Assembly: GCA_902168205.1 (NCBI GenBank)
Contig: CABHOK010000014.1
Location: 124,001-188,000, forward strand
Length of the DNA: 64,000 bases
Direction of reading: 5' to 3'
DNA from: an uncultured Chitinophaga sp.
GTDB lineage: Bacteria > Bacteroidota > Bacteroidia > Cytophagales > Cyclobacteriaceae
In this document: one piece after another, positions 1 to 64,000 of the stretch
Layout of the letters: every line of letters starts with the position of its first letter
Numbering within the stretch: position 1 is the stretch's first letter
Notes under the pieces: model-generated
The model's database searches: none
What the model was told of the DNA's origin: nothing
Seen by the model: only the letters and a program-made list of their open reading frames with translations
Made by a program: the position numbers and the translations under genes

Positions 1-3000
1 TCATGATACATCCTTCAACCACCAGGGCTGCCGTTGCAACACCCCACTCTTCGGCACCCAGCATAGCGGCTACCGCTATATCTTTACCCGTACGAATCTG
101 ACCATCGGTTTGAAGTGTAACGCGACTTCTCAGATTATTTTTTACAAGTGTCTGATGTGCCTCAGCAAGACCAAGCTCCCAAGGTAAACCTGCGTGACGC
201 ATGGAGCTGATCGGTGATGCGCCCGTTCCCCCATCAGCACCGGAAATTAATATAGCATCTGCTTTTGCTTTTGCTACACCGGCGGCAACAGTACCAACAC
301 CAGCCTGTGATACAAGCTTCACGTTAATACGTGCCTGACGGTTAGCATTCTTCAAATCAAAGATCAACTGGGCAAGATCTTCAATAGAATATATATCGTG
401 GTGAGGAGGAGGTGATATCAAACCAACACCCGGTGTTGAGTGACGAACACGTCCGATCCATTCATCTACTTTATGACCTGGTAACTGACCACCTTCGCCA
501 GGTTTAGCACCTTGCGCCATCTTGATTTGCAGTTCATCTGCATTCGACAGGTAGTAGCTTGTTACACCGAAGCGTCCGGAAGCAACCTGCTTGATAGCCG
601 AACGTTCCCAGTCACCATTTTCCTTTTTCTCATAGCGGATCTCGTCTTCTCCACCTTCACCGCTGTTGCTCTTACCGCCTATACGGTTCATTGCGATAGC
701 GAGTGTAGTATGTGCTTCAAATGATATCGATCCGAATGACATGGCACCTGTAGCAAAGCGTTTGAAGATCTCTTCAACAGGTTCAACTTCACTCAGCGGT
801 ATAGAGTTACGCTTCTTGAATTCGAACAATCCGCGGATCGTGAGTTGATCACGCGTCTGATCGTTTATTTTCTGTGCGTACTTTCTGTATAGATCGTAGT
901 TGTTTGTTTTCGTAGAATGTTGCAGCAAGTGTATAACTTCAGGGCTGAACATGTGCTTCTCGCCTCTGCGTTTCCACTGATATATACCACCTACCTGAAG
1001 TTCTTTGCTATCCGTAGCAAATGCAAGTTTATGACGAACCAGTACTTCGCTTGCTACATCATCAAATGACAAACCTTCAATGCGGCTGATGGTGCCTCGG
1101 AAACATTTTTCCATCACATCGCTGCCGAGTCCAACGGCTTCAAAGATCTGTGACGACTGATATGACTGCAGTGTACTGATACCCATCTTCGACATAACTT
1201 TCAGCAAGCCGTTACCAATCGCTTTCTGGAAGTTTGCATAAGCTTCTTCATCAGCAAGCGGCTTGTAGAACATGCCGTGCTTGTTCATCGAATGTATACT
1301 TTCAAGTGCTATATAGGGGTTCACCGCACTTGCACCATAACCAATGATAGTTGCAAAGTGCTGCACTTCCCATGCATCGCCTGCTTCTACAACAAGACCA
1401 GCCTGTGTACGAATGCGTTTCTCTACGAGGTACTGATGAACAGAACCTACCGATAACAATGAAGGTATAGGAGCATACTCATCGCTGATTTTTCTATCGG
1501 ACAGGATCAGAATTTTCTTGCCGGCACGAACTGCTTTCTCGGCTTCACAACATATACGTGTGATGCTTTCTTCAAGTCTGCCCGGTTCACCATCTGCCTT
1601 AAATACACATTGTATTACTGCATATTCAAAACCCTGGTCTTGCAGGTGCTTGAGTTTTTCCAGATCATCATTCAACAACACCGGTTGTGAGATGTGTATC
1701 TGACGTGTATGCTCAGGTGTCTCATCCAACACGTTGAGACTTGCTCCTACGCGCGTGAAGAGTGACATTACCAGGCGCTCGCGGATCGGATCGATCGGAG
1801 GATTACTTACCTGCGCAAAGTGTTGTTTGAAATAGTTGGAGATGTGGCGACTCTCTTTCGAAAGTACTGCGAGTGGAGTATCATCTCCCATCGAGCCAAT
1901 CGCTTCATATCCTTTTTCTGCCATTGGCAGAATGATGGTCTTGATATCTTCAGAAGTATATCCGTATGCATTCTGACGTTGAACAAGTGTCTTCTCATCA
2001 AAGCTTGTCTCAACCCATTCTACCTCCGGCTCCAGACGAAGCTTGAGGCGATTCTGAATGATCCAGTTATAGTATGATTTACCTTCATATACCGAGCGCT
2101 TCACTTTCTCATCATCGAGAACCTTACCTTTCTCGGTATCGATCATGAGCATTTTGCCCGGTGTGATGCGACCTTTCTCGAGTACATCTTTCGGATCGAT
2201 TGTAAGTGCACCTGCTTCGGATGCTGCGATCACACGACCAGAACGTGTAACGCAATAGCGAAGCGGGCGAAGTCCGTTACGATCCAACGTAGCCCCTATA
2301 CGCATACCATCGGTAAACACCAACGCTGCAGGACCATCCCACGGCTCCATCATGGAAGCGTGATATTTATAAAATGCTTTACGGTGCGGATCCATCAGCT
2401 TGTTATCCTGCCAAGCTTCCGGCACCAGCATCATCATTACGTGTGGTATAGTTCTGCCGGATAACACGAGCATCTCAACCAACGCATCGAGGTTGGCAGA
2501 GTCTGATCCATCCGGACTTGTAATCGGCAACAGTTTTTTCAATTCGTCTTCGGTAAACAATGTCGATTTGAAGAGTGCTTCTTTCGACTTCATTTTGTTT
2601 ACGTTACCACGAATGGTGTTGATTTCACCGTTGTGTGCTATGTATCGGAAAGGCTGCGCCAGTTTCCAATTTGGAAATGTATTGGTAGAGAAGCGTGAGT
2701 GAACAAGCGCCATCGCTGTTTTCAAACGCGAATCCTGCAGATCGTTGAAATATATTCTTAGCTGTTCAGTACGAAGTTGTCCTTTGTAAACAATGGTACG
2801 TGCAGAGAAGCTGGTGATATAAAATTCTTTATTGTTGCCTTTTACACTATTGGCAACTGTATGCAATGAATAGTTACGCAACACGAAAAGCTTTCTCTCA
2901 AATGCATCACCAGTAACCGCTTCATCTATAGGTTTAACAAATACCTGCTCGATAACCGGCTCAACTTCAGCAGCACCTGGGCCGGGTACGCTGTGATCGA

Positions 3001-3388
3001 CCGGTACTACGCGAAAGCCGATTAACTCTAAACCAAGTTCTTTAATGTTTTTACGCAATACCTCACGGCATGCATTGCTTACTTTTTTGTCGCGAGGGAA
3101 GAAGACCATACCAACGCCATACTTACCGGGAGCTGGGAGCTCGAAGCCAAGGCGTTTCGCTTCATCTGCAAAAAAGTCATAGGGGATTTGAATCAATACA
3201 CCCGCGCCATCTCCGGTTTTAGGACTGCTGCCCTTGCCGCCACGGTGCTCCATGTTTTCAAGCATGGTAAGCGCATCGAGCAGGTTTTGGTTCGTCTTTG
3301 TACCATTGATGTTGGCAACAAAGCCGATACCACAGGCATCATGTTCCAGTTCTGGGGTGTACAAACCACGGCTGGTTGTTTCTTTCAT
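1..3388 (-). CDS. gltB: Glutamate synthase large subunit, 5' part (runs off the window)
   Basis: This is the NADPH/ferredoxin-type glutamate synthase large chain, which makes glutamate from glutamine and 2-oxoglutarate in ammonia assimilation. The frame is open from an ATG at 3386-3388 to the left edge, giving about 1129 of the roughly 1500 residues usual for the family. The N-terminus carries the class II amidotransferase signature DACGIGF with the catalytic cysteine near residue 19, followed by HRGG and GDGAG motifs. The central and FMN-binding parts follow, with [19 protein letters not shown] and ADGGTGASP. The frame reaches the window edge at GCIM, where the 3Fe-4S cluster cysteines begin. 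The small subunit, if adjacent, lies outside. The 283 bp upstream are AT-rich, contain no gene and show no promoter I could place with confidence. Identification is firm. Confidence 0.97.
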
Positions 3389-3671
3389 CTTTCTTTCTGG
3401 TTAGTTTGTCTGGTTGTAAAAAAGGGTGTGTGTCATCCGTTTAGGGCAAAACGGAGTCTATAAAATTATGGATAAAACAGAAGATATTTTTGGATAAAAC
3501 TAAACCGCCAGAATTTTTGGAATCTTTTCAGATTTAATTCCAAACATTTTAAAAACTAGAAAACGAACACGATTGCACCATAGCTGATTTTGAAAATTTT
3601 AATAATTACCGAAAACGGTTGAGGATTCTTCAATGACCTCAGACAAAAATGAACTGATTTTTATCGTTCTA

Positions 3672-4343
3672 TTAATTTTTTTTGACACCTCGCACCATCT
3701 CTTTTTTTCCGGGAGGACCAGGCAGTGTTTCAACCTCCAAACCAAGTGATTTCAAGTCGCGCTTCAATTGACCTTTGGCGCAGTAGGTAACAAATATACC
3801 GTCAACCCGCATGGCGTTCACCACTTGTTTCAACACATCGATTTCCCACATCTCAGGCTGTTTGTTGGGAGCAAAGGCATCGAAGTATACTAAGTCAAAC
3901 TCGGAAGAGAAATCGATTTGTAGTAACGATGTTTGAAGCTTGCACAGATTGAAATTCGAAGTGATGGGAACTGCTTCATTCCATTTTGCTTCATGGAGCT
4001 GATTGAATTTTTCTTTTAGTCCAACGGAATCTATATAGTTTAACCTAGACCAGATTTCTTCCGGAACCGGGTATGTTTCCATAGATGTATAGTGGATGAT
4101 GTTGTTAGGAAGTTCAAGTGCGCGTTTTATTGTAAGCAATGCATTGAGGCCGGTACCAAAACCAACTTCAAGAATGGAAATATCTTTTTGAGATTTACCG
4201 GCAAGAAAATGATCGAGACCTTCTTTTATAAAAACATGAACAGACTCTTGCAGTGCTCCATGCTTGGAATGATACGTTTCATTAAGTGCTGTGTTGAGCA
4301 AAGAATGTGAACCGTCTGATGTCGTGATGATCTCGATATTCAT
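3672..4343 (-). CDS. mnmD: MnmD-type tRNA 5-aminomethyl-2-thiouridine methyltransferase
   Basis: This 223-residue protein is a SAM-dependent methyltransferase of the MnmC N-terminal (DUF752) family. It is expected to methylate the wobble uridine side chain (nm5s2U to mnm5s2U) in tRNA. The SAM-binding loop EVGFGTGLN lies at residues 59-67, and the family motif YFDAFAPNKQPEMW lies in the C-terminal half. The FAD-dependent oxidase half found in enterobacterial MnmC is absent, so this is the stand-alone form common in Bacteroidota. It lies about 50 bp downstream of ispF on the same strand and may be cotranscribed with ispF and truA. Assignment comes from motif recognition. Confidence 0.88.
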   Translation of the reverse strand: MNIEIITTSDGSHSLLNTALNETYHSKHGALQESVHVFIKEGLDHFLAGKSQKDISILEVGFGTGLNALLTIKRALELPNNIIHYTSMETYPVPEEIWSRLNYIDSVGLKEKFNQLHEAKWNEAVPITSNFNLCKLQTSLLQIDFSSEFDLVYFDAFAPNKQPEMWEIDVLKQVVNAMRVDGIFVTYCAKGQLKRDLKSLGLEVETLPGPPGKKEMVRGVKKN

Positions 4344-4350
4344 AGTTTAC

Positions 4351-4383
4351 TTTCCCGCAGATTTTTCGCAGATGAATACAGAT
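4351..4383. repeat. Short word-iterated intergenic tract (CGCAGAT type)
   Basis: The gap between mnmD and ispF contains three imperfect copies of the word CGCAGAT, at 4356, 4367 and 4377 (the last reads TACAGAT). The first eleven bases, TTTCCCGCAGA, occur again at 42392-42402 in another intergenic gap. It is non-coding. I see no hairpin that would make it a terminator, and its function is unknown. Confidence 0.5.
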
Positions 4384-4391
4384 ATAGTCCG

Positions 4392-4871
4392 TTAGTCTTT
4401 CATGATAAGTGCTACGGCTGAAGCATTCACGCCTTCTTCTCTGCCTACGTATCCAAGTTTCTCGTTGGTTGTTGCTTTGATCGAGACATCTTCTTCTGTG
4501 ATATTCATCAACGGGGCCAATACTTTCTTCATCGCATCGATATGAGGATTTACTTTCGGTTTCTCAAGACAAACGGTGCAATCTACGTTGCCTACTCTCC
4601 ATCCGCGTTCGTGCAGCATGGCCGTTACTTCTTTCAGAAAGAATTTACTGTCCATACCTTTCCAGCGATTGTCAGTATTGGCAAAGTGGTAGCCTATATC
4701 GCGGAGGTTTGCAGCGCCCAATAGGGCATCGCATATAGCGTGTATCAGCACATCGGCATCCGAGTGGCCAACAGCACCTTTCGTAGCCGGCAGTTTTATA
4801 CCACCTAACCAAAAGTCGCGGCCTTCTTCAAGCTCGTGTACATCGAAACCCATTCCTACTCGTATCTTCAT
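4392..4871 (-). CDS. ispF: 2-C-methyl-D-erythritol 2,4-cyclodiphosphate synthase
   Basis: IspF catalyses the fifth step of the MEP isoprenoid pathway, cyclising CDP-methylerythritol phosphate to MEcPP with release of CMP. The protein is 159 residues, the usual length. The metal ligands are visible as Asp10 and His12 (FDVH) and His44 in GHSDADVLIHA. The C-terminal signature KATTNEKLGYVGREEG is also present. It sits between truA upstream and mnmD downstream on the minus strand. The MEP product would feed the prenyl-lipid enzyme encoded at 9648-10409. Confidence 0.97.
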   Translation of the reverse strand: MKIRVGMGFDVHELEEGRDFWLGGIKLPATKGAVGHSDADVLIHAICDALLGAANLRDIGYHFANTDNRWKGMDSKFFLKEVTAMLHERGWRVGNVDCTVCLEKPKVNPHIDAMKKVLAPLMNITEEDVSIKATTNEKLGYVGREEGVNASAVALIMKD

Positions 4872-4896
4872 TCTTCAGTGATTTTTTTTATCCATG

Positions 4897-4927
4897 GCAC
4901 AAAGGAACTGCGCAAAGTTGCACAAAG
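4897..4927. repeat. Short word-iterated tract (GCACAAAG/GCGCAAAG)
   Basis: Three copies of GC(A/G)CAAAG start at 4897, 4910 and 4920, spaced 13 and 10 bases apart, between the truA stop and the ispF start. The tract is AT-flanked and non-coding. It resembles the tracts at 4351 and 42392 in style but uses a different word. Confidence 0.45.
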
Positions 4928-4930
4928 AAA

Positions 4931-5677
4931 TTACTTTAAAAATATACTCTCCGGATATTTTACTTCAACCAAATATAGGGCGTGAGGTGGAACATTGGCA
5001 CCAGCCTCTCTGCGATCGCGACTCTCTAATATACTTTGAAATTCCTTTAATGAAGTTTTCCCGGTACCTACATCGAGCAAGGTACCAACCGTAGCACGTA
5101 CCATACCTCTTAAAAAACGATTCGCGGTGATGTGAAATTCAAGTGACGCATCATGTTGTCTCCACTCCGCTTTCTTTACATCACACATGAAATTATTCAC
5201 ATCGGTTTTTACTTTGCTGAGGCTCTCAAAATCGTGCTTGCCGATCATCAACGCAGCTGCTTCATTCATGCGTGGTATATCGAGTGCTTTAAAGTAATGC
5301 AACGCAAGTCCTTCGAGAAATGGATTCTTCTTGGTCGTAATTCTGTATATATAGCTTCGCTCGGTGGCATCATAACGAGCATGCGCTTCGTCTTTCACAC
5401 GATGGATAGACGGTATAGCTATATCTTTCGGCAAAAATGAATTAAGCTTCAAAACCAATTTTTCCTGATCAAACTCGTTTTGAATATCGACATGGAAGAA
5501 CTGCTGCTCACAGTGAACGCCCGTATCCGTGCGACCGCTTCCTACAATACTAATTTCCTCACGCAGCAATTTCGAAAGCGCATCCTCCACAACAGTCTGC
5601 ACACCCGTAGCATTATTCTGACTTTGCCACCCGCTATAGTTGGTACCGTTGTAAGAGATCTCGAAAAAAAACCGCAT
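4931..5677 (-). CDS. truA: tRNA pseudouridine(38-40) synthase
   Basis: TruA converts uridines 38-40 in the anticodon arm of many tRNAs to pseudouridine. The start is placed at the ATG at 5675-5677, giving 248 residues beginning MRFFFEISYNGTNYSGWQSQ, the normal TruA N-terminus. A possible start at 5740 would add 21 residues translated from the inverted-repeat tract upstream and is rejected. The catalytic aspartate is Asp51 in GRTDTGVH. The C-terminal segment RFLRGMVRATVGTLLDVG is also typical. The gene follows the thiolase gene after a hairpin-forming gap and precedes ispF by about 60 bp. Confidence 0.95.
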   Translation of the reverse strand: MRFFFEISYNGTNYSGWQSQNNATGVQTVVEDALSKLLREEISIVGSGRTDTGVHCEQQFFHVDIQNEFDQEKLVLKLNSFLPKDIAIPSIHRVKDEAHARYDATERSYIYRITTKKNPFLEGLALHYFKALDIPRMNEAAALMIGKHDFESLSKVKTDVNNFMCDVKKAEWRQHDASLEFHITANRFLRGMVRATVGTLLDVGTGKTSLKEFQSILESRDRREAGANVPPHALYLVEVKYPESIFLK

Positions 5678-5684
5678 TGTCGAT

Positions 5685-5748
5685 GTGTTTAGGTGTTTAC
5701 GTGTGTAAGTGTTTACGTAAACACGTGCAAACGTAAACACGTAAACAC
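5685..5748. repeat. GTGTTTACG inverted/direct repeat tract
   Basis: This gap between the thiolase and truA genes is built almost only from GTGTTTAC and its complement GTAAACAC. The outer arms 5685-5700 and 5733-5748 are complementary at 15 of 16 bases. Inside lies the perfect 16-bp palindrome GTGTTTACGTAAACAC at 5709-5724. It can form a long hairpin or cruciform, but there is no T-run after it on either strand, so it is not a standard terminator. It may act in mRNA processing or as a protein site; this is inference. Confidence 0.7.
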
Positions 5749-5755
5749 ATAAAAG

Positions 5756-6952
5756 CTAAGCTTTCTCAAAAACAACAGCCGCTCCCTGCCCTACACCAAT
5801 GCACATAGTCGCCAGGCCGTATTTTACATTTCTTCTCTTCATCTCATGGAGGAGGGTTGCGCTGATGCGTACGCCACTGCAGCCGAGTGGGTGCCCTAAA
5901 GCAATAGCCCCTCCGTTGACGTTGACGGTTTCCGGATCGAGATCAAGATCGCGGATGCAGGCTATAGATTGTGCTGCGAAGGCTTCGTTGAGTTCGGTAA
6001 GACCTATATCGGATAGTTTTAGTCCGGCACGCTTCAGTGCTTTTTGTGTTGCCGGTACCGGGCCTATACCCATATAGGCTGGATCAACTCCCGCTACTGC
6101 TGTTGAGACAATGCGCGCAAGTGGTGTCAGGTTATATTGCTTTAGTATATCTTCTGTTACTAAGAGACAAGCGGCAGCACCATCATTTATACCAGAAGAA
6201 TTTCCGGCTGTTACTGTTCCGTTCTCCTGGAAGGCAGCTTTAAGTGTTGCCAGTTTTTCAAGTGTCGTAGCACGAGGATGTTCGTCTTTTTCAAAAAGGA
6301 AAAATTCGTCTTTTGATTTCGGAACGGGTATGGCTACAATTTCATCTTTAAATTTTCCCTGTGTATAAGCCTGCTGATATCGTGTTTGTGATTGATACGC
6401 AAATGCATCCTGATCTTCGCGGGTAATTTTCCATTTAGCGGCTACATTTTCAGCCGTCTCGCCCATCGAATAGGGATGGTATAGCTTTGATAGTTTTGAA
6501 TTGATAAACCGCCAGCCCATTGTAGTATCAAACACCTCCTGCTTACGTGCAAAGGGTTCTTCAGCTTTTGCCATCACAAACGGAGCGCGACTCATACTCT
6601 CTACACCACCGGCTATATAAACATCACCATTGCCTGTCATTATACCTTGCGCTGCCTGCATAATGGCTTGCAGCCCGGAAGCGCATAATCGATTTACAGT
6701 CACACCGCCTACTTCAACCGGTAAGCCTGCCAGCAGCAACGCCATGCGTGCTACGTTTCGGTTGTCTTCACCGGCCTGGTTGGCTGCACCGAAGATGACA
6801 TCTTCAATCATCTTTACATCTACTGATAGATTGCGTTTGAGTAGTTCGCGTATCGCGTGGGCTGCCAGATCATCCGGGCGTACCGTTGCCAGGGTACCAC
6901 CAAACTTTCCGATCGGTGTGCGCACAATATCAACAATATATACAGGTCTCAT
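5756..6952 (-). CDS. Acetyl-CoA C-acyltransferase, 3-oxoadipyl-CoA thiolase type
   Basis: This is a 398-residue thiolase that cleaves a 3-oxoacyl-CoA with CoA to acetyl-CoA and a shortened acyl-CoA. The nucleophile Cys90 sits in NRLCASGLQA. His354 is in ALGHPLGCSG and Cys384 in MCIGVGQGA, completing the catalytic triad. The GWRF segment after a DTTM motif is characteristic of PcaF/PaaJ-like 3-oxoadipyl-CoA thiolases, so a role in aromatic degradation is plausible. No other aromatic-degradation or beta-oxidation genes are in the window, and a general acetyl-CoA acetyltransferase is the alternative. Thiolase is firm; the substrate is uncertain. Confidence 0.9.
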   Translation of the reverse strand: MRPVYIVDIVRTPIGKFGGTLATVRPDDLAAHAIRELLKRNLSVDVKMIEDVIFGAANQAGEDNRNVARMALLLAGLPVEVGGVTVNRLCASGLQAIMQAAQGIMTGNGDVYIAGGVESMSRAPFVMAKAEEPFARKQEVFDTTMGWRFINSKLSKLYHPYSMGETAENVAAKWKITREDQDAFAYQSQTRYQQAYTQGKFKDEIVAIPVPKSKDEFFLFEKDEHPRATTLEKLATLKAAFQENGTVTAGNSSGINDGAAACLLVTEDILKQYNLTPLARIVSTAVAGVDPAYMGIGPVPATQKALKRAGLKLSDIGLTELNEAFAAQSIACIRDLDLDPETVNVNGGAIALGHPLGCSGVRISATLLHEMKRRNVKYGLATMCIGVGQGAAVVFEKA

Positions 6953-7044
6953 AGAGGTGTTTTAATGTAGATGATTTTTTCACAGTGATTATGAAAGTAC
7001 AAAATCACCAGCGGAAACAGCTATACATCTTCAACGGAAGCCGG

Positions 7045-7071
7045 GTGGTTTAAATTTTCTTTTTACTTTTG
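7045..7071 (+). promoter_or_regulatory. Bacteroidota-type promoter for the DUF4293 gene
   Basis: TACTTTTG at 7064-7071 matches the Bacteroidota -7 element TAnnTTTG. The -33 region around 7045 (GTGGTTT) is a weak match to TTTG. The predicted transcript would start about 35 bases before the ATG at 7113. Called by pattern only. Confidence 0.5.
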
Positions 7072-7112
7072 CCAGGCTTATAACTAAGTAAGCAAGTTAA
7101 CGCAACCCCCAC

Positions 7113-7577
7113 ATGTGGCAAAGAATTCAAACTGTATTTCTGGCACTCGCCATCATTACTTTAATAGCAGCGATCTTCCTGCCTATCTGGGTCTTTCAGG
7201 ATCCTTCCGGCAAATCGCATGAGCTATACGCTTTACATTATACGATCGTAGACAACGGAGCCCGCACTACAACATACTTCCCGTATTCCGTCACGGCCAT
7301 TCTGCTGGTAGCATCTGCTACACTGGCGTTTATGGAAATCAGAAAATTCAAAGACCGCATTACGCAGATTAAACTCGGAGCCCTTAACTCTTTGTTTATA
7401 GCTATTGCCATGTGTGCCGGTGTTTACTTTGGCACCACCATGATTAAAACATTTCAGGGAGGTACGTATGGCCTCGGACTATGGCTGCCTGCTGTAGCCG
7501 TGGTGTGCAACTGGGCTGCCATTCGTTTCATTAAGCGTGATGAAAGAATGGTGCGCGACTCCGACAGACTCCGGTAA
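7113..7577 (+). CDS. DUF4293 family membrane protein
   Basis: This 154-residue protein begins MWQRIQTVFLALAII, the N-terminus typical of the DUF4293 family found in Bacteroidota. Four hydrophobic segments are visible, at about residues 5-27, 58-76, 87-107 and 117-137, with a basic C-terminal tail. No function is known for the family. It stands alone, with its own promoter and terminator, between the divergent thiolase gene and htpG. Confidence 0.85.
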   Translation: MWQRIQTVFLALAIITLIAAIFLPIWVFQDPSGKSHELYALHYTIVDNGARTTTYFPYSVTAILLVASATLAFMEIRKFKDRITQIKLGALNSLFIAIAMCAGVYFGTTMIKTFQGGTYGLGLWLPAVAVVCNWAAIRFIKRDERMVRDSDRLR

Positions 7578-7619
7578 TGCTGCCATCCTGACACAATCAT
7601 TCTTCTGGAATAACTTTTG

Positions 7620-7650
7620 AAATCCTCGGCTTCGAGGATTTTTTATTTTA
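7620..7650 (+). terminator. Rho-independent terminator after the DUF4293 gene
   Basis: AATCCTCG at 7621-7628 pairs with CGAGGATT at 7633-7640 across a GCTT loop. It is followed by TTTTATTTTA. This separates the DUF4293 gene from htpG. Confidence 0.85.
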
Positions 7651-7674
7651 AGAACCGTTTAAAACCTGACAACA

Positions 7675-9588
7675 ATGGCAGAAACAGTAGATGCGCGTGA
7701 AAAAGGTACCATTTCCATTCACACGGAGAATATCTTTCCAATCATTAAAAAATTTCTTTATTCAGACCATGAGATATTCCTGCGCGAACTGGTATCCAAT
7801 GCAGTAGACGCAACTCAGAAATTAAAAAAGCTTTCTTCTATCGGTGAGTTCAATGGCGAACTTGGCGAGCTGCGTGTTGAAGTAAGTTTCGATAAAGATA
7901 AAAAGACCATCACTGTGAGCGACCGGGGTATCGGTATGACGGGTGATGAGATCAAAAAGTATATCAACCAGATCGCTTTCTCCGGGGCAACCGAGTTTGT
8001 AGAAAAATTCAAAGACAAAGGTGATGCGAAAGACATCATCGGAAAATTCGGTCTTGGTTTTTACTCGGCCTTTATGGTGGCTGATAAAGTGGAAATCATT
8101 TCCCGTTCGTACAAGGCAGGAGAAAATGAAGCAGCCCGTTGGGAGTGCGATGGCTCAACCGAGTTTGAACTAAGCACTACTACGAAGAAAGATCGTGGTA
8201 CGGATATTATACTATATATAAATAGCGACTCGGAAGAGTTTCTGGACGAGTGGAGACTGAACAGTATACTTGAAAAATATTGCAAGTTCCTCCCGGTTGA
8301 GATCAAGTTCGGAACCAAAAACGAAAATGTAGAAGATGGTACGGATGCAGAAGGTAAACCACAATATAAAACGGTTACTACTGATCGGATCATTAACAAC
8401 CCGGCTCCACTCTGGGCAAAATCACCAAGCGATTTAAAGGACGAGGACTACCTGAAGTTCTATAAAGAACTTTACCCGTTCTCGGAAGAGCCTCTTTTCT
8501 GGATACACTTGAACGTTGATTACCCGTTCAGCTTAACCGGTGTGCTATATTTCCCGAAAGTAAAGAACGACTTCGAATTACAGCGTAACAAAATTCAACT
8601 ATACTCTCGCCAGGTATTTATTACGGACGAGGTTAAAGATGTAGTGCCTGACTTCCTGATGTTGCTGCACGGTGTGTTGGATTCACCGGATATACCGCTC
8701 AACGTATCGCGTAGTTATCTGCAGAGCGATGCCAACGTGAAGAAGATCAGCCAGCACATTACGAAGAAAGTTGCCGATAAACTCCAGGAGATATTCAAAA
8801 AAGATCGTGCTGATTTTGAGAAGAAATGGGATGACATCAACATCTTCGTGAAGTATGGTATGATCAGCGATGAGAAGTTTTACGAGAAAGCAAAAGACTT
8901 CGCATTGTTCAAAAATATAGACAAGCAGTATTTCACCTTTGAAGAATATAAAGAAAAGGCGAAGCCTAACCAGACCGATAAAGACGGTAACCTGGTATAT
9001 ATATATGCTTCTGATGCTGGCAAGCAAGACAGCTTTATAGAAGGAGCCAAAAACAAAGCTTACGATGTTCTGTTGCTGGATGGTGTACTCGACAGTCACT
9101 TCATCAATACACTCGAGCAGAAACTGGAGAAAGTACAACTGAAACGTGTTGACAGTGAAACGGCCGACAAACTTATTGATAAAGACGAGAAGATTGAAAG
9201 TGTATTAAGTACAGAAGAAGTAGAACAGGTAAAAACTGTTTTCGAGAAAGCAATCAACAACAAGAACTTTACCGTATCGGTTGAACCAATGTCACCAGGC
9301 GATTTGCCGGTGGTTGTTACCATGAGCGAGTTTATGCGCAGAATGAAAGACATGGCGAAGACCGGTGGCGGTGGTGGTTATGCATTTATGGGTGCAATGC
9401 CTGATAACTATAATGTAGCAGTGAACGGCAATCACCCGATCACACAAAAAATTCTGAAAGCGGAAAGCGATGATGCAAAATCTAAACTTGCCAAGCAGGC
9501 GTATGATCTTGCTCTTCTCTCTCAGAACATGTTAACCGGTGCAGACCTTACCAACTTCATCAAACGAAGTGTAGACCTGGTATCGTAA
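7675..9588 (+). CDS. htpG: Molecular chaperone HtpG (Hsp90)
   Basis: HtpG is the bacterial Hsp90, an ATP-dependent homodimeric cytosolic chaperone. The 637-residue protein has the GHKL ATPase domain at its N-terminus, with the motifs ELVSNAVDA, DRGIGMTGDE and GKFGLGFYSAFM in order. The middle-domain motif RSYLQSDANVKKISQHI follows, and the dimerisation domain is complete to the stop. The C-terminal half has a Gly-rich stretch (KTGGGGGYAF). AUA isoleucine codons are used twice within five codons near 8209-8220, which is unusual for an abundant protein. The gene is monocistronic between two terminators. Confidence 0.98.
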   Translation: MAETVDAREKGTISIHTENIFPIIKKFLYSDHEIFLRELVSNAVDATQKLKKLSSIGEFNGELGELRVEVSFDKDKKTITVSDRGIGMTGDEIKKYINQIAFSGATEFVEKFKDKGDAKDIIGKFGLGFYSAFMVADKVEIISRSYKAGENEAARWECDGSTEFELSTTTKKDRGTDIILYINSDSEEFLDEWRLNSILEKYCKFLPVEIKFGTKNENVEDGTDAEGKPQYKTVTTDRIINNPAPLWAKSPSDLKDEDYLKFYKELYPFSEEPLFWIHLNVDYPFSLTGVLYFPKVKNDFELQRNKIQLYSRQVFITDEVKDVVPDFLMLLHGVLDSPDIPLNVSRSYLQSDANVKKISQHITKKVADKLQEIFKKDRADFEKKWDDINIFVKYGMISDEKFYEKAKDFALFKNIDKQYFTFEEYKEKAKPNQTDKDGNLVYIYASDAGKQDSFIEGAKNKAYDVLLLDGVLDSHFINTLEQKLEKVQLKRVDSETADKLIDKDEKIESVLSTEEVEQVKTVFEKAINNKNFTVSVEPMSPGDLPVVVTMSEFMRRMKDMAKTGGGGGYAFMGAMPDNYNVAVNGNHPITQKILKAESDDAKSKLAKQAYDLALLSQNMLTGADLTNFIKRSVDLVS

Positions 9589-9608
9589 TAACTATATATA
9601 GTAAGAAG

Positions 9609-9641
9609 AAGGTGCTTCACGAAACGGAGCACCTTTTTTAT
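9609..9641 (+). terminator. Terminator after htpG
   Basis: AAGGTGCT (9609-9616) pairs with AGCACCTT (9628-9635), followed by TTTTATTTA. It lies in the gap between the convergent htpG and GGGP synthase genes. Confidence 0.85.
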
Positions 9642-9647
9642 TTACGT

Positions 9648-10409
9648 TTATTTACCGGCAGCGCTCTGGTTCCACTCGTATACCTTGTCGGCAATTTCAA
9701 TGAGCAGTTCAGGATCTTTCTCCAGGGCATTTCCGATTACGATCATATCAGCACCGGCCTCCAGTGCTTTCAATGCTTTTTGTGTTGTGTTGATACCACC
9801 GCCTACAATGAGCGGCACATTAACGGCTTTACGAACAGCGGCAATCATGCGTGCACTGATTTCTTTTTCAGCACCACTGCCGGCATCCAGATATATAGCT
9901 TGTAGCCCAAGCATTTCACCGGCCATAGCGGTGCAGGCCGCCAGCGAATATTTATCATCCGGTATAGGCATGGTGTTGCTGATATAGGCTACCGATGTAG
10001 TGCGGCCTGAATTGATCAGCATATAGCCTGTGGGTATAACTTCCAGTTTTGTATTGCGAATTACCGGGGCAGCAATAACATGTTGCCCGATCAGCAATTC
10101 CGGGTTTCTTCCGGAGATCAGCGAGAGGAATAATAAACCATCAGCCGATGAATCGATCTGCATCGAGTTACCGGGGAAGAGTATAACCGGTATGGTAACA
10201 TTCTGCTTGATCTGCTTTACTACATCCGATAAGTTTGTAGTCGTTACCAGGCTTCCTCCTACCAGGAAATAATCCACACAATTCTCACTGGCCAGGTTGA
10301 TCAGTTGATTGAGGTTGGCAGGTTCCTCAACTTTATCCGGATCAATCAGTATAGCAATGGATTTCTTACCCGATTGCTTGCTGGTGCGCAGTGACTGTAT
10401 AATACTCAT
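9648..10409 (-). CDS. Geranylgeranylglyceryl-phosphate synthase family protein
   Basis: This 253-residue TIM-barrel protein belongs to the GGGPS/PcrB family, which joins a polyprenyl diphosphate to sn-glycerol-1-phosphate through an ether bond. The archaeal members make the first ether-lipid intermediate. Visible motifs are LIDPDK near the N-terminus, FLVGGSL, LFPGN, YLDAGSGA, VGGGINT and IVIGNALEKDPEL. Bacteroidota homologues are known to cluster with the archaeal-like GGGPS group rather than with Bacillus PcrB, so a C20 substrate is likely; this is family knowledge. The start overlaps the stop of the preceding gene by four bases (ATGA), so translation is probably coupled. Confidence 0.9.
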   Translation of the reverse strand: MSIIQSLRTSKQSGKKSIAILIDPDKVEEPANLNQLINLASENCVDYFLVGGSLVTTTNLSDVVKQIKQNVTIPVILFPGNSMQIDSSADGLLFLSLISGRNPELLIGQHVIAAPVIRNTKLEVIPTGYMLINSGRTTSVAYISNTMPIPDDKYSLAACTAMAGEMLGLQAIYLDAGSGAEKEISARMIAAVRKAVNVPLIVGGGINTTQKALKALEAGADMIVIGNALEKDPELLIEIADKVYEWNQSAAGK

Positions 10410-10828
10410 GCTTTGCTTTCGGTCTTCTCTTCAGCTTTTTCCTGCAGGTACTCCGCTAATTTTTCTTTGGCAACACCCAGTAAAAGCGTTACTGCCTGAC
10501 TTGCCAGTACGGTACCGATCTGCGATACTATACCAGGTGTTGAAGGTTCAGCAACAACTTGAGCTTCTACTACACGCTCGGGCGTAGCCGCGGCAGCATG
10601 TACAATTTTCACTTTACGTTTCGACTTCTTTGACTTGGAACTTCCGCCCGCTATGGCACGCACCAGAAAATACGTGGCTGCAAGCGAACCCCCTATGATC
10701 AATGCATTGGTAAGTACCTTCTCTGTACGCTCCGAAATTAACTTTACTTCGTCTTCAATTTGCTGACGATGCTTTGCTGATTTTTTCAGCAACTCGCTCT
10801 TCATATCATTGGTCTCCAGTAATTCCAT
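10406..10828 (-). CDS. Hypothetical membrane-associated protein
   Basis: This is a 140-residue protein that I do not recognise. An alpha-helical, charged N-terminal region (about residues 9-40) is followed by one hydrophobic segment at about 42-60 and a lysine/serine-rich stretch. A second weakly hydrophobic helix lies near 98-118, and the C-terminal tail is rich in Glu and Lys. It lies two bases after the holin-like gene and overlaps the GGGP synthase start by four bases, so the three genes are almost certainly one operon. An internal ATG eight codons in is an alternative start. It may pair structurally with the holin-like protein; this is inference. Confidence 0.75.
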   Translation of the reverse strand: MELLETNDMKSELLKKSAKHRQQIEDEVKLISERTEKVLTNALIIGGSLAATYFLVRAIAGGSSKSKKSKRKVKIVHAAAATPERVVEAQVVAEPSTPGIVSQIGTVLASQAVTLLLGVAKEKLAEYLQEKAEEKTESKA

Positions 10829-10830
10829 AG

Positions 10831-11187
10831 TTACTTTTTCTTTTTTGTCATTATTTCACCAAGCTCTTTTTCCAGTTTGTTGAAAATTGTTTCGCGCGAC
10901 AAGAACGTAACAATTGCCAACAGCAGATAGAATGCTGCAACCACAGCGAAGCCTCCGAATGTACCCATCGATTCGCCCAGTTTAAAGGCGAGGGCAACAC
11001 TGAAGAAAACAATAAACAATACAAAGGTAAATGCTACTACAATGAATACAGCTACCCGCGAGAGGCCCTTCGCCAAGTCTTCCTTTATCTCAAGCTTCAT
11101 CAACTCAACCTTCGTCTCCACAAAGCCTGTGAGATTCTGAATCAGGTTATCGAGTTTCAAAAACTTTAACACCGAGTCCTTAATCAT
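10831..11187 (-). CDS. Phage-holin-family (holin-X type) membrane protein
   Basis: This 118-residue protein has an amphipathic N-terminus rich in Lys, Glu and Leu. Two hydrophobic segments follow at about 44-68 and 77-98 and a basic tail ends in four lysines. This is the shape of the DUF1469 / holin superfamily III proteins, which in free-living bacteria are usually not phage lysis proteins. No lysin or other phage gene is nearby. It is the first gene of the operon leading to the unknown 140-residue protein and the GGGP synthase. Confidence 0.72.
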   Translation of the reverse strand: MIKDSVLKFLKLDNLIQNLTGFVETKVELMKLEIKEDLAKGLSRVAVFIVVAFTFVLFIVFFSVALAFKLGESMGTFGGFAVVAAFYLLLAIVTFLSRETIFNKLEKELGEIMTKKKK

Positions 11188-11247
11188 ATTCCTTTAGCGT
11201 AAAAAATGAGTCCACGCAATATAGACAGAAGATCGGACTTTAGGTGG

Positions 11248-12861
11248 CTACTGTTCTTCGAACTTCACGAGCTTTTCGGTGTTTACAAGCACCGTATCGT
11301 GTTTTACGGTTTCGCGTTGCAGCATCAACTTCAGCGGGGCGCTGATATAGTAACGGAGTGTAGTGGAGTCTGCGGATTCCTGATACTTTACATGACACAC
11401 ATATACCGAGTCGAACGTGTGGGAAGCAAACTCCATCTTCTTCACTATCTGATCAATACATGCTTCATACCGACCTTGTTCATCGGCACCATCCCAGCAG
11501 AACCCGGGGCGGTCCAGCAAAAACATTTTATCGCCAACAAACAACGTGGTATTCTTTACCGATACCGGGTAGATCAGCAAAGGCTCCTCGTTCGTTACGG
11601 GTTCCTCTCCCTGAAACTGCGACCACTCGCCACTTTGTTTGCGCTTGTTAATGCGCGCCACAATGCGATAATGATTCACTTCTTCAACATTTCGGTTCTC
11701 ATACGTGAGGCGATAGGTTTGGATAGAATCCTGGTTGAAATAAATCAGCGAGAAAGGAATGAAGAAATAGGTAAGCAGCAGAAATAAAAATCCGATGAGC
11801 CTGTATTGAAGTGTAAGTTTACCCAACCCACTGGCGAGTTCAATCGGCAACCTGCGCAGTACGGGTATAGGGAAGAAAAGAATCACCCCAATGAGGTTGA
11901 ACAGAAAGTGAGCGATGGCTATACTGATAGCACTCGCAGTATTGGCGTTGAGTGTTGCTGCTATAAATGCTGTAATGGTAGTACCAACATTCGCACCCAT
12001 AATAAAAGGTGCCGCTTGCTTAAGACTGGTGATGCGCTTGGCAACAATCGGCACAACAACAGATGTAGTAATGGTACTGGAGCGTATAGCGGCTGTGGTA
12101 AGTAATCCCCACGAAAAAGACTTTATCTGGTTCTTAAAAAAGAAGCGACTGAAAACTTCCGGAGACTTTGCTTTGAGCAGATCTGAAATCAATCTTCTAA
12201 ACATCAGGATCGATCCGAACAACATGACCAGCGCAAGCACTACCAGTATAAATGCGTTGGGTATAATATGTTGCAATAGATCGGTAATGTGCGAGATGCC
12301 GCTCCACGAATGCGTTGTTTCCTGCGGTATAACTTCTGCTGAAGGTTTAAAAAATACCTGCGCTATGCGAAATGATATCGATGAAAGAAAGCTATAGTAA
12401 TACTCCAGCGGAAACAGTACAAAAACAGTAAGCAGGTTGAAGAACACATGATACGATCCGGCTGCTACCGCTCTTCGAAATTCTTTCTTGCGACTGATAA
12501 AACCCAACGACACAATCATACCGGTAATGGTAGTACCAACATTGGCGCCCATAATAATCGGTATAGCACTCTCCAGTGTAATGGCACCTGATGCGACAAA
12601 GGCAACCACCAGCGATGTTGTTGTTGAGCTGCTTTGCAACATGGCTGTGATTAGCAAGCCGATGAACAAACCGGCAAAAGGATTGGAGGTAGCCAGCAGA
12701 ATGGTTTCCGCCACGCTTCCACCCAAGTGCTGCGATGACGACACCAGCAGGTCGAGCGCTAGTAAAAACAGTAGCAGTGCTCCCAGTATGTAGAGTATAA
12801 TCCGGAGGTTGCTCCAGATTTTCTTGTTTTGATTCTGATCAGTGAGTGGTGCCGTTTCCAA
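11248..12861 (-). CDS. Na/Pi cotransporter family protein
   Basis: This 537-residue protein has two repeated halves, each carrying the family hallmark QSSS/RSST plus a GANVGTT segment (near residues 75-110 and 260-300). This is the NptA/PNaS-type sodium-phosphate symporter fold, with about nine to ten hydrophobic helices in the first 370 residues. The C-terminal 160 residues are soluble and lack the PhoU-like helices common in bacterial relatives. This tail contains aromatic beta-strand-like sequence and may be a periplasmic domain. It would import phosphate driven by Na+. No pho genes are nearby. Confidence 0.88.
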   Translation of the reverse strand: METAPLTDQNQNKKIWSNLRIILYILGALLLFLLALDLLVSSSQHLGGSVAETILLATSNPFAGLFIGLLITAMLQSSSTTTSLVVAFVASGAITLESAIPIIMGANVGTTITGMIVSLGFISRKKEFRRAVAAGSYHVFFNLLTVFVLFPLEYYYSFLSSISFRIAQVFFKPSAEVIPQETTHSWSGISHITDLLQHIIPNAFILVVLALVMLFGSILMFRRLISDLLKAKSPEVFSRFFFKNQIKSFSWGLLTTAAIRSSTITTSVVVPIVAKRITSLKQAAPFIMGANVGTTITAFIAATLNANTASAISIAIAHFLFNLIGVILFFPIPVLRRLPIELASGLGKLTLQYRLIGFLFLLLTYFFIPFSLIYFNQDSIQTYRLTYENRNVEEVNHYRIVARINKRKQSGEWSQFQGEEPVTNEEPLLIYPVSVKNTTLFVGDKMFLLDRPGFCWDGADEQGRYEACIDQIVKKMEFASHTFDSVYVCHVKYQESADSTTLRYYISAPLKLMLQRETVKHDTVLVNTEKLVKFEEQ

Positions 12862-12961
12862 ATGTCAACTATGAGCGTAAAGATAAACCAGGTTATGTAA
12901 CAAGAATAGTTCTATAATATTTTTAACACAGGCTTAACATAGAAGCCCGTCTAAAATCTAC

Positions 12962-13138
12962 CTATATAAAAAAATATACTATAACTACCAGAATATAGAC
13001 CACACAAACCGCCAGTAACATTATGCTTTTGTTGAGCCGCGGCTTGCCTCTCATCATGCGAAGCACAACAACAATCAACAATATCAAAAAGATGATAAAC
13101 CATACAATAAATCCTATACTGGGAGTTAGCAGTTCCAT
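12962..13138 (-). CDS. 58-residue two-helix membrane protein
   Basis: A complete small frame runs from the ATG at 13136-13138 to TAG at 12962-12964. The protein begins MELLTPSIGFIVWFIIFLIL and has two hydrophobic segments (about residues 8-27 and 38-58) joined by the basic turn RMMRGKPRLNKS. The helix-turn-helix layout with positive charges in the turn is a coherent topology rather than a chance frame. It sits between the Na/Pi transporter and the M20 gene on the same strand. I do not recognise the family, and its function is unknown. Confidence 0.6.
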   Translation of the reverse strand: MELLTPSIGFIVWFIIFLILLIVVVLRMMRGKPRLNKSIMLLAVCVVYILVVIVYFFI

Positions 13139-13165
13139 AAGTATAAATAGTTAAGTATAAATAGT
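13138..13165. repeat. 14-bp perfect tandem repeat
   Basis: TAAGTATAAATAGT occurs twice without a gap, at 13138-13151 and 13152-13165. The tract touches the start codon of the 58-residue protein, so it lies in that gene's leader. Slippage at this tract would change the spacing between any upstream promoter and the start. Confidence 0.7.
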
Positions 13166-13189
13166 AAAGAGGTTACACTAAACTATATA

Positions 13190-14383
13190 CTATACCAGCT
13201 CCAGCTCCTTTACCGCCATCCAGGCCATCAGTCCCGGACCTATCTTCAAAGCATCTTCATCGATATCAAATGTAGGTGTATGCACATACGACTTGATTCC
13301 TTTCTCCACATTACTGGTACCTAAACGATAAAACGATGCCGGTATAATCTGCGAGTAGTAAGCAAAATCTTCAGCGCCCAGCGTTATGTCAATATCGTAT
13401 ACATTTTCCTTACCCACATACTCTTCTGCCGCCAGCTTGAGTCTTCGGGTTAACTCCGGATTATTTTCAAGATAAGGATATCCGCGCGATATATCTACTT
13501 CGCAGCGGCCGCCCATACCTTCGGCTATACTTTCGGCCATCTTCTTTATTTTCTCCAGGCCTGACTCACGCCATACTTCATTCATGGCGCGGAATGTTCC
13601 CGCTATATTTACCTCATCCGGTATAATATTCGTAGCACCTTTACCAATAATATTTCCAAAGGTTAATACCGTTGGCTGCTTCGGACTCGCATTGCGACTG
13701 ATGATCTGTTGCAGAGCTATAATGATATGCGATGCGATTACGATCGGGTCAATCGCCAGATCGGGTGCAGCACCGTGACCACCTTTACCAATTACGCGCA
13801 GGTAAATTTCATCGGCACTGGCCATATACATGCCTTCACGAAAACCAATCTTACCAGCAGGTAGCAATGGAAATACATGTTGCCCTATAATGCCGGCTGG
13901 TCGCGGATTTTCCAATGCGCCATCGCGAATCATATACGATGCACCACCGGGATTTTTTTCTTCACCTGGTTGGAACAGAAAACGTACTGTACCTTCAAAT
14001 TGATCGCGCAGATCATGAAGAATCTTGGCAGTGCCTAGCAATGATGATGTGTGTACATCATGTCCGCAGGCATGCATCACACCTTCGTTCTTCGATTTAT
14101 AGGGAACATTGTTTGCTTCCACGATGGGAAGCGCATCCATATCGGCACGAAGCGCGATGGTTTTCTTATCCGGATTTTTACCTTTCACCTCAGCAACCAG
14201 TCCGGTGGTTGCGAGATTTTCAATTTTATGTATTCCGAATGACCGGAGCTTATCATCAACATACTTCACCGTATTGAATTCCTGATAAGACAATTCAGGA
14301 TTTGCATGCAGATACCTGCGATACTCCACCACCTGATCACTGTATGCCTGCGAAAGTGATTTTATTTTTTCCAAAAGACTCAT
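13190..14383 (-). CDS. M20 family amidohydrolase (N-acyl-amino-acid hydrolase type)
   Basis: This 397-residue protein belongs to the M20D peptidase / amidohydrolase family, which removes acyl groups from amino acids or related amides with a di-metal centre. Metal-binding motifs are MHACGHDVHT (about residues 103-112), QPGEE (about 138-142) and the C-terminal GAEDFAYYSQ. The dimerisation lid with GKGGHGAAPD lies between them. No signal peptide is present, so it is cytosolic. It could act on hippurate-like or N-acetylated substrates; the sequence does not decide this. Confidence 0.92.
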   Translation of the reverse strand: MSLLEKIKSLSQAYSDQVVEYRRYLHANPELSYQEFNTVKYVDDKLRSFGIHKIENLATTGLVAEVKGKNPDKKTIALRADMDALPIVEANNVPYKSKNEGVMHACGHDVHTSSLLGTAKILHDLRDQFEGTVRFLFQPGEEKNPGGASYMIRDGALENPRPAGIIGQHVFPLLPAGKIGFREGMYMASADEIYLRVIGKGGHGAAPDLAIDPIVIASHIIIALQQIISRNASPKQPTVLTFGNIIGKGATNIIPDEVNIAGTFRAMNEVWRESGLEKIKKMAESIAEGMGGRCEVDISRGYPYLENNPELTRRLKLAAEEYVGKENVYDIDITLGAEDFAYYSQIIPASFYRLGTSNVEKGIKSYVHTPTFDIDEDALKIGPGLMAWMAVKELELV

Positions 14384-14629
14384 AACACACGTTTATAAAC
14401 TCAAAAGTAAAGCTACTTCGGCAGATTGAAAAAAATACACGAAAGCCACGGTATGAATTAAAAATATTGAAAAACTTTAGGGTAAGGTTAAGGGTGGCTT
14501 ACTGGGAGTGTGTCTTCATTACCTGAAAAAACCGGTGCAACCATAACCCACATACTTCTTGTAAAAGAACTTTGTGAAACCAATGATTACTTTGAAATTC
14601 GAATTCTTCTTTAACCCATAATAATCCAG

Positions 14630-16549
14630 ATGCAAATGCATAGAAAAATCCTCATGGCTGTTATAGCTATGATCAGTGTATCCGCAGCGTATGCCCAGGA
14701 TACGCCTATGAAAAACCTGATCCTGCAAGACATGTCCGCCTTCAAGCCACAAGCGGGCAACTGGCAGATTGTAGGTGATGTTACAATCGACCCAACGATC
14801 GACATTCACCATGAACCCGAAAAAGCTCCTGTTGAAACCGGAAAGAAAAAAAAGAAATCAAAAGAAGAGACCGCTCCTAAAACTCCACAAGCCGTAACCT
14901 TTACGGCAGGCACCGGAGTGCTGCTGAACATGAATGATGAATCGAAAAAAGATAACCTCGTATCTGCATTCGAACATGGCGATATAGAACTGGAACTTGA
15001 AGTGATGTTGCCGAAAGGATCCAACTCCGGCATTTACCTGCAAGGTCGTTACGAAGTTCAGCTACTCGATAGCTGGGGCGTAAAGAGTCCATCGTTCTCC
15101 GATATAGGCGGTATATACCGGAACTGGGAAAGCGAACCTTCTAAAATATACATGGGCAAAGCTCCGCTGAGTAACCCTGCAAAAGCACCGGGACTCTGGC
15201 AAAAGATGAGTATATCTTTTCGCGCTCCCAAGTTTGATGCTTCCGGAAAGAAAATTGCCAACGCAAGGTTTGTTTCGGTTGAACTGAATGGAGTAAAGAT
15301 TCACGACAACGTTGAAGTACCCCTGCCAACCGGTGGCCCGATTGAAAACAACGAGAAGGCTACCGGCCCACTGATGATACAGGGCGACCATGGTCCCGTT
15401 GCATTCCGCAACGTTCGTTACAAGCTTATGAAAGAAACAAAAGTTTCACTGAGCGATATAAGCTATAAAGCATTCAAAGGAACCTTCAGTGAAGTGGATG
15501 ACTTCGCTACACTAAAGCCTGTAAAGGCCGGGGCAACACCTGAGTTATCAGCAGAAGTACTCGATGATGAAAATATGTATGGCATCATCTATACCGGCAA
15601 GATAAATGTACCTGAAGATGAAACGTATTACTTTGACATCAGCTATACCGGGGGTATAACATTCTCGATCAACAATCAGCGACTGATCGATGAACAACGT
15701 CCGGATGGTGGCGGAAGAAACCGCGCTACACTTGCACTCAAAGCCGGTACATATCCGTTCGAGATTGCCAATTTCAAAACGGCTTCATGGATGCCTCCGC
15801 GACTGGGCCTCACTGCGCAAACGGCCAACACGTACCCGGTAGTATTGAATGCCTATAATTCATTCCCTCCGGATGACGATCCTACATCGCCTATCATTAT
15901 TACAGCGGGTGCTGAACCCAGGTTACTGCGCGCATTTATAGACTTTAAAAGAGACAGAAGCCAGCGACTTACGCACACTATTGGTGTAGGTGAGCCTGCG
16001 AAGATCAACTACGTATATGATCTCGGCTCGGGCAATCTGGCCTGCGTATGGCGTGGTGAATTTGTAAATGCTACACCGATGTGGCACGATCGCGGTGATG
16101 GATCATTTCGTCCGCTGGGAGCTGTACAGTATTTATTTATAGGACAACCCCTCGCGTTCCTGGCAAATGCAAACGAGGCCTTCCCGACTACAGGTAAAGA
16201 TGGTGAGTACCGCTCTAAAGGATATACCATCGAAGAAGAAACCCGCAGACCTATATTTAAATATACTTATCAGGGACTGGATGTAGAGGATAAAGTATAT
16301 CCAGAAGACAATGCAAGAAGCATTACACATGAAGTTGCTATAAAAAACCGCGGCACAAAAACCGGTCTGTACTATAAACTGGCAGAAGGCTCGAGCATTA
16401 CAAAAAATCCAAACGGATCGTATGCAATTGATGATAAGCAATACTATATACAAACTTCTGCCCCGGCTACTGTACGCGATGTGAATGGTAAAAAAGAATT
16501 AGTGGTAGCGGTGGATGGAAGCAATGTAAAATATACAATCATCTGGTAA
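14630..16549 (+). CDS. DUF1080 (3-keto-glycoside hydrolase-like) and PA14 secreted protein
   Basis: This 639-residue secreted protein has a signal peptide ending near AYAQ (residue 21-23). Residues about 25-265 form a DUF1080 domain, with the motifs SNSGIYLQGRYEVQLLDS and GPLMIQGDHGPVAFRNVRY. A lysine-rich insertion lies near 65-75. Residues about 285-395 look like a PA14 carbohydrate-binding domain (TGKINVPEDETYYF). The last 200 residues form a beta-rich region I cannot name. DUF1080 proteins include 3-keto-disaccharide hydrolases. The next gene, 21 bp downstream, is a cytochrome-linked dehydrogenase-like protein, so the two may oxidise and cleave a glycoside in the periplasm; this is inference. 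Confidence 0.85.
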   Translation: MQMHRKILMAVIAMISVSAAYAQDTPMKNLILQDMSAFKPQAGNWQIVGDVTIDPTIDIHHEPEKAPVETGKKKKKSKEETAPKTPQAVTFTAGTGVLLNMNDESKKDNLVSAFEHGDIELELEVMLPKGSNSGIYLQGRYEVQLLDSWGVKSPSFSDIGGIYRNWESEPSKIYMGKAPLSNPAKAPGLWQKMSISFRAPKFDASGKKIANARFVSVELNGVKIHDNVEVPLPTGGPIENNEKATGPLMIQGDHGPVAFRNVRYKLMKETKVSLSDISYKAFKGTFSEVDDFATLKPVKAGATPELSAEVLDDENMYGIIYTGKINVPEDETYYFDISYTGGITFSINNQRLIDEQRPDGGGRNRATLALKAGTYPFEIANFKTASWMPPRLGLTAQTANTYPVVLNAYNSFPPDDDPTSPIIITAGAEPRLLRAFIDFKRDRSQRLTHTIGVGEPAKINYVYDLGSGNLACVWRGEFVNATPMWHDRGDGSFRPLGAVQYLFIGQPLAFLANANEAFPTTGKDGEYRSKGYTIEEETRRPIFKYTYQGLDVEDKVYPEDNARSITHEVAIKNRGTKTGLYYKLAEGSSITKNPNGSYAIDDKQYYIQTSAPATVRDVNGKKELVVAVDGSNVKYTIIW

Positions 16550-16570
16550 CCGATAAAGCATTGAATTGAC

Positions 16571-18517
16571 ATGAAGAACTTTATAAAGATATATTTCATA
16601 GCAGTTGCTTTACTGGCAAGCACGCTATATGCAGAGGCACAACGAATTCCTACGGAAGATGATTACTACAAGATCATCACGATACCGGCACCCGAAGGTG
16701 TATTGCTCGAAGTGGGAGGTGTAGCAACCTTACCCGATGGAAGAATTGCCGTATCAACCCGCAGAGGTGATGTATGGGTCATTGAAAATGCAGCACTGGC
16801 CGAGGGGGGATCGCCTACCTATACATTGTTTGCATCCGGTTTGCATGAACCTTTAGGACTCGCCTATAAAGATCAGGCACTTTATGCCGCGCAACGTGGT
16901 GAACTTACCAAACTGGTAGATACCAATGGCGATGGTAAAGCAGATGTATATGAGACTATATATGCATGGCCTATATCCGGTCACTATCACGAGTATTCCT
17001 TCGGACCGAAGATCGCCCCGGATGGAAGTTTCTTTGTAACAGGTAACGTTGCATTCGGTGATGAAGAATGGTGGCGTGGTGAAAGTCGCAGACCGTGGAG
17101 AGGCTGGACGATGAAGATACATCCGGATGGTACATTAGAGCCCTGGGCTACCGGTATGCGTTCTCCTTGCGGACTGGGTATGATTGATGGCGAATTTTTC
17201 TATGACGATAACCAGGGAGACTTTATGGGCTCCGGGGGTATATTTCACGTAACGAAAGGAAGCTTCACCGGCCACCCTGCTGGTTTACGCTGGACAAATT
17301 TACCGAACTCTCCTGTTAAGCTTACATCCGAACAATTCTTTGCCAGCATCGATGAGCGTAGAATAAAAAAGAATGGTCAACATATAAAACCTGAAAATAT
17401 AGCAGACGAAAAGAATCCAAATTTACTCTACAAGTTCAAGGAGAAGTTTCCGGAAACACGTATACCGGCAGTGTGGTTGCCACACGGTGTGCTGGGTATA
17501 TCAAACTCGGAAATTATCCGCGATGAGACAGCCGGTAAATTTGGTCCGTTCGCAGGACAGATCTTTGTTGGCGATCAGGGACAAAGTAAAGTAATGCGTG
17601 TGGTGATGGAGAAAGTAAAGGGAGAGTTTCAAGGTGTTGCATTTGATTTCCGTTCCGGATTTCAATCTGGCGTACTGCGCATGAACTGGGGACACGATGG
17701 CTCCATGTATGTAGGTGAAACGAACCGCGGCTGGGGTTCTGCCGGAACAACAAACTCCGGTTTGCAACGACTGCTCTGGATGGGTAAAGTACCTATGGAA
17801 ATGAAGACCGTTCGTGCCATGCCGGATGGTTTTGAAATTGAATTTACTCTGCCCGTAGATAAGGGTAAAGCGGAAGATCTTTCATCGTATGTAGGCAGAA
17901 GCTATATATATAAATATCACTCGGTATATGGAAGCCCTACCATCAACGAAGAGAAGCTGAATATCAAAGGAGTAAAAGTTTCAGAAGACGGTACAAAAGT
18001 TCGCCTCGTGATCGATAACCTCCGTCAGTATTACCTGCACGAAATCACCGTACCGGGTATACGTTCGAAAGACAGCAACCTGCCGGTGCTACATGCTTCC
18101 GCATACTATACATTGAACAACATTCCGGAAGGAGTAAAATTACCGGCCAGCGAGTTGAGTACTAAAAAATCAACAACGGCTACAACAAAAGCTGCTCCAG
18201 CCAAAACAACTACAACAACAGCTACCAGCAGCAAGAAAGCACCAACGTACGCAGAGATCGAACCTTTACTAGTGAAGAATACATGTACTGCCTGCCATGC
18301 TGTAAACAAGCGCCAGGTAGGACCTGCTTTTGCAGATATAGCGAAACGCAAGTATAGCAATGATCGCATCGTGCAACTTATTTATAATCCTGAACCTAAA
18401 AACTGGCCGGAGCACGAAACACCAATGGCTCCTATGCCACAGGTACCCAAAGCAGAAGCATTGAAGATTGCAGCGTGGATCAACTCGCTACGCATCGAGA
18501 AGGCCCCTACGCCATAA
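16571..18517 (+). CDS. PQQ-glucose-dehydrogenase-like propeller fused to cytochrome c
   Basis: This 648-residue protein has a signal peptide (about residues 1-23). The propeller region resembles the soluble glucose/sorbosone dehydrogenase and NHL families, with GLHEPLGLAYKDQALYAAQR, WATGMRSPCGLG and VGDQGQSKVMRV. After a Thr/Lys-rich linker near 535-555 comes a single cytochrome c domain with CTACH at 572-576 and candidate axial methionines near 619-622. This layout suggests a periplasmic oxidoreductase or electron-transfer protein feeding the respiratory chain. It is cotranscribed with the DUF1080 protein. The cofactor (PQQ or none) cannot be read from sequence alone. Confidence 0.85.
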   Translation: MKNFIKIYFIAVALLASTLYAEAQRIPTEDDYYKIITIPAPEGVLLEVGGVATLPDGRIAVSTRRGDVWVIENAALAEGGSPTYTLFASGLHEPLGLAYKDQALYAAQRGELTKLVDTNGDGKADVYETIYAWPISGHYHEYSFGPKIAPDGSFFVTGNVAFGDEEWWRGESRRPWRGWTMKIHPDGTLEPWATGMRSPCGLGMIDGEFFYDDNQGDFMGSGGIFHVTKGSFTGHPAGLRWTNLPNSPVKLTSEQFFASIDERRIKKNGQHIKPENIADEKNPNLLYKFKEKFPETRIPAVWLPHGVLGISNSEIIRDETAGKFGPFAGQIFVGDQGQSKVMRVVMEKVKGEFQGVAFDFRSGFQSGVLRMNWGHDGSMYVGETNRGWGSAGTTNSGLQRLLWMGKVPMEMKTVRAMPDGFEIEFTLPVDKGKAEDLSSYVGRSYIYKYHSVYGSPTINEEKLNIKGVKVSEDGTKVRLVIDNLRQYYLHEITVPGIRSKDSNLPVLHASAYYTLNNIPEGVKLPASELSTKKSTTATTKAAPAKTTTTTATSSKKAPTYAEIEPLLVKNTCTACHAVNKRQVGPAFADIAKRKYSNDRIVQLIYNPEPKNWPEHETPMAPMPQVPKAEALKIAAWINSLRIEKAPTP

Positions 18518-18543
18518 ACAAAATTACCAACTGGTATAAATAT

Positions 18544-18576
18544 AAATCCCGAAGTATTGCTTCGGGATTTATTGTA
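18544..18576 (+). terminator. Terminator after the DUF1080/cytochrome operon
   Basis: AAATCCCGAAG (18544-18554) pairs with CTTCGGGATTT (18560-18570) across a five-base loop, followed by ATTGTATAT. The stem is strong but the T-run is short. It lies between convergent genes and may serve both. Confidence 0.75.
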
Positions 18577-18604
18577 TATATACTTTCGGTACCAACCACC
18601 ATCA

Positions 18605-19354
18605 TTATCGATTCTCGATCGCTACATGTAGTTCGCTTTGGGTGATGTAGTAATTGCTTTGGGAGGTTTTTACCTTGGCAATTATATTTACTTTCTCGTT
18701 TACGTAGGAACCGCGGGGTAAAGAAATATTTATTTCACCCACACCGTTTTTCACATCTGTAACACGGGATGCCTCCATGCTTATATATTTACCCTCAGAC
18801 AGGTCGCCCACAAAATATTCAACCCCCTTGCTGTCATCCGACATCCTCAACCTGATAGTATAGGTTGCGCTGTCTTTGATCTGATCAAGCGTAGTTACTT
18901 CAATAATAGGGTAACGTTGTTTCAACTTACCATCAATGGTATATTCTTTCAGACCGGTACAAAGGTGCCCTTCATAATAAGGTACTTCAGCCATCAGATC
19001 ACCGCTCCTTCTGTAACGTTTTTGAACGCCATGCATCTGGTTAAGATGATATGGAGTTTCCTGGCTAACAACTCCTGACTCAAAATATCTTCGCGCAACA
19101 CCTTCCCGAAAATTGTTCTCGTACATCACCTCCTGAAAAATCTTACCGGACTTATAATATTCTTTCGCCATACCCTGCTGTGAGCCATATGCATAGGCGA
19201 TTTCCTTATGCAAGGCGCCATTCTGATAGTATATCTTTTTTACATGATAACCGGGAGATTCCTGTTGCTTTTCCGGAGCCGGAGACTTGTATGGAAAGCA
19301 TGACTGCAACATAAAAATAATAACGAGGCAACGGAGCCAAACGGGCTTATTCAT
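18605..19354 (-). CDS. MORN/YwqK-repeat lipoprotein
   Basis: The start is taken at the ATG at 19352-19354, giving a typical lipoprotein signal (MNKPVWLRCLVIIFMLQSC) with the lipidated cysteine at position 19. A start seven codons earlier is possible. Residues about 45-155 contain five imperfect repeats of the YwqK/MORN type, with phrases such as G-KEYYKSGKIFQEVMY and RRYFESGVVSQE, about 22-24 residues each. The remaining 90 residues are beta-rich and unassigned. YwqK-type proteins are often annotated as antitoxins, but nothing here supports a toxin partner. It is probably an envelope protein of unknown role. Confidence 0.75.
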   Translation of the reverse strand: MNKPVWLRCLVIIFMLQSCFPYKSPAPEKQQESPGYHVKKIYYQNGALHKEIAYAYGSQQGMAKEYYKSGKIFQEVMYENNFREGVARRYFESGVVSQETPYHLNQMHGVQKRYRRSGDLMAEVPYYEGHLCTGLKEYTIDGKLKQRYPIIEVTTLDQIKDSATYTIRLRMSDDSKGVEYFVGDLSEGKYISMEASRVTDVKNGVGEINISLPRGSYVNEKVNIIAKVKTSQSNYYITQSELHVAIENR

Positions 19355-19512
19355 AGGTTTAGGACTTATGTGCAAGATAATTAATTCTAAAAATCAGACT
19401 ATTGTCTCATAGATTTTTTGCATGAATCATTATCAATCAACGAGTTGATATGCCATAGTAGGATGATGCCTGCGGAAATTCTAAAAAAATATTTGCGCTG
19501 TTCAATCTTTTT

Positions 19513-19543
19513 TTTGCAGAAATAGAAAACTCTACTACATTTG
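19513..19543 (+). promoter_or_regulatory. Promoter for tRNA-Val
   Basis: TTTG at 19513-19516 and TACATTTG at 19536-19543 match the Bacteroidota -33 and -7 elements with a 19-base spacer. They end eleven bases before the mature tRNA 5' end at 19555. This is the best promoter match in the window. Confidence 0.75.
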
Positions 19544-19554
19544 CAATCCCAAAC

Positions 19555-19629
19555 GGGAGCTTAGCTCAGCTGGTTCAGAGCATCTGCCTTACAAGCAGAG
19601 GGTCGGGGGTTCGAACCCCTCAGCTCCCA
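19555..19629 (+). tRNA. tRNA-Val (anticodon TAC)
   Basis: The acceptor GGGAGCT (19555-19561) pairs with AGCTCCC (19622-19628), with discriminator A at 19629. The D-arm is GCTC...GAGC. The anticodon arm is TCTGC-CTTACAA-GCAGA, giving anticodon TAC, which reads valine GTA codons. The T-arm is GGGGG-TTCGAAC-CCCTC. The CCA end is not encoded. A promoter lies directly upstream and a terminator directly downstream, so it is transcribed alone. Confidence 0.97.
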
Positions 19630-19634
19630 CACTT

Positions 19635-19664
19635 AAAGCCATCGTAATGATGGCTTTTTGTTTT
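19635..19664 (+). terminator. Terminator of tRNA-Val
   Basis: AAAGCCATC (19635-19643) pairs with GATGGCTTT (19649-19657), followed by TTGTTTT. The same stem words occur at 21390-21413 and, degenerate, after the tRNA remnant at 19809-19829. Confidence 0.85.
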
Positions 19665-19733
19665 ATATATTATGCCAGTTGTTCGTAAGTATATAGATGA
19701 TGGCTCCGTTTTAACAGAAAAAATAAAATATAG

Positions 19734-19802
19734 GCTCTTGCGTGGCTAAAGAGCATCCCGACCTCAGTCGGGAGGGTCGGGGTTCGAAACCCTCAGCTCC
19801 CA
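19734..19802 (+). pseudogene. Decayed copy of a tRNA-Val-like gene
   Basis: A D-arm-like GCTC...GAGC (19734-19754), an anticodon-like hairpin TCCCGA-CCTCAG-TCGGGA, a damaged T-arm and the full 3' acceptor strand AGCTCCCA (19795-19802) are present. There is no matching 5' acceptor strand: the seven bases expected to pair are A/T-only. Compared with the intact tRNA, one G of the T-stem is lost and the T-loop C is changed to A. The anticodon loop has six bases without a proper U33. A degenerate copy of the tRNA terminator follows (AAGCCAT...ATGGC, 19811-19829). This fits a tandem duplication of tRNA plus terminator followed by decay; an old attachment site is the alternative. Confidence 0.7.
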
Positions 19803-19923
19803 CATGGAAAAAGCCATCACTCCAATGGCATCCGTTTCAAGTCACATAATCTCCATTAATCACCAAGTACTGGCTGAAGTTTCCCGGAAGTCACATCTTT
19901 AGGATGACGTTTCTGATTCCCCT

Positions 19924-21375
19924 ATGCACTGCGGTAACATTTTTCTTAGTATCCTGTTTACATTCCTGGCAATTACCTGTCTCGGACAGTATGAGCACAA
20001 CTATAAAATCCGAAAGATCTCGTCATCGAACTCAGTAGCAATGATTCAGCGACTGGAGGATATGTTTGAGACAGAAAAACAAACCGATTTCAAAGATTAT
20101 CAGCGTGACCCCATTGTACAATCTATCAACATCGAGCGGTTCATTGCGCTCAAGAAAAGTGTAAAACAAGGATATTTCCTGGAGGATGATACGCTGCAAC
20201 AATTCGTAAAGGCTGTACTCGAAAGAATTGTACAAGCCAATGGCCTGAGTGAACAAACGAAGCGCTACGCATTTATAGCCGACAATGCAGCCCGATCTGC
20301 CAGTTGTCATGGCAAAGGTATATTTATTGTCAACGTTGGGCTGCTGGCGGCTATCAACAAAGAAGACCAGCTCGCCTTTGTGTTGGCACATGAAATAGCG
20401 CACGATGAATTAGGACATATACGCGAAAAAATATTATTGGAGAGAAATGTAAAACTCCAGGCAAAATCAAAAAAATTCACGAAGCAAGTATTCGATTATA
20501 ACAATGATATAGACCTTGAAGAACTCGAAGAATACAGAAACACTGCTTACCATGTGATGCGTCATTCTCGAAGTGCCGAAACACAGGCAGACTCACTTGG
20601 CTTGCTATATTTAAGCAAAGCTGGTTATCAAAAAACAGGGGCGTTAGAATTACTGGAGTTGCTGAAAGAAGGAGACAAACCCAAATATGAAATCGGCATA
20701 GATTTCTTTCTTCCGTTCGATAGTCCGCAATATCCGTTTCAAACCTATTGGCTTAACGAAAAACCGGGAGTATATAATGTATTGCGTAAAGGAAGTACAA
20801 ATGTTTTCTCTTACGATTCACTATTAACGCATCCAGATCTAAAACGAAGACAAGCTTATCTGAACGCTGCCAATTATGAAGTCGCTAATTATACTTCGCG
20901 CACCGAAACGAATTCTTCTGTGAGTATAGCCATTTCCGAACTACAAATTATACACAGCTCTTTACGTGCAGGCAAATTTGATCTCACGCTATACTATGCC
21001 ATGCAAATGCTAAAAAAGTATCCGGACAATGCGTTTGTTACCAGTCGCATTGGTATAGCATTGCTGAATTCACTCCTGGCAAAAGATGACAACGTATTCA
21101 GAAATATAGTATCGCCCTACACGGGAACTTATAATGAAGAGCAACGATTGATGAATAACTTTCTGTACAATCTTGAACGCAAAGAACTCGGTGAAGTAGC
21201 GTATCATTTTATGAAGCGTAAAGATCACTTCAACCCAAACGAGCGAGGTCATTATTACTTGTTGTGGCGTCTCTGTGATTTGACCTATCGATACGATGAA
21301 AAAAATTCGGTGGCTAAACTTTATAACTCAAAATTCAACAGCGATATCACCGCATTCAGCTTTAAAAAGAAATAG
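19924..21375 (+). CDS. Secreted M48 family zinc metalloprotease
   Basis: This 483-residue protein has a signal peptide (about residues 1-21, ending CLGQ). The zinc motif HEIAH is at 156-160, and a candidate third ligand sits in AETQADSLGL near residue 220, as in M48/BepA-like proteases. The remaining 220 residues are helical, with TPR-like phrases (SSLRAGKFDLTLYYAMQML), as in BepA-type outer-membrane quality-control proteases. It probably acts in the periplasm on envelope proteins. It stands alone after the tRNA locus, with a terminator downstream. Confidence 0.88.
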   Translation: MHCGNIFLSILFTFLAITCLGQYEHNYKIRKISSSNSVAMIQRLEDMFETEKQTDFKDYQRDPIVQSINIERFIALKKSVKQGYFLEDDTLQQFVKAVLERIVQANGLSEQTKRYAFIADNAARSASCHGKGIFIVNVGLLAAINKEDQLAFVLAHEIAHDELGHIREKILLERNVKLQAKSKKFTKQVFDYNNDIDLEELEEYRNTAYHVMRHSRSAETQADSLGLLYLSKAGYQKTGALELLELLKEGDKPKYEIGIDFFLPFDSPQYPFQTYWLNEKPGVYNVLRKGSTNVFSYDSLLTHPDLKRRQAYLNAANYEVANYTSRTETNSSVSIAISELQIIHSSLRAGKFDLTLYYAMQMLKKYPDNAFVTSRIGIALLNSLLAKDDNVFRNIVSPYTGTYNEEQRLMNNFLYNLERKELGEVAYHFMKRKDHFNPNERGHYYLLWRLCDLTYRYDEKNSVAKLYNSKFNSDITAFSFKKK

Positions 21376-21389
21376 CTATAACAAATAAT

Positions 21390-21420
21390 AAAGCCATCAA
21401 AAATGATGGCTTTATACTGT
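21390..21420. terminator. Bidirectional terminator between convergent genes
   Basis: AAAGCCATC (21390-21398) pairs with GATGGCTTT (21405-21413). On the plus strand it follows the M48 gene. On the minus strand it follows the small basic protein whose stop is at 21423, with TTTATTATTTG after the stem. The stem is identical to that of the tRNA-Val terminator. Confidence 0.75.
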
Positions 21421-21422
21421 TA

Positions 21423-21629
21423 TCACGTTGCATGCCCTTTTTGCTGCATTTTTCCCGCAGCCGATTTCTTTCTTGCTGCCAACCTGGTAGCAGCCGTTCC
21501 TTTTCTTACATGCGCCTTTGATGTAGCAACAGGATATTTTTTATCGTTACTGTCTTCTCTAACATCTCTATTTACAGTTTCAAAGGTATTTTCATGAAAT
21601 TCTGCTGTTGATTTTGAATACGTATTCAT
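21423..21629 (-). CDS. 68-residue basic protein of unknown function
   Basis: The start is taken at the ATG at 21627-21629 (MNTYSKSTAEFHENTF); a longer frame to 21677 begins with less plausible sequence. The N-terminal half is acidic to neutral. The C-terminal half is rich in Lys, Arg and Ala (for example TAATRLAARKKSAAGKMQQ), resembling a small DNA- or RNA-binding tail. It has its own terminator immediately after the stop. I do not recognise the family. Confidence 0.5.
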   Translation of the reverse strand: MNTYSKSTAEFHENTFETVNRDVREDSNDKKYPVATSKAHVRKGTAATRLAARKKSAAGKMQQKGHAT

Positions 21630-21955
21630 AACTATAAATTTTTGATTACGTCTATTCAGAAAAATGAGTACCGGCAAACTATGGAGGAATTAGTTTCTCA
21701 AATCAGACCTATATACTCTACACTCCACGGGATAAATGATGGAAAAATCCATCGATCCGGCAGGCATAGTCTTTTTACATGATAGAGCAGTTCATTTCCA
21801 TTACAAAGGATAACTAATTATCAACGAAAGCTGAAATTAATATTCTTATACCTGAACAGATAAAGCTGAAGGAAAAAATGAAAATGAATACGGAAGACTC
21901 CTGCAAGGGAGTCTTCTCTTTTTTTTACACAACTATATATCTACTTCCTGTTCAT
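21630..21955. other. Non-coding gap with a strong hairpin
   Basis: No gene of more than about 25 codons is supported in these 326 bases. Near the right end GAAGACTCC (21893-21901) pairs with GGAGTCTTC (21908-21916), followed by TCTTTTTTTT. This is a standard terminator on the plus strand with no recognised plus-strand gene before it. It may serve the minus-strand SDR gene, or an unrecognised small RNA in this gap. Confidence 0.6.
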
Positions 21956-22711
21956 TCAATACGGTGAAGGGCTCACCGATGACCAACCTCCGTCAATAAT
22001 AAGCGATTGCCCGGTGATATGACCAGCTTGTGGAGACACCAAAAACAAAGCAGCGTGCGCAATGTCATCAGTCGTGGCCGGCCTGCCGGTAGGCGTTATG
22101 CGCGACCATGTACTCTCATAGGTAGCATCATGAACTGTACGTTCTGTCAATGTAGCACCGGGCGCCAGTGCGTTCACGGTAATTCTATATTCCGATAACT
22201 CTACTACCAGTGTTTTAGCCAACATCTCCAATGCAGCTTTTGTCATGCCATACGCTGCAAGATTTTTATGCGCCTGATGCCCTGTAACAGACGACATAAA
22301 TAAAATTCTTCCACCGGTTTGCTGTGCTTTCATTTTACGCGCTGCAGCCTGCGCCAAAAAGAAACTCCCGGCCAGATTTACTTTCATAACTGCGTTCAGA
22401 TCATCAGGAGTATAATTGAGAAATTCCCCGAAAAGCGTAATGCCTGCATTGGCAATAACTATATCTATACTTCCAAATTGAGTGACGGCCTTATCGACCA
22501 TCGCTTCTATGAACGTAACATCCGAAGCATCTCCGGCAAAAGGTATACATATACCATGCTCTTTCTGAATCTGCGCGGCAGCATCGCGCGCAAGACCTTC
22601 CTCCTTATCGTTTAAAACAACGCGTACACCGGCAGTCGCAAGCTTACGACCAATGGCGAGCCCTATACCCTGCCCTGCGCCTGTTATAATAGCAACCTGC
22701 TTGTTAAACAT
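21956..22711 (-). CDS. SDR family NAD(P)-dependent oxidoreductase
   Basis: This 251-residue classical short-chain dehydrogenase has the Rossmann motif TGAGQGIG at residues 11-18, NAG near 89-91 and the catalytic Ser/YxxxK set (SSVTGH, then YGMTK). The IIDGG ending near the C-terminus is typical of sugar or 3-oxoacyl dehydrogenases. It lies 12 bp after the sugar-acid dehydratase gene on the same strand, so it probably oxidises or reduces a sugar or keto-acid of the same pathway. Confidence 0.9.
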   Translation of the reverse strand: MFNKQVAIITGAGQGIGLAIGRKLATAGVRVVLNDKEEGLARDAAAQIQKEHGICIPFAGDASDVTFIEAMVDKAVTQFGSIDIVIANAGITLFGEFLNYTPDDLNAVMKVNLAGSFFLAQAAARKMKAQQTGGRILFMSSVTGHQAHKNLAAYGMTKAALEMLAKTLVVELSEYRITVNALAPGATLTERTVHDATYESTWSRITPTGRPATTDDIAHAALFLVSPQAGHITGQSLIIDGGWSSVSPSPY

Positions 22712-22723
22712 ATAAGTATATAA

Positions 22724-24436
22724 TTAGTGAGAGTCGCGTGTTACTTCACTGCCCGATCCGCCCCGCAGATAATCCATATCAGCACCCAGGTGAGCCTGTT
22801 CAACATGGTTCTGGTATAGCTGTACATAACCACGGGTATATTTCTTATGTCGTGGTTTCCAGGCAGCTCTTCGCACAGCAAGTTCTTCATCAGATACATG
22901 TAGTATAAGCGAGCGGTTGGCAACATCCAGCGAAATCATATCCCCGTCTTTTACCACAGCAAAATTACTACCCAGCGCAGCTTCCGGAGATGCATGCAGC
23001 ACAACGGTTCCGAATCCGGTACCACTCATGCGTCCGTCTGATATACGTACCATATCATGTATACCCTGTTCGAGAAGTTTTTTAGGAATAGCCATATTAC
23101 CAACCTCCGGCATGCCCGGGTAGCCGATCGGTCCTACATTTTTTAAAACCAGAATACTATTTTCGTCAACATCCAGATCCGGATTATCAATTCGATTTTT
23201 ATAATCTTCTATATCTTCAAACACTACGGCTTTACCGGTATGCTTCATCAGTTTTACACTTGCCGCAGAAGGTTTTATTACGGCACCATGTTCACATAAA
23301 TTTCCTTTTACAATAGCAACACCGGATAATGGACTGATTGGTGCCGCTACCGTACCAATTACTTTCGGATCAAAGCACGCAGCACGCTGGTAATTTTGCT
23401 GATGTGTTTTTCCATTTACAGTAATACAATCACGATGAAGATAACTGTCCAATTCGCGCATCACAGCCGGCAGGCCACCTGCGTAATAAAAGTCTTCCAT
23501 GAAATAATTACCCGAAGGCTGAAGGTTAGCTAACAGCGGCACATTTGCCGATAACCGATCAAAGTCTTCCAGCGAAAGCTCTACACCAATTCTTCCGGCT
23601 ATAGCCAACAGGTGTATAATAAAATTGGTTGAACCACCAATGGCAGCATTTACAATGATAGCGTTTTCAAATGCCTGCCGCGTGAGTATATCCGACAACC
23701 GAAGGTTCTCGCGAACCATCTCAACGATACGGCTACCCGACAATTGAGCAACAACTTTTCTGCGCGAATCAGCAGCCGGTATAGCAGCATTTTCCGGTAA
23801 CGACAAGCCAAGCGATTCAACCATACACGCCATGGTAGATGCCGTACCCATTACAGCACAGTGTCCGCGGCTTCGACACATGCATGCTTCTGCTACCGTC
23901 AGCTCTTCCTGCGACATATCGCCTGCACGCACAGCGTCATTAAAACGCCACACATCACTCGTGCTGATATCGCGTCCCTGATATTTACCGGTAAGCATCG
24001 GCCCGCCGGATACAACAAGTGTTGGAATATTAACACTACAGGCACCCATTACCAGCGAAGGCGTTGTCTTATCACATCCGCATAGTAATACAACGCCATC
24101 TATAGGGTTGGCCCGAATAGATTCTTCAACATCCATACTGGCCAGGTTCCGATATAGCATGGCAGTAGGCTTGATCAATGTTTCTCCCAGCGACATCACA
24201 GGAAACTCTACCGGAAATCCTCCGGCCTCAGATATACCTCGCTTTACCGATTCAGCAAGTTCACGAAAGTGTGCATTGCAGGGTGTGAGCTCCGACCATG
24301 TATTGCATATACCGATCACAGGTTTACCGCGCAATTCATAGTCAGGAATACCCTGATTTTTCATCCATGCACGATAGATAAAACCATCTTTACCCGTTTT
24401 GCCAAACCATCCCTGACTGCGAAGTTTTTCTTTCAT
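22724..24436 (-). CDS. IlvD/Edd family dehydratase, pentonate/L-arabonate type
   Basis: The start is taken at the ATG at 24434-24436 (MKEKLRSQGWFGKTGKDGF); a start five codons upstream is also open. The 570-residue protein belongs to the Fe-S dihydroxy-acid dehydratase family. Cluster cysteines are in GICNTW, LLCGCDKTTPS and RGHCAVMGTAST. The phrases HFRELAESVKRGISEAGGFP and FEDIEDYKNRID are typical of sugar-acid (L-arabonate/D-xylonate/gluconate) dehydratases rather than IlvD proper. It would convert a sugar acid to a 2-keto-3-deoxy acid. The adjacent SDR supports a sugar pathway; no transporter or aldolase is next to it. Confidence 0.88.
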   Translation of the reverse strand: MKEKLRSQGWFGKTGKDGFIYRAWMKNQGIPDYELRGKPVIGICNTWSELTPCNAHFRELAESVKRGISEAGGFPVEFPVMSLGETLIKPTAMLYRNLASMDVEESIRANPIDGVVLLCGCDKTTPSLVMGACSVNIPTLVVSGGPMLTGKYQGRDISTSDVWRFNDAVRAGDMSQEELTVAEACMCRSRGHCAVMGTASTMACMVESLGLSLPENAAIPAADSRRKVVAQLSGSRIVEMVRENLRLSDILTRQAFENAIIVNAAIGGSTNFIIHLLAIAGRIGVELSLEDFDRLSANVPLLANLQPSGNYFMEDFYYAGGLPAVMRELDSYLHRDCITVNGKTHQQNYQRAACFDPKVIGTVAAPISPLSGVAIVKGNLCEHGAVIKPSAASVKLMKHTGKAVVFEDIEDYKNRIDNPDLDVDENSILVLKNVGPIGYPGMPEVGNMAIPKKLLEQGIHDMVRISDGRMSGTGFGTVVLHASPEAALGSNFAVVKDGDMISLDVANRSLILHVSDEELAVRRAAWKPRHKKYTRGYVQLYQNHVEQAHLGADMDYLRGGSGSEVTRDSH

Positions 24437-24509
24437 ATATCCAAGTATCAAGTGAGATCATGAAACTAAATATTACCTGAAAAAATCAAGGTATACCTAT
24501 TATAGGTTA

Positions 24510-24605
24510 TGAAATTGAAAAATTGGAAGATTAGAAAATTGAGGAAAACAGATTGCCTTTAAATAATCTTGCAATCTTCGGATTTTATAATCTTGCAATT
24601 CTCTA
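24510..24605. repeat. AT-rich word-iterated tract
   Basis: ATAATCTTGCAAT occurs twice, at 24563-24575 and 24587-24599. The left part (about 24511-24542) carries inverted, degenerate versions of the same words (ATTGGAAGATT, AAAATTGAGG). The tract can fold imperfectly on itself. It is non-coding and lies in the gap between the divergent dehydratase and DUF3052-like genes. Confidence 0.55.
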
Positions 24606-24634
24606 AGAAGTGAAATATAGCTATTTTTCTCGTG

Positions 24635-24642
24635 TAACTTTG
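24635..24642 (+). promoter_or_regulatory. -7 element for the DUF3052-like gene
   Basis: TAACTTTG matches TAnnTTTG exactly and lies 20 bases before the ATG at 24663. No convincing -33 element is seen 17-23 bases upstream. Confidence 0.45.
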
Positions 24643-24662
24643 ACTATCTAAACTTTACCGGC

Positions 24663-25139
24663 ATGAATCCGATCTTCAAAAAACTTAACTATAAAAACCA
24701 GAAAGCCATTCATGTGATCAACGCACCTGATAGTTTTAAAAGGGATATAGAAGAGATGCAGGATATTGTCGCGATAAAAATATCGCTTGCTGGCGCAAAA
24801 AGCGTTGAGTTTTTTCTGGCCTTTGTTACCAAGCAGAAAGAAGTGGATGATCTTGCTAAAAAGATATCGCCTTTACTGATTGAAGATGGCGTGTTGTGGT
24901 TTGCCTATCCCAAAGGTTCTTCCAAGAAGTACAAATGCGAATTTAATCGTGACAACGGCTGGAATGACCTGGGGAAGCTTGGCTGGGAACCTGTCAGAAT
25001 GGTAGCGATTGACGAAGACTGGAGTGCTTTACGTTTCCGGAAGGCCGAACAGATCAAAACCATGACACGAAGCTTTGCAATGAGTGAGGTCGGCAAAAAC
25101 AAAGTAGCCGCTACAAAGGGGAAGAAAAAAGATAAATAG
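24663..25139 (+). CDS. DUF3052-like small protein
   Basis: This 158-residue cytosolic protein lacks a signal peptide. The phrases LIEDGVLWFAYPKGSSKK and MVAIDEDWSALRFRK match the general pattern of DUF3052 family proteins, which are common in Bacteroidota and have no established function. The C-terminus is strongly basic (KGKKKDK). It has its own -7 element upstream. The family call is from memory of the motif pattern and moderately sure. Confidence 0.65.
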   Translation: MNPIFKKLNYKNQKAIHVINAPDSFKRDIEEMQDIVAIKISLAGAKSVEFFLAFVTKQKEVDDLAKKISPLLIEDGVLWFAYPKGSSKKYKCEFNRDNGWNDLGKLGWEPVRMVAIDEDWSALRFRKAEQIKTMTRSFAMSEVGKNKVAATKGKKKDK

Positions 25140-25259
25140 GCACCGTGTCTTAACACTTTCAGGTAAAAAGCCGACATTTTATTACATAGATTTTCGGGAG
25201 TGAGCAGGGTAGTCTATTTTTAACACGGATAGATTATTTCCCTTAAATTTTTTCACTTC

Positions 25260-27215
25260 ATGAAACTCCCGGCATTTATCTGTGCTCTGCTTTTTGTTTT
25301 TTCTGCGCAGGCCCAATCAACATTTATTCCCAAAAATCTGGGCAGTGGAATAAACACAGCGTACGATGAAGTGAACCCTGTAATTTCTCCTGACAGGAAA
25401 ACGATTTTTTTCAGTCGTAAAGATCACCCCCAAAACGGATATGGAGCCAAAAAGAGTGCCGATATCTGGATCAGCTCGTTGCAAGCTGATGGCACATGGT
25501 CTACTGCAGAGCGCGCTGCTTCACTTAATTTAGGACAGTATAATTATGCACTCGCGCTCACAGCCGATGGCAATACACTCTTACTTTATACAGACGAAGG
25601 CCTCTCATTATCATCCAAACAAAATGATACCTGGTCTGCTCCGCAAAAACTGAATATCAAGGCATCCAGCGATGCTACGCTGAGTGCAGATGGCAAGTCA
25701 CTGTTATATCGAAAAGGGAGCAAACTATATATACTCGAAAAGAATGACAATGGCAGCTGGAAAGAGGCCGTTATTGCTGAAGGTATAAAAGGAAAAATTC
25801 AGACACCACACCTGCTCATCGATAACAAAACCATATACTATACTGCTGAGCGTAAAGACAACGGAAAAGATATATTTATCATAAAACGATTGGACACTGA
25901 GTGGACTGCATGGTCTTCACCAATTGCTTTGAATGACACCATTAACACAGCAGGTGATGAATCAGCGTTAAAGACAAATATAAATGGAGCTTGGGGATAC
26001 TACTCTTCAACCACAAACTCAACCGGTAAAGGCGACATCTTCGAAGTAAAACTGTTTGAAGATCGTCCGTATGTTTTAGTGACTGGTAAAGTTGTAAATG
26101 CAAAAACAAAACGTGTACTAAAAGGTAAAGACATCACGATCGTGATGGATGGTAAACCTGTTGAACATGCTATCAACAAAGATTCAGCAACGTTCGAGAT
26201 AAAAGTGCCTTTTGGTAAAAGTCATTCTATCGCTGCCGAGCTATACCAATACGGGGCAAAGCCCCATACAATTGATGCCAGCCGCGATAAAGAATATCGC
26301 GAAGTAACCATCGACCTGGAAGAAGAGCCTGTATCATTCGTATTGCTAAAAGGTAAACTGCTGATCAAGAATACCGATCAGACTATACCGGCATCTGCGA
26401 AAGCAAAAATTATAGTAGATGGTGAAGAAATTGATTCTGCGGTGATCGACCCGGTGAAGGGAACCTATACGATCAAACTAAATCATGGCACTATTTATTA
26501 CGTGCAGGTTAGTGCCCAGCACTTCGAATCACTCCCGGATGTAGTAGACTTGAAGAGTATAGATGGCTATGAAGAGGTAACATTTGATCTTCAAGCCGAT
26601 GCTGAAAAGATGGCTATTGTTACCGGAAGAATTATTGATAAAAAGACAGGCAACGTACTGGCTACTGGCACAAGGGCTGATGTAAAGGTCGAGGGCGTTT
26701 CATCGGTTGCTGCCGTTGTCGATTCATTAACAAGTGAATATGAATTGCGATTCCCGCTAAAAGACCGGTATACACTCAGCGCTGTTGTACCAGATTATTA
26801 CCCGGTATATGAAACGATCGATGTAGTAAATGAGACAAATGAAGTACGCATTACACACGACCTCATCGTTGTTCCCGTAGAACGCGGTCAATCTGTATTA
26901 CTGAATAATATAGTATTTGAACCCGGCAAAACCGTGCTGGCCGCAGCATCATTCCCTGAACTCGACAGGCTTGCTGCGTATCTTGAAGCAAACCCGCATG
27001 TTAAAATTGATATTGGTGCACACACCAATCCATCGACAAAGGTTTCCACTGCCAATCAGGCAAAAGCTATTGCAACCTATCTTATTGGCAAAGGCATTGC
27101 AAAAAACAGAATTACCTATCATGGTTACGGCACATCCAAACCGGTAGCACCGAACAAGACACCGGAAGGGAAAGCATTAAATAAAAGAATTGAATTTACA
27201 TTCCTGGAAAAATAA
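25260..27215 (+). CDS. PD40/OmpA-family outer-membrane lattice protein
   Basis: This 651-residue secreted protein has a signal peptide (about 1-18, ending AQAQ). Residues about 20-270 contain WD40-like PD40 beta-propeller repeats (PVISPDRKTIFFSRKD, ALTADGNTLLLYTDEG, TLSADGKSLLY). Three related beta-sandwich, CarbopepD-like segments of about 90 residues follow (beginning VTGKVVNAKT, LKGKLLIKNT, VTGRIIDKKT). The last 110 residues are an OmpA C-terminal peptidoglycan-binding domain. In it the usual GHTD is GAHTN, and the arginine of the RA motif is replaced by lysine (NQAKAIATYLI). It probably anchors the outer membrane to peptidoglycan. Confidence 0.9.
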   Translation: MKLPAFICALLFVFSAQAQSTFIPKNLGSGINTAYDEVNPVISPDRKTIFFSRKDHPQNGYGAKKSADIWISSLQADGTWSTAERAASLNLGQYNYALALTADGNTLLLYTDEGLSLSSKQNDTWSAPQKLNIKASSDATLSADGKSLLYRKGSKLYILEKNDNGSWKEAVIAEGIKGKIQTPHLLIDNKTIYYTAERKDNGKDIFIIKRLDTEWTAWSSPIALNDTINTAGDESALKTNINGAWGYYSSTTNSTGKGDIFEVKLFEDRPYVLVTGKVVNAKTKRVLKGKDITIVMDGKPVEHAINKDSATFEIKVPFGKSHSIAAELYQYGAKPHTIDASRDKEYREVTIDLEEEPVSFVLLKGKLLIKNTDQTIPASAKAKIIVDGEEIDSAVIDPVKGTYTIKLNHGTIYYVQVSAQHFESLPDVVDLKSIDGYEEVTFDLQADAEKMAIVTGRIIDKKTGNVLATGTRADVKVEGVSSVAAVVDSLTSEYELRFPLKDRYTLSAVVPDYYPVYETIDVVNETNEVRITHDLIVVPVERGQSVLLNNIVFEPGKTVLAAASFPELDRLAAYLEANPHVKIDIGAHTNPSTKVSTANQAKAIATYLIGKGIAKNRITYHGYGTSKPVAPNKTPEGKALNKRIEFTFLEK

Positions 27216-27299
27216 CGGTTGGGCTACTGTACATTCATTTCAGTAGCGACAACAATCAGAATATATAACTGGTAACTTCTTAGCCTGGTATAAAACAAC

Positions 27300-27330
27300 A
27301 GAGCCCGATCAGTTTGACCGGGCTCTTGTA
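27300..27330. terminator. Terminator between the OmpA gene and nrdA
   Basis: AGAGCCCG (27300-27307) pairs with CGGGCTCT (27319-27326), followed by TGTATTTAG. It lies between convergent genes and could serve both. Confidence 0.7.
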
Positions 27331-27355
27331 TTTAGAGTTTAAACGTTCACATTTA

Positions 27356-29815
27356 TTAACTTCCGCATGCCTCACATGCATCCGGGTTATCCAGCGAACA
27401 CATCATGTCAGACATTTTCTGTTCGTACTGTAACGTAGTTTGCTGTGCATCGGAAGTTTGTCCTACTATTACAGCCACCGGCTCTGCTACTGTTACATGT
27501 TGTTCTGCATTGGCAGTGGCTTCCGTTGCTGCAGGCTGCTGAAGCGCAGACTTATCAAGGGTAAATTTGATAGCATCAGCTGCAGCGTTTGTACGTAAGT
27601 AGTACATACCGGTCTTCAGCCCTTTCTTCCATGCGTAGAAGTGCATTGAAGTGAGCTTGCCGAAGTTCGGGTTGGTAAGGTGTATATTCAGACTCTGAGA
27701 CTGACAGATATAGGCTCCGCGGTCAGCAGACATATCGATGATAGCCTTCTGCGAAATTTCCCATACAGTCTTATAGATGTCTTTAATATTCTGAGGAATC
27801 TCAGGTATATTTTGAACCGATCCGTTTGCAGCGATAAGTTTTTGTCTCATCGTTTCGCTCCATAAGCCGAGGTTCATCAGGTCTTTCATCAGGTGCTTGT
27901 TAGCAATGATGAATTCACCAGACAATGTTCTTCGGGTATAGATGTTTGAAGTGTACGGCTCGAAGCACTCGTTGTTACCGAGGATCTGTGAAGTAGAGGC
28001 TGTAGGCATCGGAGCAACCAACAAGGAGTTGCGTACACCGTGCTTCTTCACATCCTGTTTCAGTTGTTCCCAGTTCCAGCGACCGCTGGTTGGTGTTACT
28101 CCCCACATATCAAACTGGAATATACCTTTTGATACCGGTGAACCTTTGAATGTTTCGTACGGACCTTGAACTTTTGAAAGCTCCATAGAAGCTTCCATTG
28201 CACCAAAGTATATAGTCTCAAATATATCAGCATTCAATGCACGTGCTTCCGGAGAATCGAATGGCATACGCAGCAAGATGAATGCATCCGCCAATCCTTG
28301 TACGCCCAAACCGATTGGTCGGTGGCGCATGTTGGAATTCTTCGCTTCTATTACCGGGTAATAATTAACATCAATTACTTTATTGAGGTTGCGGGTAGCA
28401 ACTTTCGTGATCTCATAAAGTTTCTGATGATCGAACTTACCATCTTCGGTTACGAACTTAGGCAATGCTATAGAAGCCAGGTTACAAACCGCTACTTCAT
28501 CGGGTGAAGTATACTCGATGATCTCGGTACATAAGTTACTTGACTTGATAGTACCCAGATTCTTCTGGTTTGATTTCTTATTGGCAGCGTCTTTATAGAG
28601 TATATAGGGTGTTCCGGTCTCAATCTGCGATTCAAGAATTTCGAACCAGAGATCCTGAGCTTTTATCTGCTTACGGAACTTGCCTTCTTTTTCATACTTC
28701 TCGTACAGGCGTTCAAAATCTTCACCCCATACTTCAGCTAAACCAGGAGCTTCGTTCGGGCAGAAGAGAGACCACATTTCATTGTTCTCCACGCGCTGCA
28801 TGAACAGATCCGGAATCCACATTGCGTAGAACAGATCGCGCGCGCGCATTTCTTCTTTACCGTGGTTCTTTTTCAGATCCAGGAAATCAAAAACATCAGC
28901 ATGCCAAGGTTCCAGGTATATAGCAAAACTTCCCTTGCGTTTACCACCACCCTGATCAACATAGCGGGCGGTCATATCGAAATTACGGAGCATCGGAACA
29001 ATACCGTTTGATGTTCCACCTGTTCCTTTAATATAAGAACCTTTAGCCCGTACGTTGTGAACGCTCAGTCCTATACCCCCTGCGGACTGAGAAATCTTAG
29101 CGCACTGTTTCAATGTATCATATATACCATCGATGCTATCATCCTTCATGGTGAGAAGGAAGCATGATGACAATTGAGGCTTCGGTGTACCTGCATTGAA
29201 TAATGTAGGTGTTGCGTGTGTAAACCACTTTTCAGAAAGTAAGTTATAGGTCTCGATGGCAGCCGCTATATCTTCGCCATGTATACCTACTGCTACACGC
29301 ATCAGCATATGCTGCGGACGTTCCACAGTTTTGCCTTCTACCTTCATGAGGTAAGAACGCTCGAGTGTTTTAAAGCCGAAGTAATCGTAACTGAAGTCGC
29401 GGTCGTAAATGATCGCAGCATCCAGTTCAGCAGCATGCTCTTTAATTACTTTATAAGTTTCTTTTGAAATGAGAGGAGCATTCTGGCCAGTCTTCGGGTC
29501 AACATAAGTATACAGTCGCTTCATGGTATTTGAAAACGACTTGCTTGTTACCTTGTGTAAATTGGACACGGCTATACGCGCGGCCAACTTGGCAAAGTCA
29601 GGATGTTTGGTAGTCAGGGTAGCAGCAATCTCTGCAGCCAGATTATCAAGTTCCTGTGTAGATACACCATCATAGAGGCCATTGATCACCTTCATGGCCA
29701 CTTCTACAGGATTGACGAACTTCGGATCCAATCCGTAACAGAGTTTCTCTATACGAGCGGTGATTTTGTCGAACTTAACTGATTCTCTGTGTCCGTCACG
29801 TTTTAGTACAAGCAT
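27356..29815 (-). CDS. nrdA: Ribonucleoside-diphosphate reductase class I, alpha subunit
   Basis: This is the 819-residue large subunit of the aerobic ribonucleotide reductase, which makes dNDPs from NDPs. An ATP-cone allosteric domain occupies residues 1-90 (starting [17 protein letters not shown]). The catalytic barrel contains [16 protein letters not shown] and the [18 protein letters not shown] motif. The redox-active C-terminal cysteines are Cys814 and Cys817 in CEACGS. About 50 residues before them is an Ala/Thr/Val-rich flexible linker. It is 55 bp downstream of nrdB in the order nrdB-nrdA. Confidence 0.98.
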
Positions 29816-29870
29816 CGCGGAATTAGGGGTTGTTTTTAATGGGAGAAGTTAAAAAAGTGTTTGAATGTAA

Positions 29871-30854
29871 TTAAAAATCCTCGTTAAGGGAAAACTTCGG
29901 AGTGCTTTCTTTTTCTGTGCTCTTCATTACTCCGGCCTTCTGGTACTCTGCTACACGCTTCTCGAAGAAATTGGTTTTTCCGCGAAGCGAAATCATCTCC
30001 ATAAAGTCGAATGGATTAGTAGCATTGTAAATTTTCTTGCCAACGAGTTCATTCAATAAACGATCGGCAACAAATTCTATATACTGACGCATCTGTTCGG
30101 CATTCATACCAATCAGGTTTACCGGCAATGCGTCTGTAACAAATTCCTTTTCAATCTCAACGGCATCTTTAATGATGTCGATAACGGTTTGCTCAGGAAG
30201 TTTGTTCACTACGTGCTGAGTATATATATGGCATGCGAAGTCACAGTGCAGACCTTCATCACGGGAAATCAACTCATTAGAGAAGCTGAGTCCTGGCATT
30301 AGTCCGCGCTTCTTCAACCAGAAGATAGAACAGAAAGAACCCGAAAAGAATATACCTTCAACGGCAGCAAAGGCAATTAATCTTTCCTGGAAATTACCCT
30401 GGTCGATCCAACGCAGTGCCCAATCAGCTTTCTTCTTCACACAGTCCATCGTTTCAACAGCGTGAAAAAGTTTATCTTTCTCTTTCGGATCTTTTACATA
30501 AGTATCGATCAGAAGAGAATATGTTTCGGAGTGAATGTTCTCAATAGCGATCTGGAAGCCATAGAAGAATTTCGCTTCTGTATATTGAACTTCCGATACA
30601 AAGTGTTCTGCCAGGTTTTCATTTACAATACCGTCACTCGCAGCAAAGAATGCGAGCACGTGCGTTATAAAATGTCTTTCGCCATCATTTAAGTTAGCCC
30701 AATCACGCAAGTCCTGACTCAGATCTATTTCTTCTGCAGTCCAGAAACTAGCTTCAGCCTGTTTATAGAATCTCCAGATATCATGTTGTCGAATAGGAAA
30801 AAGTACAAAGCGATCTTTGTTCTCTTTCAGTATGGGCTCTTCCTGTTGGCTCAT
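29871..30854 (-). CDS. nrdB: Ribonucleoside-diphosphate reductase class I, beta subunit
   Basis: This is the 327-residue radical-generating small subunit, which carries the di-iron site. Visible ligand motifs include [16 protein letters not shown] (Glu, His and a tyrosine) and the later [18 protein letters not shown] block. The ferritin-like helices are complete. Its C-terminus ([11 protein letters not shown]) resembles the peptide that docks on NrdA. It is transcribed first, followed by nrdA. The 418 bp upstream are shared divergently with rplU and contain DnaA-box-like sites. Confidence 0.97.
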
Positions 30855-31272
30855 GGCATAATTTGGGTTTTAGAGTTAAACTAAAATATCTAAATGAGGC
30901 GATAGTATATTACTAACTCCTGTTACATAATTTCTAATAAATTCTTTTTGCTTACGACACAGATTGAATACCTGTTCTTTGGTCAGCACCAAGTGTACAA
31001 AAGAAGTAGAACGATTCTAAAAAACAAAACGCCATTTCTAAGCTGATTTCTACAAATGTGGATAACTTGTTGATGCAATGTGGACAGATAAGTTCCTGTA
31101 AAATAACTGCTTAGGAACGTCATTTTCGTGTATGGTTTGAGTTAATATTGGCGAAGTATTTTTTTTAAAAATTTTCGACCAATCGATTTCGATCGAAGTC
31201 GGAAATTTATTGAACCGCGTAGGTTGATATCCCGATTCTTTTTTTACCTTTGCAATCCAATTTTAAAAAGCT
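30855..31272. promoter_or_regulatory. Divergent nrdB-rplU intergenic region with DnaA-box-like sites
   Basis: This gap holds no gene. TGTGGATAA at 31057-31065 is the exact complement of the DnaA consensus TTATCCACA. A second, 7/9 match (TGTGGACAG) lies at 31079-31087, 22 bases further on in the same orientation. The rplU promoter is at the right end. In E. coli nrdAB is regulated by DnaA; a similar role here is inference. I found no clear TAnnTTTG element for nrdB. Confidence 0.45.
31224..31252 (+). promoter_or_regulatory. Promoter of rplU-rpmA
   Basis: TTG at 31224-31226 and TACCTTTG at 31245-31252 fit the Bacteroidota -33/-7 pattern with an 18-base spacer. The -7 element is followed by CAATCC, exactly as in the tRNA-Val promoter. 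The leader to the ATG at 31273 would be about 15 bases. Confidence 0.7.
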
Positions 31273-31581
31273 ATGTACGCGATTGTAGACATTGCAGGTA
31301 AACAGTTCAAAGTGGCTAAAGACCAATATATCTATGCCCCAAAGATGGAAGGCGAAGTAGGAGCTTCTGTAAGCTTCGACAGAATCCTTCTCGTTGATAA
31401 CGGTGGAGATATTCAAATTGGCGCCCCTACTGTAAGTGGTTTAAAAGTATCAGGTAAGATACTTGAACACGTAAAAGGCAACAAGGTGATTGTCTTCAAA
31501 AAGAAAAGAAGAAAAGGCTACCAGGTGAAGAACGGTCACCGTCAGCAGTTCACCAAGGTGCAAATCGAAAGCATTGGTTAA
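31273..31581 (+). CDS. rplU: 50S ribosomal protein L21
   Basis: This 102-residue protein begins MYAIVDIAGKQFKV and contains KKKRRKGYQVKNGHRQQFT near the C-terminus, both standard for L21. It binds 23S rRNA in the large subunit. It is the first gene of the usual rplU-rpmA pair, 31 bp before rpmA, with a strong promoter directly upstream. Confidence 0.98.
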   Translation: MYAIVDIAGKQFKVAKDQYIYAPKMEGEVGASVSFDRILLVDNGGDIQIGAPTVSGLKVSGKILEHVKGNKVIVFKKKRRKGYQVKNGHRQQFTKVQIESIG

Positions 31582-31612
31582 TTCATCAACACTTTAACGA
31601 CACAGAAATACC

Positions 31613-31876
31613 ATGGCACATAAAAAAGGTGAAGGTAAAGTAAAGAACGGCCGCGAATCGGAAAGCAAACGACTTGGCATTAAGATCTTCGGTGGTCAGA
31701 AAGTAATTTCCGGAAACATCATCGTTCGTCAGCGTGGTACGAAGCACCACCCTGGTAAAAACGTTGGTATCGGAAAAGATCACACATTGTTTGCACTTAC
31801 AAACGGTGTTGTGGTTTTCAAAAAAGGTAGAGAAGATAAATCTTATGTATCGGTAGAACCGATCGCACAAGCTTAA
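31613..31876 (+). CDS. rpmA: 50S ribosomal protein L27
   Basis: This 87-residue protein has the L27 hallmarks [12 protein letters not shown] and [21 protein letters not shown]. The N-terminal tail begins [13 protein letters not shown], the form without the cleavable extension found in Firmicutes; this tail reaches towards the peptidyl-transferase centre. It is cotranscribed with rplU and followed by a terminator. Confidence 0.98.
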
Positions 31877-31898
31877 TCGCTTCCTGACAAGACATCAA

Positions 31899-31930
31899 AA
31901 GGCATCTCATGGAGATGCCTTTTTTGTTTT
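31899..31930 (+). terminator. Terminator of rplU-rpmA
   Basis: AAGGCATCTC (31899-31908) pairs with GAGATGCCTT (31912-31921) across a three-base loop, followed by TTTTGTTTT. Confidence 0.92.
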
Positions 31931-32279
31931 CTATCCTCTCCAATAGATGTTGCTCCCTATATTTTAATTCAATAAATATTTATACACATCATTCCGTAGC
32001 ATTTGTGGATTGTTTTAAAGCCCATTTTAGGCGAATTCGTTAAAAAATTCGCGAACTAACATCAAAGTTTAGACCGTTTATCCAAAAAATTTAAAACATC
32101 ATTTCGTTGTAAAAACTTACTTTTTCAAGTCAGTCCCTGCAAGATCTTCACTAATTCAGAACAAAATTTTGATTTAGCACCTGCAAACCGTTGAAGCATT
32201 TCCCCATCGTTCAAGCCTCGCTATTTTATTTCATAAGTATCTAACTTATTTTGGGGGATATTAACCTAAACTAAAACTT
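31931..32279 (+). promoter_or_regulatory. Leader region of susCD with an inverted repeat
   Basis: No gene is seen in these 349 bases. GCGAATT (32031-32037) and AATTCGC (32046-32052) form a 7-bp inverted repeat with an 8-base spacer, a possible operator. I could not place a clear TAnnTTTG promoter. Confidence 0.3.
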
Positions 32280-35200
32280 ATGAGGAAGATTGTACTCTTG
32301 ATCTTCTCATGCGCTATTTCATTGCAGTTAATGGCGCAGGGAAGAACGGTTACAGGGAAAGTCACGTCTGCTGAAGATGGGAGTTCACTACCGGGTGTAA
32401 ACGTAATTTTAAAAGGCACTACGGTTGGTGTTGCCACCGATGCTGACGGTAATTATTCAATTCAAATTCCGGGCTCCGGAGGTACTTTAGTTTTTACATT
32501 TATTGGTCTTGAGACGAAAGAAATTGAAATCGGAGAACAGACCGTGATCAATGTTCCGCTTGCCATGGACATTACGCAATTGAGTGAAATTGTAGTAGTG
32601 GGTTACGGAACACAATCCAGAAAGGAGATCTCCGGATCAATCGCTTCTATCAACGGATCTGAGATTGCAACTGCACCCGTTCAAAGTTTCGATCAGGCAC
32701 TGCAGGGTAAGGCTGCCGGTGTAAATATTACAACACCCAACGGTGTGTTGAACAACGCTCCGGTTATACGCATTCGTGGTGTTAACTCCATCAACCTGAG
32801 TTCTTATCCACTGATTGTTATTGATGGTATACCAACCTTTACCGGTGATAACTCTACAAACTCTGCAGCCAACAACCCGCTTGGTAACTTAAACCCTGGA
32901 GACATTGAGAGTATAGAAATTCTGAAAGATGCATCTGCCAGCGCAATCTATGGTTCACGCGCCAGTGCCGGTGTAATTTTGATCACTACCAAACGAGGCA
33001 CTAAAGGCAAATCAAAAATCAATTACGAAGGTTGGGTTGGTTGGTCAAAACCTGTTCGCTTGTTTGATCTGCTCAACGCAGAACAGTATATGACTATAAA
33101 GAATGAAGCAAGAGCTAACAATAATCAGGCAGCTGCATTCTTCCCTACGAACGATGTCAATGGAAATCCGATTGATACCGATTGGTATGATGTAGTTTAC
33201 CAAACTGGTGTATCGCATTCACATAATATAAATTTCTCCGGAGGAACCGACCTCACTTCATACTATATGTCGGTAGGGTATACTTCACAGGAAGGTATGA
33301 TCAAGAACAACACCTTCGAAAGAACTGTAACACGACTGAATGTAGATCATAAAGTATTCGACAATTTCCGTGTAGGAGTAAATATGAATTACTCCAACAG
33401 TATAAATGAAGCACCTAATACAGGGTCACTGCCTGGACAGGCATTTAATACCGGTGGTCTTGGTCGTTTACCTTTAGTGACTGCACCAAACGTTGGTCCT
33501 TATCTGAATGATGGATCCTATAGCACAGACGGTGGTAACATTGGTAAAATGAGTAACACGGAACAATCCGGATTTTATAATCCTGTTATTGTACTGGATA
33601 ATGATTACTTCATTTCCAACGGCGGTCAGATTCAGGGAAGTGTATATGCTAACTGGGAAGTAGTTAAAGGACTTAACTTACGAACTACCTATGGTATAGA
33701 TCGCCTTACCATTGAAGATAAAAGTTATCAGTCACCACTCAACGGTGATGGATTTACACCAAAAGGTTCTGCTACCAACACCAATCGCACAAACAAGCGC
33801 TGGAACTGGCAGAATACTGCTCAGTATGATTTCGACTTTGCTGATGCACACTTCTTCTCATTGCTTGTTGGTGGCGAACAACAGTATACACAAATCGATC
33901 GTTGGGGTAGCAACCGCACAACATCTTCGGACAACTTCTTCGATACATTCCAGGGTAACTTTGCAAACATTACGCCTACCAACAACCTGCAAAGTGAAAA
34001 TTACCTGCTCTCTTACTTTGGTCGTTTGAACTACGACTATAAGAAAAAATACTTTGCTACATTCAACTTCCGCAGAGACGGATACTCTGCTTTTGCTGAT
34101 GGTAAGAAGTATGGTAACTTCTACGGAGGTTCTATAAGCTATAACCTTTCAGAAGAATCATTCTGGAAAGATTCACCACTATCTTCAACGGTTAACTTCT
34201 TCAAGATCAAAGCAAGCTATGGCTCTGTAGGTAACAACCAGGGTATAGATGATTATGCTTCACTTGACTTATATAACTCTGCTCTATATGGCTCTGCCTA
34301 TACTATTACGTATTCACAAGTAGGTGCACTTAACCTATCATGGGAAACCAGCAAGAAGACAGATATAGGATTTAACTTCGGTTTATTCCAGGACAGAATT
34401 CAAGGTGAATTTGTATGGTACGACAATGCTGTTGATGGTTTGATTCTGAAAGTTCCTCAATCTCCATCGAAAGGTATACCGAACCCTACGGCTGCCGACA
34501 GAAACTCACTGCTTGCAAACATCGGTTCGATGCAGAACAGAGGTATAGAACTTAGTCTGAAAGCAACCGCTTATCAAAACGGCAACTTCAGCTGGTTTGT
34601 AAACGCGAATATTACTACACAGAAAAACGAAGTGTTGACACTTGACTCGGATGAATCAAGAATTATATCTGCTACATCAAGTCTTGAAACAGCAAACGTA
34701 ACACAGGTAGGCCAAGCGATCGGTAGTATTCTGGCTGTACCAACAGCAGGTGTTAACCCGGCTAACGGCCAGCGTATCTTCATTAAAAAGGACGGCACAC
34801 AAGTACAGTATAATCATGCAGCGCCATCTTCTTCACGCTGGACGAAAGTAACAGACGGTTCTGTAACGAGCGCGCCTAGCCAAGCCGTGGATGGTGTAGT
34901 ATACGGACCAACTATACCAACCTGGTACGGAGGTTTCGACAATACGTTCAAGTATAAAAATTTCGACTTGGGAGTCTTCATTCAATTCTCAGGCGGAAAC
35001 TATATATATAACGGAACCAAAGCAGGTTTGAGAGACATGCGTTTCTGGAATAACCACACCGATGTACTGGATCGCTGGACTCCGGAAAATCCTGATGGAA
35101 AAATCCCACGTGTAGTATATACCGATAACGTATCGAACGGATCTTCGTTCCCGATCTCTGAAAACGTAGAGAAAGGTGATTTCCTCCGCGTTCGTAATAT

Positions 35201-35420
35201 TTCCCTTGGATACTCTTTCAGCAAGACTATACTTGACAGACTCAAGATTGCCAACGCCAGAATCTATGCACAAGTGCAAAATGCATTCCTGTTAACAGGT
35301 TATGATGGTATCGATCCGGAGATCTCTACAAATGGTAATGCCAACCTTACTCCTGGTATCGACAGAAACTCTGTTGGACAAGCCAGAACATATACTGTAG
35401 GATTAAGCATTGGTTTCTAA
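32280..35420 (+). CDS. SusC/RagA family TonB-linked outer-membrane protein
   Basis: This 1046-residue TonB-dependent transporter takes up oligosaccharides or peptides together with a SusD-type lid. The signal peptide ends near residue 20 (LQLMAQ). Residues 22-100 are a CarbopepD beta-sandwich (GKVTSAEDGSSLPGVNVILKGTT). The TonB-box-like SEIVVVGYG follows at 102-110, then a plug with IRGVNSIN and the SusC signature EILKDASASAIYGSRASAGVI, then the beta-barrel ending TVGLSIGF. No STN domain is present, so it should not signal directly to an anti-sigma factor. The susD partner follows 18 bp downstream. Confidence 0.96.
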   Translation: MRKIVLLIFSCAISLQLMAQGRTVTGKVTSAEDGSSLPGVNVILKGTTVGVATDADGNYSIQIPGSGGTLVFTFIGLETKEIEIGEQTVINVPLAMDITQLSEIVVVGYGTQSRKEISGSIASINGSEIATAPVQSFDQALQGKAAGVNITTPNGVLNNAPVIRIRGVNSINLSSYPLIVIDGIPTFTGDNSTNSAANNPLGNLNPGDIESIEILKDASASAIYGSRASAGVILITTKRGTKGKSKINYEGWVGWSKPVRLFDLLNAEQYMTIKNEARANNNQAAAFFPTNDVNGNPIDTDWYDVVYQTGVSHSHNINFSGGTDLTSYYMSVGYTSQEGMIKNNTFERTVTRLNVDHKVFDNFRVGVNMNYSNSINEAPNTGSLPGQAFNTGGLGRLPLVTAPNVGPYLNDGSYSTDGGNIGKMSNTEQSGFYNPVIVLDNDYFISNGGQIQGSVYANWEVVKGLNLRTTYGIDRLTIEDKSYQSPLNGDGFTPKGSATNTNRTNKRWNWQNTAQYDFDFADAHFFSLLVGGEQQYTQIDRWGSNRTTSSDNFFDTFQGNFANITPTNNLQSENYLLSYFGRLNYDYKKKYFATFNFRRDGYSAFADGKKYGNFYGGSISYNLSEESFWKDSPLSSTVNFFKIKASYGSVGNNQGIDDYASLDLYNSALYGSAYTITYSQVGALNLSWETSKKTDIGFNFGLFQDRIQGEFVWYDNAVDGLILKVPQSPSKGIPNPTAADRNSLLANIGSMQNRGIELSLKATAYQNGNFSWFVNANITTQKNEVLTLDSDESRIISATSSLETANVTQVGQAIGSILAVPTAGVNPANGQRIFIKKDGTQVQYNHAAPSSSRWTKVTDGSVTSAPSQAVDGVVYGPTIPTWYGGFDNTFKYKNFDLGVFIQFSGGNYIYNGTKAGLRDMRFWNNHTDVLDRWTPENPDGKIPRVVYTDNVSNGSSFPISENVEKGDFLRVRNISLGYSFSKTILDRLKIANARIYAQVQNAFLLTGYDGIDPEISTNGNANLTPGIDRNSVGQARTYTVGLSIGF

Positions 35421-35438
35421 CCATAATTTTTTACAACT

Positions 35439-36962
35439 ATGAAAAAGAATAAACTATCTATACTTTGCTTCTTTACTGTATTGCTCAGTGGTATGTTCTC
35501 TTGCCAGACTGACCTGCTCGATCTGGCTCCTGAAACAAGCTACCCTTCCGATGCAGTATTCGATACTCCTGTTCGTATTGACCAGCAGGTAAACGGACTA
35601 TATGATTTCGTTAAGGACGGTAACTTTCTTGGATCACGCTATCTTATCTATAATGATATACGTGCCGAGGAATTCATCAACCGCTTAACAAACGGTGTTA
35701 CGGGTTTACAAACCTATAACCACACGTTGGTGGAATCGACTAACGAGGTTAACAATTTATGGACCGCTGCATACCAGGCCATCAATCAGATAAATGTATT
35801 TCTGAAGGGCATGGATGACAACGCTGCTACATTTGTTGCTCCTGTATTTCCTGCAACCTTTGCAGCAACAGCAGATGAATACCGTGCCGAAGCGCGATTC
35901 CTGCGAGCCGTTACGTACTATAGCTTGCTTCAGCTTTATGCACGCCCCTATGTAAATTCAAATGGTGCAGACCTTGGTCTTCCACTTCGTTTACAGGCGG
36001 AGACTAATTTTGAAAACAATAATCTGGCTCGCAGCACAGTGGCAGAAGTATATACGCAGATACTGGCCGATCTTGATTTTGCTGAACAAAAATTACCACT
36101 TACAAGAACAGGCTCTATAGCACCTAACCGTGCACACAGAAATACAGCGATTGCCTTCAAGACAAGAGTATATCTGGCCATGCAAGATTGGGATAAAGTA
36201 GTTACAGAAGCGGATAAAATTGTTTCTGCAGCTGCTCCTTTCAAAGCTTCTACCGGTGTAGCGCACCAGCTTTCATCTACGTTTGCGGCTATATGGGCTA
36301 CTCCGTATCAAAGCTCTGAGAGTATATTCTCATTGCCTTTCACTACACTGGATGCTCCGGGTACTCAGAACCAGTTAGGGTATTACTACTTACCTGCTTC
36401 TGCCGGAACTCCTTCAACCAACACCGGTAATGGCGAATACTATCTGAATCGTAAAGGTATACTGGGTGACACAGCTACATTAAGTGTTGCTGACGATCGC
36501 AGAAAACAAACTACCAAAGTATATATCAAGAACTCTTCAGGTGTTATTACAGATAGTACATATTATCTGACTAAGTTCTCTTCAGCCTCACCGTATACCG
36601 ACAGCTCTCCGATCATGCGCTATTCGGAAGTGTTGTTGAATCTTGCTGAGGCTATCACCAGATCAACAGAATCAGTTGACACCCGCGCACTGGAGCTTGT
36701 TAACGCTGTAAGAACACGTTCGAAAGGTACAGCTTACGATGCTGCTGACTTTGCTGATTTTAATGAATTCGTTACTGCGATTCTGAAGGAAAGAAGAGCT
36801 GAGTTTCTCGGAGAAGGACTTCGTTCGATTGACTGTATGAGATTAAACATTCCTATTCCAGGTAAAGCTACCATCTCAGCCGTTAATCCAACGGATCCTA
36901 ACTATGTCTGGCCAATGCCTTCATCTGAGTTATTTGTAAACCAGTTGCTGGAAAGAAACTAA
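35439..36962 (+). CDS. SusD/RagB family nutrient-binding lipoprotein
   Basis: This 507-residue lipoprotein has a lipobox SGMFSC with the lipidated Cys22. The SusD hallmarks EYRAEARFLRAVTYYSLLQLYA and, near the C-terminus, RRAEFLGEGLRSIDCMRL are present. It forms the lid over the SusC barrel on the cell surface and decides substrate capture. No glycosidase, peptidase or regulator is adjacent, so the substrate cannot be inferred from context. Confidence 0.95.
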   Translation: MKKNKLSILCFFTVLLSGMFSCQTDLLDLAPETSYPSDAVFDTPVRIDQQVNGLYDFVKDGNFLGSRYLIYNDIRAEEFINRLTNGVTGLQTYNHTLVESTNEVNNLWTAAYQAINQINVFLKGMDDNAATFVAPVFPATFAATADEYRAEARFLRAVTYYSLLQLYARPYVNSNGADLGLPLRLQAETNFENNNLARSTVAEVYTQILADLDFAEQKLPLTRTGSIAPNRAHRNTAIAFKTRVYLAMQDWDKVVTEADKIVSAAAPFKASTGVAHQLSSTFAAIWATPYQSSESIFSLPFTTLDAPGTQNQLGYYYLPASAGTPSTNTGNGEYYLNRKGILGDTATLSVADDRRKQTTKVYIKNSSGVITDSTYYLTKFSSASPYTDSSPIMRYSEVLLNLAEAITRSTESVDTRALELVNAVRTRSKGTAYDAADFADFNEFVTAILKERRAEFLGEGLRSIDCMRLNIPIPGKATISAVNPTDPNYVWPMPSSELFVNQLLERN

Positions 36963-36980
36963 AACATAAGCATCCAATAA

Positions 36981-37014
36981 AAAAGGTCGTCCAAACAGAC
37001 GACCTTTTTTTATT
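36981..37014 (+). terminator. Terminator of susCD
   Basis: AAAAGGTCGTC (36981-36991) pairs with GACGACCTTTT (36998-37008) across a six-base loop, followed by TTTATTTA. Confidence 0.9.
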
Positions 37015-37051
37015 TATACTATATATAACTGATAGCTGGAGGAGATATATA

Positions 37052-37630
37052 CTACCCCAACGCCTCCACAGCTTTTACTTCACCGGGCATCATGCGGGTG
37101 AAAAGATTTTCAATACCGGCTTTCAGCGTTACCATAGATGAAGGACAACCGCTGCAAGAGCCTTGCAGTCTTACTTTCACGACACCATCGTTAAAGGAAT
37201 GATAGGTAATAGCACCACCATCCTGCTCAACGGCAGGACGGATATATTCATCCAGAATGGTTTTAATTTTTTTAATCGTTTCGGTCTCTTCTTCAGCCGA
37301 TGCGGATTGTTCTTCGTTTACTTCGATAATAAACTTACCGGCTTCGAGGTATTTTTTAATATACTCCTTCAGTGTGCTCTGAATTTCGAGCCACTCTACA
37401 TCTTCTTTCTTGGTTACAGTAATAAAGTTGCTCGCGAAGAAAACACGGTCAACAAACGGGAACGAAAATAACTCCTTAGCCAGTGGTGAAATACCGGTGC
37501 TCTCGGCATCCGGAAAATCAAAGCTCATGGCTTCCGGCACAAGCATTTCATTCACCACAAACTTTAATGAATTGGGGTTTGGATTTGATTCCAGGTAAAT
37601 ATGGACATTTTTAGGAGCGGCCTGTAGCAT
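37052..37630 (-). CDS. Nfu-type Fe-S scaffold/carrier protein
   Basis: This 192-residue protein has an Nfu N-terminal domain (residues about 1-95, with SNPNPNSLKFVVN) and a NifU C-terminal domain carrying the cluster motif CSGC at 159-162. The two are joined by a Glu-rich linker. Such proteins hold and deliver 4Fe-4S clusters to apo-enzymes. No isc or suf genes are adjacent. In this window likely clients include IspF-pathway-independent enzymes such as QueG and the sugar-acid dehydratase; the client link is inference. Confidence 0.92.
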   Translation of the reverse strand: MLQAAPKNVHIYLESNPNPNSLKFVVNEMLVPEAMSFDFPDAESTGISPLAKELFSFPFVDRVFFASNFITVTKKEDVEWLEIQSTLKEYIKKYLEAGKFIIEVNEEQSASAEEETETIKKIKTILDEYIRPAVEQDGGAITYHSFNDGVVKVRLQGSCSGCPSSMVTLKAGIENLFTRMMPGEVKAVEALG

Positions 37631-37701
37631 GGATTTTCTGATTTATATATGCCAACAAAATTAAGTGATTTTAGTTCACCATGCACAGGGTTGACAAAAA
37701 C

Positions 37702-39105
37702 CTAAATAGCGCGGTCAGGATCCTCTTTTTCCAACGAATTTTCCCACCGGCTAACCACAGCTGTAGCAATGCTGTTACCGATTACGTTTGTAGCACTGCG
37801 CCCCATATCAAGCAAAGGGTCGATACCGATCAGTAACGCGAGGCCGGCCTCCGGAATATTAAAAGTTGCCAATGTACCGGCAATAACAACGAGCGATGCA
37901 CGCGGCACTCCGGCAATTCCTTTACTCGTTACCATCAACACCAATAACATACTGAGTTGTGTACCCAGCGCCAGTGTGATGTTATACGACTGCGCTATAA
38001 ACAACGAAGCAAAAGTCATATACATCATGCTGCCATCCAGGTTAAATGAGTAGCCTAACGGAAGAACAAAACTTACGATTTTATCCTTGCATCCAAATTT
38101 CTGCAACTCTTCCATCGTCTTCGGGAAAGCAGCTTCACTGCTGGAGGTACTGAACGCGAGCAACACTGGTTCCTTAACACGTTTAATCAAATTAATTACG
38201 CGCTTGCCTATAACTAAAAAACCTGCAAGTCCCAGCAAGAACCACAACAACGCCAGGCCTATATAAAACTCGCCTATAAAAAGCGAATACGTTTTTAGTA
38301 TACCTAAGCCCTGCTTGGCAACAACCGCTGTCATCGCGCCAAAAACAGCCACTGGGGCAAAGTTCATTACATAACCTGTTACCTTGAGTATAACATGTGC
38401 AGCAGCATCAAAAGCTTTGATCACTATTTTACCTTGTTCGCCTATAGCAGCCGTTGCAACGCCAAAGAACACTGCAAAAATTACGATCTGCAGAATTTCA
38501 TTTTTAGCCATCGCATCAATGATGGAACTCGGGAACATGTGATATAAGAACTCCTTCAGCGAGAAGGCTACGCGTGCCACAACACTTTCGTTGTTCTCCG
38601 GAAGAGGCAAGTGCATGGCAATACCCGGCTTAAAAATATTTACGAGCACAAGACCGAGTAAAAGACTAAGCAATGAAGCACAGAGAAACCACAGCAACGT
38701 CTTACCACCAATGCGCCCTACGGAATTAATATCACCAAGCTTGGCAACACCTACAATCAATGTACACAATACAAGTGGAGCTACGATCATCTTGATGAGT
38801 CGCAGGAAAATATCAGCAAGCAGCGAGAAGGGCTCCATCTTTTTATCACGTGCAGCCAATACTTCACTACGTTCTTTAACAACTATCTTTTTGTTTTTTT
38901 CCAGAGCCTGATACGTAACACTGTCGGAAGTTTTCTTTATCTCACTGTTGAGCGTTTCGATTTCAAAATCGGCAACCTGTATTAATCCATTCTCTTTGCT
39001 AACATAGGTCTTGTTCAGAATGAACCCCAACGTAATACCAATAAAAAGGGCAATGATTATATATAGGGTGAGTCTGCTCTTCTTCTCAGGTTTAATTTCA
39101 GCCAT
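37702..39105 (-). CDS. Dicarboxylate/amino acid:cation symporter (DAACS family)
   Basis: This 467-residue glutamate-transporter-fold protein has the serine-rich hairpin motif FSTSSSEAAFPKTME and the NLDGSMMYMTFASLFIAQ helix. The last substrate-binding helix has the MGRSATNVIGNSIATAVV motif. It imports dicarboxylates or acidic amino acids with Na+ or H+. Between helix 1 (residues about 12-31) and helix 2 (from about 91) is an extra charged segment of about 55 residues, predicted helical and probably periplasmic. This segment is absent from standard GltP/DctA proteins. Confidence 0.93.
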   Translation of the reverse strand: MAEIKPEKKSRLTLYIIIALFIGITLGFILNKTYVSKENGLIQVADFEIETLNSEIKKTSDSVTYQALEKNKKIVVKERSEVLAARDKKMEPFSLLADIFLRLIKMIVAPLVLCTLIVGVAKLGDINSVGRIGGKTLLWFLCASLLSLLLGLVLVNIFKPGIAMHLPLPENNESVVARVAFSLKEFLYHMFPSSIIDAMAKNEILQIVIFAVFFGVATAAIGEQGKIVIKAFDAAAHVILKVTGYVMNFAPVAVFGAMTAVVAKQGLGILKTYSLFIGEFYIGLALLWFLLGLAGFLVIGKRVINLIKRVKEPVLLAFSTSSSEAAFPKTMEELQKFGCKDKIVSFVLPLGYSFNLDGSMMYMTFASLFIAQSYNITLALGTQLSMLLVLMVTSKGIAGVPRASLVVIAGTLATFNIPEAGLALLIGIDPLLDMGRSATNVIGNSIATAVVSRWENSLEKEDPDRAI

Positions 39106-39320
39106 AGATTAAGTTCTTAACGAATTGGGTAAAAGACCTTGGCCATAGAGGCTAACAGTCATACGCTGGCGCAATATACTTGAAAAAGATTTTGCTCCGA
39201 ATGTTCGTGAGTCTTACACAGCGTTTCTTCTCATATATGTGCTACTCTGCCCGCAAAGACCTTATGCGTGATGCAAAGAATAACAAGACAGAACGTTGTG
39301 ACAAATGACTTTATTGGATC

Positions 39321-40394
39321 TTAAAGTCTGGATGTTTTGGCGCGTAACAGAAAATCTGCAAGCACGAGGGCTGCCATCGCCTCTACAATCGGCACAGCAC
39401 GCGGAACAACACAAGGATCGTGTCTGCCTTTTCCACTCACCGTAGTTTCGTTACCATGCTTGTCAACGCTGGGCTGATCTTGCATAATGGTAGCAACCGG
39501 TTTGAAGGCTACGTTAAAGTAAATATCCTCGCCATTGGAAATGCCGCCTTGTATACCTCCGGAGAAATTTGTTCGCGTTTTTATTTTTCCGCCTTCGTTA
39601 TAGAATTCATCATTGTGCTGTGAACCACGAAGTCGTGTTCCTTCAAAACCACTTCCGTATTCAAAACCTTTTACAGCGTTGATGCTCAACATAGCCTTGC
39701 CGATTTCGGCATGGAGTTTATCAAATACAGGCTCTCCTAATCCTACCGGAGTATTTTTAATTACGCAGGTAACAATGCCCCCGATTGTATCGCGATCCAG
39801 ACGTACCTGGTCAATGAGAGCAATCATCTTTTCAGCAGTAACGGCATCCGGACAACGAACAATGTTCTCTTCGGTTTTGCTAAGATCGAGCTCGGTATAG
39901 TGCGGAGTTTTTATATCGCCAACTTCAGATACATAGGCATTGATATCTATACCATGTTGCTTCAGCAACAATTTCGCTATAGCACCTGCGGCAACACGTG
40001 CTGCCGTTTCGCGCGCTGAGCTTCTTCCACCTCCACGATAGTCGCGTATACCGTATTTACTCTCGTAGGTATAGTCTGCGTGCGAGGGCCGAAACGTTTC
40101 CGCTATATGACTATAGTCTTTGCTGCGCTGATCCTGGTTCTCGATAACAATGGCAATGGGTGTGCCGGTCGATTTACCTTCGAACACACCACTGAGTATT
40201 TTAAACGTATCGTCTTCTTTACGCTGTGTCGTTATTTTGGACTGACCTGGTTTTCTGCGGTCGAGTTCGGATTGAATATAACTTTCATCGATTTGTAAAC
40301 CGGCCGGACATCCATCGATAATAACACCGATAGCGGGGCCGTGTGACTCTCCGAAAGTTGAAATCTTAAATAGGGTTCCGTACGAATTGCTCAT
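39321..40394 (-). CDS. aroC: Chorismate synthase
   Basis: AroC converts EPSP to chorismate, the last common step of aromatic amino-acid synthesis, using reduced FMN. The 357-residue protein has the family signatures [42 protein letters not shown] and [18 protein letters not shown]. No other aro genes are adjacent. The 215-bp gap downstream towards the DAACS gene holds nothing I can name. Confidence 0.98.
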
Positions 40395-40454
40395 GCGGGG
40401 TCGAAGATAGAAGAAGATGTGAAATTAATTTACAGGCAGGTTCCTTTTTGTCGG

Positions 40455-41903
40455 CTATTGCTTCTTAAAAATCAGGAAGACAGCGGCACCCACCATTAAC
40501 ACGATGAACCCGTTAAACACCCATTGCTGCCAGTGCGTATTGGCTACAGGGCGCAGCTTGTTATCGGCATTGTCGAGCTTATCGTAAAAACTGCCGAGGT
40601 CATTGGATTGAATCGCTTCATTCTTTTTACTCTCACCCGTTACATATACGGTAAGCTTCGATTTTAACGTATCGTATTTTGACTTGGCAGGATTGAAGAA
40701 TACCCACTGAAAGTAATCGCCTAATTTATACTGCCCGGGCTCCTTCGGTATCATAAAGTAGTTGAATGATTTTGTACCCGTTACGCGGTTGTTCTGCCGG
40801 TTAATATTCTGCTGCACGTTGGGTTCGTAGAACTCAAAATTTCCATCGCGCTTTACAATCGGTTTTTCTACGGCTGATATATTTCCTTCGCCATATATAT
40901 TGAACTCATACGATGCGCTATTGCCGGTTTCAATATCCACATTTCGCATGCGCTCGTTCAGATGATAATCACCAACAGCAACAACATCTTTTAACGGATG
41001 AGGCGGCAGCGGCTTTACACTTACCCGCTTGGGCTTGCTGCGAAAAGTTTTGAAATCTTCTTTACGATTCTGTCCGAAGAACGAAGGATTTTTCGCGACT
41101 TTATATTTGATCATCTGCATATCGAAAGCGGGAAATACTACCGGCTCTGTGTTGAGCGGATATAGCGTAGCCTGGTATATTTTATACTGCGTATAATCTT
41201 TACCGCCAATTGTTACACTCTCTCCTTCTATATTTTCGATGTTAAAATTTTCTTCCCAGCAATTTGAAGGTTTTACTTTCTTGAGTATCTCCGTAATCTG
41301 TTTACCGAGTTCATAGAATTGTAATGGAGCGCGGTTATCGGCAGCTACAAAGAAAGATATAGTTGCGTTGAATCCTTCTCCTACATATACTTCATCTTTA
41401 CTGGTGGTTAGGGCGAGAAAGGCATCTTCCTTTATATCGACAAATTCAGTTTCATTACGTCCGAAAAAATCATCGGGGCGATCGAAGAAATCACGAAGCG
41501 GATCGCGTTGCTGCTGTACTGCGGGACCTACCTTTACTTTTTTTCCGGGTACATTAATCGGCTTATCATTTACTTTCAATGTGAACGAAGGCACCGTAAT
41601 AACACCCTGTCGCGTGGGCAGGTATGTCATGATAACACTTTGTGACGAAGAGATCTGCCCGTTGATAATATTGGTACTCGACTGGGTAGATGTTCCGCGT
41701 TTTCTGAATCCGTTTATATCCGGAAAATTATCATAGTTCTTCAACCGATCATTCTGTATGGTGATTGTTATAGTCCATGCCTGGTTCTCTCCTATTTCAT
41801 CGGGACCGAGTGTGATCTGTGCAGACTGAGCATAGCTTGTTGCCGTGAAAAGAATACCTGTTAAAAGGGCTATTACTGACTTTATCGAGAAAACTATACG
41901 CAT
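40455..41903 (-). CDS. batD: BatD family membrane protein
   Basis: This 482-residue protein has a signal peptide (about 1-25, ending SYAQ), a long beta-rich extracytoplasmic region and one C-terminal membrane helix (about 459-478) with a basic end. The phrases QITLGPDEIGENQAWTITI, GFRKRGTSTQSS and the repeated immunoglobulin-like pattern match BatD (oxygen-tolerance) proteins. BatD usually sits with MoxR and vWA proteins BatA/BatB; none is adjacent here. The gene starts directly after a 232-bp gap shared with the divergent 61-residue gene. Confidence 0.88.
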   Translation of the reverse strand: MRIVFSIKSVIALLTGILFTATSYAQSAQITLGPDEIGENQAWTITITIQNDRLKNYDNFPDINGFRKRGTSTQSSTNIINGQISSSQSVIMTYLPTRQGVITVPSFTLKVNDKPINVPGKKVKVGPAVQQQRDPLRDFFDRPDDFFGRNETEFVDIKEDAFLALTTSKDEVYVGEGFNATISFFVAADNRAPLQFYELGKQITEILKKVKPSNCWEENFNIENIEGESVTIGGKDYTQYKIYQATLYPLNTEPVVFPAFDMQMIKYKVAKNPSFFGQNRKEDFKTFRSKPKRVSVKPLPPHPLKDVVAVGDYHLNERMRNVDIETGNSASYEFNIYGEGNISAVEKPIVKRDGNFEFYEPNVQQNINRQNNRVTGTKSFNYFMIPKEPGQYKLGDYFQWVFFNPAKSKYDTLKSKLTVYVTGESKKNEAIQSNDLGSFYDKLDNADNKLRPVANTHWQQWVFNGFIVLMVGAAVFLIFKKQ

Positions 41904-42135
41904 ACAAAAACATTATCCTGATTAATCGTTACAAACATACTGAATAGCCCAATGGCATCTAAATAGGGTCCGTTAATCGGCAAAAAGTGTATTTTTTTAG
42001 CTGTGACGGCTTTAATTTACCGCGCTTTTGGGTAGCTTTAGTAAAAGAACACGGTTGTTCTTTTGGATTTTGAAATTAATTTTCTACCTTAACACTTGTT
42101 AGGAAAACCTATTTTTTTAACTATCAAATTTTGCC

Positions 42136-42321
42136 ATGCTGCATTACGCAAAAACTGTTCTGACAAAAGTAAGTTTCGATGCTCTTCTGTTCGAGAAAGA
42201 GCTGCGAAAAGCTATCAAACTATTGATAGCAGATGAAGTAAATGAACTCAAGCGTTGGTGCTATACCAGGTTTGGGACAGAACACGAAGCAATTCTGAAT
42301 CGTTGCTTTGTGGTTGCTTAA
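42136..42321 (+). CDS. 61-residue conserved-looking small protein
   Basis: This small protein begins MLHYAKTVLTKVSFDALLFE. It is mostly helical and charged (KELRKAIKLLIADEVNELKRW), with a CYTRFG turn and a hydrophobic end. It has no signal peptide and no membrane helix. An independent terminator lies 30 bp after the stop, and a 230-bp AT-rich leader precedes it, which supports a real monocistronic gene. I recall similar short proteins in Cytophagales, but no function is known to me. Confidence 0.65.
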   Translation: MLHYAKTVLTKVSFDALLFEKELRKAIKLLIADEVNELKRWCYTRFGTEHEAILNRCFVVA

Positions 42322-42350
42322 ATTGAAAACTCATTAACCAAAAACCTCTG

Positions 42351-42385
42351 ACCCCCGATAATAAAAATGTCGGGGGTTATTTTTT
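42351..42385 (+). terminator. Terminator of the 61-residue gene
   Basis: ACCCCCGA (42351-42358) pairs with TCGGGGGT (42370-42377), followed by TATTTTTTGG. Confidence 0.88.
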
Positions 42386-42391
42386 GGAAAT

Positions 42392-42421
42392 TTTCCCGCA
42401 GAGCACGCGGATACGCGCAGA
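42392..42421. repeat. Word-iterated tract (CGCAGA/CGCGGA type)
   Basis: The tract contains CGCAGA at 42397, CGCGGA at 42406 and CGCAGA at 42416. It opens with TTTCCCGCAGA, the same eleven bases found at 4351-4361. It lies between the terminator of the 61-residue gene and the queG stop. Confidence 0.5.
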
Positions 42422-42477
42422 AAAAATACATCTGTCTTATAGTAAAAGTTGGGCTACAACGAGTGGGCTATACTAAA

Positions 42478-43404
42478 TTATTCCCCTGTGATAAAGCGGA
42501 TATTTCTTTTCAGTCCTTCGAGCTTGGTGCGCTTTACAGCTGAATGACGGAAGAGCTTTTGAAAAACTTCATCCGTTATTTCTTTCCAATCCTGAGTCGA
42601 CATTTTTTCAAGATCGGTGTGTGCTTCAAATCGTGATTCACGATGTGGTTTTGAAAAGCTGTTCCACGGACAAACATCCTGGCATATATCACAACCGAAA
42701 ACCCAGTTCTCAAATTTACCCTTCACATCAGCGGGTATTTCTTCTTTCAGTTCAATCGTGAAGTACGATATACATCTGCTCCCATCTACCACGTAAGGCT
42801 GTGCTATAGCATCGGTAGGACATGCATCCATGCAGGCTGTACACGTGCCGCAGTAATCTTTTACAGGGCCGTCATACTCCAGCTCCAGGTCAATGATGAG
42901 CTCTGCCAGAAAGAAAAAACTGCCCATCTGTTTATTGAGCAGCAAACTATTTTTACCGATCCAACCCAAACCACTGCGTTTAGCCCATGCTCTTTCCATA
43001 ACCGGGGCGGAGTCTACAAAGGCACGCCCGTTTATTTCTCCGGCTTCGGCCTGAAGTCGCTCGAGAAAAATTTTGAGTTTATCTTTTACTACAAAGTGAT
43101 AATCTTCACCATACGCATACTTGGCAACTTTGAGATTTCCCTCAACAGCAAGATCTTTTTCAGGAAAGTAATTATAAATAAGACTCACTACCGATTTAGC
43201 ACCCTGCACGAGCAACGTAGGGTCAAGCCTCTTGTCAAAATGATTTTCGAGGTAACTCATCTTTCCCTGGTAGCCACGCTTTAGCCATGCTTCCAGTTGA
43301 GGCGCTTCCTCCTTCAGAAATTCTGCTTTGGAAATTCCACAAAAGCTGAAGCCCAGCTCGGCCGCCACCTGCTTAATAAGATGAGTATATTTTGCCGGTT
43401 GCAT
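42478..43404 (-). CDS. queG: Epoxyqueuosine reductase
   Basis: QueG performs the last step of queuosine synthesis on tRNA, reducing epoxyqueuosine with cobalamin and two 4Fe-4S clusters. The 308-residue protein has the clusters in [16 protein letters not shown] and [11 protein letters not shown]. The family motifs [18 protein letters not shown] and [11 protein letters not shown] are also present. It is the last of a minus-strand group starting at the DUF4254 gene. It complements mnmD and truA as tRNA-modification functions in this window. Confidence 0.96.
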
Positions 43405-43442
43405 ATAGCAAAGGTAACGTAAAGCCTGTGGTTAAAATTCAG

Positions 43443-44066
43443 CTATAGTTTTTCAGGTAATAACTGCAACCGCTGTAGTTCCTGCTTTACCTGTGCAGGT
43501 GTTTGAAAATGAATCGTAGTCAGTCCCACCGCTTTTGCACCTTCTATATTTTTAATGTTATCGTCAATAAAAAGTGCTGAAGCGGGGTCAATACTATAAC
43601 GGTCAAACAAAATGTTATAGAATTCCGGGAAAGGCTTTCGTGTTTTCTCTACGCCTGATACAACAATGCCTTCAAACCAGTGAAGAAATTCAAAATTATC
43701 AAGTGCCCACGGGAAAGTTTGCGCCGACCAATTGGTAAGTGCGTATAGCCTGTGCGATGCGCTACGCTTGAAGTACTGAAGTATCTCCACCGTTTCATGC
43801 AGCGGCCCCGGTATAGTTTCCTGCCAGCGTTCGTACCACGCGCGGATCGGCAATTCCCACTCCGGATGTTTGGCAATCAACTCCAGCGTTGCCTCTTCAA
43901 ACGAACGGCCGGCATCCTGCGCATCGTTCCATTCACTGGTACATATATTCTCCAGGAACCACGTTACTTCCTCTTCGGTTTTAAAAATTTTCCGATAGAG
44001 GTAGCGTGGGTTCCAGTCAATCAATACGCCACCCAGGTCAAAAATGATCGTGTTAATAGTTTTCAT
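43443..44066 (-). CDS. HAD-superfamily hydrolase, subfamily IA
   Basis: This 207-residue haloacid-dehalogenase-fold enzyme has motif I FDLGGVLIDW, motif II LTNWS, motif III lysine in KTRKPFPEFY and motif IV FIDDNIKNIEGA. The cap between motifs I and II is helical (C1 type). The overall pattern is close to YihX-like sugar or nucleotide phosphatases. Its substrate is unknown. It lies between queG and the GT9 gene. Confidence 0.9.
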   Translation of the reverse strand: MKTINTIIFDLGGVLIDWNPRYLYRKIFKTEEEVTWFLENICTSEWNDAQDAGRSFEEATLELIAKHPEWELPIRAWYERWQETIPGPLHETVEILQYFKRSASHRLYALTNWSAQTFPWALDNFEFLHWFEGIVVSGVEKTRKPFPEFYNILFDRYSIDPASALFIDDNIKNIEGAKAVGLTTIHFQTPAQVKQELQRLQLLPEKL

Positions 44067-44113
44067 GAAATATAGGGCTGTCCTTTTTTAGCTGAAACTA
44101 CAGCAGATATATA

Positions 44114-45169
44114 CTATTGAAATCGCTGCATTACTCTGTCTGAAACCATTTCCGGAGTGATACGGTTCAGGCAGGCAAAATCTCCCCGAAAACATTTTTC
44201 TCTTCCGTATACTGAGCAAGGTCTGCAACTGAGTTCTTCACGACTTATCTGAATGATATTGGTATCGTATGAATAATTATAGGGACCAAAGCCTACATCC
44301 GGATGTGTGCCTCCCCAAATAGAAAGCAACGGTATACCCGATAAAGCAGCGAGGTGCATGTTAGACGAGTCCACACACAACATCAGGTCCAAGTGTTGCA
44401 TAAGGGCAATCTCCTGGCGCAGCTTTAGTTTACCGGCAATCACTTCACAATGCTCCGGAAATTTTTCTTTCAATGATTCAAAGTATTTTATCTCCTTCTC
44501 GCCTCCGCCAAACAGAAAGAATTTTGCAGGCGTTTTTTGCAAGATAGACTCGATCAGTGCAGGGTAATTTTCAAGGGGCCATATTTTGGACTTATGCATA
44601 GCGAATGGAGCAATACCAATCCACTTGGTTAAGTCCATTGACTTTTTATAGCCAAACCACCCGGATGCATTTTGTATAGGCTCACCCAGCGACAGGTAGG
44701 GGGGGCGTTGTATTTTGAACGGAAAGCCTGCTTTTTCAAGAGCAAGCCTATAGCGCTCTACTGTATGAGGCAGTGGCGTTGCTATTTTATTTTCCTTGCG
44801 ACTAAATGCTTTTTTCTCGGTTCTGCCTTTTTCAAACACAACTACTTTAGAACCGAAAAGTTTAAACAGTGCCCGCAAAATTTTAGTGCGGATGTGATCG
44901 TGCATATCCATCACCACATCATACGGGCCCTTGCGCATCAGCTTGCGAAACAGATCGCGCATGCCTAATATACCGGTGTACGTATAGTCTACATCCGCAG
45001 GAAAAACCGAAACACGTTCCATGTCAAAAAACATCGGACCGAATTTTGGTCTTGTTACTATGGTAACTTCTACATCCGGATAAGCAGCCGTAAGCGATCG
45101 CACCACCGGCACGAGCAAGGCTACATCGCCCATAGCAGAAAACCGAAGTATGAGTATCTTCTTCTTCAA
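44114..45169 (-). CDS. Glycosyltransferase family 9 (heptosyltransferase-like)
   Basis: This 351-residue GT-B enzyme starts KKKILILRFSAMGDVALLVPV, the GT9 N-terminal signature. Near the C-terminus it has LCVDSSNMHLAALSGIPLLSIWGGTHPDVGFGP, the nucleotide-sugar site. It probably adds a sugar to a surface glycolipid at the inner face of the cytoplasmic membrane. A Cys-rich tail (SCRPCSVYGREKCF) is usual in this family. It follows the DUF4254 gene by eight bases, a pairing seen in other Bacteroidota. Confidence 0.92.
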   Translation of the reverse strand: MKKKILILRFSAMGDVALLVPVVRSLTAAYPDVEVTIVTRPKFGPMFFDMERVSVFPADVDYTYTGILGMRDLFRKLMRKGPYDVVMDMHDHIRTKILRALFKLFGSKVVVFEKGRTEKKAFSRKENKIATPLPHTVERYRLALEKAGFPFKIQRPPYLSLGEPIQNASGWFGYKKSMDLTKWIGIAPFAMHKSKIWPLENYPALIESILQKTPAKFFLFGGGEKEIKYFESLKEKFPEHCEVIAGKLKLRQEIALMQHLDLMLCVDSSNMHLAALSGIPLLSIWGGTHPDVGFGPYNYSYDTNIIQISREELSCRPCSVYGREKCFRGDFACLNRITPEMVSDRVMQRFQ

Positions 45170-45177
45170 ACCTTCCT

Positions 45178-45786
45178 CTATTTTTTCTGACCGTATAACA
45201 TCGGATTGAGCGATGCATCATTATACATCTTCATCTGGCGGTATACCTTAAATCTTCTGTTCCCATTGCCAATGTCTTCCATCAGTTCATCAAACGCAAG
45301 CTGCATATCGGTTTTCTGTTCCATCAACACAGCAAGCTTCGCCTGCGTTTTAGCAATGTGTTCAGCACTGGCATCCTTGCGTTCAGTCTGCTCCTTCATG
45401 TGGTATATCTTCAGCAGCAGAATGCTCATACGATCCAGCAGCCACGCAGGTGTTTCCGAGTTAATGCGCGCACCGGCCTTAGGCACTACATTTTTAAACT
45501 GCTCAAGAAAATAGTCATCTACTTTCTCTACCATATCGGTGCGATCCTGATTCGATTTATCAATTCTGCGTTTGATCTGTATACCTTCTGTCGGATTAAT
45601 ATCCGGAAGGCGAATTATATCTTCCAGATGCCATTGCACCGTATCGATCCAGTTCTTAGTGTATAATAAAAATTCAAAGCTACCAGCCGGATATGGATTT
45701 TTTACAGGCGTATCGACATGGTCGTGCACGTGATAATCCTGAATGCTTTGATCGAATATTTTATAACATTGCGTTGCTGATAGCAT
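45178..45786 (-). CDS. DUF4254 family protein
   Basis: This 202-residue soluble, mostly helical protein has the start MLSATQCYKIFDQSIQDYH and the segment FEFLLYTKNWIDTVQWHLEDIIR, typical of DUF4254. The end carries RRFKVYRQMKMYNDASLNPMLY. The family occurs next to GT9 genes in Bacteroidota and may assist glycan assembly, but no activity is established. It heads the minus-strand cluster DUF4254-GT9-HAD-queG. Confidence 0.85.
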   Translation of the reverse strand: MLSATQCYKIFDQSIQDYHVHDHVDTPVKNPYPAGSFEFLLYTKNWIDTVQWHLEDIIRLPDINPTEGIQIKRRIDKSNQDRTDMVEKVDDYFLEQFKNVVPKAGARINSETPAWLLDRMSILLLKIYHMKEQTERKDASAEHIAKTQAKLAVLMEQKTDMQLAFDELMEDIGNGNRRFKVYRQMKMYNDASLNPMLYGQKK

Positions 45787-45887
45787 ATTGAAATAATTAA
45801 TGTCGCAATTTAACCGTTATCTGCAAATCGTTGCCAGTATGGTTAATCGTTATCTGTTATTTTTAGATCGAATTAAATTATTCGTAG

Positions 45888-46478
45888 ATGTCATCGCATC
45901 ATTTTGTAAAAGAAGGTCAGGAACCCGCCTTGCTGATTGCCGAAGCATTGTCGTTTGAATTTGCAGAGCCGTTGCTGGAGTGGGCGCCTTTGGTAGTAGT
46001 ATGCGATGCAGCTCTCGATGAAGTTTTGCATTGGGGAATCAAGATTGATGTTGTACTGGGTAAAGCAACTGCCATCCATACTTTGCAAGACAAATTGATG
46101 GAACAGGCCCCGGTAAAAATACTTTCGTATCAACCCGGTGAAGATCCGCTGGAGAACGGACTTCATTTTTTAATTGCTTCGAAAAATACAGCCGTCAACA
46201 TCATCACAAGTTCTGTTAAAGACACATTGCACCTCACTAAAAATTTTCCGCAGATACAAATTGTGTTGATGGATCACGACCGTAAATGGTCGTTTCATGC
46301 GCATCCTTTCGAAAAATGGGTACCGGCTGGTACATCGTTGATAATTCATCCGAACGACCCCTCTCAAAAATTTACCTTCACCGGACTAACCTCTGAAGGT
46401 GAACTTGTTACAGCATCAACAGATGGCCTGATCACCATTAAATCAGATATTATTTTCTGGATCGGAGAATCGCTCTGA
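45888..46478 (+). CDS. Thiamine pyrophosphokinase-like protein with eroded active site
   Basis: This 196-residue protein has the overall order of a thiamine diphosphokinase. An N-terminal nucleotide-binding half is followed by a beta-rich C-terminal half, with VVVCDAALDEVLHWGIKIDVVLG where active enzymes have an ADGA...PD.iiGDlDS block. The GDLDS motif reads GKATA. The DxxxTDLEKAL segment reads DPLENGLHF, and the GGRxDH motif is not recognisable. It is therefore probably catalytically inactive or altered. The family call rests on layout and is only moderately sure. The 109-bp gap to the divergent DUF4254 gene presumably holds its promoter. Confidence 0.5.
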   Translation: MSSHHFVKEGQEPALLIAEALSFEFAEPLLEWAPLVVVCDAALDEVLHWGIKIDVVLGKATAIHTLQDKLMEQAPVKILSYQPGEDPLENGLHFLIASKNTAVNIITSSVKDTLHLTKNFPQIQIVLMDHDRKWSFHAHPFEKWVPAGTSLIIHPNDPSQKFTFTGLTSEGELVTASTDGLITIKSDIIFWIGESL

Positions 46479-46576
46479 AATTTTTTTATCAGCATAGGGG
46501 TAAATCTTTTCCTGATTGTCATAACCTCAAAGCCTTAAAAACGTAAATTTCGCTGTTAAACGAATTCGCAAAAGCA

Positions 46577-47158
46577 GTGGAATTTACGGAACAGCAAGTA
46601 ACACCAGCGTTGCTCAAAACGGGCGATATAACTGCTTTTGAAATGTTATTCAGAACCTACTATCAACCACTTTGCAATTACGCGTACACCTTCGTGCAGA
46701 ATCGTGACGAGGCTGAAGAGATTGTACAATCAACTTTTCTTTCGGTGTGGGAGAAGCGTGAGAACCTGGAGATACGCACGGCAGTAAAGCCTTATCTCTA
46801 TGCTATGGTGCGTAATGCTTGTCTCAATGTGTTAAAACACGAAAAGATCAAACAACAACACGCGGCTGTAGAATTGGCGGTAGCAGAAAAGAGCGTTGAA
46901 TCTGTTACGCGTACGGTGATGGCTTCTGAGCTGGAAACGAGAATATATGAAGCCATGGAGAAACTGCCGCAGCAATGCCGCCTGATCTTCAAGCTGAGCC
47001 GCTTCGAAGAATTGAAATATTCAGAGATCGCAGAACAACTTGATCTTTCTGTAAAAACGGTGGAGAACCAAATGGGAAAAGCTCTGAAGATTATGCGTGA
47101 GCAGCTGAAGGATTATCTTCCATTATTGATTGTACTGATGAACGGATTTCTTAATTAA
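46577..47158 (+). CDS. ECF RNA polymerase sigma factor (Bacteroidota FecI-like)
   Basis: This 193-residue sigma-70 family factor has region 2 at about 25-90 (LFRTYYQPLCNYAYTF, DEAEEIVQSTFLSVWE). Region 4 is at about 130-180 (LPQQCRLIFKLSRFEELKYSEIAEQLDLSVKTVENQM). The start is GTG at 46577; the next ATG would remove the start of region 2. It is followed after five bases by a FecR-type anti-sigma gene and then an STN-domain protein, the order of a cell-surface-signalling cassette. Confidence 0.94.
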   Translation: MEFTEQQVTPALLKTGDITAFEMLFRTYYQPLCNYAYTFVQNRDEAEEIVQSTFLSVWEKRENLEIRTAVKPYLYAMVRNACLNVLKHEKIKQQHAAVELAVAEKSVESVTRTVMASELETRIYEAMEKLPQQCRLIFKLSRFEELKYSEIAEQLDLSVKTVENQMGKALKIMREQLKDYLPLLIVLMNGFLN

Positions 47159-47163
47159 CGACC

Positions 47164-48168
47164 TTGCAATACAACACGAACGATATTGACGAACTGATCG
47201 GTAAGTACCTGGCCGGAGAAGCCTCTCCGGAAGAGAACGCCTTTATAGAGTCATGGCAGTTGCAAAACGATGCCAATCGGAAGTATATAGATCAGTTCAG
47301 AACAATTTTCGTAAAAGCTTCCGCTATAAAAGAGTGGCAGGAGTTTGATACCGATGCTGCCTGGAGTAAACTTCGTTCCAAACTTCATACACCGAAAGAA
47401 GCTCGCGAGATTCCGCTGCATACACCGAAGCGCTTTTTATACCTGCGCGTTGCTGCGAGTATAGTTATTATACTGGGTATAGGGTTCTTTGTATACCGGG
47501 GTATAAGTACATCACAGACAAAACCGATACAGGTAATTTCCGACAAGCAAACAAAAGGCGATACCCTTCCGGATGGCAGCGGTGTTTTTCTGAATAAGAA
47601 AACCAACCTTACCTACTCATACGACAAGAAGAAGAAAAGCCATGTTGTAAAACTGAAAGGCGAGGCATACTTCAACATCAATCACCAGGATAATAAAAAG
47701 TTTTTGGTAGACGCCGAAGGTGTTTTCATTCAGGATATAGGTACATCTTTCAATGTAACAGCCTACCCGGAGTCTAACACCGTAGAGGTGGTAGTAGTAG
47801 AAGGTGAAGTGCAATTCTATACCGAGAATGATTCCGGTATACATCTGAAGGCCGGTGGCAAAGGAGTTTACGACAAGAACACCAGGAAATTCTCTATTGA
47901 ACAACCGGAGAACAATGCACTGTCTTATAAAACAAAATTCTTCAGCTTTAGCAATGCTGACCTTGCTTCTGTAGTAGAAGCATTGAATGGTGTTTACGAC
48001 AGAAAAATTGTTATTTCTAAAAACCTGCAGAGCTGCCACCTCACGGTATCATTCAACAATGAAGATATACACGAGATCGCGCAGGTAATTGCCGAGACCT
48101 TAAATCTTACCGTAACAGAAACAGGAAAAGAAATTGTTTTGGAGGGTCAGGGTTGTGAAAACCAATAG
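47164..48168 (+). CDS. FecR family anti-sigma factor
   Basis: This 334-residue protein has a cytoplasmic N-terminal FecR domain (LIGKYLAGEASPEENAFIESW), one membrane helix at about 92-112, and a periplasmic domain with GDTLPDGSGVFLNKKTNLTY and VKLKGEAYFNI. A C-terminal STN-like or DUF4974 segment follows (DLASVVEALNGVYDRKIVI). It sequesters the upstream sigma factor and receives a signal from a partner's STN domain. The only usable start is TTG at 47164, since an in-frame stop lies at 47152-47154 and no later ATG keeps the domain. It overlaps the next gene by 14 bases. Confidence 0.93.
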   Translation: MQYNTNDIDELIGKYLAGEASPEENAFIESWQLQNDANRKYIDQFRTIFVKASAIKEWQEFDTDAAWSKLRSKLHTPKEAREIPLHTPKRFLYLRVAASIVIILGIGFFVYRGISTSQTKPIQVISDKQTKGDTLPDGSGVFLNKKTNLTYSYDKKKKSHVVKLKGEAYFNINHQDNKKFLVDAEGVFIQDIGTSFNVTAYPESNTVEVVVVEGEVQFYTENDSGIHLKAGGKGVYDKNTRKFSIEQPENNALSYKTKFFSFSNADLASVVEALNGVYDRKIVISKNLQSCHLTVSFNNEDIHEIAQVIAETLNLTVTETGKEIVLEGQGCENQ

Positions 48169-50050
48169 AACATTTTTACTGATCGCCTTTCTTACACTCT
48201 GGCAATTTACTTCTGCGAAGGCAGTTGAAGATCCGAAGACTCCCTTGTTGGAACGTGTTATCAGCGTGAACTTCCAGCAGGAGACATTGGCCACTGCGTT
48301 AAAAAAGATTGGTGAACTGGCAGGTTTCACATTCTCCTATAACTCAAATATACTGGATGCCAACCGCCTTATTTCCTATGAAGCTTCCAACAAAACGGTT
48401 CGCGAAGTATTAGACTATATCTTCAAAGGAAACATTCAGTATAAAGAGCGGAGAAAGCATATTATCCTGACAAAATCGGAGAATAGCTCCAAGGATACCA
48501 GGAAAGTAAGCGGGTATATTATTGATGAAGCAACAGGAGAACGTTTAAAAAACGTAAGTATATATGATCCTGTCTCACTATCGTCAGCTGTTACCGATGC
48601 TTACGGATTTTTCCAGATCGAAATACCCAGGCCATCGAATGAAGAAGTAAGTCTCGTTGTAAAAAAATTAAACTATGCCGATACGGTAGTAACAACAGGC
48701 GAGGGCAAAGGACTGCTAAACGTGCCTATAAAAATTGATAAAGAGAAGTTCAACGTGCTGGCCGATAGTGTCGGGAAGAAACTGAAACGATTCTGGCTCC
48801 TAACGAAGAACGCTACGGTACAAGCTATAAACATGATAAACATTGACGATACTCTGCATCGTCATTTTCAGTTTTCAGTGGTTCCCTTTATTGGCACCAA
48901 TCATAAGCTGAGCGGAAACATTATAAATGATTACTCGCTAAACCTGTTTGGAGGTTACTCGAAGGGAGTTGAAAAACTTGAGATTGGCGGATACTTTAAC
49001 GCAGTAGGTGGCGATGTACGCGGTGTACAAATTGCCGGCCTTGCCAACGGTGTGACTGGTGAAACAAACGGTGTGCAGATTGCCGGTCTCGTGAATGGTA
49101 ACTTAGGAAAGACTACGGGTGTACAAATTGCAGGTCTTCTCAACTTCAATGTTGATACTACCAACACCGTAGCATTGGCGGGGTTACTGAATTTTGGTTT
49201 GCGAGATTCGAAGGGCGCACGAGTCGGTGGCTTGGGTAATGCCACGATGGGAAAACAGGAAGGTCCGAGCGTAGCCGGACTTTTTAATTTCTCAACGCAT
49301 GATGCGAGCACCACACAGGTAGCAGGCTTACTTAATTTTACTGCAGGCTCTATGAACAATGGAGCACAGGTTGGCGGTCTGGTAAATTTTGCTGCGCACG
49401 ATGTGCAAGGTGCCCAGGTTTCTGGACTGCTGAATTTAGCGGGAGGAAAAGTAACGGGAACGCAAGTGGGTGTTGTTAACTATGCCACTAAAGTAAACGG
49501 ACTTCAACTCGGATTTCTGAATATATCCGATAGTATAAAAGGTGTACCGATTGGTTTCTTAACCTTTGCCAGCAGAGGCGGCTATCATAAAATTGAAATT
49601 TCTGCTGACGAGATCTTCTATACCAACGTAGCCTTCCGTACAGGCGTACGAAAATTCTATAACATATTTACCGCAGGTGCCAAGCCCGAAACATTTAACG
49701 ATTCTGAAACTATATGGACGTTTGGCTATGGATTGGGAACTGCTCCGCGACTTTCCAACACACTATATCTCAATGTAGATCTTACTGCGAACCAGGTGGT
49801 AAAAGGCAGTTGGACCGATGCTGTACACATGATTAACAAGTTATATCTTGGTGTTGATTACCAATTTGCACGCAAGATGTCTGTTACGGCAGGTGTTACG
49901 CTGAACGTCTACATCACAGACACAACGTATCAGAATTACCCCGATATATTTACCAACTACAAACCGCATTACTTTTCAGAGCACACCAGCAGCAACGATA
50001 TAAACAGTAAATGGTGGTGGGGAGCAAAAGTAGGGCTCCGGTTTTTATAG
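48155..50050 (+). CDS. STN-CarbopepD protein with about twelve GxQ(I/V)xGL repeats
   Basis: The start is taken at GTG 48155, giving a signal peptide MKTNRTFLLIAFLTLW; a TTG at 48134 would add seven residues. An STN domain (about 38-105) is followed by a CarbopepD beta-sandwich (about 110-190). A beta-rich part comes next, and then about twelve repeats of 14-17 residues at roughly 285-468, for example VRGVQIAGLANGVTGE and TNGVQIAGLVNGNLGK. The C-terminal 160 residues have alternating aromatic strands and end VGLRFL, like an outer-membrane barrel. No TonB box, plug domain or 22-strand barrel is present. It occupies the position of the TonB-dependent receptor in a Fec-type cassette. Its ligand is unknown. 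Confidence 0.85.
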   Translation: MKTNRTFLLIAFLTLWQFTSAKAVEDPKTPLLERVISVNFQQETLATALKKIGELAGFTFSYNSNILDANRLISYEASNKTVREVLDYIFKGNIQYKERRKHIILTKSENSSKDTRKVSGYIIDEATGERLKNVSIYDPVSLSSAVTDAYGFFQIEIPRPSNEEVSLVVKKLNYADTVVTTGEGKGLLNVPIKIDKEKFNVLADSVGKKLKRFWLLTKNATVQAINMINIDDTLHRHFQFSVVPFIGTNHKLSGNIINDYSLNLFGGYSKGVEKLEIGGYFNAVGGDVRGVQIAGLANGVTGETNGVQIAGLVNGNLGKTTGVQIAGLLNFNVDTTNTVALAGLLNFGLRDSKGARVGGLGNATMGKQEGPSVAGLFNFSTHDASTTQVAGLLNFTAGSMNNGAQVGGLVNFAAHDVQGAQVSGLLNLAGGKVTGTQVGVVNYATKVNGLQLGFLNISDSIKGVPIGFLTFASRGGYHKIEISADEIFYTNVAFRTGVRKFYNIFTAGAKPETFNDSETIWTFGYGLGTAPRLSNTLYLNVDLTANQVVKGSWTDAVHMINKLYLGVDYQFARKMSVTAGVTLNVYITDTTYQNYPDIFTNYKPHYFSEHTSSNDINSKWWWGAKVGLRFL

Positions 50051-51172
50051 TGCCGGAGCTAGTTCTGTTACAGGCTGAGGTTTTCTTCCCAGCTCTCGCA
50101 ATAGTCTTCCATGACTGGCTAATGCACCTATGAATGTCGGCTCTGCCTTATATGGTAGTCCAAATTCTTCTGCAGTCTGCTTTACTATTTTGGAAATGCT
50201 TCGATAATGCACATGGCATATATTCGGGAACAGGTGGTGTTCTACCTGGTAATTCAATCCACCTACATACCAGGAAAGAATTTTATTGCCTTGTGCAAAG
50301 TTTGTCGTGGTATATAACTGGTGTATAGCCCAGTTGTTCTCCAATCTACCTTCTTCGTTAGGCAGCGGATACTCAGCTTCTTCATTTACGTGAGCCGGCT
50401 GGAAAATTACAGCCAGTATAAAACCTGCTACATAATGCATGGCAAAGAAGCCGATAAACCATTGCCAGCCTGTTACACCGATCGGGAATATAAACATGGG
50501 TATAACCAATATATAGAACAGGTAAATAACTTTGGTAGCGATTAATATAGTCCATTCCGTGCGGATGTCTGCCTTCTGATTTTTTACAAGACCATCTTTT
50601 TGATAGCGCACAATACGAACAAAGTCCTTTACAAATACCCACACAAATGTCATCAGGCCGTATACCAGCCATGCATATATATGCTGAAACTTATGTATAC
50701 CTTTCCAGTCGCTGTGCGGAGTCATTCTTAATATACCACGGGGGCTGATATCTTCATCTACGTCATGAACATTCGTATAGGTATGATGTAACACGTTGTG
50801 CTGCACTTTCCAGTTAAAAGCATTACCGCCCACTACGTTTAACGAATACCCTAACAATTGATTAACCCATTTCTTATTGGAGTACGCTCCGTGGTTGGCA
50901 TCATGCATAACCGACAATCCGATACCGGCAACACCACAGCCCATAATCAGGCAAAGCAGCAACATAAGCCATACGTTAGTAACAACACCGGTTATCATCA
51001 GGATGTAGGGAACAAGGTATATCACGAACATAAAGGTTGTCTTAACCTTCATTTCTGAATTTGCATAGCGTGATATATTGTTGCTTTTGAAGTACTCGTT
51101 TACGCGTTGATTCAGTGTAGCAAAGAAATCATTACGAGAAGATGAAAACTTGATTGACGTGGTTGACTTCAT
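50045..51172 (-). CDS. Front-end type fatty acid desaturase
   Basis: This 375-residue membrane di-iron desaturase has three histidine boxes: HDANH at 90-94, HNVLHH at 125-130 and QVEHH at 309-313. The QxxHH third box is characteristic of front-end (delta-5/6-like) or linoleoyl-CoA-type desaturases. A fused cytochrome b5 is absent. Hydrophobic segments lie at about 45-85 and 205-265. Its 3' end overlaps the convergent STN-repeat gene by six bases. It would introduce double bonds into membrane lipids; regioselectivity cannot be told. Confidence 0.92.
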   Translation of the reverse strand: MKSTTSIKFSSSRNDFFATLNQRVNEYFKSNNISRYANSEMKVKTTFMFVIYLVPYILMITGVVTNVWLMLLLCLIMGCGVAGIGLSVMHDANHGAYSNKKWVNQLLGYSLNVVGGNAFNWKVQHNVLHHTYTNVHDVDEDISPRGILRMTPHSDWKGIHKFQHIYAWLVYGLMTFVWVFVKDFVRIVRYQKDGLVKNQKADIRTEWTILIATKVIYLFYILVIPMFIFPIGVTGWQWFIGFFAMHYVAGFILAVIFQPAHVNEEAEYPLPNEEGRLENNWAIHQLYTTTNFAQGNKILSWYVGGLNYQVEHHLFPNICHVHYRSISKIVKQTAEEFGLPYKAEPTFIGALASHGRLLRELGRKPQPVTELAPAL

Positions 51173-51327
51173 GAAAAAACAGGGAAAAATTTACAGGTAT
51201 TAGTTCAGGTGGTGGTGAAAAAAAATTACGTTTTTTAAAAGTACGTATTATTACAATAGTAACGAGTGTTAGCGGCTGCGTATTTTATAGCGTTAAAACT
51301 ATATTTTATGTACCTTATTTAAAGTAA

Positions 51328-51357
51328 AAACAGCGGGCACGGCAGGAGCTCCTGTTT
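51328..51357 (-). terminator. Probable terminator of psd (minus strand)
   Basis: On the minus strand AAACAGGAGC pairs with GCCCGCTGTTT with one bulge and one G-U pair, followed by TTACTTT. It lies about 70 bases after the psd stop. The rest of the 252-bp gap holds a 7-bp inverted repeat (51372-51378 and 51392-51398) and no gene. Confidence 0.4.
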
Positions 51358-51424
51358 AAAAACAGCTAAATGTATAGCACCCTATTCGGACGCTATACAA
51401 CAGCATGTAACTTTTTAAGAATGA

Positions 51425-52084
51425 TTAATTTAATTCAGCAATAACTGTTCTGCCGCCTTTGGTGATATCACCGATCTTGCAGGTAACTTTTGTATCGAGT
51501 GGTAGAAATATATCTACACGTGAACCGAACTTGATGAAGCCGAATTCCTCACCTTGTTCCAACGCTTGTCCTTCTTGTACATAGCATTTTATCCGGCGTG
51601 CAAGCGCCCCAGCGATCTGGCGGAAGAGGATTTCAACTCCGCTCTTCGTCTTAACAACAACCGTTGTTCGTTCATTCTCCGTGCTTGACTTGGGGTGCCA
51701 CGCTACCAGATATTTACCGGCATGGTAACGATAAAAGCTGATGATACCACCAATCGGCATACGGTTAACGTGTACGTTTACGGGTGACATGAAAATGGAG
51801 ATCTGCTTTCTTCTTCCTTTCAGATACTCGGTCTCTTCTGTTTCCTCAATCACTACCACCTTTCCATCGGCCGGTGCAAGGATTTGTTTTTCGTTCTTTG
51901 TTATCGCGAAGATCGGATTTCTGAAAAACTGAAGGATCAACAGGTAGAAGATAACACTGGAGAGGATAACACTGTTTTGCACCAATGCACTGGCAGGAAA
52001 GAAATAGAACACTGCCCAGTTCAATGCAAAAAGAATGAGAAGTAATACGAACAGTAATATGCGGCCCTCGCGGTGAATGGTCAT
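51425..52084 (-). CDS. psd: Phosphatidylserine decarboxylase family protein
   Basis: This 219-residue protein belongs to the short (Psd-type II/archaetidylserine-like) branch. It decarboxylates phosphatidylserine to phosphatidylethanolamine at the cytoplasmic membrane. Two hydrophobic helices lie at about 8-50. The self-cleavage site that forms the pyruvoyl group is Gly187-Ser188 in KFGSRVD, where E. coli has LGST. The VNVHVNRMPIGG and AGKYLVAWHPKSS motifs are typical. It is flanked by the desaturase and glutamate dehydrogenase genes. Confidence 0.93.
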   Translation of the reverse strand: MTIHREGRILLFVLLLILFALNWAVFYFFPASALVQNSVILSSVIFYLLILQFFRNPIFAITKNEKQILAPADGKVVVIEETEETEYLKGRRKQISIFMSPVNVHVNRMPIGGIISFYRYHAGKYLVAWHPKSSTENERTTVVVKTKSGVEILFRQIAGALARRIKCYVQEGQALEQGEEFGFIKFGSRVDIFLPLDTKVTCKIGDITKGGRTVIAELN

Positions 52085-52119
52085 GATCGTTATAGTTTAA
52101 TACGTATAGTTTCTGTTAA

Positions 52120-52158
52120 AATAAAAAAAGCACAGCAAGTGGATGAGACTTGCTGTGC
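52120..52158 (-). terminator. Terminator of the glutamate dehydrogenase gene
   Basis: GCACAGCAAGT and ACTTGCTGTGC (52130-52140 and 52148-52158) form an 11-bp perfect stem. On the minus strand it is followed by TTTTTTTATTTT. It lies about 86 bases after the gdh stop. Confidence 0.9.
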
Positions 52159-52243
52159 AAATTTAGTCTGATTTTCCGGGATGGCGATTCACGAAAGCGA
52201 GAAATTACAGCTTCGGTATTTCTGAATCTTTCGCGTAAGCCTG

Positions 52244-53518
52244 TTAATATCCTCCGCGGAACTTGTATGTCTTCGAAACCTTATCGATCGCTACCATATA
52301 GGCGGCAATACGCATTGGCACTTTATACTCCTGAGCTGTTTTATACACATTATTGAAAGCATCTTTCATGATCCGGTCACTTCTGCGGTTTACACGATCG
52401 GCTGTCCATTTATAGCCCAGGCGGTTTTGTACCCACTCAAAATAAGACACGGTAACACCGCCGGCATTCGCCAGGATATCCGGCACTACAACAATTCCTT
52501 TTTCATTGATGATACTATCAGCTCGGGATGATGTAGGCCCATTAGCACCTTCAACAATGAGTTTTGCTTTTATGTTGGTTGCATTTGAACTGGTGATCAC
52601 ATCTTCTGTTGCTGCAGGTACCAGCAGATCAACCGGCAGGGTAAGCAACGCTTCGTTGCTTATTTTTTCTGCGCCATCAAAACCTTCCAGCGATCCTTTG
52701 TTGGCATCTCTATACTTTACAGCCTTCTCGATGTCCATACCTTTTTCATTATAGTATGCACCCGAAAGATCACTAACAGCCTGTACAATCAAACCGCGTT
52801 CGTGCAGCAGTCGTGCTGCCCATGAGCCCACGTTACCAAAGCCTTGCACAGCACAGGTTGCTTTGTACGGATTGATCTTTAGTTTCTCCATGGCAGCCAT
52901 CGCAGATACCATCACACCACGTCCGGTTGCTTCGGTTCTTCCAAGAGAGCCACCCATCACAAGTGGTTTACCGGTTACAACGGCATGGGTAGTCATTCCC
53001 TGGTTACGTGAGAACTGGTCCATGAGCCACGCCATCTCGCGAGGTCCTGTTCCCATATCCGGTGCCGGTATATCGCGGTCGGGGCCGAACACGTCCGCCA
53101 TTGCTTGTGTATAGGCGCGCATCAATCGTTCAATTTCTCCGGCAGACATTTCACGCGGGTTACATGTTACACCGCCTTTAGCACCGCCATAAGGTATATC
53201 TACTACAGCACACTTCCAGGTCATCCATGCAGCAAGTGCCTTTACTTCATCGAGGTTTACATGCGGGTCGAAACGAATTCCTCCTTTCGAAGGACCAAGT
53301 ATAGTGGAGTGTATAACACGGTAGCCTTCAAATACACGGATGCTTCCATCATCCATAGTTACCGGCAGTGATACGATCACTTGTCGGGCTGGATTCTTCA
53401 AAACGTTATAGATCTCTTCTTCCAGTCCGAGAATTTCAGAAGCCACTTTAAAGCGCGACATCATAGCCTCGAAGGGATTCTCTTTATCCTTAAGCGGGGC
53501 CGGTTCAATGTATGCCAT
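52244..53518 (-). CDS. gdhA: Glu/Leu/Phe/Val family glutamate dehydrogenase
   Basis: This 424-residue hexamer-type dehydrogenase interconverts glutamate and 2-oxoglutarate plus ammonia. The motifs GPSKGGIRFDPHV, WKCAVVDIPYGGAKGGV (catalytic lysine region), PAPDMGTGPREMAWLMD and the Rossmann GFGNVGSWAA are present. The C-terminal PDILANAGGVTVSYFEWVQN is typical of the NAD-linked clade. With gltB it represents the second glutamate route in the window. It has its own terminator and a -7 element upstream. Confidence 0.96.
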   Translation of the reverse strand: MAYIEPAPLKDKENPFEAMMSRFKVASEILGLEEEIYNVLKNPARQVIVSLPVTMDDGSIRVFEGYRVIHSTILGPSKGGIRFDPHVNLDEVKALAAWMTWKCAVVDIPYGGAKGGVTCNPREMSAGEIERLMRAYTQAMADVFGPDRDIPAPDMGTGPREMAWLMDQFSRNQGMTTHAVVTGKPLVMGGSLGRTEATGRGVMVSAMAAMEKLKINPYKATCAVQGFGNVGSWAARLLHERGLIVQAVSDLSGAYYNEKGMDIEKAVKYRDANKGSLEGFDGAEKISNEALLTLPVDLLVPAATEDVITSSNATNIKAKLIVEGANGPTSSRADSIINEKGIVVVPDILANAGGVTVSYFEWVQNRLGYKWTADRVNRRSDRIMKDAFNNVYKTAQEYKVPMRIAAYMVAIDKVSKTYKFRGGY

Positions 53519-53591
53519 AGATTAAAATTTAGAAATCAGTTGATGAATTGTTTAAACCCGAATGTTTTAAAAAACCACTCGAAAACGGTTG

Positions 53592-53599
53592 CAAAGATA
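53592..53599 (-). promoter_or_regulatory. -7 element upstream of gdhA
   Basis: On the minus strand this reads TATCTTTG, an exact TAnnTTTG match, 74 bases before the gdhA start. No clear -33 element accompanies it. Confidence 0.4.
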
Positions 53600-54079
53600 G
53601 ATAAATTCAACACTCGCCTTCTCGTTTCAGAACAAAAGGTGGTATTACAGCCAAATGAAACAGAGTATTTTTGGAAGAGCTGCATCTTGTGAAATTTCAT
53701 TCCGTGTAAACGCTTTTCGCAAAAGTTTATTTTTTACAGCTACTCTATACGATGAAAGATAGCCAAATTGATTTTCGCATACCAATGTGAGCCGCATATA
53801 TTTATGAAGGCATCTGTTGTATATATCATAGGTATAAAATCAAACCTGACGTTTCGCATCGTACCTTGTTTTATAATCCTACAGGTTTAGAAGTGAACGG
53901 AAGCACGAGGTCACGCCATGCTATACCATCACAAAATTTTTTTTCTTAACAAGAAACTTTATACCGGTATAAAAATAACGTGTGGTATAGTTCGATTTCA
54001 TTTCTAAATTTAATCAGTGGGATATCGCAGCGTGTTACACCGACTTTATATTCGTTTTACTTTAAAATTATAAATACTC
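53600..54079. other. Gene-free gap between gdhA and the OsmC gene
   Basis: I find no frame longer than about 28 codons with protein-like composition in these 480 bases, and no RNA gene or obvious repeat. The sequence is AT-rich and presumably holds the promoter of the osmC gene. Confidence 0.6.
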
Positions 54080-54490
54080 ATGAAAAGAAAAGCAACTGCC
54101 GTTTGGAATGGCTCCGGTAAAGATGGCAATGGCCACCTCTCCACCCAAAGCACTGTGTTAAACAAAACACAATACTCGTTCAACTCCCGCTTTGCCGAAG
54201 GCGTTGGTACTAACCCCGAAGAACTGATCGCAGCCGCACATGCCGGATGTTTTACCATGAAACTCAGCTTCGTATTGCAAGAGGCAGGGTTTACTGCTGA
54301 CGAACTTTCTACCGACTGCACCATTACATTCGACAATGGCGTGATCACAAAGTCTGAACTTACACTCAAGGCGAAAGTTCCGGGTATATCCCAGGAGAAA
54401 TTCGATGCAAGTGCTAAAGATGCCAAGGAGAACTGTCCTATTTCCAAACTGTTGAACACAGACATCAGCCTCAGCGCATCGCTGGTATAG
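54080..54490 (+). CDS. OsmC family peroxidase-like protein
   Basis: This 136-residue protein starts MKRKATAVWNGSGKDGNGHLS and has the OsmC motifs TNPEELIAAAHAGCFTMKLS and CTITFDN. These contain the two reactive cysteines used to reduce organic hydroperoxides. The C-terminal CPISKLL block is usual. It is cytosolic and monocistronic. Members are typically induced by osmotic or oxidative stress. Confidence 0.95.
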   Translation: MKRKATAVWNGSGKDGNGHLSTQSTVLNKTQYSFNSRFAEGVGTNPEELIAAAHAGCFTMKLSFVLQEAGFTADELSTDCTITFDNGVITKSELTLKAKVPGISQEKFDASAKDAKENCPISKLLNTDISLSASLV

Positions 54491-54560
54491 TTGTTCATGA
54501 AGAGAACAGGTTATCACTCCGATTGATCTGTTCTCTTCACACAACTATCTTCGGATGTAG

Positions 54561-54824
54561 TTAACGCTCCCTGCGTTTATACCGGATGCCCAGAATGATA
54601 ATGGCGATATTCAGTACAATGGAAGTAATGTTAGTGGCAATAATCGGTAAATCTTCGCGAAGAATGCCGTACCAGATCCAGAGCGAAAGCCCGGCCAGCA
54701 GAATTACCAGGTAGAACAAGGATATATTCCGGGCTTCTTTCTCCCGGATAATTTTTATCAGCTGCGGCAACAACGATATAGCTGTGCAAATACCGGCAGC
54801 AATTCCTATAATTTCCGTTGACAT
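54561..54824 (-). CDS. SemiSWEET-type sugar transporter
   Basis: This 87-residue membrane protein has three hydrophobic helices (about 5-24, 36-55 and 60-82) and a PQ-loop at Pro20-Gln21 (ISLLPQLIKIIREKEARNIS). This is the half-size SWEET fold, which works as a dimer and lets mono- or disaccharides cross the membrane by facilitated diffusion. A basic tail follows the third helix. No sugar catabolic gene is adjacent. Confidence 0.88.
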   Translation of the reverse strand: MSTEIIGIAAGICTAISLLPQLIKIIREKEARNISLFYLVILLAGLSLWIWYGILREDLPIIATNITSIVLNIAIIILGIRYKRRER

Positions 54825-54870
54825 TTTAGCGAAGCACCTGCCTCAGGGTATACTGAAGACTTTATATTCT

Positions 54871-55041
54871 TTACCCATGCTTTGTTGCCAGCGACAATTC
54901 GCTGGGCAGTGCTTTTATATACTCATCGCCTATACGGATGGTATAAATAAGACCTCTTGATTTGATTTCACGCGGGCGACCGTATACGATCCCCTCTCTG
55001 TTTCTATACACAATAGAATCTCCGTTTTTTATCTTTTCCAT
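54871..55041 (-). CDS. 56-residue hypothetical protein
   Basis: A complete small frame runs from ATG at 55039-55041 to TAA at 54871-54873. The protein begins MEKIKNGDSIVYRNREGIVY and continues with alternating polar and hydrophobic residues, as in a small SH3-like beta-barrel (GLIYTIRIGDEYIKALPSEL). The sequence has protein-like composition throughout. It lies between SemiSWEET (same strand) and the copper-binding-type gene (opposite strand). Function unknown. Confidence 0.55.
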   Translation of the reverse strand: MEKIKNGDSIVYRNREGIVYGRPREIKSRGLIYTIRIGDEYIKALPSELSLATKHG

Positions 55042-55174
55042 ATTGACAAATCTTTCTTTCCTGCATCGTTACAAAATTCCATGCCAGTCTATAAAATCAT
55101 TTTTATGGAATAGTTTTTTACTCACTCTCGATTGTCCCAGACAAAAAACATTACCCATTAAAAATACATTCACC

Positions 55175-55555
55175 ATGAAAGACAACAAGAAAATGAGTTA
55201 TCGTCCACACTCACCAGAATCCAACAACCCCATGGTTCGTGAACTGCTGGAGTGTGTTATTGCCTGTGAAACCTGTGCTACAGCATCGTTGCAGGAACGT
55301 GAAGTAAACATTATGACCCGCTGCATAGAACTGAGTCGTGAGTGTGCCGAGATCTGCGTGCAGACGGCCCGCTTTATGGAACGCGACTCTGAAATACTGC
55401 CGAGCTTTTTGCGCGTATGTGAAGAAGCCTGTCGCATGTGCGCTGAAGAATGCCGTAAACATAGCCATGAACATTGCCAACATTGTGCGGAAGTCTGCGA
55501 ACGCTGCGCAGAAGCCTGCCATGAATTTGACGGCAGCATAGAACTTAAATCCTAA
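55175..55555 (+). CDS. Cys-rich four-helix-bundle copper-binding protein (DUF326/Csp type)
   Basis: The start is taken at the ATG at 55175; the open frame upstream to 54962 lacks protein-like character. The 126-residue protein has 15 cysteines and six histidines in four helices, with motifs CVIACETCA, CIELSRECAEIC, CEEACRMCAEEC and CQHCAEVCERCAEAC. The CxxxC spacing along each helix points the thiols into the bundle core, as in copper-storage proteins. It has no signal peptide, so it would store Cu(I) in the cytosol. No copper exporter or regulator is next to it. Confidence 0.9.
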   Translation: MKDNKKMSYRPHSPESNNPMVRELLECVIACETCATASLQEREVNIMTRCIELSRECAEICVQTARFMERDSEILPSFLRVCEEACRMCAEECRKHSHEHCQHCAEVCERCAEACHEFDGSIELKS

Positions 55556-55579
55556 CAACAACAGCAACACTATAAAAAA

Positions 55580-55611
55580 CTAATAAGCCCGCACCAGCGG
55601 GCCTATTAGTT
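55580..55611. terminator. Terminator between the copper protein and the anti-sigma/TonB gene
   Basis: ACTAATAAGCCCGC pairs with GCGGGCCTATTAGT across an ACCA loop, with one mismatch, followed by TTAATATATA. It lies between convergent genes. Confidence 0.8.
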
Positions 55612-55633
55612 TAATATATATATCTGGGAAGAA

Positions 55634-57064
55634 CTATTTCTTCTTCGGCAGCCTGAACCTCAGCCTCACCTTCACTTTGTCTTTTACCACTTCATCATCG
55701 CGTTTTGTCGCTGTCCACTTCGGACCAGCCTTAATGAGGCGTATTACTTCTTCATCACATCCATACCCTATACCTTTCAGCACTTTAAAGTCGGTAAGTT
55801 TACCGGAAGGCTCTACGGTAAATTGTATCGTTACCTTACCTTCTATTTCATTCTGAAGTGCAAGCTCCGGATATTTAATATTTTTTTCGAGGTATTGTTT
55901 ATAGGCTATTCTTCCTCCCTCTGGTGTAGCAAATTCGATGGTAGGTCTCTCCTTTTCAGTAATGTTTTCTGCACCATATCCCATCACTACCACTTCACTA
56001 AGCTGCGATACATCCTGCTCCAGTTCTACATCAACCTTATCAGTATTTGCATCAACCTCTTTACTCTGCATACCGATGAAAGAAAAAACGAGATCGGTAT
56101 CTTTTGTATTCTCTGTAGTCAATTCATAGTTTCCCTGCATATCCGTTACGGTTCCTACATTACTGTCTTTTACCATTACGTTTACACCGGGTAATCCTAC
56201 ACCTTCCTCAGCAGATCGTACCTGTCCTCGAATTATACGCGTGCCGGATATATAGCCGTTCATAGCCGGCTCTAACTTTATCGCATTACCTTGCACAGTT
56301 GTGTCGGCTTGTGATGAACTGTATCTGAAACCGGCATCCTCTTTCTTCAATTCTAAACTTGCCTCACGTTTTCGTATAGACGTAGCAGCTACCGGTTCCC
56401 TCTCTTCCAACGCTTTGCTAATTTCCTTGTCATCAAATTTATCAGCTATTGCTTCGTCGGATACTTGTTCGTCAGCTGGCATCGATGCCATTTGCTCTAC
56501 TTGTTCCGTTATAACAGCTTCCTCCACGGGCTGTGGTTTTATCACCGGAGACTTCGCTGTATATTCCTGTATACCGAGAGTAACTTTCTCAGGTATCTTT
56601 TCCTCACTTTCACCTGCCGCTGATTGGTCAAGTGATTTCGGTTGCTCCGCCGGTATATCTTCATTCTCCGAAGGTATATTTTGTTCTGGTTTCGTCTCTT
56701 CGGTTGTCTTCTCAGCAGGAGCAACGGTTTCTTTATTCACCGCCAGGTCATTCGAAGAATTGTTTTGCAACAAACTATAGATAACAAATCCCGATACAGC
56801 CAGTAGTGCAAGTCCCGCAGCCATACGCATCGGCCATGCCCACATCGGTATAACCTTTTCCCGCGGTGATTGTCTACGTTCCCTAAGCGATGCCTGAAGC
56901 GCGTGAAGATCAGCCTCCAGTTCATCGTTCGGTATACCTCCGGCACCTTCCAATGCTTCTGCCAGGAACGGGTCGCTCAATGCCTTCCGCTCCAGCGCGT
57001 GCATCTCGGCCGGTGTCAGTTCACCTTTCAGGTATCGTTCAATATCGTTTTGCAAATCAGCCAT
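55634..57064 (-). CDS. Anti-sigma-like / CarbopepD / TonB C-terminal fusion protein
   Basis: This 476-residue protein spans the membrane once (about residues 79-99). Residues 1-70 are cytoplasmic and resemble the N-terminal part of anti-sigma factors (DIERYLKGELTPAEMHALER), without zinc ligands. After the helix comes a long Pro/Glu/Lys-rich stretch of about 130 residues, typical of TonB spacers. A CarbopepD beta-sandwich (about 274-355) is followed by a TonB-box-like SEVVVMGYG (356-364) and a TonB C-terminal domain (about 388-476, with YLEKNIKYPELALQNEIEGKVTI). The start overlaps the upstream sigma factor gene by eight bases. A TonB box and a TonB domain in one chain is very unusual. Confidence 0.88.
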   Translation of the reverse strand: MADLQNDIERYLKGELTPAEMHALERKALSDPFLAEALEGAGGIPNDELEADLHALQASLRERRQSPREKVIPMWAWPMRMAAGLALLAVSGFVIYSLLQNNSSNDLAVNKETVAPAEKTTEETKPEQNIPSENEDIPAEQPKSLDQSAAGESEEKIPEKVTLGIQEYTAKSPVIKPQPVEEAVITEQVEQMASMPADEQVSDEAIADKFDDKEISKALEEREPVAATSIRKREASLELKKEDAGFRYSSSQADTTVQGNAIKLEPAMNGYISGTRIIRGQVRSAEEGVGLPGVNVMVKDSNVGTVTDMQGNYELTTENTKDTDLVFSFIGMQSKEVDANTDKVDVELEQDVSQLSEVVVMGYGAENITEKERPTIEFATPEGGRIAYKQYLEKNIKYPELALQNEIEGKVTIQFTVEPSGKLTDFKVLKGIGYGCDEEVIRLIKAGPKWTATKRDDEVVKDKVKVRLRFRLPKKK

Positions 57065-57620
57065 GTTGATCCATGCAGATCTTCAAATTGCGTTTACCAT
57101 TCTGTATATAGCTCTTCACTTTGTTATCGTCATAGCCCGTAAGCTGTACAATTTCTTTATAGCACTTCTGCTGTAAGTAAAACAACTGCACACACTGTTT
57201 CTGTTCAACCACCAGCGTATCCATGCACTTTTCCAATTTACTAAGATTTGTCTCCATTTCAGGCTCATCATCCAGATGAAAAACGGTGTCGTTTTCCATA
57301 AAGGAAGGCGATATTTCTTCGAATTTTTTTCCTTTGCCTGCCCGGAGCTGCATCAGGCAGTGATTCCGGGTCGTAACGTAAAGCCAGCTTTTAAAGTGCG
57401 CTACCTCGTGTTCCTTCAACGTAACCACAAGCTTTTCAAATATCTGCATCACAGCATCGCGACTTTCTTCTCTGTCTTTCAGGTACTTCAGGCACACTCC
57501 GTATACCAGCGACATATAGCGGTTGTATAGTTCTCCCAGCACAGCAAGCTCACCATAACGCCTGTATTCCAGCAGGAGGTCGGCATCGGTTAATGACTTA
57601 TGGACTTTGAAAGAAGACAT
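57057..57620 (-). CDS. ECF RNA polymerase sigma factor
   Basis: This 187-residue sigma factor has region 2 (about 20-85; LGELYNRYMSLVYGVCLKYL, DAVMQIFEKLVV, FKSWLYVTTRNHCL) and region 4 (about 125-180; CVQLFYLQQKCYKEIVQLTGYDDNKVKSYIQNGKRNL). An acidic linker separates the two regions. It overlaps the anti-sigma/TonB fusion gene by eight bases and diverges from the CarbopepD-vWA gene across 90 bases, so it may control both directions. Confidence 0.93.
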   Translation of the reverse strand: MSSFKVHKSLTDADLLLEYRRYGELAVLGELYNRYMSLVYGVCLKYLKDREESRDAVMQIFEKLVVTLKEHEVAHFKSWLYVTTRNHCLMQLRAGKGKKFEEISPSFMENDTVFHLDDEPEMETNLSKLEKCMDTLVVEQKQCVQLFYLQQKCYKEIVQLTGYDDNKVKSYIQNGKRNLKICMDQHG

Positions 57621-57644
57621 GTTCGTTTGAAAAATAGAAAAAAA

Positions 57645-57665
57645 ATTCCAACTGGCTTATGGAAT
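57645..57665. promoter_or_regulatory. Inverted repeat in the divergent sigma/vWA promoter region
   Basis: ATTCCA (57645-57650) and TGGAAT (57660-57665) form an inverted repeat with a nine-base spacer, centred in the 90-bp divergent gap. Each arm contains GGAAT reading outwards, similar to ECF -35 elements (GGAAC-like). A paired autoregulated promoter is possible; this is inference. Confidence 0.35.
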
Positions 57666-57710
57666 CTTTTTACAGACTGCATCTCACAGGCAAAACAAAA
57701 TATACGGGTT

Positions 57711-59579
57711 ATGAAAAAATATATCTGGATAGTTGCTGCGCTGATAATATTCAGTACAGGATTTGTATCACCTGAGTCGCGCGTCATCACCGGCAAAGTA
57801 ACGTACGCCAAAGATGGAAGTCCGTTACCCGGAGTAACGGTTATACTGAAAGGAACTACTACGGCAGCCGTAACCGATCATGCCGGTGTCTATAAAATTA
57901 CAGTACCGGCCAAAGGTGGCACGCTGGTGTTTTCATTTATAGGATTAAAATCCAAAGAAGTAAAGATCGGAACGACCGGTACCCTGAACGTTGCATTGGA
58001 AGATGATGCCAAAGAACTGGAGGAAATTGTTGTTATGGATTATGCAACCAAACAAGAGGCAAAGTCTTTTGCTTATTCAACAGCAGCCGAACCAATAGCC
58101 GCGCCATCTGTTGCCTATGACCAGATCGGATATGCTGACCTTGAGCTGCAGGAAAAATGGAACACCGAAGAGTACGATGCTATACACGAGAATATATTTC
58201 ACGATGCTATACGTAATCCACTTTCAACTTTTTCTATCGATGTTGATGCAGCATCCTATAGCAACATCCGCAGGTTCATTAACAATGGCAATCGTCCTCC
58301 GAAAGATGCCGTGCGCATTGAAGAGATGGTAAACTATTTTGATTACGACTATGAACAACCGAAGCGTGACGATCCTTTTGCTGTAGTAACGGAAATTTCA
58401 TCTGCTCCGTGGAATGCAAAACATAAACTGGTACATATAGGCTTACAGGGAAAGAAGATTCCCACCGAAAAATTACCGGCTTCCAACCTTGTGTTTCTCA
58501 TTGATGTATCAGGCTCTATGGACGAACCGAATAAACTTCCCTTGTTAAAGTCTTCTTTCAAAATGTTAGTGGAAGAACTTCGCCCGCAAGATCATGTAGC
58601 GATAGTAGTATATGCCGGTGCTGCAGGACTCGTCCTCGAACCAACATCAGGTGCAGAGAAAAAGAAAATAATTGAGGCGCTTGATCGTCTGGAGGCAGGT
58701 GGATCAACGGCAGGTGGTGCCGGTATAAATTTAGCTTATGCAACTGCACGCGAGCACTTCAAAAAAGATGGCAACAACCGTGTTATACTCGCTACTGATG
58801 GCGACTTCAACATTGGCGAATCGAGCAACGCTTCCATGGAACGTTTGATCGAAGCGAAACGCCAGGAAGGAATTTTCTTAACCGTATTAGGCTATGGCAT
58901 GGGTAACTATAAAGATTCCAAAATGGAAACACTGGCCGATAAAGGCAATGGTAACTATGCCTATATAGACAACATTACCGAAGCCCGTAAAGTATTGGTA
59001 AATGAATTTGGCGGAACACTCTTTACGATTGCTAAAGATGTAAAACTGCAGATCGAGTTTAATCCTGCACATGTAAAAGCATATCGCCTCATCGGGTATG
59101 AAAACCGAATGCTGAAGAGTGAAGACTTCAACAACGATAAAAAAGATGCGGGCGAACTGGGTTCCGGACATACAGTCACTGCGTTGTATGAGATTATACC
59201 GGTAGGTGTTGAAAGTGAGTTCTTCAAGATTGATGAGTTGAAATACCAGACTACGAAGATCGATCCGGCAGCTAAAAAGTCTGATGAATTGATGACGATC
59301 AAGCTGCGCTATAAGAATCCGAATGAAGACGTTAGCAAACTCATTGTACATCCTTTAAAAGATAACAACATAGCACTTGCTAAAACATCCGATAACTTTC
59401 GCTGGTCAGCATCGGTGGCAGCCTTCGGTATGTTGCTGAGAGAATCCGAGTATAGCAAGAATTATACTTATGATGATGTAGTACAACTTGCCCAAGGTGC
59501 CCGCAGCACAGATAAGGAAGGATACCGCATCGAGTTCATCAATATGGTTAAATCATTTGGAATAGTGGCGAGCCGTTAA
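57711..59579 (+). CDS. CarbopepD-vWA (YfbK-like) envelope protein
   Basis: The start is at the ATG at 57711 (MKKYIWIVAALIIFSTGF, a signal peptide); an upstream in-frame ATG overlapping the divergent sigma gene is rejected. The 622-residue protein has a CarbopepD domain (about 24-103) followed by EEIVVMDYA, a TonB-box-like motif. A YfbK N-terminal region comes next (NPLSTFSIDVDAASYSNIRRF), then a vWA domain with the MIDAS motif DVSGS at 265-269 and ATDGDFNIG, and a C-terminal DUF3520-like region. It is probably surface- or periplasm-located and binds a partner through the metal site. Confidence 0.9.
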   Translation: MKKYIWIVAALIIFSTGFVSPESRVITGKVTYAKDGSPLPGVTVILKGTTTAAVTDHAGVYKITVPAKGGTLVFSFIGLKSKEVKIGTTGTLNVALEDDAKELEEIVVMDYATKQEAKSFAYSTAAEPIAAPSVAYDQIGYADLELQEKWNTEEYDAIHENIFHDAIRNPLSTFSIDVDAASYSNIRRFINNGNRPPKDAVRIEEMVNYFDYDYEQPKRDDPFAVVTEISSAPWNAKHKLVHIGLQGKKIPTEKLPASNLVFLIDVSGSMDEPNKLPLLKSSFKMLVEELRPQDHVAIVVYAGAAGLVLEPTSGAEKKKIIEALDRLEAGGSTAGGAGINLAYATAREHFKKDGNNRVILATDGDFNIGESSNASMERLIEAKRQEGIFLTVLGYGMGNYKDSKMETLADKGNGNYAYIDNITEARKVLVNEFGGTLFTIAKDVKLQIEFNPAHVKAYRLIGYENRMLKSEDFNNDKKDAGELGSGHTVTALYEIIPVGVESEFFKIDELKYQTTKIDPAAKKSDELMTIKLRYKNPNEDVSKLIVHPLKDNNIALAKTSDNFRWSASVAAFGMLLRESEYSKNYTYDDVVQLAQGARSTDKEGYRIEFINMVKSFGIVASR

Positions 59580-59594
59580 AATAATTTTTTTATT

Positions 59595-59633
59595 GAAAAG
59601 CTGTCTTTCTTTACGAAGGCAGCTTTTTTATTT
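59595..59633 (+). terminator. Terminator of the vWA gene
   Basis: AAAAGCTGTCTTTC pairs with GAAGGCAGCTTTT (with a G-U pair and one mismatch) across a short loop, followed by TTTATTT. Confidence 0.8.
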
Positions 59634-59697
59634 ACCTTTTACATTGGCTCAGAAAAGATATTGTTCATTCTTTTCTTTAGGGAGATAATTCCACATT

Positions 59698-59705
59698 TAA
59701 CTTTG
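59698..59705 (+). promoter_or_regulatory. -7 element for the ECF-anti-sigma-gmk operon
   Basis: TAACTTTG matches TAnnTTTG exactly, 42 bases before the sigma factor start. A TTTAG about 20 bases upstream may serve as the -33 element. This indicates housekeeping-sigma transcription of the operon. Confidence 0.55.
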
Positions 59706-59747
59706 CCGTATATAAGGAATGTGAATTTTGCTTATTTTTAAGACCGC

Positions 59748-60341
59748 ATGGAATTAGAAGAGAACAGTCCAAAACAAAACTATACAGAAGCTGAAAAGCA
59801 AACTATCTTTCATGGAGAGTTTATGCCCCACATTAACTCCATGTATAACTTTGCTTACAGGCTCACGCTGGATGCCGATGATGCCAAAGACTTATTGCAG
59901 GATACTTATCTGAAAGCCTATCGCTTTATTGAATCTTTTCAGAAAGGAACTAATGCTAAAGCATGGCTGTTTCGAATTTTAAAAAACAGCTTTATTAATG
60001 ATTATCGAAAGAAGAGCAAAGAGCCTTCGAAAGTAGATTATCAGGAAGTAGAGAGCTATTACAATTCGGAGGAGGTTGACCGGCAAATAACACCCGATCT
60101 GCGTGTGGAGGCGCTTAAAGATATGATCGGTGATGAGATATCAAATGCCCTCAACGCTCTTGATGTTGATTTCAGAACAGTGATAATTTTATGCGACCTG
60201 GAAGGTTTTAAATATGAAGAGATGGCGAAGATTCTGGATATACCTATCGGAACAGTTCGTAGCCGACTTCACCGGGCACGCAACCTGCTGAAAGAAAAAC
60301 TTAGTGAGTACGCTAAACAAATGGGTTATAAAACCGCATAG
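59748..60341 (+). CDS. ECF RNA polymerase sigma factor (RpoE/SigR-like)
   Basis: This 197-residue sigma factor has region 2 (MYNFAYRLTLDADDAKDLLQDTYLKAYRFIESFQ, AWLFRILKNSFINDYRKKSKEP) and region 4 (ALDVDFRTVIILCDLEGFKYEEMAKILDIPIGTVRSRLHRARNLL). The two quotes are segment names, not full domains. It is closer to the SigR/RpoE type than the two FecI-like factors in the window. It is followed three bases later by a zinc anti-sigma gene. Confidence 0.94.
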   Translation: MELEENSPKQNYTEAEKQTIFHGEFMPHINSMYNFAYRLTLDADDAKDLLQDTYLKAYRFIESFQKGTNAKAWLFRILKNSFINDYRKKSKEPSKVDYQEVESYYNSEEVDRQITPDLRVEALKDMIGDEISNALNALDVDFRTVIILCDLEGFKYEEMAKILDIPIGTVRSRLHRARNLLKEKLSEYAKQMGYKTA

Positions 60342-60344
60342 ATC

Positions 60345-60617
60345 ATGAGCAACCCCGATCCGAGCAAGATGAAGCAAGATTGTCCAGAGAAGAACGAATG
60401 CCTCAAAATGCTTCAACTCATTTTAGATGGTGAAGCAACTTCCGAACAAAAAGATCATTTCCTGAAAAATCATTTGGAGGAGTGCATGCCCTGCTACAAG
60501 AATTATCATTTGGAAGTAGCCATACGCCAACTCCTGAAAACGAAATGCTGCCAGGATGCTCCACAGGAATTAGTGGATGACATCAAAACCAAAGTGATTA
60601 ATAATCTGGCGCGTTGA
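60345..60617 (+). CDS. Zinc-binding (ZAS/zf-HC2) anti-sigma factor
   Basis: This 90-residue soluble protein carries the H-x3-C-x2-C zinc motif in HLEECMPC, with upstream cysteines (DCPEKNEC) and a KCC pair near the end. This resembles RsrA-type redox-sensitive anti-sigma factors: oxidation of the zinc thiols would release the upstream sigma factor. It has no membrane helix. Its TGA stop overlaps the gmk ATG by one base, so gmk translation is probably coupled. Confidence 0.85.
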
Positions 60618-61186
60618 TGGCTGGTAAAGCAATTATTTTTTCAGCGCCATCAGGCTCCGGAAAAACAACGATCGTTAAACACCTGCTTGCTGCAAATCCT
60701 GACCTTGGATTTTCAATCTCTGCATCCACACGTGATAAACGCGGACGCACCGAACAGCATGGTAAAGATTATTACTTTCTGACACCGGAAGAATTCAAAC
60801 ATCATATCGATAATGATGACTTCATTGAGTGGGAAGAAGTATATGCCGGTAATTTTTATGGCACGCTCAAGTCAGAGATCGAACGCATCTGGAGCGAAGG
60901 AAAAAATGTGATCTTTGATGTGGATGTCAAAGGCGGCCTAAATCTGAAAAAGTATTTTGGCGATAACGGCCTCGCTATATTTGTTAAAGTTCCATCCATC
61001 GAAGTATTGAAAGAGCGGTTGAACGACCGTGGTACGGAATCTCCCGAAAGTCTTTCGCGTAGACTCTTCAAAGCTAATTTTGAAATGTCGTTCCAGGATC
61101 ACTTCGATGTAGTATTGGTTAACGAGAACCTCGACAAGTCGCTGGCGGAAGCACAAAGTCTCTACAACGACTTCAAAAATAAATAA
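60617..61186 (+). CDS. gmk: Guanylate kinase
   Basis: Gmk phosphorylates GMP or dGMP to the diphosphate, feeding GTP and (p)ppGpp metabolism. The start is the ATG at 60617, which overlaps the anti-sigma stop. The 189-residue protein has the P-loop APSGSGKTT (10-18), the GMP-binding [19 protein letters not shown] region and the lid [15 protein letters not shown]. Being cotranscribed with an ECF sigma and its anti-sigma ties nucleotide supply to that stress circuit. Confidence 0.97.
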
Positions 61187-61230
61187 CACCTGCCCTATAT
61201 TCGGGTTCAGAAGTTTCAGGATATATATAA

Positions 61231-61262
61231 AACTCTACATCTTTACTGTAGAGTTTTTTTAT
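61231..61262 (+). terminator. Terminator after gmk
   Basis: AACTCTAC (61231-61238) pairs with GTAGAGTT (61248-61255), followed by TTTTTATTG. It lies directly before nadD. Confidence 0.88.
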
Positions 61263-61270
61263 TGTTAACC

Positions 61271-61846
61271 ATGAAAATCGGACTCTTCTTCGGCTCGTTC
61301 AATCCCATTCACGTGGGGCACCTCATCATTGCCAACCTTATGGCAGAGACCACCGATCTTAAAAAAGTTTGGTTTGTAGTGTCGCCTCAAAATCCGCTTA
61401 AACCCAGCAAAGGGTTATTGCATGAGTTCGACCGGTATGATATGGTGCGTGCGGCCATCTTCAATAATTACAAGCTCGAAGTATCCGATATAGAATTTAA
61501 TCTCCCCAAACCGAGCTATACCATCCACACGCTGGTGCACCTGCACGAAAAGTTCCCCGACAAGGAGTTCAGAATCATTATGGGCGAAGACAACCTGGCT
61601 TCGTTTACCCGCTGGAAAAACTATGAACGTATACTGGAAGATTACGGACTTTACGTTTATCGCAGACCCAATGTGCAACTTTCAGAACTTCATACGCATC
61701 CTAACGTTACGTTTGTAGAGGCGCCCTTGCTGGACATTTCAGCTACTTTTATCCGGAACTGCATCAGAAATAAACAATCCGTGCGTTATCTTGTTCCCGA
61801 TGTGGTAGAGGAGATGATTCGTGCGAAGGGCTTTTACCAGGATTAA
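61271..61846 (+). CDS. nadD: Nicotinate-nucleotide adenylyltransferase
   Basis: NadD makes nicotinic acid adenine dinucleotide in NAD synthesis. The ATG at 61271 (MKIGLFFGSFNPIHVGHLII) is preferred to a TTG three codons upstream. The 191-residue protein has the nucleotidyltransferase motif GSFNPIHVGH at 8-17 and the C-terminal DISATFIRN signature. The gene follows the gmk terminator, so it may have a separate promoter. Confidence 0.95.
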   Translation: MKIGLFFGSFNPIHVGHLIIANLMAETTDLKKVWFVVSPQNPLKPSKGLLHEFDRYDMVRAAIFNNYKLEVSDIEFNLPKPSYTIHTLVHLHEKFPDKEFRIIMGEDNLASFTRWKNYERILEDYGLYVYRRPNVQLSELHTHPNVTFVEAPLLDISATFIRNCIRNKQSVRYLVPDVVEEMIRAKGFYQD

Positions 61847-61905
61847 ACCCTTTTTATCTATACATGCAATTTCATACCCGGTTGGCATTGGCTGCAACAC
61901 ACACG

Positions 61906-64000
61906 ATGCGTGTTACTTTTCTTATTGTGTTAACACTCCTTCCTGTATTTACTTTTGCACAAGGCATACGGGGCACCATTGTAGATGAAACCGGCAAACC
62001 TCTTGGGTTTGCATCCATCTTTGTAAAGCAAAACGGATCGGGCACTACGGCCAATGAAAACGGTACGTATGAAATAGCACTCGACTCCGGCCACTACGAA
62101 CTTATATACCAGTATCTCGGGTACGAAACACAGGTACGCATTATCGATGTAGACAATGATTTTGTCTCCGTTAATGTAACACTCAAACCACAGGCAACGG
62201 TATTACCCACTGTAGTGGTGCAAGATGGCAACGAAGACCCGGCCTATACCATTATGCGCAAGGCTATAGCCAAAGCGAACTATCACCGGCAACAACTGGA
62301 CAGCTATACGGCACGGGTATATATCAAAGGCGCTGGCAAGCTTAAAGATTATCCCTGGCTTGCGAAGCGAGCTTTACAAAAAGAAGGCATCGAAAAGAAC
62401 CGGGTATATATATCCGAATCGGTGAGTGAGGTAAAATATACCCGGCCGAACAAGTTCGAAGAAAAAGTTATCTCCATCCGCAGCGATGGTAAAGACAACA
62501 ATACATCTCCTAACCAGTATATATTCGGAAGCTTCTATGAACCGGAAATACAGGGCACTATTTCACCCTTGGCACCGAAAGCATTTTCATACTATAAATT
62601 TGAATACCTGGGCACATTCCAGGATCGCAACTATGAAGTAAGCAAGATAAAAGTAACACCACGCTTAAAGGGCGACAACGTAGTGGAGGGTGTGATTAAC
62701 ATTGTAGAAGGCTGGTGGAGCATTCACAGTCTCGACATTAACACCAGCAAAATGGGTATACAGGTATACATCAAAGCTATATATGCACCGATAGAAGATA
62801 AAGCATGGATGCCGGTATCGCACCAATTCAGAGTGGAGGGAAGGGCATTCGGCTTTGAAGCAGAATTTAAATACCTGGCTACTGTTAGCGACTACAAAAT
62901 CAAACTAAACCCTGCCCTATATGTTGACAACGACAAGATGGAGGTGATCGATGAGAAAGTACAGAAGGAAGAAGCAAAAAAAATAGAACAGAACAAACCA
63001 TCAACGGCTGCAAAGAAAAACAAAGATGCAGATAATCTCAAGCAACTTCAAAACCGACTCGAATCCGGAAAAGAAATTACCCGCAAGGAGCTCAACAAAA
63101 TGATGAAAGAGTATGAGAAGCAGGAGTTGAAGCGACAGAAAGAACCCGAAGTAATTTCAGATAACACCTTTAAGATTGATAGTGGTGCCTATAAAAAAGA
63201 CTCTACCTATTGGGCTTCCATTCGTCCCGTACCGCTTACCACAGAAGAAGTGAAGGGCTATCAGAAGTCCGATAGCATGGCTACCGTTGCACGCAGAGCC
63301 GAAGAAGGCGATACGCTCAAAGCCTCCAAGCACAAAGGCTTTCAACCGTGGGATCTGTTGATTGGTGACACCTATAAAATATCGAAGCATTCCAATTTCA
63401 AAATACATTTCCCCATGCCCGGATTCAATACTGTAGAAGGCTGGAACCTGGTATATAAAGTATCATTCGGAACTATATTACAGGACACTAACAAAACACG
63501 CCTCACCATTACCCCGGCCTTCCGTTACGCATTCTCACGCGAAGTAGCTTCGGGTAACCTTAAGTTCCAATTGCGTAATCAGAAATACAGGTTAGAGCTG
63601 GAAGGTGGTCGCTATATAAAACAGTTTAACGCAGATGAACCTATACTTCCTATTGTCAATACATTTACCACGTTGTTCCTAGAGAAGAACCTGATGAAGC
63701 TATACGAACGGAGGTATATCGATTTGAATTACCGCAGAAAGCTTAGCCAGTATGTTACGGTAAATGGAGGACTCTCCATAAACAGACGTTACATGCTGTC
63801 TAACACTACGAATGATAAACTGATCGATCGAAAAAGTGTTGAAGGGTATACGAGCAACATGCCCTACAGTGAAGAATTACCTCTTACCGGATTTGGTATT
63901 CATAATGCTTTGATCGGTTCGTTACAGATAACAGCACGGCCCTGGCTCAAATACCAGATACGCAATGGAAAGAAATACGAAATCGGAAGTTCATCGCCTA
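61906..64000 (+). CDS. DUF5686/CarbopepD outer-membrane protein, 5' part (runs off the window)
   Basis: The frame is open from 61864 to the right edge. The start at 61906 (MRVTFLIVLTLLPVFTFAQG) gives a clean signal peptide; 61864 is an alternative. A CarbopepD-like domain (GIRGTIVDETGKPLGFASIFVK) is followed by the DUF5686 pattern (DPAYTIMRKAIAKANYHRQQL, YTARVYIKGAG). A central lysine/glutamate-rich stretch of about 80 residues follows, and then strand-rich sequence. These proteins are outer-membrane barrels of unknown function, widespread in Bacteroidota. At least 698 residues lie in the window. Confidence 0.85.
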   Translation, partial: MRVTFLIVLTLLPVFTFAQGIRGTIVDETGKPLGFASIFVKQNGSGTTANENGTYEIALDSGHYELIYQYLGYETQVRIIDVDNDFVSVNVTLKPQATVLPTVVVQDGNEDPAYTIMRKAIAKANYHRQQLDSYTARVYIKGAGKLKDYPWLAKRALQKEGIEKNRVYISESVSEVKYTRPNKFEEKVISIRSDGKDNNTSPNQYIFGSFYEPEIQGTISPLAPKAFSYYKFEYLGTFQDRNYEVSKIKVTPRLKGDNVVEGVINIVEGWWSIHSLDINTSKMGIQVYIKAIYAPIEDKAWMPVSHQFRVEGRAFGFEAEFKYLATVSDYKIKLNPALYVDNDKMEVIDEKVQKEEAKKIEQNKPSTAAKKNKDADNLKQLQNRLESGKEITRKELNKMMKEYEKQELKRQKEPEVISDNTFKIDSGAYKKDSTYWASIRPVPLTTEEVKGYQKSDSMATVARRAEEGDTLKASKHKGFQPWDLLIGDTYKISKHSNFKIHFPMPGFNTVEGWNLVYKVSFGTILQDTNKTRLTITPAFRYAFSREVASGNLKFQLRNQKYRLELEGGRYIKQFNADEPILPIVNTFTTLFLEKNLMKLYERRYIDLNYRRKLSQYVTVNGGLSINRRYMLSNTTNDKLIDRKSVEGYTSNMPYSEELPLTGFGIHNALIGSLQITARPWLKYQIRNGKKYEIGSSSP

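Follow-up and report, generated by a model that had tools for sequence, protein, structure and literature searches.

The locus

The window, a stretch of 64,000 nucleotides from an uncultured Chitinophaga sp. of the Cyclobacteriaceae (contig CABHOK010000014.1), contains on its minus strand a reading frame for a fusion protein of 476 amino acids, which was confirmed as real (Table 1). Its start overlaps by eight bases (57057-57064) with the stop of the reading frame of an ECF sigma factor. Pfam searches located a CarbopepD_reg_2 domain at residues 278-360 (6.9e-19) and a TonB_C domain at residues 395-472 (2.6e-15) of the fusion protein. Residues 278-366 could be aligned to positions 3-89 of the NCBIfam SusC/RagA model (4.4e-22), a match below the cut-off which this model sets for whole proteins, as is expected for a part only. 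As it is the start of the model which is matched, the segment resembles the N-terminal extension of SusC together with its Ton box. The linker between the membrane helix and this domain is poorly conserved, and its pLDDT in the AlphaFold model is mostly below 50. The first-pass annotation, made from the sequence alone, had described a single membrane helix followed by a long Pro/Glu linker, the eight-base overlap with the sigma gene, and a CarbopepD domain, a TonB-box-like motif VVVMGYG and a TonB C-terminal domain in one chain. The helix, the linker and the overlap were found as described, and the matches in Pfam, NCBIfam and solved structures agree on a TonB domain and a domain of SusC type whose tail is a Ton box.

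Table 1. Features of the fusion gene, the sigma gene and the divergent VWA gene in the window
Feature	Position	Strand	Source
Anti-sigma / SusC N-terminal extension / Ton box / TonB C-terminal fusion protein, 476 aa	55634..57064	-	
Residues 1-70, class I-type anti-sigma domain without zinc ligands (assigned from relatives)	56855..57064	-	
Residues 74-100, membrane helix	56765..56845	-	
Residues 101-273, Pro/Glu-rich linker	56246..56764	-	
Residues 274-352, CarbopepD_reg_2 / SusC N-terminal extension	56009..56245	-	
Residues 355-364, LSEVVVMGYG, SusC-type Ton-box tail	55973..56002	-	
Residues 379-472, AxPxGG motif and TonB C-terminal domain	55649..55930	-	
ECF sigma factor, 187 aa	57057..57620	-	
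TATGGAA-N14-TCATC, promoter-like motif within the sigma reading frame, oriented towards the anti-sigma gene	57275..57300	-	
TATGGAAT-N13-GCATC, promoter-like motif preceding the VWA gene	57658..57683	+	
Divergent VWA / YfbK_C protein, 622 aa, signal-peptide-like start (by eye)	57711..59579	+	
CarbopepD_reg_2 domain of the VWA protein, residues 26-108	57786..58034	+	Pfam
Residues 103-112 of the VWA protein, LEEIVVMDYA, degenerate Ton-box tail	58017..58046	+	

Three further places in the window were noted. A Cys-rich protein with three DUF326 repeats is encoded convergently to the fusion gene (55178-55555, plus strand). At 59748-60617 (plus strand), about 2 kb from the first sigma gene, there is a second ECF sigma gene and, after it, a gene for a protein of 90 aa whose zf-HC2 match falls just short of the cut-off. 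The reading frame 48134-50050 (plus strand) encodes a protein with an STN domain, a CarbopepD_reg_2 match just under the cut-off and surface repeats of the LA_2272 type; no TonB plug or barrel family was matched in it by Pfam or NCBIfam.

Occurrence of the fusion and its gene neighbourhood

A profile of the N-terminal domain found it in 77 of 148 genomes of the family and in 65 of 296 genomes of the phylum, the profile of the phylum search reaching also shorter anti-sigma-like proteins. The fusion is widespread and not unique to the genome of the window; named carriers include Ohtaekwangia, Chryseolinea, Pseudochryseolinea, Flavisolibacter and Flavihumibacter. For comparison of loci, 50 of the 85 places from the family search, mostly the best-scoring ones, were combined with all 43 named ones, and the resulting 93 loci were reduced to 82 by removing duplicates according to the sigma sequence. 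Five of the 82 copies are truncated or split (in L029 and L080 the gene runs over two frames), leaving 77 full-length copies. The domain profiles used for the presence counts were built from the family itself.

A sigma gene lies upstream on the same strand in all 82 non-duplicate loci, and it adjoins the anti-sigma gene in 30 of the 30 best-scoring loci of the phylum. The SusC-type domain is present in 70 of the 77 full copies. A divergent VWA/YfbK gene was found near 54 of the 77, and each of these VWA proteins has a SusC-type domain as well. Many loci are short, yet the gene is present in 30 of the 43 named loci, most of which have flanks of 4.5 kb, so that it is a frequent, not an obligatory neighbour.

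The cytoplasmic region

Residues 1-100 of the window copy matched no Pfam family above the cut-off, and the NCBIfam anti-sigma model was reached with an E value of 0.014 for the whole protein and 0.28 for residues 1-101, so that the assignment of residues 1-70 rests on relatives. When 28 family members including the window copy were compared to anti-sigma models, with E values up to 10 allowed, 14 matched the NCBIfam anti-sigma model (best 6.3e-7), ten other than the window copy gave weak matches to zf-HC2 of Pfam (best 1.6e-4), and two each matched the ChrR and RsrA models. The commonest pattern of the N-terminal domain in the family is Y-x2-G-x-[LM]-[ST]-x4-H-x2-E-[KR]-x2-L-x-D-P-F-x-A-[ED]-A-x-E-G. 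The zinc motif HxxxCxxC is retained in two of the 82 loci (L045 and L057), which suggests, though it is no proof, that a zinc site of the anti-sigma domain was lost.

The AlphaFold model (pTM 0.34-0.35) has helices at residues 7-12, 18-29, 32-41 and 46-65, which are followed by the membrane helix. According to the accessible text of PMC7406223, class I anti-sigma domains consist of three helices and a fourth one, helix 1 contacting sigma4 and helix 4 contacting sigma2, and the helix order modelled for residues 1-70 corresponds to this layout. A Foldseek search of the N-terminal domain against solved structures gave RsiW as the top hit, a weak match with an E value of 3.4. A profile of the N-terminus yielded four matches at E values up to 10 among the sequences of solved structures, none of them an anti-sigma factor, and with the whole model the matches were dominated by the SusC-type and TonB domains. 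Weak matches of the domain profile in the own genome include frames of 338-367 aa just upstream of SusC-type genes, which by their position we take to be FecR-like. No FecR family of Pfam was found in the fusion protein at E values up to 1.

From the zf-HC2 and NCBIfam matches of the relatives, the helix layout and the pairing with the sigma gene, the interpretation of residues 1-70 as an anti-sigma domain, which had already been proposed in the first-pass annotation, is well supported at the level of sequence and model. The domain would be the partner of the overlapping ECF sigma gene, and the protein very likely retains this sigma factor within the cell.

The SusC-type domain and its Ton-box tail

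In Foldseek searches the SusC-type domain matched the N-terminal extension domains of BT3090 and BT1763 (9hfj and 6ytc). In BT1763 the Ton box VDEVVV follows this domain, as described in the available part of PMC7782687, and LSEVVVMGYG of the fusion protein therefore occupies the position of a SusC Ton box. As a control the tails of other SusC-type domains in the same genome were inspected: from 126 domain matches 70 were fetched, and 68 of these gave a readable tail. LxEVVV-like cores occurred in 50 of the 68, including tails on proteins of 194-399 aa (L194, L199 and L202), which are too short for receptors. The fusion protein has the full EVVVxGYG form, which among the 68 tails was seen 16 times, always in a frame of 1051-1966 aa. 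The earlier description of the segment as a TonB-box-like motif thus stands as far as the position is concerned, with the correction that the EVVV core is a common tail of the SusC-type domain, which weakens the argument from the box.

One alternative is that this part of the chain does no more than act as a folded spacer or provide docking, its EVVV tail no longer serving TonB. The tails on the short proteins speak for this, as do those 16 of the 70 copies with the domain whose box core is missing or changed. We nevertheless regard this as rather unlikely, because in an alignment of 51 sequences the box residues L355, E357 and V358-V360 hold 3.2-4.0 bits, compared to less than 1.5 in columns 365-378, and because, out of about 48 sequences, 32 retain G362, 35 retain Y363 and 26 retain G364.

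The first-pass annotation had suggested that the chain could bind itself or a neighbour and might thereby couple force or occupancy to sigma release. In this arrangement a TonB domain would engage the Ton-box tail of its own chain or of an adjacent one, and the chain could also be auto-inhibited. Box and TonB domain do share one chain, the box core is kept in 54 and the xGY form in 41 of the 70 copies having the domain, and in the SusC protein BT1763 deletion or mutation of the box causes growth defects like those upon loss of SusD, according to the part of PMC7782687 available. Against this stand the seven of 77 full copies which have a TonB domain without the SusC-type domain, the frequency of the EVVV core among tails of such domains, and the disorder of residues 358-367 in the AlphaFold model, which is no test of binding. 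Self-binding is thus an improbable arrangement.

A correlation between the boxes of the fusion protein and the VWA protein was also sought. In the 50 loci where both proteins have the domain there was none (rho 0.14, p 0.35). When absent domains were scored as having no box, values for 54 loci were rho 0.32 and p 0.017, with a box in both proteins in 38 loci, in neither in 7 and mixed in 5 and 4 (Fisher p 0.001); these figures were not used as evidence. Independent contrasts along the sigma tree were only suggestive (r 0.15, p 0.07), and co-variation was set aside.

The TonB domain and the membrane helix

The plug and beta-barrel of SusC/RagA are absent from the 476-aa fusion protein, which has a TonB domain instead. 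This domain is present in all 77 full-length copies, and in the model it folds like TonB C-terminal domains according to Foldseek. These two observations would fit a protein which is mainly an energy-coupled TonB driven by ExbB/ExbD, with the anti-sigma part being secondary. A histidine in the membrane helix matters in E. coli TonB. Among the 51 sequences, however, no histidine occurs among the three commonest residues of any column of the helix, columns 82-83 of which are Ala-Ala in 50 of the 51. As it is moreover the cytoplasmic domain which defines the family, and the sigma gene is alongside in every locus, a role chiefly in energy coupling is very unlikely.

A promoter-like motif before the VWA gene and other envelope genes

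The intergenic regions between the sigma and VWA genes contain a motif which was first seen by eye and then counted there. Of 57 loci, 55 have the form T[AG]TG[GT]AA-N14-NCATC ahead of the VWA gene, 42 of them as the strict T[AG]TGGAA...GCATC. In 200 shuffles the mean was 0.065 and the maximum 2, and in the opposite direction two were counted.

In 12 relatives TATGGAAT-N13-GCATC occurred 41 times, sites in sigma genes and some inside other frames included, as compared to one occurrence of the reversed pattern. A still stricter form gave 21 occurrences in 60 genomes of the family and none of its reverse; it was found in 10 of 30 genomes with the system and 2 of 30 without, and is thus specific but misses most. 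In the genome of the window, 28 sites were found with one mismatch allowed, as compared to 5 of the reversed motif. Of these 28 sites, 23 are located inside other reading frames, and one is not close to any gene start. The remaining four lie ahead of the VWA gene, of the genes for two proteins with a SusC-type domain (244 aa and 965 aa) and of a gene for a DUF4139 protein; the sites of the 965-aa and the DUF4139 protein have one mismatch each.

For the MuiA/DUF4139 gene, the 30 of 50 matches for which DNA was available were scored. Of 22 genomes that have the system, 18 carry the motif upstream of this gene, as compared to one of 8 without it (p 0.001; 0.17% in shuffles), and this single exception is a genome of 81% completeness. 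Some MuiA proteins of relatives carry LSEVVVMGYG or LSEVVVTGYG (L247 and L263), and in L247 the box lies at the end of a SusC-type domain. The MuiA/DUF4139 proteins of L273, L245 and L260 share the upstream motif with L247 and L263; no EVVVxGYG box occurs in the part of them that was read.

Other genes were seen under the motif. Two small proteins with a SusC-type domain (L270:226-957 and L246:1553-2020) have similar C-terminal ends (WWGKVKGIF and IWHKMKSIF), and one of the two starts with NPCHEQW...CSSC. A protein of about 440 aa is found under the motif in L249 and L310, the one in L249 having weak matches to squalene-cyclase and alpha-macroglobulin TED. Sites inside frames, such as one shared by the 430-aa frames of L213, L241, L248 and L264, were put down to chance kept by descent. 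L243 has a single match ahead of a TonB gene and L266 one ahead of an ExbD gene, and the surroundings differ between these two genomes of one genus. Neither these two nor the remaining single matches are claimed as members of the regulon.

The motif inside the sigma gene

The same motif is found inside the sigma reading frame, where it faces the anti-sigma gene. The window copy, in which TCATC replaces GCATC, is located about 210 bases upstream of the anti-sigma start. Such a site is present in 66 of 82 loci, in 58 of them in the strict form, and 12.06 of 82 would be expected when synonymous codons are shuffled within each gene. In 64 loci it is 195-250 bases before the sigma stop, 215 being the commonest distance (34 loci).

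Codon usage was then counted in a protein alignment of the 82 sigma factors, with the columns taken from the site of the window copy; the counts ignore kinship. The codon before Met/Val ends in T in 82 of 82, though it encodes at least eight different residues, and where it encodes leucine it is CTT in 18 of 18 compared to a background of 271 of 1882. At the motif columns valine is GTG (16/16), glutamate GAA (64/64), glutamine CAA (15/15) and histidine CAT (81/81), and the codon after the histidine starts with C in all 82. Codon counts from motif-matched sites, including counts of 20 of 20, were dropped as circular, since GAA and CATC are prescribed, or almost prescribed, by the pattern used for matching. 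Outside the family, a slightly wider pattern (T[AG]TG[GTC]AA) was applied to 26 of the 30 best-scoring loci of the phylum, four loci of the own family being left out. It was found at that place in 14 of 17 loci with TonB and in none of 9 without (p 7e-5).

It is hardly credible that the motif is a protein-level feature of the sigma linker and not a promoter: all 64 sites at the usual place do share one reading frame, encoding M/V-E-x5-H, but the codon choice in the protein alignment is far from background, and the residue after the histidine may be Leu, Pro, His or Gln, which have only the first base C in common. The simplest reading of the sequence is a sigma-dependent promoter for the anti-sigma gene, and from its position inside the sigma gene and its direction negative feedback may be expected in cells.

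Proposed mechanism

We consider it probable that the fusion protein is a membrane-anchored anti-sigma factor of class I type which uses its TonB domain as a sensor of the envelope and is under feedback from the promoter. The parts of this reading which the sequences support are the anti-sigma homology, the order of the domains, the pairing of the two genes, the motif of the promoters and some of the regulon. For the binding of the sigma factor, the kind of signal and the feedback within the cell we infer the following course. The cytoplasmic four-helix domain would hold the overlapping ECF sigma factor, and the long disordered tether would take the SusC-type domain, the Ton-box tail and the TonB domain through the periplasm towards the outer membrane. 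There the TonB domain may act as the sensor by engaging clients in the outer membrane or the periplasm at their Ton boxes or at related sites, and the sigma factor would be freed when this engagement changes. The free sigma factor would then use TATGGAA-N14-GCATC promoters for the synthesis of VWA/YfbK, MuiA/DUF4139 and other envelope proteins, some of which carry the same SusC-type domain. The promoter buried in the sigma coding sequence would yield more anti-sigma factor and thereby shut off the response. A more specific version is speculative and in our opinion unlikely: the TonB domain would compete for the Ton boxes of SusC-type domains, among them its own and those of induced proteins (VWA, some MuiA), so that the supply of boxes sets the release of the sigma factor and the intragenic promoter closes the loop.

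Bacteroidota rely heavily on SusC-type TonB-dependent uptake, and how they sense the state of this machinery is a largely open question. With a widespread anti-sigma factor made of SusC and TonB parts, for which a promoter and targets can be proposed, such sensing in the envelope becomes directly testable. If the interpretation is true, codon choice preserves an intragenic promoter even as the encoded residues vary, and the sigma gene would be a clean example of a coding sequence under constraint from regulatory DNA.

Relation to known systems

FecR and PupR are single-pass anti-sigma factors of TonB-dependent receptors. The fusion protein resembles them as a putative single-pass anti-sigma factor tied to TonB-dependent systems, and its domain profile weakly matches the FecR-like frames; it differs from them in having no FecR family match and in having a TonB domain of its own. 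With class I anti-sigma factors of the zf-HC2/RsrA/ChrR/RsiW type it shares the predicted four-helix cytoplasmic domain, the sigma gene directly upstream and the membrane helix, and two relatives of the fusion keep the zinc motif. Unlike in these factors, the periplasmic part consists of a SusC N-terminal domain, a Ton-box tail and a TonB C-terminal domain. Class I anti-sigma domains are found near only 6% of the ECF sigma factors of Bacteroidetes, according to the text of PMC7406223 at hand.

The first-pass annotation would have been contradicted by a common, already described family with another role. The domain order did prove to be common and conserved; in the open-licence literature searched, no description of another role for it or of an anti-sigma factor with a TonB domain was found. 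The ECF classification and the first paper on Dma lay outside this scope, and such fusions may therefore be listed there.

For the promoter within the sigma gene there is a parallel in sigH-rshA of Corynebacterium glutamicum, where the sigma gene harbours a sigma-dependent promoter from which the anti-sigma gene alone is transcribed (PMC3489674, in the part available). There it was shown by experiment, whereas here it would follow from conservation, in another phylum and with another motif. The order of a PF13715 domain and an EVVV-type box is that of SusC/RagA proteins (PMC7782687, as excerpted), but the fusion protein has no plug or barrel and is joined to an anti-sigma factor. The same idea is seen in the Dma factors of Bacteroides, which, as far as the accessible text of PMC13088901 goes, likewise combine an anti-sigma domain, a membrane helix and a long disordered tether with an adjacent ECF sigma factor. 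Dma ends in a beta-barrel where the fusion protein ends in TonB_C.
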